A stretch of DNA of 26,025 nt, from positions 2,340,674-2,366,698 of the forward strand of contig CP070752.1 of NCBI GenBank assembly GCA_020348625.1. The letters run 5' to 3'. The translations under genes and the position numbers were made by a program. Origin of the DNA: Deltaproteobacteria bacterium. Its GTDB lineage: Bacteria; Desulfobacterota; DSM-4660; Desulfatiglandales; B25-G16. Positions 1 to 26,025 of the stretch are shown here, piece after piece. The notes beneath the pieces were generated by a model. It did no database searches. It saw nothing but the letters and a program-made list of their open reading frames with translations, and was not told the origin of the DNA. How positions within the stretch are numbered: the first letter of the stretch is position 1; every line of letters starts with the position of its first letter.

Positions 1-190
1 CCCTCCGCATTCCCTTCGACAGGCTCAGGGCTGCGGTTTCCCCCATACCCAAGTCGCGAAAAGAACGGCGCCCTCCCGCCAGTCTCTCAAGAAACGATTT
101 CATGGTCTTGCCGATCAGGAGAATTCCACGCCAAAAAAAGACATTTATATACCTCGGGACGCGATAGTTGTAACCGTAAAGCAATAATCG
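1..190. repeat. Partial copy (right half) of the MITE-like palindromic repeat
   Basis: Positions 1-190 align almost base for base with 6286-6473. Both share the apical hairpin, the central blocks and the terminal sequence AAAGCAATAATCG. The left half would lie outside the window. The copy sits directly downstream of the cyclase gene, in a 246-bp gap without a gene. The apical hairpin (5-36) pairs CCGCA with TGCGG and CCCT (12-15) with AGGG (27-30). In the other copy the second pair is CCCC/GGGG, a compensatory change. No protein is proposed here. Confidence 0.8.
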
Positions 191-246
191 AATTCACCTA
201 TTTTCTGTAAGCCCATTGTAACCTGTTACGTGTTGCGGGAGCCAGT

Positions 247-705
247 CTATTTGGTGGCCATGACATACACCCCATCCCAGTCCGCGGACGGAGGATTCTT
301 TTTTAAACTAAGGCACCGTTCGATATAGACCTGCGCCGCATAGAGGCTGGGTTCCCTGGCTGCAATAGTCTCAAAAATGCGGATTGCCTCATCCCATTGT
401 TTTTCCTTATACGCATATACTCCCTGATTAAACTGATCCACCGTCTCCAGCCGGATTTCAGGTGAATCCTTATATCCTACCAGACTGTAGATCCTTACCG
501 GCCGTTTTTTCCCTTTCACCCTTACAGAGTCCAGCTCCATGCATATGAATTCATCCTTTACGTGCTCATAGGTTGATTCAGCGATTATTATGTTGGTCTT
601 ATAGCTCTTATTTGCACCCTCCAGCCTGGAGCCAAGGTTGACCGAATCCCCCATAGCGCCCCATAGCGGTAAAATCGAACCTCTGCTTCGATCCCATATT
701 GCCAA
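247..705 (-). CDS. C-terminal part of the frameshifted CHASE2 adenylate cyclase
   Basis: This frame carries the end of the class III cyclase catalytic domain (from the MGDSVNLGSRLEG motif to about residue 75) and a C-terminal tail of about 65 residues with TPR-like helices (QFNQGVYAYKEKQWDEAIRI). The tail ends in the DWDGVYVMATK motif seen in CHASE2 cyclases of this group. The first roughly 15 residues from the ATG at 705 are out of frame with the family and only arise from the frameshift, so this is not an independent gene. Deleting one copy of the 10-bp repeat at 649-668 joins it to the upstream frame as one protein of 753 residues. Alone it lacks both metal-binding aspartates and cannot be a cyclase. 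Confidence 0.8.
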   Translation of the reverse strand: MAIWDRSRGSILPLWGAMGDSVNLGSRLEGANKSYKTNIIIAESTYEHVKDEFICMELDSVRVKGKKRPVRIYSLVGYKDSPEIRLETVDQFNQGVYAYKEKQWDEAIRIFETIAAREPSLYAAQVYIERCLSLKKNPPSADWDGVYVMATK

Positions 706-2518
706 CCATCATAGGACCGGTGTTTATGCCAATACGGATATCGATAGGATTGCGGCCCTCATCAATCCATTTGTTGTTTAGACTCCCTAACGCGTGTATC
801 ATCTCAAGGGCAGACCGGCACGCATTGGCAGGGCGATCGGGCAAATCGAGCGGTGCGCCGTATAAAGCCATTATTGCATCTCCGATATACTTGTCCAGGG
901 TTCCACCATATTTGAAGACAACATCAGTCATCACCGTCAAGTACTCGTTGAGAAGACTTACCAATTCCTCGGGTGTCAATCCTTCAGCGATCGTGGTAAA
1001 GCCCTTTATATCGGAAAAGAGGACCGTCATTTCCTTTCTCTCTCCGCCCAATTTCAATTTCTCAGGGTGTTTCAACATCTCATTGACCACGGAAGAAGAC
1101 ACGTAGTAGGTGAAAGCACCTTTGATCTTCTTTCTCTCCCGCTCCTCGGTCATGTACCTATAGAGCGTATGAGAAACATAGAGGACAACCAAGGCCGTGA
1201 GAGGATAGGTGGTACTAATCAGGAGACCGTAACTGACGAAGAAAAGCCTGCTCAGCAATATATATGCTATGAAAAGGGCTACGGCAAACAGGATTCCTCT
1301 TACTGCATTCAGGCGGGGAATAACGAGCCCAATAATAACGCCAATGAGGATAATAGCCAGAATATCGAAGATCTTGATCCACGCAGGGTGTATCAAGAAA
1401 TCCTGCCTCAAGATATTATCAATTATGGTAGCGTGCGCTTCGAGCCCGGGATATACCGGTGAGAAAGGAGTGTTTCGCATATCATAGATAGCCTGCGCAG
1501 TAGCGCCTACGAGCACTATCTTGTCCTTAAATGCTCCCTTTGCTATTTCGCCATTGATTATTTCAGTTATAGGGTAATGAGGAAAGGTTTTGGGGGGACC
1601 CAAATAGTTAATCAGCATTTGCCCTCTCTCATCAGTTGGTATAAAAGTGTTGCCCATTTGAATCCCCTTCACCCCATAGCTGGCAATCTTGGCAATGAGG
1701 GGAGGCCAGCCTAAATAATGCCATGCACACTGAATCGAGAAGGGAGAAAGAAACTGATCTCGGCACTTGATAATGAGGGGGAGCCACCGCACAGCTCCAT
1801 CCAGGTCAGGGATCATATTAAAATAGCCTGACGAGTCGGCAGCCTGTGTCAGGATGGGAATATCGACCTCAGGGGCATATGCCTCAAGAATGAGCTTAAC
1901 ATCAAAATCCTCACCAGGAGGAAACTGGACAACCGGATACTTGGATTTACGTATCTGTTCGATTCTGCTATCGATCTCTTTGCTGCTGATCTCGTAACCG
2001 AGATCCTTCTGGCTCATGCGCAGGAAGTGGCCCAGTATAACGTTGGCTCTTGATCGCTTCAAGGAGCGAGCCAGTATAAGGTCGTTGTCGGCAAGGATTT
2101 TCGACTCGGCCAAGAATCTTTCCAAATCCTTGTTTTCAAGTGCGAGCTTCTTTAGCCGGGATTCAAGTTGCCGGATAAACAAGATGTTGCTGTTTTCATC
2201 AGGTTCCAGAAAACCAATATCAAAACCTATGACTTTTGCCCCGTCATCCGAAAGGTAGTCAACAAGGTGAGCAATCTTGGAGCGGGGCCATGGCCATCTG
2301 CCCTCCGTATCAAGGCTTTTCTCGTCTATGACGGCAAGAGCGACGGCATCAGTTCCCTGGAGAACACCCCGTGACTTGAACCTCAGGTCCAGCGTCTTGA
2401 GCTCGACGATCTCAAGAAACGAAGGGGCAACAAGAAACACCACAATGACCAGAAGGGTAAGGTAGAGGGTGATGGTAAGGGGATTGATTGTGGTCAGAGA
2501 CTTAATTCTCTTAGTCAT
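608..2518 (-). CDS. CHASE2-domain adenylate/guanylate cyclase, N-terminal part (frameshifted)
   Basis: This is a membrane-bound class III nucleotide cyclase, expected to make cAMP from ATP in response to an extracytoplasmic signal. Visible parts are a TM helix (about residues 16-38), an extracytoplasmic CHASE2 sensor (about 45-350), three TM helices (about 382-465) and the first two thirds of the cyclase domain. That domain holds both metal-binding aspartates (FSDIKGFT, near 503; KYIGDAIMALYG, near 547). After FTAMG (about 617) the frame is lost through the 10-bp duplication at 649-668 and ends in an unrelated 19-residue tail. The start ATG at 2518 follows an AAGGGG ribosome site that lies inside a perfect palindrome (2526-2539). 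It is probably a broken gene, unless the duplication reverts or is an assembly error. The Lys in the LDKYIGD motif favours ATP over GTP. Confidence 0.85.
   Translation of the reverse strand: MTKRIKSLTTINPLTITLYLTLLVIVVFLVAPSFLEIVELKTLDLRFKSRGVLQGTDAVALAVIDEKSLDTEGRWPWPRSKIAHLVDYLSDDGAKVIGFDIGFLEPDENSNILFIRQLESRLKKLALENKDLERFLAESKILADNDLILARSLKRSRANVILGHFLRMSQKDLGYEISSKEIDSRIEQIRKSKYPVVQFPPGEDFDVKLILEAYAPEVDIPILTQAADSSGYFNMIPDLDGAVRWLPLIIKCRDQFLSPFSIQCAWHYLGWPPLIAKIASYGVKGIQMGNTFIPTDERGQMLINYLGPPKTFPHYPITEIINGEIAKGAFKDKIVLVGATAQAIYDMRNTPFSPVYPGLEAHATIIDNILRQDFLIHPAWIKIFDILAIILIGVIIGLVIPRLNAVRGILFAVALFIAYILLSRLFFVSYGLLISTTYPLTALVVLYVSHTLYRYMTEERERKKIKGAFTYYVSSSVVNEMLKHPEKLKLGGERKEMTVLFSDIKGFTTIAEGLTPEELVSLLNEYLTVMTDVVFKYGGTLDKYIGDAIMALYGAPLDLPDRPANACRSALEMIHALGSLNNKWIDEGRNPIDIRIGINTGPMMVGNMGSKQRFDFTAMGRYGGFGQPWLQAGGCK
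649..668. repeat. Exact 10-bp tandem duplication that breaks the cyclase frame
   Basis: CCCCATAGCG occurs twice in direct succession (649-658 and 659-668). On the coding (minus) strand the sequence reads through FTAMG and then repeats the ten bases, shifting the frame. Removing either copy restores FTAMGDSVNLGSRLEG, the conserved nucleotide-binding segment of class III cyclases. Confidence 0.95.
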
Positions 2519-2655
2519 ATTATGCCCCTTTTAAAAGGGCCTTTGCCGCGTAATGTTCGAGGATCTGAAAAAGCTTCATATTTCCGTAAGCTTAACCATA
2601 TATGGCAAATAGATGGCGAAGTCAAGTAAGCACAACCATCCGGGCGAGACTGCGA

Positions 2656-2684
2656 TTGACAAGTTTCGAGTCAAACTGTTAGAT
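2656..2684 (+). promoter_or_regulatory. Possible sigma-70 promoter for the mpgP-like gene
   Basis: TTGACA at 2656-2661 is followed after 17 bases by TTAGAT (2679-2684), or after 18 by TAGATT. The -35 is perfect and the -10 weak. It lies about 90 bases before the start at 2776 in the divergent 257-bp gap. Confidence 0.4.
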
Positions 2685-2719
2685 TAAAGCCGTTTGGCTT
2701 GGTTGCCGCTTTCCTGCTT

Positions 2720-2735
2720 TGCAATTTACTTACCA
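2720..2735 (-). promoter_or_regulatory. Sigma-54-like promoter for the cyclase gene
   Basis: The minus strand reads TGGTAAGTAAATTGCA. This fits the -24/-12 consensus TGGCAC-N5-TTGCW with exact TGG to TTGC spacing. It points toward the cyclase start at 2518 and would leave a leader of roughly 190 bases. No activator site was identified. Confidence 0.5.
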
Positions 2736-2775
2736 ATGTACTGCAGTGTCCGCAAATAGTTTGTAATGGAATGAG

Positions 2776-3639
2776 ATGAGATCTCTTTCAAAGAGCAAGA
2801 GCGTGAACCGACCCCCCCTGCTGATATTCACCGACTTAGATGGTACGTTGCTCGACGCTCAGACGTACGATTTCAGCCCAGCCCTACCTGCCCTCAACCT
2901 TATTCGATCGCTTAAAATACCCCTTATTTTGGTGAGCAGCAAGACCCGAGCCGAGATAGAGGATTTGAGAAAAAGGCTGTCGCTCGAAGCCCCTTTTATA
3001 GTTGAGAATGGAGGAGGCGTGTTTTTCCCTGACACCTTTAGCCTGCCGGAAGACCAGGATTATCATCAGGTTGAAGACTATAAATTGGTGTTAACGGGGA
3101 GGCCGATCGATGAGGTGCTCAGCAAGGCAATTCCCTTGAAGAGGGAATATGATTATACGGGTTTCTCAGAGATGTCGGCACGGGCGATTGCCGCTCAAAC
3201 AGGCCTCAGTTTACGGGAGGCCGGCCTGGCGGCAAGGCGTGAGTTTGACGAGCCAATTCTATTGAAAAATCCGGTCCATCGAGAGATGTTCTGCAAAAGG
3301 GCGAATGACCTCGGACTCGAGTGTGTGGAAGGGGGACGCTTTATTCATCTTTTTATCGGTGGAGATAAGGGAAAGGCCGTACAGATAGTGTTAGGTCTCT
3401 ACACAAGGCTCTGGGGATCCCTTCTTTCCATAGGCCTGGGAGACAGCCCCAATGATTTTCCCATGTTGGACGTGGTAGACAAGCCCGTTTTAATGCGGCA
3501 GAAAGATGGGATATATAGAGGGGATCTTGCACATTCGGATTATCTTATGGCCGATGGGTTCGGACCCGAAGCATGGAATAGAATAGTATTGTCGCTTGTC
3601 GCCGATTTTTTCCCTAACCTCAGTCCTAGCGACCCGTGA
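2776..3639 (+). CDS. mpgP: Mannosyl-3-phosphoglycerate phosphatase-type HAD hydrolase
   Basis: A cytoplasmic HAD-superfamily (Cof/MPGP branch) phosphatase. The family removes phosphate from mannosyl- or glucosyl-3-phosphoglycerate in the synthesis of compatible solutes. Motif I is FTDLDGTLLD with nucleophile Asp20 and Asp22. Motif II is ILVSSKTRAEI, the substrate segment is APFIVENGGGVFFP, and motif IV is GLGDSPNDFPML near residues 222-231. The length (287) is normal. The ATG at 2776 has only a poor ribosome site. No mannosyl-3-phosphoglycerate synthase gene is next to it, so the exact substrate is open; YedP-type phosphatases are the alternative. mtnA follows on the same strand after about 85 bases. 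Confidence 0.82.
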   Translation: MRSLSKSKSVNRPPLLIFTDLDGTLLDAQTYDFSPALPALNLIRSLKIPLILVSSKTRAEIEDLRKRLSLEAPFIVENGGGVFFPDTFSLPEDQDYHQVEDYKLVLTGRPIDEVLSKAIPLKREYDYTGFSEMSARAIAAQTGLSLREAGLAARREFDEPILLKNPVHREMFCKRANDLGLECVEGGRFIHLFIGGDKGKAVQIVLGLYTRLWGSLLSIGLGDSPNDFPMLDVVDKPVLMRQKDGIYRGDLAHSDYLMADGFGPEAWNRIVLSLVADFFPNLSPSDP

Positions 3640-3723
3640 GGTGCTGATAGAACTGTCATGTGATTTCGGCACAAGATTGTGCCCCAAACGTTGAGATCTG
3701 GGGCCGAGAACCGATCTAGAAGG

Positions 3724-4785
3724 ATGTGGGTGATTGCCATGGTACCAACGATAAAATGGGAAGGGGACAGTGTCTACCTAATTGACCAGAGAAAGCTTCC
3801 TCAAACGAAGGAGTGGTTTGTTTGCCATAGCATAGACGATGTTATTACCGCAATCAGGGATATGGCCATAAGAGGTGCCCCGGCTATTGGCATAGCTGCA
3901 GGTATGGGCCTGGCGCTGGGGTCTCAATCCGTTAACACAAACGACTATATCATTTTCAGGAAAGAATTCCTTGAAATGACCCGGCGCATGAAATCTACGC
4001 GACCCACTGCAAGTAACGTGGGCTGGGCTGTTGATAGGATGGCTAAGATCGTTGATGAGATGCGTAATCACGAAGTTTCCGCGATTAAAGAGGCAGTTAG
4101 AAGGGAATCGGAGATCATGTTGGAGCGGGATATCGAGGCCAACCGAAACATAGGTCAAAACGGGATGAGACTCGTCCCGGACGAAGCGAATATCCTTACC
4201 CACTGTAACGCCGGAGCCCTGGCCACCGGCGGTTATGGCACTGCCCTTGGCATTATCAGGGCTGCTTTCGAGGCCGGGAAACAGATTCACGTGTACGTCG
4301 ATGAGACGAGGCCGCTGCTCCAGGGGATGCGCCTTACCTCGTTTGAGCTTATGGAGGATGGTATTCCAGTCACCGTAATAGTTGATTGTGCAGCCGGTTA
4401 TCTCATGCAAAAAAAGAGGATAGACTTGGTGATAACGGGAGCGGATAGGATAGCCTTAAATGGTGATACGGCGAACAAGATCGGCACGTACCAGTTGGCT
4501 GTGCTGGCAAAGGAGAACGAAATACCCTTTTATGTTGCCGCACCTATTTCAAGCTTTGATCCTGATTTGGAAAATGGCGATCGTATTCCCATTGAGGAGA
4601 GGGGGCATGAAGAGGTGGTTTCCTTAGCTGGTCAACAAATAGGACCGGATCATGTGAGGGCCTATAATCCCGCCTTTGATGTAACCCCGTGCCAGTACAT
4701 TTCAGCCATCATAACCGAAAAAGGCGTCGTTACGCCGCCGTACGGGAACAGCATCAAGAGTTTGTTCAAGGGTCCGGAGACTTAG
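3724..4785 (+). CDS. mtnA: S-methyl-5-thioribose-1-phosphate isomerase
   Basis: Converts methylthioribose-1-phosphate to methylthioribulose-1-phosphate in methionine salvage (eIF2B-alpha-like fold, cytoplasmic). Visible motifs are the N-terminal IRGAPAIGIAAG, catalytic Cys in THCNAGALATGGYGTALG and catalytic Asp in ITGADRIALNGD. With the ATG at 3724 these fall at residues 161 and 241, one off the Cys160/Asp240 of the Bacillus enzyme, which supports this start over the upstream GTG at 3679. The ATG at 3739 is also possible. A 16-base hairpin (3668-3683) overlaps the GTG. No other salvage gene lies nearby, so an alternative role in 5-deoxyribose or thioribose disposal is possible. The stop is 13 bases from the convergent permease gene. 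Confidence 0.93.
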   Translation: MWVIAMVPTIKWEGDSVYLIDQRKLPQTKEWFVCHSIDDVITAIRDMAIRGAPAIGIAAGMGLALGSQSVNTNDYIIFRKEFLEMTRRMKSTRPTASNVGWAVDRMAKIVDEMRNHEVSAIKEAVRRESEIMLERDIEANRNIGQNGMRLVPDEANILTHCNAGALATGGYGTALGIIRAAFEAGKQIHVYVDETRPLLQGMRLTSFELMEDGIPVTVIVDCAAGYLMQKKRIDLVITGADRIALNGDTANKIGTYQLAVLAKENEIPFYVAAPISSFDPDLENGDRIPIEERGHEEVVSLAGQQIGPDHVRAYNPAFDVTPCQYISAIITEKGVVTPPYGNSIKSLFKGPET

Positions 4786-4798
4786 TTGGGTTAGCTTA

Positions 4799-6070
4799 CT
4801 AGAAATCCCGTTTTCCAAGGCTTTTCGTTAAAGCCAGGTAGAGAACCGCAGCGACTACGAAGCTGGGAATGGCCCCTCCAACCTGTGTGTACCTGCCAAG
4901 CCAGAACACCAATGCTCCAATCACCCACGAGATAACTGCGGTCCAATGTATTCCCCTTGTATACCAGTAGGTGCCTTGCGTAAAGAGCTGATCGGTCAGC
5001 AGTGTTTTCCTTTTCGCAAAAAAGTAGTCTGTTAATACAACCCCGAATAGGGGGCAGAAGATAAAGCCGATTATTTCTAGAAAATGCACATATGTCCCTG
5101 GATAGCCGACAAAGATGAGCGCGATTATGGTGCCAAGGGCCCCACCGAAAATAACCCCCTTTTTCTCTCCCAATTTTGGATAGATATTCAAGGCTGACAC
5201 GGATGTGGAGTATATATCCAAAAATGTCGTGGTAAAGGTGGAAAAGAGCACGATGATCATGGCTGGCACAACAAGACCGAAGGAGACCATGAGCTCCAGT
5301 ACCATTGCTTCAGGGGTAGGTGATTTGGTGGCAAGGGCCGCGCTCAACCCGATGAAATACATCCAGGAACTGACGAAGAAATACCCGATCCAGGTGCCCC
5401 AAAAACTGCCGCTATCACTTTTTGCATACCGGGAGTAGTCACAGACCAACGGCAGCCAAGAGATCGGCATGATAATAACGTAATCGAGCCCGAGCATAAA
5501 CGGAAGCTCACCAGTGGCGCGTATTTGAGACAATGTGGAGATCCCATACTCCTTGAACACCACATAGGTCATAACGATGCACAGAATCACCAGGGCCGTT
5601 ATTGCTATTCGATGCAGCCATTTCCAGAATCTGTGTCCAACAAGGGCCCACAGGGTTGTCACGACACCAAGCAAAACAATCCAAAACTGAGGCGTGTAAA
5701 GGGAAGAGCCCTTGGTAAATGTGGCGGCAGTTTGTCCGCCAATCCAGACCATAACAGCGGTCCAGCCAAGCAACTGGAAGATATTCAGCGCTGCAGGTAC
5801 ATAGGACCCATGCACACCAAAAGCCGGACGGGTGCTGACCATGGTTGGTATACCCCATTTACTGCCGATAAGCCCGCCCAAGGCAAGTGGTGTGTTTCCG
5901 ATCAGGTGACCTAAGAGGATGACGACTAACCCGGTAGCATACCCCATTGGTACGAGAATCCCTCCGGCCCATATCTCCGCCAGGGAAACGGCTGCCCCTG
6001 CCCAGAGGAGAAAGAAGTCAAAACCTGCTAAGGTTCTTTGATCCTTTGGAACTGGTTGGATGCCGTTCAT
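4799..6070 (-). CDS. cytX: NCS1-family permease, probable hydroxymethylpyrimidine transporter CytX
   Basis: A polytopic inner-membrane transporter of the nucleobase:cation symporter-1 family. The 423 residues form about 12 hydrophobic helices, with NCS1 hallmarks near the N-terminus (GHLIGNTPLALGGLIGSKWG, then STRPAFGVHGSYVPAALN). Cytosine permease CodB is the closest well-known relative. The assignment as HMP transporter rests on context: it lies on the same strand downstream of the thiD-thiN fusion, which starts with a TPP riboswitch. No second riboswitch lies in front of it. The gap of 490 bases between the two holds a MITE-like element, so co-transcription is likely but not certain. A GGAGG ribosome site sits six bases before the ATG at 6070. 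Confidence 0.8.
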   Translation of the reverse strand: MNGIQPVPKDQRTLAGFDFFLLWAGAAVSLAEIWAGGILVPMGYATGLVVILLGHLIGNTPLALGGLIGSKWGIPTMVSTRPAFGVHGSYVPAALNIFQLLGWTAVMVWIGGQTAATFTKGSSLYTPQFWIVLLGVVTTLWALVGHRFWKWLHRIAITALVILCIVMTYVVFKEYGISTLSQIRATGELPFMLGLDYVIIMPISWLPLVCDYSRYAKSDSGSFWGTWIGYFFVSSWMYFIGLSAALATKSPTPEAMVLELMVSFGLVVPAMIIVLFSTFTTTFLDIYSTSVSALNIYPKLGEKKGVIFGGALGTIIALIFVGYPGTYVHFLEIIGFIFCPLFGVVLTDYFFAKRKTLLTDQLFTQGTYWYTRGIHWTAVISWVIGALVFWLGRYTQVGGAIPSFVVAAVLYLALTKSLGKRDF

Positions 6071-6160
6071 GACTAACCTCCGACTCTTTTTGATGGACTC
6101 AGTGCATTGGCTTCATTGCAGGAAACCACGTCTTCTTAGCCTGGCACATAATTGCTCTTT

Positions 6161-6473
6161 GGATTATTGCTTTAACTCCGGAAAACAGTCTACATTGTAA
6201 TAGGCGCAGACCATGAAACCCTTTCTTTCGTTCCAAGGCTCACGGGCTTGTTTTTTCAGCGACTTGTTTACAGGGGAGTCTTGCCCCCTCCGCATTCCCC
6301 TCGACAAGCTCGGGGCTGCGGTTTCCCCCATACCCAAGTCGCGAAAAGAACAGCGCCCTCCCGCCAGTCTCTTAATAAACGGTTTCATGGTCGCGCCAGT
6401 CATGAGAATCCCACGTCAAAAAGAGACATTTATACATCTCGGGACCATAGCTGCTGAGTTAAAGCAATAATCG
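6161..6473. mobile_element. MITE-like 313-bp palindromic element between thiD-thiN and cytX
   Basis: The ends are inverted copies: GATTATTGCTTTAACT at 6162-6177 and its exact complement at 6457-6472. Two further blocks pair in the right order: 6203-6227 with 6374-6397 (around CCATGAAACC) and 6246-6270 with 6331-6354 (around CGACTTG). The whole element can thus fold as one long stem. A central hairpin lies at 6290-6321. AATTGCTCTTT flanks both ends directly (6150-6160 and 6474-6484), like a target-site duplication. No transposase is encoded, and the short reading frames inside are not convincing genes. It fills most of the 6071-6560 gap; the remainder shows no gene or clear terminator. The right half recurs at 1-190. 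Confidence 0.75.
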
Positions 6474-6560
6474 AATTGCTCTTTTTTCATTTTACTTCAA
6501 CTTGGGTCAGGATGGTGAGCTGGTCGAAGCATTTGGAGCTTCGGATTTCCTGCTTCGTAT

Positions 6561-7913
6561 TTACATATTTACCGCCTTAACCCCCATTTCCCTATGGATC
6601 TTGAAGACTTTTCGCACTACGTCATCGGGGTTTTTCCCAATAACCCTGACCATGGGCTCTTTTCCAACATCTCCCCTGTCGAATATAATGTCGGGAATGC
6701 CGCCTTCCCTCAGCACTTGCTCCGTTCCCCATTCCAGTGACGATCCCTCTCTTTCCTTGCTCTGTGCAGGTTCACCTGACCGATCGAAGTTGCGTACGGT
6801 AAAGCCGGCGCTCCTACAGGCTTCAATGATATTTGTTGAGAAGCGGATGTTCATTGCCGAGCGAAACCGTAAGTCGTGTTTCATCAGGGTAAGGATGATG
6901 TTGGCGATGTGTCTTGAGGCGTTATATTCCGGGCCTGAAAGTGCGGCAACTGAGTCGTGAAATCTGCTGATTCGACCCGGAAAGGCTGCCACATCTTCGG
7001 GACCTTGTGCATAAGGTAGCCCATAGCCTAAGTTGGACTGGACCTCCGGAATCAAGGAGCCTACCTTCCTTCTTCTCAATTTCTCAAAGGCCGCCCTCAG
7101 ATCGTCCAAAACTGAGATGCGTTCAGCTTCGCTGCCTATCAGTGCATATGGGTTGGTAGGCCCGTGGCCCTTACCCAACGGAAGGGAAAAACGGATTGCA
7201 ATGGTCATAAAATCCTTGGCGCGTTTGACTGCCACGTGAACGGGATTTCCCTTGGCTAGCTCTGTGGCAATAGCTGAAGCAAAGGTGCACCCGGTTCCAT
7301 GAGTGTTTTTGGTGGAAATACGCGGTCCACGGTACTCGTGGAAGGCCTTTCCATCAAAGAGGACATCGATAATCTCTCCTTCAAGATGGCCTCCTTTGAT
7401 TAAAACGTTCTTGGGGCCCAAACCGTGGATGTCGCGGGCAGCCTCCTTCATGGTTTCAAAGTCATGAACGGTATACCCACAGAGCACCGAGGCCTCCGGG
7501 AGGTTAGGGGTCACCACATGCGCGAGGGGGATGAGTTCTTCTCGCAAGGACTTCTGGGCCTCCTCCTTGAGCAAGGGATCACCGCTTTTTGCCACCATTA
7601 CCGGATCAACGACCACGCATTTTAAACGATATTCTTTAATCTTGCGAGCTACCAATCCCACGATCTGGGAATTCGAAAGCATTCCCGTCTTGACCGCATC
7701 TACCCCAATATCACGGATCACCGAATCGATCTGCTTTTCTATAAAATCGATGGGCAGGTCAAACACTGCCTGAACACCCACTGTGTTTTGGGCGGTCAGC
7801 GCCGTGATGACACTCATGCCATATCCCCCCAATACAGTGATTGTCTTCAAGTCGGTTTGGATTCCTGCCCCACCTCCAGAATCTGAGCCGGCAATGGTTA
7901 AGATCCGCTTCAT
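6561..7913 (-). CDS. thiDN: Bifunctional HMP/HMP-P kinase and ThiN-type thiamine-phosphate synthase
   Basis: This fusion performs two steps of thiamin synthesis in the cytoplasm. Residues 1-255 are ThiD, which phosphorylates hydroxymethylpyrimidine and its monophosphate. The substrate loop is [19 protein letters not shown], and the anion-hole/ATP segment is [16 protein letters not shown]. Residues about 270-450 are a ThiN domain ([20 protein letters not shown], then [17 protein letters not shown]), which joins HMP-PP to thiazole phosphate in place of ThiE. The length (450) matches known ThiD-ThiN fusions, common in archaea and some anaerobic bacteria. AGGAG precedes the ATG by a short gap. 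The TPP riboswitch upstream (8031-8145) is expected to repress it when thiamin pyrophosphate is plentiful. Confidence 0.95.
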
Positions 7914-8030
7914 AATTGCTCCTGTTTCATTGATCCAATCGAATGCATGGAGGCTGTTGGGGCGTAAACCGAGAGGAGATGGAGAGCCGTAATTGCAGAT
8001 ACGAACATTACGGCATCGGATTGGTTCAGA

Positions 8031-8145
8031 GCCGCTTTCCCTACGCCGGAATTACCCGTACAGGTTCAAGGGGTCATTCCATCCACTCATGATAGATGCA
8101 TGCGTGAGCACGGAATCTCTCAGCCTATGAGCTCCCCCAGCACTT
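8031..8145 (-). ncRNA. TPP riboswitch (THI box)
   Basis: The minus strand shows all conserved parts of the thiamin-pyrophosphate aptamer: GGGGGAGC, then GGCTGAGA (pyrimidine-binding side), a variable stem, GACCCCTTGAACCTG, and the 3' segment GGGTAATTCCGGCGTAGGGAA. It lies about 120 bases upstream of the thiD-thiN start. The expression platform is unclear: the hairpin at 7986-8014 lacks a U-tract, so either translational or non-intrinsic control is possible. Confidence 0.97.
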
Positions 8146-8213
8146 CGATTTATTGCTAACTCAAACAAGCTGGCCTGTCAACAGGAATTTGCTCTGGGCC
8201 TTCCTGAGTCTCC

Positions 8214-8386
8214 AGTGAACACCATTGTCCCTGAGCGACATTCGCGGAAGCGGTGGGGCAGCCCCGAGGGTGAGCAGAAGGGGAAAACCCCGTTTTTAGA
8301 GCGGGGAAGGGGCAAGCATTCCTCACCTGCGAACCCAGGGAGGGTCACCACGAGAGCATCGGAGCAAAGGGACAATGGTGTTCACT
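8214..8386. repeat. 173-bp element with perfect 19-bp terminal inverted repeats
   Basis: AGTGAACACCATTGTCCCT (8214-8232) and its exact complement (8368-8386) enclose a GC-rich, highly structured core. Inside are small hairpins (GGGG-AAAA-CCCC at 8280-8291; CCCCG at 8288-8292 against CGGGG at 8302-8306; GGTGAG at 8269 against CTCACC at 8322). No transposase and no clear target duplication were found. It may be a MITE-like or REP-like element. Short reading frames cross it on both strands but follow the repeat and are not considered genes. Confidence 0.7.
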
Positions 8387-8640
8387 TGTCAAGGACATAA
8401 TTCACTGCATAGTCAATACGTTGCAAAGATCTCTAGTAGAAGATTCAGGAAACTCAAGGAATATGATTTGACCAGTTTGTCATCCCTGAAGGTCGTTGAT
8501 TGGTATCATGACACCTATACCGGCCTGGCTCCTGAAACCCTTCTGTCAAATCAAAACGAGCTCGATTTGTAATCTGTCTGGTTTCTTTGGAGAGGATTAG
8601 TGAACGCAAGGCGAACAAAATCGGCGATCAAAGGAATTCT

Positions 8641-8656
8641 TGGAACGGACCTTGCA
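8641..8656 (+). promoter_or_regulatory. Sigma-54 promoter in front of the sigma-54 activator gene
   Basis: TGGAACGGACCTTGCA matches the -24/-12 consensus TGGCACG-N4-TTGCW with one mismatch in the conserved bases and exact spacing. The -12 element lies 29 bases before the ATG at 8685, leaving a short leader. The gene it precedes is itself a sigma-54 activator. Confidence 0.7.
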
Positions 8657-8684
8657 GATAATGTATGGGGATGCGTGAGCGATT

Positions 8685-10034
8685 ATGAACAAGACCCTAG
8701 ACATATTGATCATTGATGACGATGCCTTTTTTGTGGCCTCACTCTCCGATTTCCTGATCAGCAAGGGCTTCAACGTTCAAACTGCCACTACCGGAAGAGA
8801 GGGGATAAAGAGCTTCGAAAACCGTGAACCTCCCCTTGCCCTTCTTGATCAGGAGTTGCCCGACATCGGGGGTATTGAGGTTTGCCAGAAGATTCTGGAG
8901 ATCAACCCTAATACTAAGATTATCTTCATGACCGCTTATGCTACCGTTCAGTATGCAGTTGAGGCCATGCAGGCAGGGGCATATAACTACCTTTCCAAGC
9001 CTTTTTCTCTGGATGAGCTTCTGATAGCCGTGAATCTGGCCGCCGAGAATGCTCAGCTCGAAGGAAGGCTCAGGATTCAGGCCTACGAGAGGGAAAAGGT
9101 GCGGCAGGAGCAAAAGCTCATCGGTTCTTCCGAAATCATGAAAAGAATCGCGGAGCAGATAAAGATGTCTGCAGGCTCCGAAGCCAATGTATTGATCACC
9201 GGAGAAACCGGGGTGGGCAAAAACGTTGTTGCCAGGGCGATCCACGATTTCCAGGATAGGCGAGACACCTTTCTCACGATCAATTGCTCAGCCATACCAG
9301 AGAACCTCATGGAGGCCGAGTACTTCGGTCACGAGAAGGGGGTTTTCACCGGTGCAGAAACCCGGCGTGAGGGCATTTTTGAGCTCGCCGATGGTGGTAC
9401 ACTCGTGCTCGACGAGATCGGTGAAATACCAGTACATCTGCAGAGCAAACTCCTCACGGTGCTCGATGACAAATGCGTTCGACGAATCGGGAGCCGTCGA
9501 TCCATATCGGTTGATGTCAGAATCATAGCTACCACCAACTGTGACCTGGAGGCAGCGATTAACAAAAGGCGTTTCCGGGAAGACCTCTATTACCGTTTAG
9601 CTGTTATCACCATACATCTACCCCCTTTGCGCGAGCATCCGGAGGACATACCTGAAATAGCCGATCACTTTGTGAATCGATTCTGTCGGAAGCCTGTCAA
9701 GATCCCTGTAAGTCACATGGAGAGAATGATGGCGTATCCCTGGCTCGGTAATGTGCGGGAGCTCCGGAATGTTATTGAAAGGGCTTCCCTTTTGCTTCGC
9801 GGAGATGAGATAATGCCGGCGGACCTTCTCCTTCACGGCGCGCTCAATCAGAACTTTCCAGCCGATGAGACGATTCGGGCTGGCCAAGAGATACCTTCGC
9901 TTGAGGAGATGAAAAGACGTCACATTCTTTCTGCCCTGAAGGCCTGTTCCGGAAACAAGAGCCTCACTGCCCGCAACCTCGGTGTCTCGCTGTCAACTCT
10001 TAAGCGAAACCTCAAGGAGATGAACGTCAATTAG
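8685..10034 (+). CDS. NtrC-family sigma-54-dependent response regulator
   Basis: Cytoplasmic transcription activator of 449 residues with the standard order. The receiver is residues 1-120, with acidic pocket Asp11-13, phosphoacceptor Asp55, Thr83 and Lys105. The AAA+ domain is about 140-380, with Walker A GETGVGKN and Walker [10 protein letters not shown]. The Fis-type helix-turn-helix is at the C-terminus ([20 protein letters not shown]). The sigma-54 contact loop reads GVFTGA (219-224) instead of the usual GAFTGA, the only striking deviation. Its own upstream sequence and that of the next operon carry sigma-54-like sites, so it probably controls itself and the GTPase cluster. The likely partner kinase is encoded downstream at 10343. 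Confidence 0.93.
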
Positions 10035-10090
10035 TCTTCTCTATCATGGATTCGGGTACGACAAGATGACAGAAATGCGACACCCAGCCT

Positions 10091-10109
10091 ATTTTGACCC
10101 ATTCAAAAT
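10091..10109. promoter_or_regulatory. Dyad upstream of the second sigma-54 site, candidate activator-binding site
   Basis: ATTTTGA-CCCAT-TCAAAAT is a perfect 7-bp inverted repeat centred about 100 bases upstream of the -24 element at 10199. That is the usual distance for an NtrC-type upstream activator site. The half-site TTTGACC also occurs near 8467 upstream of the regulator gene. The surrounding gap (10035-10342) contains no other feature beyond the promoter. Confidence 0.4.
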
Positions 10110-10198
10110 GACCTCTTTTGTTTTCAATCTGTCTTTCTTTGGCTTAATTATCTAATAAAATTAAATACATAATGACTTTAAGGTATGGCTTAAGGGAG

Positions 10199-10214
10199 TG
10201 GTATATATTTTGCT
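10199..10214 (+). promoter_or_regulatory. Sigma-54-like promoter of the kinase/GTPase operon
   Basis: TGGTATATATTTTGCT has TGG and TTGCT at the exact sigma-54 spacing. Transcription would start near 10225, before the kinase start chosen at 10343. It argues against translation from the ATG at 10172, which lies upstream of this promoter. Confidence 0.6.
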
Positions 10215-10342
10215 TATTCCGGATATCAGATAGGGTTTTCGCCTTGGGCGACGCAGAACAAGGCGTATCTCGGAGGCCGTTGCCTGGAAATTGTTTGATC
10301 TCCTATCAGGGGGAATGGGGGTTTGCCTTGACGAGCAATGAT

Positions 10343-11071
10343 ATGGAACTAATCAGGAATCTGGAGCAGATCCTTTCAACTTTGCGACATGAGTTGGGAA
10401 ACTCGATCAACTCATTAAAGATCAGCCTCGATGTAATGCGAGAGAATTATGAGGTCTTTGATGATGCAAAGAGGAAAGAGTATCTGGAGCGGGGCCTAAA
10501 ACTACTGATGCGCCAGCAGCAACTCGTAGATGCCATGAAGTCTTATTCGCAATTCAGGGTAAACGAGCAAAATGAGATTCGATTCCTCTCCTTTTGGACA
10601 CATTTCTTGAGCGCGGCATCTGAGAGGTTAAAGGGTGGGAGGATCAAACTTATCTCTCGCCAAGAGATTGAGCCCTGCGTGATTCTGGGCGACAGGGCGG
10701 CCCTCAATAAGGTGATGACCAGTATCCTCGATAACGCGGTGGAGGCCATTGAGGAGCAAGAGGAGCCCCTGATTGAATTGGTGGCTTCAAAAAGTAATGG
10801 CTGGTTGAAAATAGTGCTCGCGGATAATGGATCGGGCATCAAAAATAATGAATTGAGGAGAATCTTCACCCCCTTGTTTTCAACCAAGTCTGGAAAGACA
10901 GGCATGGGACTTTCCATTGCCCAAAAGCTTACCCTGGAGATGAAGGGTAAGATGAGCATTGAAAGTAGTCCTGGCAAGGGCACGCAAGTGACCGTGTGGC
11001 TCAAATGTGCTGGCGTGCAAGAAAGGGAGCCTGAAAAAAGCACGGCAATTCCTGTGGAGGTAGGGCAGTGA
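10343..11071 (+). CDS. Soluble sensor histidine kinase (DHp plus ATPase domain)
   Basis: A cytoplasmic histidine kinase with no visible sensor domain. The phosphoacceptor motif LRHELGNSINSLK (His16) lies in a DHp helix. The HATPase domain follows with N-box LDNAVEAIE, G1 ADNGSGI, F-box FTPLFSTKSGKTGMGLS and G2 GKGTQVTVWL. The reading frame extends up to an ATG at 10172, but that stretch looks unlike any domain and begins upstream of the sigma-54-like site. I therefore prefer the ATG at 10343 or the TTG at 10328, which has GGGGGT before it. The stop overlaps the next gene's start (GTGA), implying translational coupling to the roadblock protein. It is the best partner for the regulator at 8685 and could also phosphorylate the ATPase-less PAS protein. 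Confidence 0.88.
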   Translation: MELIRNLEQILSTLRHELGNSINSLKISLDVMRENYEVFDDAKRKEYLERGLKLLMRQQQLVDAMKSYSQFRVNEQNEIRFLSFWTHFLSAASERLKGGRIKLISRQEIEPCVILGDRAALNKVMTSILDNAVEAIEEQEEPLIELVASKSNGWLKIVLADNGSGIKNNELRRIFTPLFSTKSGKTGMGLSIAQKLTLEMKGKMSIESSPGKGTQVTVWLKCAGVQEREPEKSTAIPVEVGQ

Positions 11072-11472
11072 CATATATGCTTGGCCGGAAAGCGCTGGAT
11101 GAAATTGAGGCGGTTCTTCAGCAGGATCTCTCTGATGTTGGGGTTGACTGTATTTTTCTGATCGATATGGCCGGCAATGTCATTGCTAACCTTGATAATG
11201 GCGAAATCAAGCACGACATCTACTCCTTGGCTGCTTTAGCCGCTGGCAACTTTGCGGCGGTGAGCACTATGGCAAGAATTATTGGAGAAGACGAGTTCTC
11301 CTTGCTTTTTCATAAGGGTGAAAAGGAGAGCATACATTTCAGCAAAGTACTGTCGGATTTCTTACTAATCACTATTTTCGGAAAGGGTATATCATTGGGA
11401 TTCTTGCGGCTTAAGGTGGCTGAAGCCACGGAGAAGATTAAAAGAATACTAGAACCCTTTTGTACTCCATGA
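11068..11472 (+). CDS. Roadblock/LC7 protein, MglB-like
   Basis: A 134-residue cytoplasmic protein filling one roadblock/LC7 fold, with the typical start helix (ALDEIEAVLQQDLSDVGVDC), strand pair IFLIDMAGNVIAN, a long Ala-rich helix (SLAALAAGNFAAVSTMARI) and a closing strand (FLLITIFGKGISLGFLRLKV). Family members dimerise and act as GTPase-activating or scaffold partners of MglA-type GTPases. It lies directly upstream of an MglA gene, as in mglBA operons, and overlaps the kinase stop codon. The GTG at 11068 or the ATG at 11077 may be the start. Confidence 0.85.
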   Translation: MTYMLGRKALDEIEAVLQQDLSDVGVDCIFLIDMAGNVIANLDNGEIKHDIYSLAALAAGNFAAVSTMARIIGEDEFSLLFHKGEKESIHFSKVLSDFLLITIFGKGISLGFLRLKVAEATEKIKRILEPFCTP

Positions 11473-11542
11473 TGTGGTTCCGCTGTATCGCGAATTTGAG
11501 CAGATCCTGTATGAGTAGAGTTCTTCTGAGAGGTATCTTCTG

Positions 11543-12148
11543 ATGGCATTTGTAAATCTGAAAAACAAAGAGGTTCAGGCAAAGATAGTTTACTACGGCC
11601 CGGGAAGGGGAGGGAAGACCACTAATTTAGAGTATATCTACAATAAATTCAATAAGCGGATAAAAACGGAGATGGTAACCATCAAAACCCATGGTGATAG
11701 AACACTATTCTTCGACTTCCTTCCCTTTGATGTAGGAAAGATCAAGGGATACTCCGTGAAAATTCAACTGTACACCGTACCGGGGCAGGTTAAGTATGAT
11801 GCCACCAGGAGACTGGTTTTAAGGGGGGTTGACGGGATTGTCTTTGTGGCTGACTCAATGGCAGTGAGAAGGGAGAAGAACATCCTCTCTCTCAGAAATC
11901 TTCAGAAGAATCTGGCAACCTTCAGAAAGAGCATCTTCAGGGTTCCCATTGTGCTGCAATACAACAAGAGGGATCTGGCGGAACAGGGCATCCCGCTCCT
12001 GTCCTTGGAAATGCTGGAGAAGGACCTCAATAGTAAACTGAAGGCACCTTACTTTGAGGCGAGCGCCTTACTAGGAAGCAATGTGGTGGCGACCTTAAAG
12101 AGGATCGTATGGATGACGATGTCTTCTTTACTCAAAGAACTGAAATAG
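11543..12148 (+). CDS. mglA: MglA-family small Ras-like GTPase
   Basis: A 201-residue cytoplasmic GTPase of the MglA family, which marks the leading cell pole and controls motility machines in Myxococcus. The P-loop is GPGRGGKTT (Gly19-Thr27), the switch region includes TLFFDFLPFD, the G3 motif is the MglA-type TVPGQ (Thr where Ras has Asp), and G4 is NKRDL (141-145). The length is normal. The neighbouring roadblock protein is its presumptive GAP/partner. A GAGAGG ribosome site precedes the ATG. The downstream PilB-like ATPase suggests a filament- or secretion-linked target. Confidence 0.93.
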   Translation: MAFVNLKNKEVQAKIVYYGPGRGGKTTNLEYIYNKFNKRIKTEMVTIKTHGDRTLFFDFLPFDVGKIKGYSVKIQLYTVPGQVKYDATRRLVLRGVDGIVFVADSMAVRREKNILSLRNLQKNLATFRKSIFRVPIVLQYNKRDLAEQGIPLLSLEMLEKDLNSKLKAPYFEASALLGSNVVATLKRIVWMTMSSLLKELK

Positions 12149-12159
12149 GGAGTAACGGA

Positions 12160-12861
12160 TTGACGCAGACGCGGGACAATACCCCACAGAGGGATATACA
12201 TATAAACAATGAAGACACCACTGGGCAGAGCGGTAGTAATCTAAATGCAGCAAACGATGCCGACAACCCTGGTGGCAATCCCCTCAGGGAATTAAAGTCC
12301 ATTGTCTTATCGCTGGATTGGGAGATTACCGACGAAGTTATGGGCAGATTCTTCCGGGAAATTCAAAGGCTTGAGGACGAGTATGGTGACCAGAAAATCC
12401 TCGTATCCTTCCTTCATCTCCTTGATTCGATAGGAAAATATATCAAAACGCATAAAGGTAAAGCCCATCCTCACGCCGGCAAATTACTGAACTCAGCCTT
12501 TATGAGCCTGGAAAAGGTAATCCGATCTCAGCATTTAACACCCATGGAGCGAAAGAGGATGCTTGTCAGAGAGCTCAGAAGATACAGCAGATTAAAGGAG
12601 CAGATTTCTTTCAGGAAGACTGGAAGAGTAAGGGAAAAGACAGTGGAGGGCGTTGATAAGACAAGCAACGATATTGCCCAGCGACAAGCCGCTTCACCCA
12701 TTGAGGGAGGGAGCGGAGCACCCGATAAGACTGCCGAGGAATTCAAGGGCCCGGTTGATATGATTGAGGCGTTTGCAGGTGCCCTGGAGGAGCTGAAACA
12801 ATTCATACATGGGGAATTTAGGGCCTTGAGGGAGGAACTGAAGGAATGGAGGAAGACATAA
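12160..12861 (+). CDS. Conserved-looking helical protein of unknown function downstream of mglA
   Basis: I do not recognise a named family. From the TTG at 12160 (SD AGGGAG seven bases before it, just after the mglA stop) the protein has 234 residues; an ATG at 12109 inside mglA is the alternative. Residues about 1-45 are Asn/Asp/Thr-rich and probably disordered. Residues about 45-160 are helical and well patterned (VLSLDWEITDEVMGRFFREI, then FLHLLDSIGKYIKTHK). A charged linker follows, then a C-terminal amphipathic helix (MIEAFAGALEELKQFIHGEF) likely to form a coiled coil. There is no signal peptide or membrane helix. Its position between mglA and the sensors suggests an adaptor or effector of the GTPase, which is inference only. 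Confidence 0.75.
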   Translation: MTQTRDNTPQRDIHINNEDTTGQSGSNLNAANDADNPGGNPLRELKSIVLSLDWEITDEVMGRFFREIQRLEDEYGDQKILVSFLHLLDSIGKYIKTHKGKAHPHAGKLLNSAFMSLEKVIRSQHLTPMERKRMLVRELRRYSRLKEQISFRKTGRVREKTVEGVDKTSNDIAQRQAASPIEGGSGAPDKTAEEFKGPVDMIEAFAGALEELKQFIHGEFRALREELKEWRKT

Positions 12862-12864
12862 AGG

Positions 12865-12999
12865 ATGTGTGCTTCCATCACTCAATTTGTGATCCAATTA
12901 GAAGAATGCGTCGGAAGCCAGCATACTTTTGAACGAGCGAGTAATGCGGTTTGCTGTGGGTCTGTGGCCTGCAGAGGGATGAACCATCGGAGGCGGTGA
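12865..12999 (+). CDS. Possible 44-residue Cys-rich small protein
   Basis: An ATG frame starts three bases after the preceding stop and ends one base before the next gene's ATG (13001), filling the gap exactly. AAAGG abuts the ATG and GGAGG lies 10-15 bases upstream. The peptide has five Cys residues (two adjacent) and an Arg-rich end. The fit suggests coupling, but the composition is not clearly protein-like and chance is possible. A weak GG-N10-GC site at 12959-12972 overlaps it. Confidence 0.25.
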   Translation: MCASITQFVIQLEECVGSQHTFERASNAVCCGSVACRGMNHRRR

Positions 13000-13000
13000 T

Positions 13001-13471
13001 ATGGACATTCTATCCGGTGATATCTATCCCTTGATTTTCAGGCGTGCTCCCAGCAGAGACCTTGGTCAGTTTTCCCTCGACAGTAATATGTTGGGCCTTC
13101 TCGTTGAGCTGGATGGCAAGAGAAGCCTTGCCGTTATTGCAAGAAAAATGGGACTGGACACGGGCACCTTGAGACGGCTGATTTCAAGGCTTTATAGTAT
13201 GCGACTAGTTGAGCCGGTGGGAAGGCGTGTCTCAGTGTTGAGCAACAACTTTTTCGAATACCTCAGCGCCGAGTTGTCCCTTGCGCTGGGACCAATAGCC
13301 GATGTGTTGATCGAAGAAGCAGTGCATGATCTGGGGCAAACCAGATCTGGATTTTCACGTACCCATGCCCCTGAGCTGGTAGACCTGCTTGCTCGAGAGA
13401 TTCAGCGCGAGGATAAAAGGCTCACATTTAAGAGGAATATGGTCGAAAAACTAAGAGAGATGGGAGCATGA
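13001..13471 (+). CDS. Small winged-helix-like protein of unknown function
   Basis: A soluble 156-residue protein. Residues about 28-75 look like a winged helix (LLVELDGKRSLAVIARKMGL, then LRRLISRLYSMRLVEPV), of the type found in PATAN/roadblock-associated signalling proteins, where it may bind protein rather than DNA. The C-terminal half is helical (LGPIADVLIEEAVHDLGQTR, then LVDLLAREIQREDKRLTF). A CGGAGG ribosome site precedes the ATG. It is embedded in the MglA cluster and probably acts as an adaptor or regulator in it. I give no gene name. Confidence 0.72.
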   Translation: MDILSGDIYPLIFRRAPSRDLGQFSLDSNMLGLLVELDGKRSLAVIARKMGLDTGTLRRLISRLYSMRLVEPVGRRVSVLSNNFFEYLSAELSLALGPIADVLIEEAVHDLGQTRSGFSRTHAPELVDLLAREIQREDKRLTFKRNMVEKLREMGA

Positions 13472-13559
13472 GCTGCTGTGAGGGCGTAGTTGCGAAGCAA
13501 AACGACAATCGAATTGCTCTATGTTTCACCGGAAATAATGATCACAGGGGGAGAAAACC

Positions 13560-14759
13560 ATGATCGTATCATGTGAAGATTGTGGGAAACAGTACAGGGT
13601 AAATATTGAAAAGATAAAGGCCAGCAGTGCTCGGTTTAGATGTAGGGCCTGCGGGCATATAATAGTGGTGAACAAACCGCTACCACCTGTTGCTGAGGCC
13701 AAGAAATCGATTCATCCCACCCTTAAGCTTGGAACACCGAGGCCTGTTCCACCGGCGTTAGAAAAACCAAAAGCGGTAGAAAAAACTGAGACAGTGGAAA
13801 GACCCGGGGCGGTGGAACAATCCGAACCGGCGACGACGGCTCGGCGAGAAGTACCGGTCATGAAGTTGAGGGGCATCGGCATAAGGGCAAAGCTTATGTC
13901 TTTTCTTCTTGTTCCCCTCATCCTTGCCCTCCTCATCGGTGGCTACTTCTCATTGAGACAAATGGTGGACCTCGGTGGCCTGATCACCCACGAGAGCTCG
14001 ACGATTGTTACACGGATGGCTGAGCAGCAGATTGCCGAACACGCGCGAGCGGTAGCCCTGCAAGTCAGCCTTTATCTTGCAAGCCATCCGAAACTAAAAA
14101 AAGAGCGTTTTCAGCAAGATGTCGAGTTTAAGGAGATAGCGGTGCAGAAGGTGGGTTCTACCGGATACACCGCTTTACATGGGGTACCGGATGAGAAGGG
14201 GATATGGAGAAATTGGGCCCATGTGAACCCTAAGATCGTGGGCATTGACATGAGCACCCTGAGAAAACCGATGGGTAAGGCCTTTCACGGATTCTGGAAG
14301 GTCTTCAGTGCTGGTAAAGATGACAAGGAATCAAGCGGATACTATACCTGGCAGGATGCCGATGGCAGGTTTCGGGATAAATTTATGGTGTGTGTTCCTG
14401 TAAAAGGAACACCCTATTATGTGGCCAGTACCACCTATTTAGACGAGTTTACGCGACCTGTGGAGAGGCTCAAGGCGGTAAGCAAGACGATAGCGAATAA
14501 AGCCAGGAATATGAATGCGGCCATAATGTTGGGTGCCATTGTCATTATCGGCCTTATTATTTTCTTCTATGGTCGCAAGGTAACGGGAAATATTAGGCAT
14601 CTTTCCGAGGTTGCCGACCGGATCAGCGTTGGTGAACTGGATGCCCAGATAGAAGTTAGATCAAAGGATGAAGTCGGTGAGCTAGCAGAGGCGATCTCTC
14701 GGATGCAGGACAGCCTTCGTCTTTCCATAGAAAGGCTCAGGCGCCGGCGTCCAAGCTGA
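13560..14759 (+). CDS. Zinc-ribbon/Cache/HAMP membrane sensor without output domain
   Basis: An inner-membrane protein of 399 residues with an unusual domain order. The N-terminus is an MJ0042-type zinc ribbon (Cys5-X2-Cys8 and Cys28-X2-Cys31). A Pro/Glu/Lys linker of about 60 residues contains degenerate KAVEKTETVERPGAVEQ repeats. TM1 is about 110-130. An extracytoplasmic single Cache-like domain follows (VGSTGYTALHG, YYTWQDADGRFRDKFM, YVASTTYLDEF). TM2 is about 319-338, then HAMP (VADRISVGELDAQIEVRSKDEVGELAEAI). The protein stops with RRRRPS directly after HAMP, where a methyl-accepting or kinase domain would normally follow. It probably passes its signal to a separate protein, possibly the PAS-PAS-DHp protein encoded 157 bases later. 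The ribosome site is AGGGGGAG. Confidence 0.85.
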   Translation: MIVSCEDCGKQYRVNIEKIKASSARFRCRACGHIIVVNKPLPPVAEAKKSIHPTLKLGTPRPVPPALEKPKAVEKTETVERPGAVEQSEPATTARREVPVMKLRGIGIRAKLMSFLLVPLILALLIGGYFSLRQMVDLGGLITHESSTIVTRMAEQQIAEHARAVALQVSLYLASHPKLKKERFQQDVEFKEIAVQKVGSTGYTALHGVPDEKGIWRNWAHVNPKIVGIDMSTLRKPMGKAFHGFWKVFSAGKDDKESSGYYTWQDADGRFRDKFMVCVPVKGTPYYVASTTYLDEFTRPVERLKAVSKTIANKARNMNAAIMLGAIVIIGLIIFFYGRKVTGNIRHLSEVADRISVGELDAQIEVRSKDEVGELAEAISRMQDSLRLSIERLRRRRPS

Positions 14760-14781
14760 CCCAGGTCTTTAAGGGATACGC

Positions 14782-14910
14782 ATGATTATGATTCCAACAC
14801 AGAGGCCCGTAGTTGAGAATCTGAACAGTCACTACGTTGATTTGTCCAGACCGACCGAGCACTGTCAGGGCGAATTCGGCTCAAGGGGCTTCACTCGGCA
14901 CAATGGGTAG
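14782..14910 (+). CDS. Possible 42-residue small protein or N-terminal remnant
   Basis: An ATG frame with a good ribosome site (AAGGG) fills most of the 157-base gap and ends six bases before the next start. The peptide (VVENLNSHYVDLSRPTEHCQ and so on) has protein-like composition. It ends abruptly and could be the remnant of a longer gene, perhaps of a PATAN-like protein, but I cannot verify that. Confidence 0.35.
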   Translation: MIMIPTQRPVVENLNSHYVDLSRPTEHCQGEFGSRGFTRHNG

Positions 14911-14916
14911 CGAGTT

Positions 14917-15978
14917 ATGGTGAACACGGCTTTTGGCGTGGGTCCCGAATACCCGGTTGGGTGGTACGCGGGGTTCATCGACAGCATTCCCGTGGGTATG
15001 TATCGTACCACGATCGAAGGGAAACTCGTTTTTTGCAATAGGGCCTTTGCCCAATTGTTTGGGTTCGAAAAGGCTGAAGAATTGATCGATTACCCTGTTG
15101 TCAAGCTCTATAGGAACCGCAAAGACAGGGGTTTGCTGATTGAGAACGTAATCAAGCAGGGTCGCGTAACGGATCTACCTTTATACTTGCTGAAACGAAA
15201 CGGTACGCCTATGGTCTGTTCCGTATCCGCCCAAGCGGTGCTAGACGATGATGGCGTTGTGGTGTATCTGGATGGAGTCATCAGGGAGATTACCGATCCA
15301 GAAGACGAGAAAAACCATTCTATCACTATGCCGAAAGACAAGACTGGCAATACCGATTTTGTCTTTCTTTTGAATCTCCGTGCTGAAATGGTTGACATGA
15401 ACCAGGCCTATGCGGAGCTCCTGGGATTTGACAAGGAGGAGTTGACGGGGAAATCCTTATTTGAGTTCATGCTACCCCAGGAGAAATACGACTTTCCCCT
15501 GTTTCTTTCTGAGCTCTTACAATCGGGCCAGCAGGAGGGCATTTTAGCCGTGATCGACAGAGGGGGTGCGAGGCATTATCTCGGGATGCATGCCCTCCTT
15601 GTGGAGGGGAAAGGGGGACTCCATCTAATAAAGGTTGTTGCGCAGGAAGCAACGGAACGGATGAAACAGCATAAGCAGCAATTAAGCAGGGAGAGACTGC
15701 TTGGGGTTATGGAAATGGCCGGCGGAGTTGCCCATACATTGAACCAACCGCTGACCATAATCAGCAATCTGCTCCACGAGGTGTTGTCCGGTTTTGACCC
15801 CCACGAACGTAACTACGAGAAAATTGTGAAGATAGATACCCAAATTCAGAAGCTGAACGAGATTGTAAGAAAAATAGGCGCCATTAACCAATATGAGGCC
15901 ATGGAGTATGTTGCAGGTATAAGGATCGTTGACATCGATAAGGCCTCTCGGATGAAACAGGGTGGGGAGGTTGGATGA
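14917..15978 (+). CDS. PAS-PAS-DHp protein lacking a kinase ATPase domain
   Basis: A soluble 353-residue protein with two PAS domains (about 15-125, MYRTTIEGKLVFCNRAFAQL; and about 145-255, NTDFVFLLNLRAEMVDMNQA) and a HisKA-type dimerisation helix pair (about 262-330). The H-box reads GGVAHTLNQPLTII with His273, but the acidic residue normally after the His is Thr274. The protein ends after the second DHp helix; no N, G1 or G2 box follows. It therefore cannot autophosphorylate and may be a phosphotransfer or scaffold protein, or the degenerate cytoplasmic half of a sensor whose membrane half is encoded at 13560. Its stop overlaps the start of the REC protein at 15975 by four bases, implying coupling. 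Confidence 0.87.
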   Translation: MVNTAFGVGPEYPVGWYAGFIDSIPVGMYRTTIEGKLVFCNRAFAQLFGFEKAEELIDYPVVKLYRNRKDRGLLIENVIKQGRVTDLPLYLLKRNGTPMVCSVSAQAVLDDDGVVVYLDGVIREITDPEDEKNHSITMPKDKTGNTDFVFLLNLRAEMVDMNQAYAELLGFDKEELTGKSLFEFMLPQEKYDFPLFLSELLQSGQQEGILAVIDRGGARHYLGMHALLVEGKGGLHLIKVVAQEATERMKQHKQQLSRERLLGVMEMAGGVAHTLNQPLTIISNLLHEVLSGFDPHERNYEKIVKIDTQIQKLNEIVRKIGAINQYEAMEYVAGIRIVDIDKASRMKQGGEVG

Positions 15979-17027
15979 TAAGAACAGTGCTGATCGTAGA
16001 TGATGATCGTGAAATGCTGCTATCCCTTAAGGAAGGGTTGGAGCGCTACTTCGAGAGCTTTCGTGTGCTCACAGCAGAAGATGGCATGATCGCTGTGGAA
16101 ATGCTGAAGAATAAAACCGTTTCCCTTGTGGTCAGTGATTTAAAGATGCCTCGGATGGACGGTTTCAGCCTTCTCGCTCACATTATGGAATACTATCCGG
16201 ATATACCGGTTGTTATCATTACCGGTTACAGCACCCCGGAGATGGAAAGACTGGCCCGGGAGGGGGGTGCAGTAGGCTACATAGCAAAGCCTTTCATGAT
16301 TGAGGATCTTGCGCGGAAGATAATGGCCACCCTCAGGCATGAATCGGAGGGAGGGACTTTGCACAGCGTCTCCTCCGGTATGTTTTTGCAATTGATAGAA
16401 ATGGAACAGAAGACCTGTACTATCAGACTGGTTGATAAAGTATCGGGGAGTCGAGGGGTGTTGTTCTTCCGTGACGGCGAACTTATGGACGCAAGGGCCG
16501 GTTCTCTGCAAGGTGAAGCTGCTGCATATAGGATTTTCTCGTGGGACGAAGTGAACCTTTTCATCCAGAATGCCTGTGCTCAAAAGGAAAAGAAGATTCA
16601 AGCAGACCTTCAGGCTATTCTCCTCGATGCCGCCCGATTAAAAGATGAGGCCGATGAGGAGACAAAGCGTGCAAAGGTGGTTGAGCAAGGGCAAGTATTC
16701 AGAGAGACGCCGAAGGTCGAGCAGCAATCAGAGGGATTGGATTCGACCGAGGGCATCAAGGTGCGATTACAAAGGCAGATGGGCACCATGCGTGGAGTAG
16801 AGGCCATCTATCACGATCGCTCGTGGAACGGTCTTATCGCGCAGGCTTCCCGTCTCGGAAGGTTTTTTAACATCGGAGAGCTGACCCTAGCCTATATCGA
16901 TCGTGGCGGGCCCAATGATTTCATCGTGTTACCGGGAAGAGAAAACACGGTGGTTTCGGTAAACCCTCGATGTCCAAGGGACAAGATTATGAATGCTATC
17001 AGGGAGGAAGTGACTTCCCAATACTGA
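15975..17027 (+). CDS. REC-PATAN (DUF4388) response regulator with roadblock-like C-terminus
   Basis: A cytoplasmic 350-residue response regulator without DNA-binding domain. The receiver is residues 1-118 (Asp9-11, phosphoacceptor Asp55, Thr83, Lys105). A PATAN/DUF4388 domain follows at about 128-230 (SGMFLQLIEMEQKTCTIRLV, GVLFFRDGELMDARAG, AAYRIFSW), then a charged linker. The last 80 residues (GVEAIYHDRSWNGLIAQASR to FIVLPGRENTVVSVNP) have the strand-helix pattern of roadblock-like domains and resemble in style the next small protein. PATAN domains are protein-interaction modules. In this context it would connect phosphorelay output to the MglA/roadblock components. It overlaps the PAS-PAS-DHp gene and is followed at 7 bases by the second roadblock-like gene. 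Confidence 0.85.
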   Translation: MIRTVLIVDDDREMLLSLKEGLERYFESFRVLTAEDGMIAVEMLKNKTVSLVVSDLKMPRMDGFSLLAHIMEYYPDIPVVIITGYSTPEMERLAREGGAVGYIAKPFMIEDLARKIMATLRHESEGGTLHSVSSGMFLQLIEMEQKTCTIRLVDKVSGSRGVLFFRDGELMDARAGSLQGEAAAYRIFSWDEVNLFIQNACAQKEKKIQADLQAILLDAARLKDEADEETKRAKVVEQGQVFRETPKVEQQSEGLDSTEGIKVRLQRQMGTMRGVEAIYHDRSWNGLIAQASRLGRFFNIGELTLAYIDRGGPNDFIVLPGRENTVVSVNPRCPRDKIMNAIREEVTSQY

Positions 17028-17034
17028 TTACCCT

Positions 17035-17409
17035 ATGCTTGTGAAGGATTATATGAAGGAACTATTCGATGATATTTTGAGCGTAACCGACGTTACTGGG
17101 GTCATGCTTTTTACCTTTGAGGGAAAACTCATCTTTAAGGAATTTCTATCTCCTCCGCCGGAGGAACCTGAAAGCACGGACTGGTGGCGTGTTTTCATGT
17201 ATTCGCTAGAAGGTGCTCAGGAAGTAGATCTTGTGTATGAAAAAAGTAGATTCTATATCCGGAAGACAGAGCTGGGCTACCTGCTGATACTGATGGAAAT
17301 TCTTGCGCCGACTGCCATGATGAGACTCAATTGTGACTTGCTCGCAGCTTCCATGAAAAGAATAAAAAGCACTAAAGGGCTGAGAGGTCTTTTCCAAACC
17401 AGGAAATAG
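17035..17409 (+). CDS. Second small roadblock/LC7-like protein
   Basis: A 124-residue soluble protein with the roadblock-type order helix (YMKELFDDILSVTDVTG), strands (VMLFTFEGKLIFKEFL), a long helix (STDWWRVFMYSLEGAQEVDL), strands (SRFYIRKTELGYLLILME) and a final helix (MMRLNCDLLAASMKRIKS). It is more divergent than the protein at 11068. It lies nine bases before the ATPase gene and is probably co-translated. A role as partner of the MglA GTPase or the ATPase is inferred. Confidence 0.72.
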   Translation: MLVKDYMKELFDDILSVTDVTGVMLFTFEGKLIFKEFLSPPPEEPESTDWWRVFMYSLEGAQEVDLVYEKSRFYIRKTELGYLLILMEILAPTAMMRLNCDLLAASMKRIKSTKGLRGLFQTRK

Positions 17410-17418
17410 GTTTTCGGG

Positions 17419-19860
17419 ATGAAAGATTCGGGAAAAAGAGTTGAGTTGGCTTCTTATCGAGGAGATCCAGATATCGAAACTATTGAGCAAGAGGAGAAGA
17501 TGAATTTGGAATCTAAGATCAATGAGGCGGAGGTATACCGCTCGATGGGATTGCTGGTGGAGTCCCTCGGCGTATATGAAAGTGTGCTTTCGGGTCTTCC
17601 CACCTCCGATATAGAAAACCAAGACAAGATAAAGCAGAAGATCACCCAAGTAAAAAAAGAACTGGTCGAGCAGGAACAACTCGACAAACAAGATGTTTCT
17701 TCGGAGGATATCTCTATTCTCAAAAATGGAGCTTCGGAGGAGGAGGATGTGCAGGCGGTCCTCGCCAGTGCCGCCGCGTGGAAAGAACTTGGCCTTTACG
17801 GTGAGGCGGTTGCCGAGTACGAGAAACTCTTTACCCTGGATTGTAACCCGGGAAAAATTGTTTCCGAAATGGTTGCATGTCTCTCCGTAACGCACACACC
17901 TTCAAACATCGTCGAGCACGTCGAAAAGATCGTGGACAAACAAAAGCTGGAGAAGAAGGAAAAAGTCCAGATCAAGTTGAGGCTCGGCATGGAAATGGAG
18001 AAAAGGGGCCAAAAAGAACTGGCCCTCGATCTTTACCGCTCCGCAAAAAAGATTGATCCGGAGGATACGGATATCAAGAAGAAGCTGGATACGATAATCG
18101 GTAGCCTCTCCTCCGGCTCGAAATATGACTACCTGCTTAATCAAAAGATGGTTACGCCGGAGAAGCTTCAGAAGGCCCTGGCTCTGTCAAAAAAGATGGG
18201 TAAAAGCGTAGAGTACGTCTTAATTGAGCATTTTAGGGTCAAGAAAGAAGAGCTAGGAAAGTCCCTTTCTCTTTACTACGGGTGTCCATTCAAGACTTAT
18301 GATCCGGCACTACCGACACCGGTTGAGCTGGTACGGAGTCTGAAGAAGCAATTTCTCATGCATGAGCTCTGGGTTCCGTTGAGCTGGAGTAAGGAGGGTA
18401 TTGAAATACTCATCGACGACCCCAAAGATCTGAATAAAACCGATCACATCAGGGCACTGGTAAAGACGAAGAAGATCAACTTTTCCGTTGCGATCAAAGA
18501 GGATATAGAACCGTACATCAAACGCTTTTTTGATGAGCAAAAATCCGATCCCACCGCGGCCCCGCCCGACATCATGGAGGGCTACGATTTGATCCCGGAT
18601 ATTACCTTTGAAGAGGAGGAAGAAGGGGCGGAATTCGAGGAAACCCTGTTTGATGAGACGTCAAGTCAGGTGGTAAGCCTTGTCGATCAGATCCTGATTG
18701 CTGCATGCCGAAAGAATGCCTCCGATATCCATTTTGAGCCTTCCTCGGAGTCCAGGATAACCTCGGTGCGTTTCAGAATCGATGGTGTCTGTCAGGAGTA
18801 CACCAAGATCCCCAACTCCATGATTAGGGCGGTTATCATACGGATCAAGATCATGGCGGCCCTCGACATCACCGAGAAGCGTCTTCCTCAGGATGGAAAA
18901 ATCAAATTCAAACGCAAGGGCATACCCACTTTCGAACTTCGACTGGCAACCCTCCCCACTGCAGGGGGCTATGAGGATGTGGTGCTGAGAATACTGGCCG
19001 GCGCAAATGCCATGCACCTGGATCAGATGGGCTTGAGCGAGAGAAACCTGAAACTCATGAAGGAACTCATCGCCCATCCTTATGGTCTCATATTGGCGGT
19101 TGGTCCCACTGGCTCAGGTAAGACCACTACGCTTCATGCTGCACTCAACTGTATCAACAAACCGGGGATCAAGATATGGACGGCAGAGGATCCTATTGAG
19201 ATAACCCAGCCTGGCCTACGTCAGGTGGAGGTAAGGCCCAAGATTGGGCTCAATTTTGCAAGGATTATGCGTGCATTTCTAAGGGCAGACCCGGATGTTA
19301 TTATGATCGGTGAGATGCGCGATGAGGAAACCGCGGCGACCGCCATAGAGGCGTCTTTAACCGGTCACTTGGTTTTTTCTACCCTGCACACCAACACGGC
19401 GGCGGAAACCGTGGCGAGGCTCCTGGATATGGGGCTTAATTCGCTCAACTTTTCGGAGTCCTTTCTGGGTGTTTTGGCCCAGAGGTTGGTCAGAAAAATA
19501 TGCGAGAAGTGCCGTAAAGAATACCACCCCACAAAGGAGGAGTTTGAGGAGATTCTACTGGATTACGGAAAGGATAATTCCGAGGGCAACGGAATAGAAT
19601 ACACATCTGATCTCACGCTTTACCGTCCCGAAGGGTGCGAAGAATGCTCTGGCACCGGGTACAAGGGGCGGATCGGCATTCATGAATTGCTCTACGGCAG
19701 TAACGAGATAAAGCGGTTGATCAAGAAACAGGCTGGCTCAGACATGATCCTCGAACAGGCCATTAAGGAGGGCATGACGACCTTGAAGCAAGATGGCATC
19801 AAGAAGGTCTTTCAGGGAATCACGGATATGGCTGAGGTAAGAAGGGTGTGCATAAAGTAG
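17419..19860 (+). CDS. TPR-MshEN-GspE/PilB-type secretion/pilus ATPase
   Basis: An 813-residue cytoplasmic ATPase of the type II secretion/type IV pilus assembly family. Residues 1-230 contain about three TPR-like helix pairs (EAEVYRSMGLLVESLGVYES; AAAWKELGLYGEAVAEYEKL; LGMEMEKRGQKELALDLYRS), an extension not usual in PilB or GspE. An MshEN-type domain spans about 235-375. Its first c-di-GMP motif lacks the canonical Arg (KYDYLLNQKMVTPEKLQKAL), so nucleotide binding is doubtful. The catalytic part has Walker A GPTGSGKTTT (Lys568), Asp box EDPIEITQPGLRQVEV, Walker B DPDVIMIGEMRDEE, His box GHLVFSTLHTNT and a zinc-binding tetracysteine (CEKC near 695, CEEC near 741). No pilin, platform protein or secretin is encoded nearby, so it may power a distant pilus or secretion machine, or act with MglA. 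The start ATG at 17419 is weakly supported. Confidence 0.92.
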   Translation: MKDSGKRVELASYRGDPDIETIEQEEKMNLESKINEAEVYRSMGLLVESLGVYESVLSGLPTSDIENQDKIKQKITQVKKELVEQEQLDKQDVSSEDISILKNGASEEEDVQAVLASAAAWKELGLYGEAVAEYEKLFTLDCNPGKIVSEMVACLSVTHTPSNIVEHVEKIVDKQKLEKKEKVQIKLRLGMEMEKRGQKELALDLYRSAKKIDPEDTDIKKKLDTIIGSLSSGSKYDYLLNQKMVTPEKLQKALALSKKMGKSVEYVLIEHFRVKKEELGKSLSLYYGCPFKTYDPALPTPVELVRSLKKQFLMHELWVPLSWSKEGIEILIDDPKDLNKTDHIRALVKTKKINFSVAIKEDIEPYIKRFFDEQKSDPTAAPPDIMEGYDLIPDITFEEEEEGAEFEETLFDETSSQVVSLVDQILIAACRKNASDIHFEPSSESRITSVRFRIDGVCQEYTKIPNSMIRAVIIRIKIMAALDITEKRLPQDGKIKFKRKGIPTFELRLATLPTAGGYEDVVLRILAGANAMHLDQMGLSERNLKLMKELIAHPYGLILAVGPTGSGKTTTLHAALNCINKPGIKIWTAEDPIEITQPGLRQVEVRPKIGLNFARIMRAFLRADPDVIMIGEMRDEETAATAIEASLTGHLVFSTLHTNTAAETVARLLDMGLNSLNFSESFLGVLAQRLVRKICEKCRKEYHPTKEEFEEILLDYGKDNSEGNGIEYTSDLTLYRPEGCEECSGTGYKGRIGIHELLYGSNEIKRLIKKQAGSDMILEQAIKEGMTTLKQDGIKKVFQGITDMAEVRRVCIK

Positions 19861-20052
19861 TATCGTTTTCGGCTGTTACCTGGTTCTAGCTGAACATGGC
19901 TGCCCTATGTTTTAGGCACAGTGGAGTGCTATTTAGATTTGGCAACATGCGTTAGAGAAATGGCAGTTGCCCAGTGAGTGCCGTAATTAGGGAACGATAC
20001 AGCATTTAAGAAAAGCATACGAGGTCGTTAGGACTTCGCGGAGGTTCAGGAT

Positions 20053-20859
20053 ATGACGGATAAAAGGGCACTGGTAGTAGACAATGATTTCTTTTTTATG
20101 GAGTTCCTTGCTGAAGTTCTCGAGGCACGTGATTATGAGGTAATAAAGGCCTATGACGGGAAGGAGGGTATTTCGAAACTGGAGCAGGAAAACGTTGATG
20201 TGATTCTCGTGGACATGATTATGCCCAAAATAGACGGAGGGCAATTGATCAGATTCATTCGATCGAAATACCCTGACACCCGCTTTCCCATTATTGCCCT
20301 ATCAATCATTGAGCAAATGGACGGGCTGAGTGGGATAGATGCCGATTATTTCATAGCCAAGAGTCCCGCTGAAAAGATGGCCGTCCATATCGATATGGTG
20401 CTGGAGAGGATCGAAAAACGGCTTATTCCCGCTTCCACAGATGAAGTGATGATCCAGCCTGACGATATGATCCCGCGGCATATAACCAGCGAGCTCATTC
20501 AAAGCGTGAATTTTCAACAGGCAATTACCGAGAGCATTGGGGTGGGCCTGATTGTGGTTGACCGGGATGCCAGGATCATCACTGCTAACTCCCTTGCGCT
20601 CGATATCATCGATAAATCCTATGACGAGGTGCTGAATCGAGAGGCCAGTTCCTTATTTCCAAAAGAAGAACGGTCGAAGGTAATGGGCTCGCTCAGGAGT
20701 GTTCTACAAAAAACAGAATTACGCAATGTGAGTATTTTCATGCTAATCAATTCCCGAAAGGTTCAAATGACCGTCTCCCTTCTCAAGCTTGGTGGAGAAA
20801 CACACGGGTGGGTCATGAGTCTGTGCCCGGAGCCGGGAACATCTCAACGGCAAGGATGA
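20053..20859 (+). CDS. REC-PAS response regulator-like protein
   Basis: A cytoplasmic 268-residue protein with an N-terminal receiver domain (about 1-120, acidic pocket Asp10/Asp12, phosphoacceptor Asp54) and a C-terminal PAS domain (about 150-260, GVGLIVVDRDARIITANSLALDII). The conserved receiver Lys sits in AKSP rather than the standard KP, and the usual Thr/Ser is Ser in IIALSI. No output domain follows the PAS. It lies 192 bases after the ATPase gene with a good ribosome site (CGGAGG), so it may belong to the same operon or be transcribed separately; no clear promoter or terminator was found in that gap. It probably is a single-domain-type signal relay in the cluster. Confidence 0.87.
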   Translation: MTDKRALVVDNDFFFMEFLAEVLEARDYEVIKAYDGKEGISKLEQENVDVILVDMIMPKIDGGQLIRFIRSKYPDTRFPIIALSIIEQMDGLSGIDADYFIAKSPAEKMAVHIDMVLERIEKRLIPASTDEVMIQPDDMIPRHITSELIQSVNFQQAITESIGVGLIVVDRDARIITANSLALDIIDKSYDEVLNREASSLFPKEERSKVMGSLRSVLQKTELRNVSIFMLINSRKVQMTVSLLKLGGETHGWVMSLCPEPGTSQRQG

Positions 20860-20908
20860 AAACGGATTGAATGCAATTTAACCCACACTGTCCGACTCAA
20901 CGCTGGTC

Positions 20909-21841
20909 CTACCTCTTGTCGAGCTTTGCTACGAGACCCCCCCTGCGCAGATATCTTCGATAGTCTTTTTCGTGGTTCTTGAGTATGTGCATGAGGTAGG
21001 CCATATGTCTTTCCAGGGCTTCCACATAGAGGTCCCGATCCAGTTTCCATCGCTGCTTGAAGTGGCTGCGCATATGTTCGTTTACTCCGCCAAGATCCTT
21101 CGCCAACCTCTGTCGGCTCATGCGATAGAAATCCCTCGTCTTTCTTAGGAGGTCCAACTCGCTTTTGTAACCCATAACGCCACCGTTTCTGAATTCGTCA
21201 AACAGGAACAGAAGCTTTTCCAGGTAAGTTCTGTCTGCCATTTGGCCCAGCAGGTCGGCGGTACCAATGAGTTTTCCCAACAGTGCAATCTCTGGAGACG
21301 GAAAGTGAATCTCGGCAATCTTTGCGCTCAGGTCAGTGCAGGTGAGGATAACAGAGGAATGCCGAAAGACCTCCGGTGATAAGCCATGGTCGGACTTATA
21401 CTGGTCCATAAAGGCAATGCTGCGCCGGACATCGGTAAGGCTCTTAAGGGTCATTTCGCCTTGCTGTTCGTCAGTTTTCTGGATATATCCCGTGTCATGC
21501 ATGAGGGCGCACACAAGGCCCAGGGTAACCTGCTTAGAGGTGAGTTGCTCACCTGAGAGGATGACACCGTGTATGAGCCGTGCCATAGCAAGAAAGGTAT
21601 CGGTCGTATGTTTGAGGTCGTGATACTGAGTGCGACAGGGGCCATATCCCGAATACTCGCCCTTGAAAAGGTCTACAATATCGGTAAAGACGAGGTCCAG
21701 CGTGGTAAAATCAAAGCTGGAAAAGAGCATAGACACAATCGTTTTGACCTCGTCAAGAACAGCACGGGGGTCTTCCATATCTATCAAACGTGAGAGTTGC
21801 ACTGTGTCTTCACGTTTTGTAACGTCAGTGAAGGACTCCAT
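20909..21841 (-). CDS. HD-domain protein resembling class I cyclic nucleotide phosphodiesterases
   Basis: A soluble 310-residue metal-dependent hydrolase. The metal motifs are YHDLKHTTD (His74, His78, Asp81) and LMHDTGY (His115, Asp116), with a further Asp in IGTADLLGQMAD near 200. The YHxxxHxxD spacing is like that of class I 3',5'-cyclic nucleotide phosphodiesterases rather than plain HD proteins. A role in cAMP/cGMP breakdown is therefore possible, though substrate cannot be told from sequence. The N-terminal 60 residues are helical. It is convergent with the REC-PAS gene and divergent from the aminotransferase operon. The ribosome site is poor. Confidence 0.85.
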   Translation of the reverse strand: MESFTDVTKREDTVQLSRLIDMEDPRAVLDEVKTIVSMLFSSFDFTTLDLVFTDIVDLFKGEYSGYGPCRTQYHDLKHTTDTFLAMARLIHGVILSGEQLTSKQVTLGLVCALMHDTGYIQKTDEQQGEMTLKSLTDVRRSIAFMDQYKSDHGLSPEVFRHSSVILTCTDLSAKIAEIHFPSPEIALLGKLIGTADLLGQMADRTYLEKLLFLFDEFRNGGVMGYKSELDLLRKTRDFYRMSRQRLAKDLGGVNEHMRSHFKQRWKLDRDLYVEALERHMAYLMHILKNHEKDYRRYLRRGGLVAKLDKR

Positions 21842-21893
21842 AAAAACCCATAGTTCCGGTAAGGTTCCCGGCTAGTTTCACAGGTTGTTTGTG

Positions 21894-21922
21894 TATATAA
21901 CAGAAAAAGGCAGCTGGGACAA
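21894..21922 (-). promoter_or_regulatory. Sigma-70-type promoter of the HD-domain gene
   Basis: On the minus strand TTGTCC (21917-21922) and TATATA (21894-21899) are separated by 17 bases, about 50 bases upstream of the ATG at 21841. Confidence 0.5.
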
Positions 21923-22020
21923 GGTTTGGTTTCGGTTGAGTTCAGTGCACGCACGATCTTGCCTCACACTCTCCTTGCACCTGCCTTATCGGACACTAGC
22001 CAACAAACCTTACTTTTTTA

Positions 22021-22050
22021 TTGACAACTCCTCGCTTTTTTCTTTATGCT
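22021..22050 (+). promoter_or_regulatory. Sigma-70 promoter of the aminotransferase operon
   Basis: A perfect -35 TTGACA (22021-22026) and a -10 TATGCT (22045-22050) are separated by 18 bases. Transcription would begin near 22057, giving a leader of about 200 bases that contains a leader peptide and terminator. Together with the divergent HD-gene promoter this accounts for the 21842-22253 gap. Confidence 0.75.
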
Positions 22051-22081
22051 CTCCCGAGAAGTTCTAGAGGGGTTTCTGGGC

Positions 22082-22165
22082 ATGATGCGTACGTCGTTGT
22101 ATTCAAGCATGAAATATTCTTATTTTTTCTTTTTTGGCTATGTCTTCGTCCGCGGCCCGGATTGA
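22082..22165 (+). CDS. Phe/Tyr-rich attenuator leader peptide
   Basis: A 27-residue reading frame (ATG 22082, TGA 22163-22165) with the ribosome site AGAGGGG nine bases upstream. It contains four Tyr and five Phe; residues 12-22 read YSYFFFFGYVF, eight aromatics of eleven. This composition is the hallmark of leader peptides of Phe/Tyr attenuators such as those of pheA and pheST. The frame is also open upstream to an ATG at 22046, but that lies in the -10 box. Its last codons cover the predicted antiterminator arm (22149-22157). A ribosome reaching the stop would block that arm and allow termination. A ribosome stalled at the Phe/Tyr codons would leave it free. Confidence 0.85.
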   Translation: MMRTSLYSSMKYSYFFFFGYVFVRGPD

Positions 22166-22187
22166 ATGCTCTAATGCAGGAATTTCG

Positions 22188-22224
22188 AGGCCGTGGAAGG
22201 ACGAAAACCTCCACGGCCTTTTTT
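22188..22224 (+). terminator. Intrinsic terminator (attenuator) with competing antiterminator
   Basis: AGGCCGTGGA (22188-22197) pairs with TCCACGGCCT (22210-22219), a 10-bp GC-rich stem followed by six T. It ends 30 bases before the aminotransferase ATG. Its left arm can instead pair with TCCGCGGCC at 22149-22157 (nine pairs, one G-U), which lies in the leader-peptide frame and would act as antiterminator. Confidence 0.9.
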
Positions 22225-22253
22225 CATGTACATTTTAGTAAGGAGAGAAGCTC

Positions 22254-23435
22254 ATGTCTGTTGCCAAGAAGATCAGCAGTTCCATTGAGAAGGCGTCATG
22301 GATAAGGAAGATGTTCGAAGAGGGTGCTATGAGAAAGGCGCAATACGGCCCGGAGAATGTCTTTGACTTCAGTCTCGGAAATCCGAACCTTGAACCTCCG
22401 GAAAAGGTTAAGACAGTCCTGAAAGAGCTGGTTTCCAGCAATTCAAAGGGCGTGCACGGGTATATGCCAAATGCCGGATTTGTTGAAACAAGGAAGGCGG
22501 TAGCCGGTTATCTCAGCAGTCACCATAACTTCACATTTGATTATGACGATGTTGTTATGACGGCAGGCGCAGGCGGGGGGATGAATGTCGTTTTGAAGGC
22601 ACTCCTCAATGCAGGTGATGAAGTAGTGGTGCTGACCCCCTATTTCATGGAATATGCTGCGTATATCGACAACTTTAATGGCAATACGGTAGAGGTACCC
22701 ACCAATCAAGACTTCTCTCTTGATCACAATGCAATTGAAAAGTCATTAGGTTCCCGCACAAAGGCAATAATCATAACCAACCCCAATAATCCAACAGGAA
22801 AGGTCTACAAGGAGGCTGAACTGAAGCAACTGGGGGAACTGTTGACCCATTATAGCAATAAGAACGGCGAGCCGATCTATTTGATATCGGATGAGCCGTA
22901 CAGCAAGATCATTTACAACGGCATGACATGCCCATCGATTTTTGATGCGTACACACAGGCTTTTTTGGTAACCTCCTTTTCAAAAGACCTTTCTCTGCCC
23001 GGAGAGAGAATCGGGTACGTAGCCGTTCATCCCGGTATTGCCGATAAAGATATGGTCACGGAGGCACTTGTCCTCTGCAACAGAATCCTGGGATTTGTGA
23101 ACGCTCCGGCCTTGATGCAACGACTGATACCGTTTCTCTTGGAGGATAGCGTAGACGCAATGCTTTATCAGCGAAAAAGGGATATTCTCTGCAAAGGACT
23201 TGAGGAAGGAGGATATACCTTTATGGTGCCGGAGGGTACCTTTTATATCTTTCCCAAGGCCCCGATACCGGACGATGTGGAGTTCGTAAGTTCACTCCGC
23301 GAGGAAAACATCCTTACTGTACCAGGCTCGGGATTTGGAGGTCCCGGCCATTTCAGGATTGCCTTCTGTACCGACGATAAGACTATTGAGGGTTCCCTTC
23401 CAGGCTTTGCCCGGGTAATGAAAAAATACAAGTAG
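22254..23435 (+). CDS. Class I/II PLP aminotransferase, probably aromatic amino acid-specific
   Basis: A cytoplasmic fold-type I PLP enzyme of 393 residues. The PLP lysine is Lys244 in SFSKDLSLPGERIGY. Also visible are ITNPNNPTGKVY (Asn/Pro motif), ISDEPYSKIIY (Asp and Tyr contacts) and a C-terminal FRIAFC with the substrate-carboxylate Arg. By sequence alone it would be an aspartate/aromatic-type aminotransferase of unclear specificity. The Phe/Tyr-rich leader peptide and terminator upstream argue that it makes or uses phenylalanine/tyrosine. AAGGAG precedes the ATG. It is the first gene of a tight operon (ferredoxin after 10 bases, then mnmA and mtaB). Confidence 0.9.
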   Translation: MSVAKKISSSIEKASWIRKMFEEGAMRKAQYGPENVFDFSLGNPNLEPPEKVKTVLKELVSSNSKGVHGYMPNAGFVETRKAVAGYLSSHHNFTFDYDDVVMTAGAGGGMNVVLKALLNAGDEVVVLTPYFMEYAAYIDNFNGNTVEVPTNQDFSLDHNAIEKSLGSRTKAIIITNPNNPTGKVYKEAELKQLGELLTHYSNKNGEPIYLISDEPYSKIIYNGMTCPSIFDAYTQAFLVTSFSKDLSLPGERIGYVAVHPGIADKDMVTEALVLCNRILGFVNAPALMQRLIPFLLEDSVDAMLYQRKRDILCKGLEEGGYTFMVPEGTFYIFPKAPIPDDVEFVSSLREENILTVPGSGFGGPGHFRIAFCTDDKTIEGSLPGFARVMKKYK

Positions 23436-23445
23436 GGAGGCTGTC

Positions 23446-23874
23446 ATGTATTCAAAGGTGGTTCTTCTTAGATTTCCTCGGGATATAGTCGATCAGCCCA
23501 TTGTGGTCAATCTGGTGAAAGAATTCGATCTTTCTTTTAACATATTGAAGGCCACGATTTACCCGAGAAAAGAGGGTATGGTTGTTATGGAGTTGGCAGG
23601 CATCCGTAAAAACTACAACGCTGGCATCAGATATCTGAAGGATCTTGGTGTCAAGGTCGACAACATTGGTCAAGACATCAGGAGAAATGAAGAAAAATGC
23701 TTTCATTGCGGTGTGTGCACGGCAGTTTGTCCCACGAAGGCACTCTATATTGCGAGACCAGAGATGAGCGTGCTCTTCGATAGGGATCGATGCAGTGCCT
23801 GCGAGCTATGTGTAACAGCCTGTCCCGCTCGTGCTATGGAGGTTAGTTTTGATAAGGCCCTGCTCGGCGCATGA
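23446..23874 (+). CDS. NIL-domain ferredoxin, 2x[4Fe-4S]
   Basis: A 142-residue cytoplasmic protein. Residues about 5-75 are a NIL domain (ligand-binding fold also found in methionine ABC transporters). The rest is a bacterial-type ferredoxin with two four-cysteine motifs (CFHCGVCTAVCP and CSACELCVTACP). NIL-ferredoxins are known partners of the homocysteine/sulfur-transfer system of anaerobes and archaea. Here the protein lies between an aminotransferase and two tRNA sulfur-modification genes, so it may donate electrons to the latter or serve sulfur-amino-acid synthesis. GGAGG precedes the ATG. Confidence 0.93.
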   Translation: MYSKVVLLRFPRDIVDQPIVVNLVKEFDLSFNILKATIYPRKEGMVVMELAGIRKNYNAGIRYLKDLGVKVDNIGQDIRRNEEKCFHCGVCTAVCPTKALYIARPEMSVLFDRDRCSACELCVTACPARAMEVSFDKALLGA

Positions 23875-23919
23875 GCGAGTGGTCCCAGAAGATCAGGATG
23901 GGTTAACCAGGCCAAGGGC

Positions 23920-24984
23920 ATGAGCAGACAAAACAAAAGGGTTGTTGTTGCTCTCAGTGGCGGGTTGGATAGCGCTTTCGCTGCCCTCAGCCTGATTGAT
24001 GAAGGATGGCACGTGGAAGGAATTCACCTTATCCTTCCTCTCCCGGCCAGAGAACAGGAAACAAAAGAGAAGGCCGTTAAGGCTATTGGAGAGAGGCTTC
24101 GTATACCCCTTCACCTCTTGGATGTGCGAGATCTATTCCGCAAGCATGTTATTGATTACTTCGTTCGGGCTTACTCCTCAGGGATAACTCCCAATCCATG
24201 TGTTGCGTGTAATCATCACATCAAGTTTGAGCGGATAGTCACCTGGATTCGCGACAACGGGTTTGACTATATGGCAACGGGCCATTACGCCAGAACCAGG
24301 CGGAGTTCAAACGGAACCCATGTGGATTTGCTCAGAGGGAAAGACGCGAACAAAGACCAATCCTATTTTCTGCACCGGCTCAACCAGCACCATCTGTCAA
24401 GACTCATTTTACCAGCAGGGAACAGGAAAAAAGAAGATCTTTACAGAGAAGCAAAGAACATAGACCTGCTTGGTTCCATGCGTCATGAAAGCCAGGAGAT
24501 TTGTTTTATTCCCGATAACGACTACCGGTCATTTCTGAATCGCCAGGCCGCCCGTGGCGCGTTATCATCCGGAAACATCGTCGATCTTGATGGTACGATT
24601 CTGGGCGCTCATTCCGGTACGCACGCATATACTATAGGCCAAAGACATGGGCTGGGAATTGCTTCCACTGAACCTCTCTATGTCTATGAGATCAGGGCTG
24701 AAACACAAGAGATAGTTGTTGGTCCGCGAGAGACGCTCTATTCAAAGACACTTTGTGCCGATGATTACACCTGGGTAGGAATTCGACCACGTCAAAGGGA
24801 GATACGGGTGAAGGCTCAGATACGGTACCGGCATAAACCGGCTTCTGGTACGTTGACCGTAGTCTCTGCTGATACAGTTTGTTTCGAATTTGATGATCCA
24901 CAATGGGCAATAACTCCTGGTCAGGCCCTTGTATGCTATGACGGAGAAAAAGTGCTCGGTGGCGGGTGGATAAGAAAGGCATAG
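23920..24984 (+). CDS. mnmA: tRNA-specific 2-thiouridylase
   Basis: Thiolates U34 in the wobble position of tRNA-Lys, -Glu and -Gln, using ATP and a persulfide donor. Visible are the PP-loop VVVALSGGLDSAFAAL, the catalytic cysteines Cys94 (TPNPCVACNHHIKF) and Cys195 (SQEICFIP), TGHYAR and the tRNA-recognition segment KDQSYFL. The length of 354 is normal. The P-loop Leu replaces the common Val, a minor change. It lies 45 bases after the ferredoxin gene and 17 before mtaB, forming a tRNA-sulfur pair. The start ATG at 23920 lacks a strong ribosome site. Confidence 0.95.
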   Translation: MSRQNKRVVVALSGGLDSAFAALSLIDEGWHVEGIHLILPLPAREQETKEKAVKAIGERLRIPLHLLDVRDLFRKHVIDYFVRAYSSGITPNPCVACNHHIKFERIVTWIRDNGFDYMATGHYARTRRSSNGTHVDLLRGKDANKDQSYFLHRLNQHHLSRLILPAGNRKKEDLYREAKNIDLLGSMRHESQEICFIPDNDYRSFLNRQAARGALSSGNIVDLDGTILGAHSGTHAYTIGQRHGLGIASTEPLYVYEIRAETQEIVVGPRETLYSKTLCADDYTWVGIRPRQREIRVKAQIRYRHKPASGTLTVVSADTVCFEFDDPQWAITPGQALVCYDGEKVLGGGWIRKA

Positions 24985-25001
24985 GGCTCAAACACTGCAA
25001 G

Positions 25002-26025
25002 ATGTCAAAGGCCTTTAAGGTTATTACGCTTGGCTGTAAAGTCAACCAGTACGAGTCTGCCTACTTTGAAGATTCATTGGTATCCAAGGGATGCCGAAAG
25101 GTGGGTGCAGATGGTTCGGCAGACCTAGTAATCATCAATACCTGTATCGTTACCGCAAGGGCGAGTTATCAGTCTCGGCAGGCAATCAGAAGGGCCATCA
25201 GGGAAAATCCTGGAGCAATTATCACGGTTACGGGTTGTTATGGCCAGGTGTATCCCGACGAGTTGATCGGGATTAAAGGGGTGGATGTGATTTCAGGGAA
25301 TAGGGGAAAGGAATCGTTGCCCGAGATAGTGGCTCATGGCATTCGCCATGATCCGCCCCTCGTCCTCAAGGAAGATTTCGGGCACAGGTACCCCTTCGAA
25401 CACACCAAAACCAAGGAGTTTAGTGGAAAAACGAGGGCATTTCTAAAGGTACAAGACGGTTGTGATTGCTTCTGTTCGTACTGCATTGTCCCCAGGGCCC
25501 GGGGTCCAATCAGGAGTCTGGAACCTAAGAAGGTTATGAGAGATCTGGATGACTTAGAGCAAAGCGGTTATAGGGAGGTGGTTCTTACTGGGGTTAACCT
25601 CGGGAGGTATGGTTTGGATCTGGGCAATGGAATCAACCTAACCCGCCTGCTCACCGAAATCAATACCAAAGGACGTGCACTGAGGATACGATTGAGCTCC
25701 CTTGAACCTACGGAAATAGATCTCGAACTCATTGAGTTAATGGCAAAGAGCGATTTGTTTTGCCGGCATTTTCATATTTCCTTGCAGAGCGGGGATGATT
25801 CTGTATTGAGAAGGATGAATCGGCATTATACTGCCGAGGCGATCACATCGGTGGTAAAGGATATCGTCGAACGAATACCCGGGGTTTCCATAGGTATTGA
25901 TGTGTTAGTTGGTTTTCCCGGAGAAACGCAATCGGCCTTTCATAATACCTTCGGCCTCCTGGAGGAACTTCCGGTAACCTATATGCACATATTTCCGTTT
26001 TCAAAAAGGGAGGGCACGGCGGCTG
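25002..26025 (+). CDS. mtaB: tRNA-t6A37 methylthiotransferase MtaB (3' end outside window)
   Basis: A radical-SAM [4Fe-4S] enzyme that converts t6A37 to ms2t6A in tRNAs reading ANN codons. The frame is open for 341 codons to the window end with no stop. The N-terminal UPF0004 domain has Cys12 (TLGCKVNQYES), a second Cys in INTCIVT and a third in VTGCYGQ. The radical SAM triad is CDCFCSYC (CxxxCxxC). The GCKVNQYES and RMNRHYT motifs favour MtaB over MiaB. The C-terminal TRAM region is missing because of the window edge. The ribosome site is weak, and coupling to mnmA is likely. Confidence 0.93.
   Translation, partial: MSKAFKVITLGCKVNQYESAYFEDSLVSKGCRKVGADGSADLVIINTCIVTARASYQSRQAIRRAIRENPGAIITVTGCYGQVYPDELIGIKGVDVISGNRGKESLPEIVAHGIRHDPPLVLKEDFGHRYPFEHTKTKEFSGKTRAFLKVQDGCDCFCSYCIVPRARGPIRSLEPKKVMRDLDDLEQSGYREVVLTGVNLGRYGLDLGNGINLTRLLTEINTKGRALRIRLSSLEPTEIDLELIELMAKSDLFCRHFHISLQSGDDSVLRRMNRHYTAEAITSVVKDIVERIPGVSIGIDVLVGFPGETQSAFHNTFGLLEELPVTYMHIFPFSKREGTAA

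Follow-up and report, generated by a model that had tools for sequence, protein, structure and literature searches.

What controls the aminotransferase gene at this locus, and can the way it is controlled tell us what the enzyme makes? The window, by which we mean the whole 26,025-nucleotide stretch of contig CP070752.1 (Deltaproteobacteria bacterium) that was analyzed, encodes on its plus strand a PLP aminotransferase of the PRK06836 family (22254 to 23435), assigned by a match to NF005305 of 551.7 bits against a curated cut-off of 376. The enzyme is ambiguous by its own sequence. The closest solved chain, 3ele, carries no substrate and is named just “Amino Transferase”; far behind it come aspartate aminotransferases (~147 bits) and the aromatic aminotransferase 1dju (145.5 bits), and many homologues carry the label aspartate aminotransferase in their source annotation. 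An earlier note on this DNA had read the stretch ahead of the gene as a Phe/Tyr ribosome-mediated attenuator and had inferred an aromatic substrate from it. On the strength of sequence comparisons, we consider it very likely that the leader is a ribosome-mediated transcription attenuator that senses the charging of tRNA-Phe and, for most relatives, of tRNA-Tyr as well; this reading is supported by 13 conserved leaders ahead of aminotransferase genes and by related leaders distributed over the aromatic pathway.

The elements that had been described for the leader (a promoter, a Phe/Tyr peptide with its own ribosome site, a terminator, and an antiterminator option) can all be read directly from the plus strand, at the positions that the earlier note gave. 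A sigma-70-like promoter, TTGACA-18-TATGCT (22021 to 22050), places TTGACA at 22021 to 22026 and TATGCT at 22045 to 22050, with a spacer of 18 nt. It is followed by a Shine-Dalgarno-like GAGGGG (22067 to 22072; relatives have a purine-rich stretch near the same place) and by a leader peptide ORF of 27 codons, MMRTSLYSSMKYSYFFFFGYVFVRGPD, which runs from the ATG at 22082 to the TGA at 22163 to 22165, contains nine Phe/Tyr codons, and has the same length in 12 related leaders. The putative control codons, 12 to 18 (YSYFFFF; 22115 to 22135), coincide with conserved aromatic positions, and in the masking folds described below a ribosome stalled there would free region 2, the 5′ arm of the antiterminator (UCCGCGGCC; 22149 to 22157), which lies within the last codons of the ORF. 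Region 2 is predicted to pair with region 3 (GGCCGUGGA; 22189 to 22197) in a hairpin of −26.9 kcal/mol. By folding, region 3 is common to the antiterminator and to the intrinsic terminator (22188 to 22224; −22.1 kcal/mol), which consists of a stem of 22188 to 22197 with 22210 to 22219 and a run of six T at 22219 to 22224.

Base composition does not readily account for these features in the window. Only 3 of 200 shuffles fold as well as the leader does (z = −2.45), and of the 19 codons at positions −20 to −2 relative to the stop, 8 specify aromatic residues; base shuffles average 3.4, and none of 200 reaches 8. A mechanical terminator scan with a loop limit of 8 returned zero sites in the leader stretch, unlike RNA folding. 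A plain terminator or a constitutive leader could nevertheless be imagined in which a T-rich tract reads as Phe/Tyr by chance, given that T-rich DNA encodes Phe whatever the frame. It is unlikely that the hairpin terminates an upstream gene, because the preceding ORF, taken as the gene upstream of the leader (20909 to 21841), is on the minus strand. This divergent ORF encodes an HD-domain-like protein by a weak NCBIfam match, and its position is kept in three relatives (L011, L013, and L016); further upstream, 20053 to 20859 on the plus strand encodes a response regulator with a PAS domain. That the leader elements exist is a confirmed observation, and the decisive evidence is comparative.

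We inspected orthologous genes in 85 genomes of the class to which a related MAG, Deltaproteobacteria bacterium AB_3033_Bin_183 (G001), belongs. The aminotransferase was found (E ≤ 1e-90) in 70 of these genomes, at 74 places, and upstream DNA was examined at 71 of the places over up to 450 nt, or less at some contig ends. A leader is present at only 11 of the 71; two more places have a decayed one (L015 and L017, described below), and no leader was seen at the remaining places within 450 nt or to the contig end. Together with the window and one locus from a search of the phylum (L109), this brings the aminotransferase leaders to 13. A covariance model built from 12 aminotransferase leaders only (R1) recovered strong aminotransferase leaders, scoring at least 94.9 bits, in the same 11 genomes of the class and in none elsewhere among the matches listed. 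These whole-genome searches supersede an initial contig scan with a single sequence, which had yielded five loci.

Runs of aromatic codons would be expected to be absent from orthologous leaders if the reading of the earlier note were wrong; they are conserved in all 13. Every ORF is 27 codons long and ends in TGA or TAA, one of them starts with GTG, and 21 or 22 nt separate the stop from the terminator's 5′ arm. A promoter-like site (TTGACA-17/18-TAnnnT by the rule of the scan) precedes 11 of the 13. Codon 17 is Phe without exception (TTT in 10, TTC in 3), codon 18 is Phe in 12 of the leaders and Trp in the other, and codons 12 and 15 are either Phe or Tyr in each leader. Codon position 3 has an entropy of 0.95 in the aminotransferase leaders, only slightly above positions 1 and 2 (0.71 and 0.87). 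Phe is a better-supported signal than Tyr, because codon 17 is invariably Phe and three leaders (L011, L013, and L016) have zero Tyr in codons 12 to 18. Of the proposed Phe/Tyr signal, then, the Phe part holds well and the Tyr part is the weaker one. That 13 leaders retain the ORF at one length and with its stop in place also argues against a plain terminator.

All of these peptides close with (R/H)GP and one further residue. A uniform length of 27 codons with a conserved terminus is also what might be expected of a nascent-chain arrest peptide of the tna, erm, or SecM type, which would stall the ribosome on a metabolite or a drug and not on an empty tRNA. However, the conserved end coincides with the RNA pairing of region 2, codons 12 and 15 swap between Phe and Tyr, and the peptides of other family members vary in length and sequence. 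One genome (G050) carries tandem leaders ahead of a single aminotransferase gene (L089, 1156 to 1270 and 1534 to 1648, minus strand); read by eye, the distal leader has a near-identical region 2 RNA, apparently in another reading frame and with an earlier stop, which counts against an arrest peptide. The amino acid choice, moreover, tracks the target gene, with Trp in aroK leaders and hardly any in aminotransferase leaders (see below). We therefore regard an arrest peptide as very unlikely and return to the attenuator.

In a tree of 36 aminotransferases, a single group of 17 with a support of 100/100 unites the 13 genes with leaders, 2 genes with decayed leaders, and 2 leaderless genes. The three label changes on this tree would fit a history of one gain and two losses. 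The leaderless genes are L010 and L018, where a leader was looked for upstream and none was seen. The decayed leaders (L015 and L017) have lost region 2 and their aromatic codons and keep the promoter-like site and the terminator; mnmA lies directly behind the aminotransferase in both, without a ferredoxin gene. A terminator that persists without aromatic codons is a point on the side of the plain-terminator explanation.

The aminotransferase of the window is followed on the same strand by three genes that the leader might also reach. The probable second cistron, 10 nt past the aminotransferase, encodes a ferredoxin with a NIL domain and 2x[4Fe-4S] (23446 to 23874); the probable third is mnmA (23920 to 24984, from its profile match and neighborhood), and a possible fourth is mtaB (24966 to 26025), which runs off the window and has an uncertain start, GTG at 24966 or ATG at 25002. 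The ferredoxin gene comes next after the aminotransferase in 24 of 34 genomes examined and in 8 of the 11 leader-bearing relatives, often with mnmA after it, and mtaB takes its place downstream in L012, L010, and L018. Two leader-bearing aminotransferase genes (L022 and L028) have no ferredoxin, mnmA, or mtaB gene on their strand and are flanked by mnmA and mtaB genes of opposite orientation. Because these two keep the leader without the other genes, we take the aminotransferase to be the leader's target; if the leader also governs mnmA and mtaB in the window, this would be a by-product. The genomes of L022 and L028 each have a second copy of the aminotransferase (L053 and L064), upstream of which a leader was looked for and none was seen.

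The features of an attenuator are found together here: an ORF in which codons for the presumed product amino acids are clustered, an intrinsic terminator, and a computed, mutually exclusive antiterminator with an arm that a ribosome could mask, the last of which applies at codons 17 and 18 only while region 4, the terminator partner of region 3, is unmade. We postulate that transcription would begin downstream of 22050 and that a ribosome would load onto the leader ORF. With Phe and Tyr plentiful, the ribosome would reach the stop and cover region 2 (22149 to 22157), region 3 would pair with region 4, and transcription would stop near 22224. With charged tRNA-Phe or tRNA-Tyr scarce, the ribosome would stall in codons 12 to 18 and leave region 2 free to pair with region 3 as soon as the latter is made. 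The terminator would then fail to form, and the aminotransferase would be transcribed along with the ferredoxin gene and mnmA, and possibly mtaB.

Ribosome-masking folds were computed for the window leader with the A site at codons 12, 14, 15, 17, 18, 20, 22, 24, and 28, with the leading edge of the ribosome assumed to lie 15 nt away from the first A-site base. As long as region 4 is absent, a ribosome at codon 12, 14, 15, 17, or 18 leaves the full antiterminator (−26.9 kcal/mol), one at codon 20 a weaker form (−16.3 kcal/mol), and one at codon 22, 24, or 28 none. With the ribosome at the stop codon, the terminator is the sole remaining structure. Once region 4 has been made, equilibrium folding gives the antiterminator at codons 12 to 15 and the terminator at codons 17 and 18, so that either the switch at those two codons must be kinetic or the assumed 15-nt edge is wrong. 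In 99 leaders of the wider family introduced below, aromatic residues are most frequent 13 to 9 codons ahead of the stop and do not exceed 4% at any of the last five codons, which agrees with what the ribosome-masking geometry requires.

The terminator and the antiterminator were computed for 12 of the 13 aminotransferase leaders. The terminator is present in all 12 aligned leaders, and with no ribosome the full leader adopts the terminator fold in 11 of them. Before region 4 is made, and again with no ribosome, region 2 pairs chiefly with region 3 in 11 of the 12, which is also what one would expect of a metabolite riboswitch, or of a leader bound by a protein, that works independently of translation. 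Such a leader is exceedingly improbable in our view, since no conserved structure was seen beyond the two alternative hairpins, no Rfam family matches, and conservation tracks the ORF and its stop.

Weaker R1 matches in the class lay outside aminotransferase genes. The best of them led us to 17 non-aminotransferase loci, which comprise 11 aroK genes (one cut by a contig end), 1 gene each for DAHP synthase, chorismate synthase, and 2-amino-3,7-dideoxyheptulosonate (ADH) synthase, and 3 for an MBL-fold protein; shikimate-pathway genes thus stand behind 14 of the 17. Targets were named with NCBIfam from one representative per group, and the aroK representative scored slightly below its cut-off. 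A second model, R2, was built from 30 leaders. The window leader belongs to the training sets of both models and scores 98.5 bits with R2 as a training member. R2 matched in 58 of the 85 genomes of the class (E ≤ 1e-3) and in 59 of 395 genomes of the phylum (E ≤ 1e-4, with few candidates scored per genome). It had no match at E ≤ 1e-4 in any of 196 genomes from the class to which an Oscillospiraceae MAG belongs, an empty result that carries weight only if that set includes a known positive and one in which weak leaders may be missed. Searches of more than 40 genomes, with R1 as with R2, used stricter filters and scored few candidates per genome, so weak leaders may be missed there too. A leader search in two genomes gave best E values of 0.012 and 0.82.

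We examined 104 R2 matches for their targets. Genes for aromatic amino acids follow 83 of them, and 56 of the 74 that lie outside the R2 training set: aroK accounts for 41, ADH synthase for 14, the aminotransferase for 14 (a count that includes the second, distal leader of G050), DAHP synthase for 9, aroC for 4, and trpE for 1. The rest precede an MBL-fold protein (12), acyl-CoA enzymes (3), or unassigned genes (6). Two of the unassigned matches have an aromatic gene farther on, namely aroC ~0.6 kb away past a masked stretch (L118) and ADH synthase ~1.2 kb away past another ORF (L179). In pairs such as G056:C204:7502/9338, G055:C301:7379/5634, and G048:C19:9658/12321, two leaders lie on one strand ~1.7 to 2.7 kb apart, the first followed by aroK and the second by a gene for ADH or DAHP synthase; these look like separate attenuators within one aromatic cluster.

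The wider set was also informative about structure. RNAalifold on the 12 aminotransferase leaders returned the terminator alone, with no doubly changed pair, and a wider set of leaders was therefore needed. In an alignment of 30 leaders, the terminator helix is paired in 99.1% of cells and both sides have changed in 3 of its 11 pairs. Double changes occupy 33 cells, a value that 0 of 500 shuffles reach and that compares with 0 to 2 in slid versions of the alignment; the number of doubly changed pairs is not above that of the shuffles (343 of 500). For the antiterminator, we exchanged partners among 89 leaders. Region 2 pairs with its own region 3 at a mean of −19.65 kcal/mol, with permuted partners at −17.07 kcal/mol (the lowest mean among 2,000 permutations being −17.94 kcal/mol), and, when shuffled itself, at −10.91 kcal/mol. 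Within the aminotransferase leaders the gap is small (−21.7 with their own region 3 versus −20.7 with that of other families), and the fit to the own partner owes part to common ancestry within gene groups. Compensatory changes in the terminator are thus seen across the 30 leaders and not among the aminotransferase leaders.

Codon choice differs with the target. Trp codons are present in 37 of 39 aroK leaders, 6 of 7 DAHP synthase leaders, and 8 of 12 ADH synthase leaders, and in 3 of 10 MBL-fold protein leaders, 1 of 4 aroC leaders, and 1 of 13 aminotransferase leaders, counting leaders in which an aromatic ORF was present and sorting them by a motif rule into groups slightly smaller than the final ones. 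Between aroK and aminotransferase leaders the difference has a Fisher p value of 5.5e-9, kinship being ignored. The product of aroK serves all three aromatic amino acids, and the aminotransferase would serve Phe and Tyr; the four leaders of aroC, a common-pathway gene, misfit this rule. A comparison of reading frames among the leader ORFs is biased, because the most aromatic ORF of each leader was chosen. Runs of T cannot yield the Trp codons of the aroK leaders, region 2 pairs better with its own region 3 than with exchanged ones, and the leaders are associated with aromatic genes, none of which would follow from a plain terminator with chance Phe codons. We accordingly give that explanation very little credence beside the attenuator.

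The aromatic role that had been proposed for the aminotransferase is strengthened by the presence of related leaders ahead of aroK, aroC, the genes for DAHP synthase and ADH synthase, and, in one case, trpE. If the leader is controlled by the supply of Phe and Tyr, the aminotransferase would most likely make Phe and Tyr, a role to which both its own leader and the leader family point. More broadly, and with moderate confidence, we favor the idea of an aromatic regulon in a class of Deltaproteobacteria, in which one leader RNA would have been copied ahead of ADH or DAHP synthase, aroK, aroC, the aminotransferase, and once trpE, each copy being retuned by its Phe, Tyr, or Trp codons to what the gene behind it supplies, and in which the PRK06836 aminotransferase and an MBL-fold protein of ~850 residues would have aromatic roles. 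All of these leaders would then presumably share a common descent.

The MBL-fold protein genes lie behind 12 matches (L090, L095, L104, L115, L123, L126, L129, L134, L160, L161, L162, and L165), the leaders of which encode mostly Phe/Tyr. Two complete genes (L185:7036-9597 and L186:6395-8962) encode 854 and 856 residues, and in the one protein searched against Pfam an N-terminal MBL domain was the only domain named. The leader suggests a Phe/Tyr-linked role for this protein. Phe/Tyr-rich leaders were also seen singly at L144/L189, L133/L188, and L181/L187, one of them with six consecutive Tyr; the targets there are an acyl-CoA ligase, an ADP-forming acyl-CoA synthetase-like protein, and an acetyl-CoA hydrolase/transferase-like protein with a GNAT domain. 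We considered arylacetate salvage with an indolepyruvate oxidoreductase near these acyl-CoA enzymes and dropped the idea, as no such gene was recognized by eye in the ORF starts. That check covered 10.1 and 9.3 kb with the MBL-fold genes (L185 and L186), 9.4 kb around the CoA-transferase-like gene (L187), 9.4 kb around the ADP-forming acyl-CoA synthetase gene (L188), and 2.7 kb around the acyl-CoA ligase gene (L189), with Pfam applied to the four leader-bearing genes only.

The leader of the window is apparently of a known kind, a ribosome-mediated attenuator, and it is the apparent spread of such leaders across the pathway that deserves following up. What would be new is the set of related leaders across the aromatic pathway of Deltaproteobacteria, together with a probable aromatic role for the PRK06836 aminotransferase. 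The latter would give a physiological function to an enzyme whose sequence by itself is ambiguous. The former constitutes a searchable RNA family that has no match in Rfam release 15 and that flags genes for aromatic amino acids in these Deltaproteobacteria. In enteric bacteria, aromatic genes are regulated by the repressors TyrR and TrpR; if the leaders share descent, one cis-acting RNA element would do the work of those repressor proteins here. The orphan targets behind Phe/Tyr leaders, the MBL-fold protein and the acyl-CoA enzymes, also become testable.

Several known systems resemble the window leader in part. The aromatic supraoperon of Desulfovibrio vulgaris, which begins aroA′-aroB′, is apparently controlled by attenuation according to the Merino database, as cited in PMC1173090. 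It is likewise a deltaproteobacterial aromatic operon that starts with alternative-route genes, and in our set 14 matches are ADH synthase leaders; the cited paper nowhere uses the words “leader peptide”. Leader peptides in other groups are discussed in passages of two further papers (PMC2965389 and PMC1262725). A search of the open-access literature found no description of this leader family. Rfam (release 15) returned no attenuator family in the window or in 18 related loci. For the Phe leader family, RF01859, the window leader had no match at E ≤ 10 and the 18 related loci had none at the gathering level, at which the positive controls, E. coli pheL and pheM, both matched.

The closest likeness is to the leader of enteric pheA (pheL, RF01859), which likewise has a short Phe-rich ORF, an intrinsic terminator, and a target in the Phe pathway. 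Attenuation of pheA follows a 2:3/3:4 logic in which the ribosome masks one arm. R2 gave a weak match (19.4 bits, E = 0.072), correctly placed, in the pheL region of E. coli. The two leaders differ in that pheL, by our own reading, has a GGGAGGC arm just past its stop, whereas region 2 of the window leader is inside the last codons; the window leader also mixes in Tyr codons, has an aminotransferase as its target, and lacks a conserved protector hairpin. We therefore describe them as alike in plan, with no kinship implied. The enteric pheST leader (pheM) is also a Phe leader peptide attenuator of RF01859, but it controls a tRNA synthetase and not an aminotransferase, and R2 had no match at E. 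coli pheM (the matches listed for L192 fall within 1209 to 1280 only). The trp operon attenuator combines Trp codons with a 1:2 protector hairpin, a trait of the trp subtype and not of leader-peptide attenuators at large. Such a hairpin was sought in the 12 aminotransferase leaders and no conserved one was found, a pairing specific to the window being all that was seen. The resemblance to trp lies in the ribosome-mediated logic. The one family match that precedes trpE (L177) encodes a Trp-rich peptide, NWRWWR, and the family may therefore grade into trp leaders.
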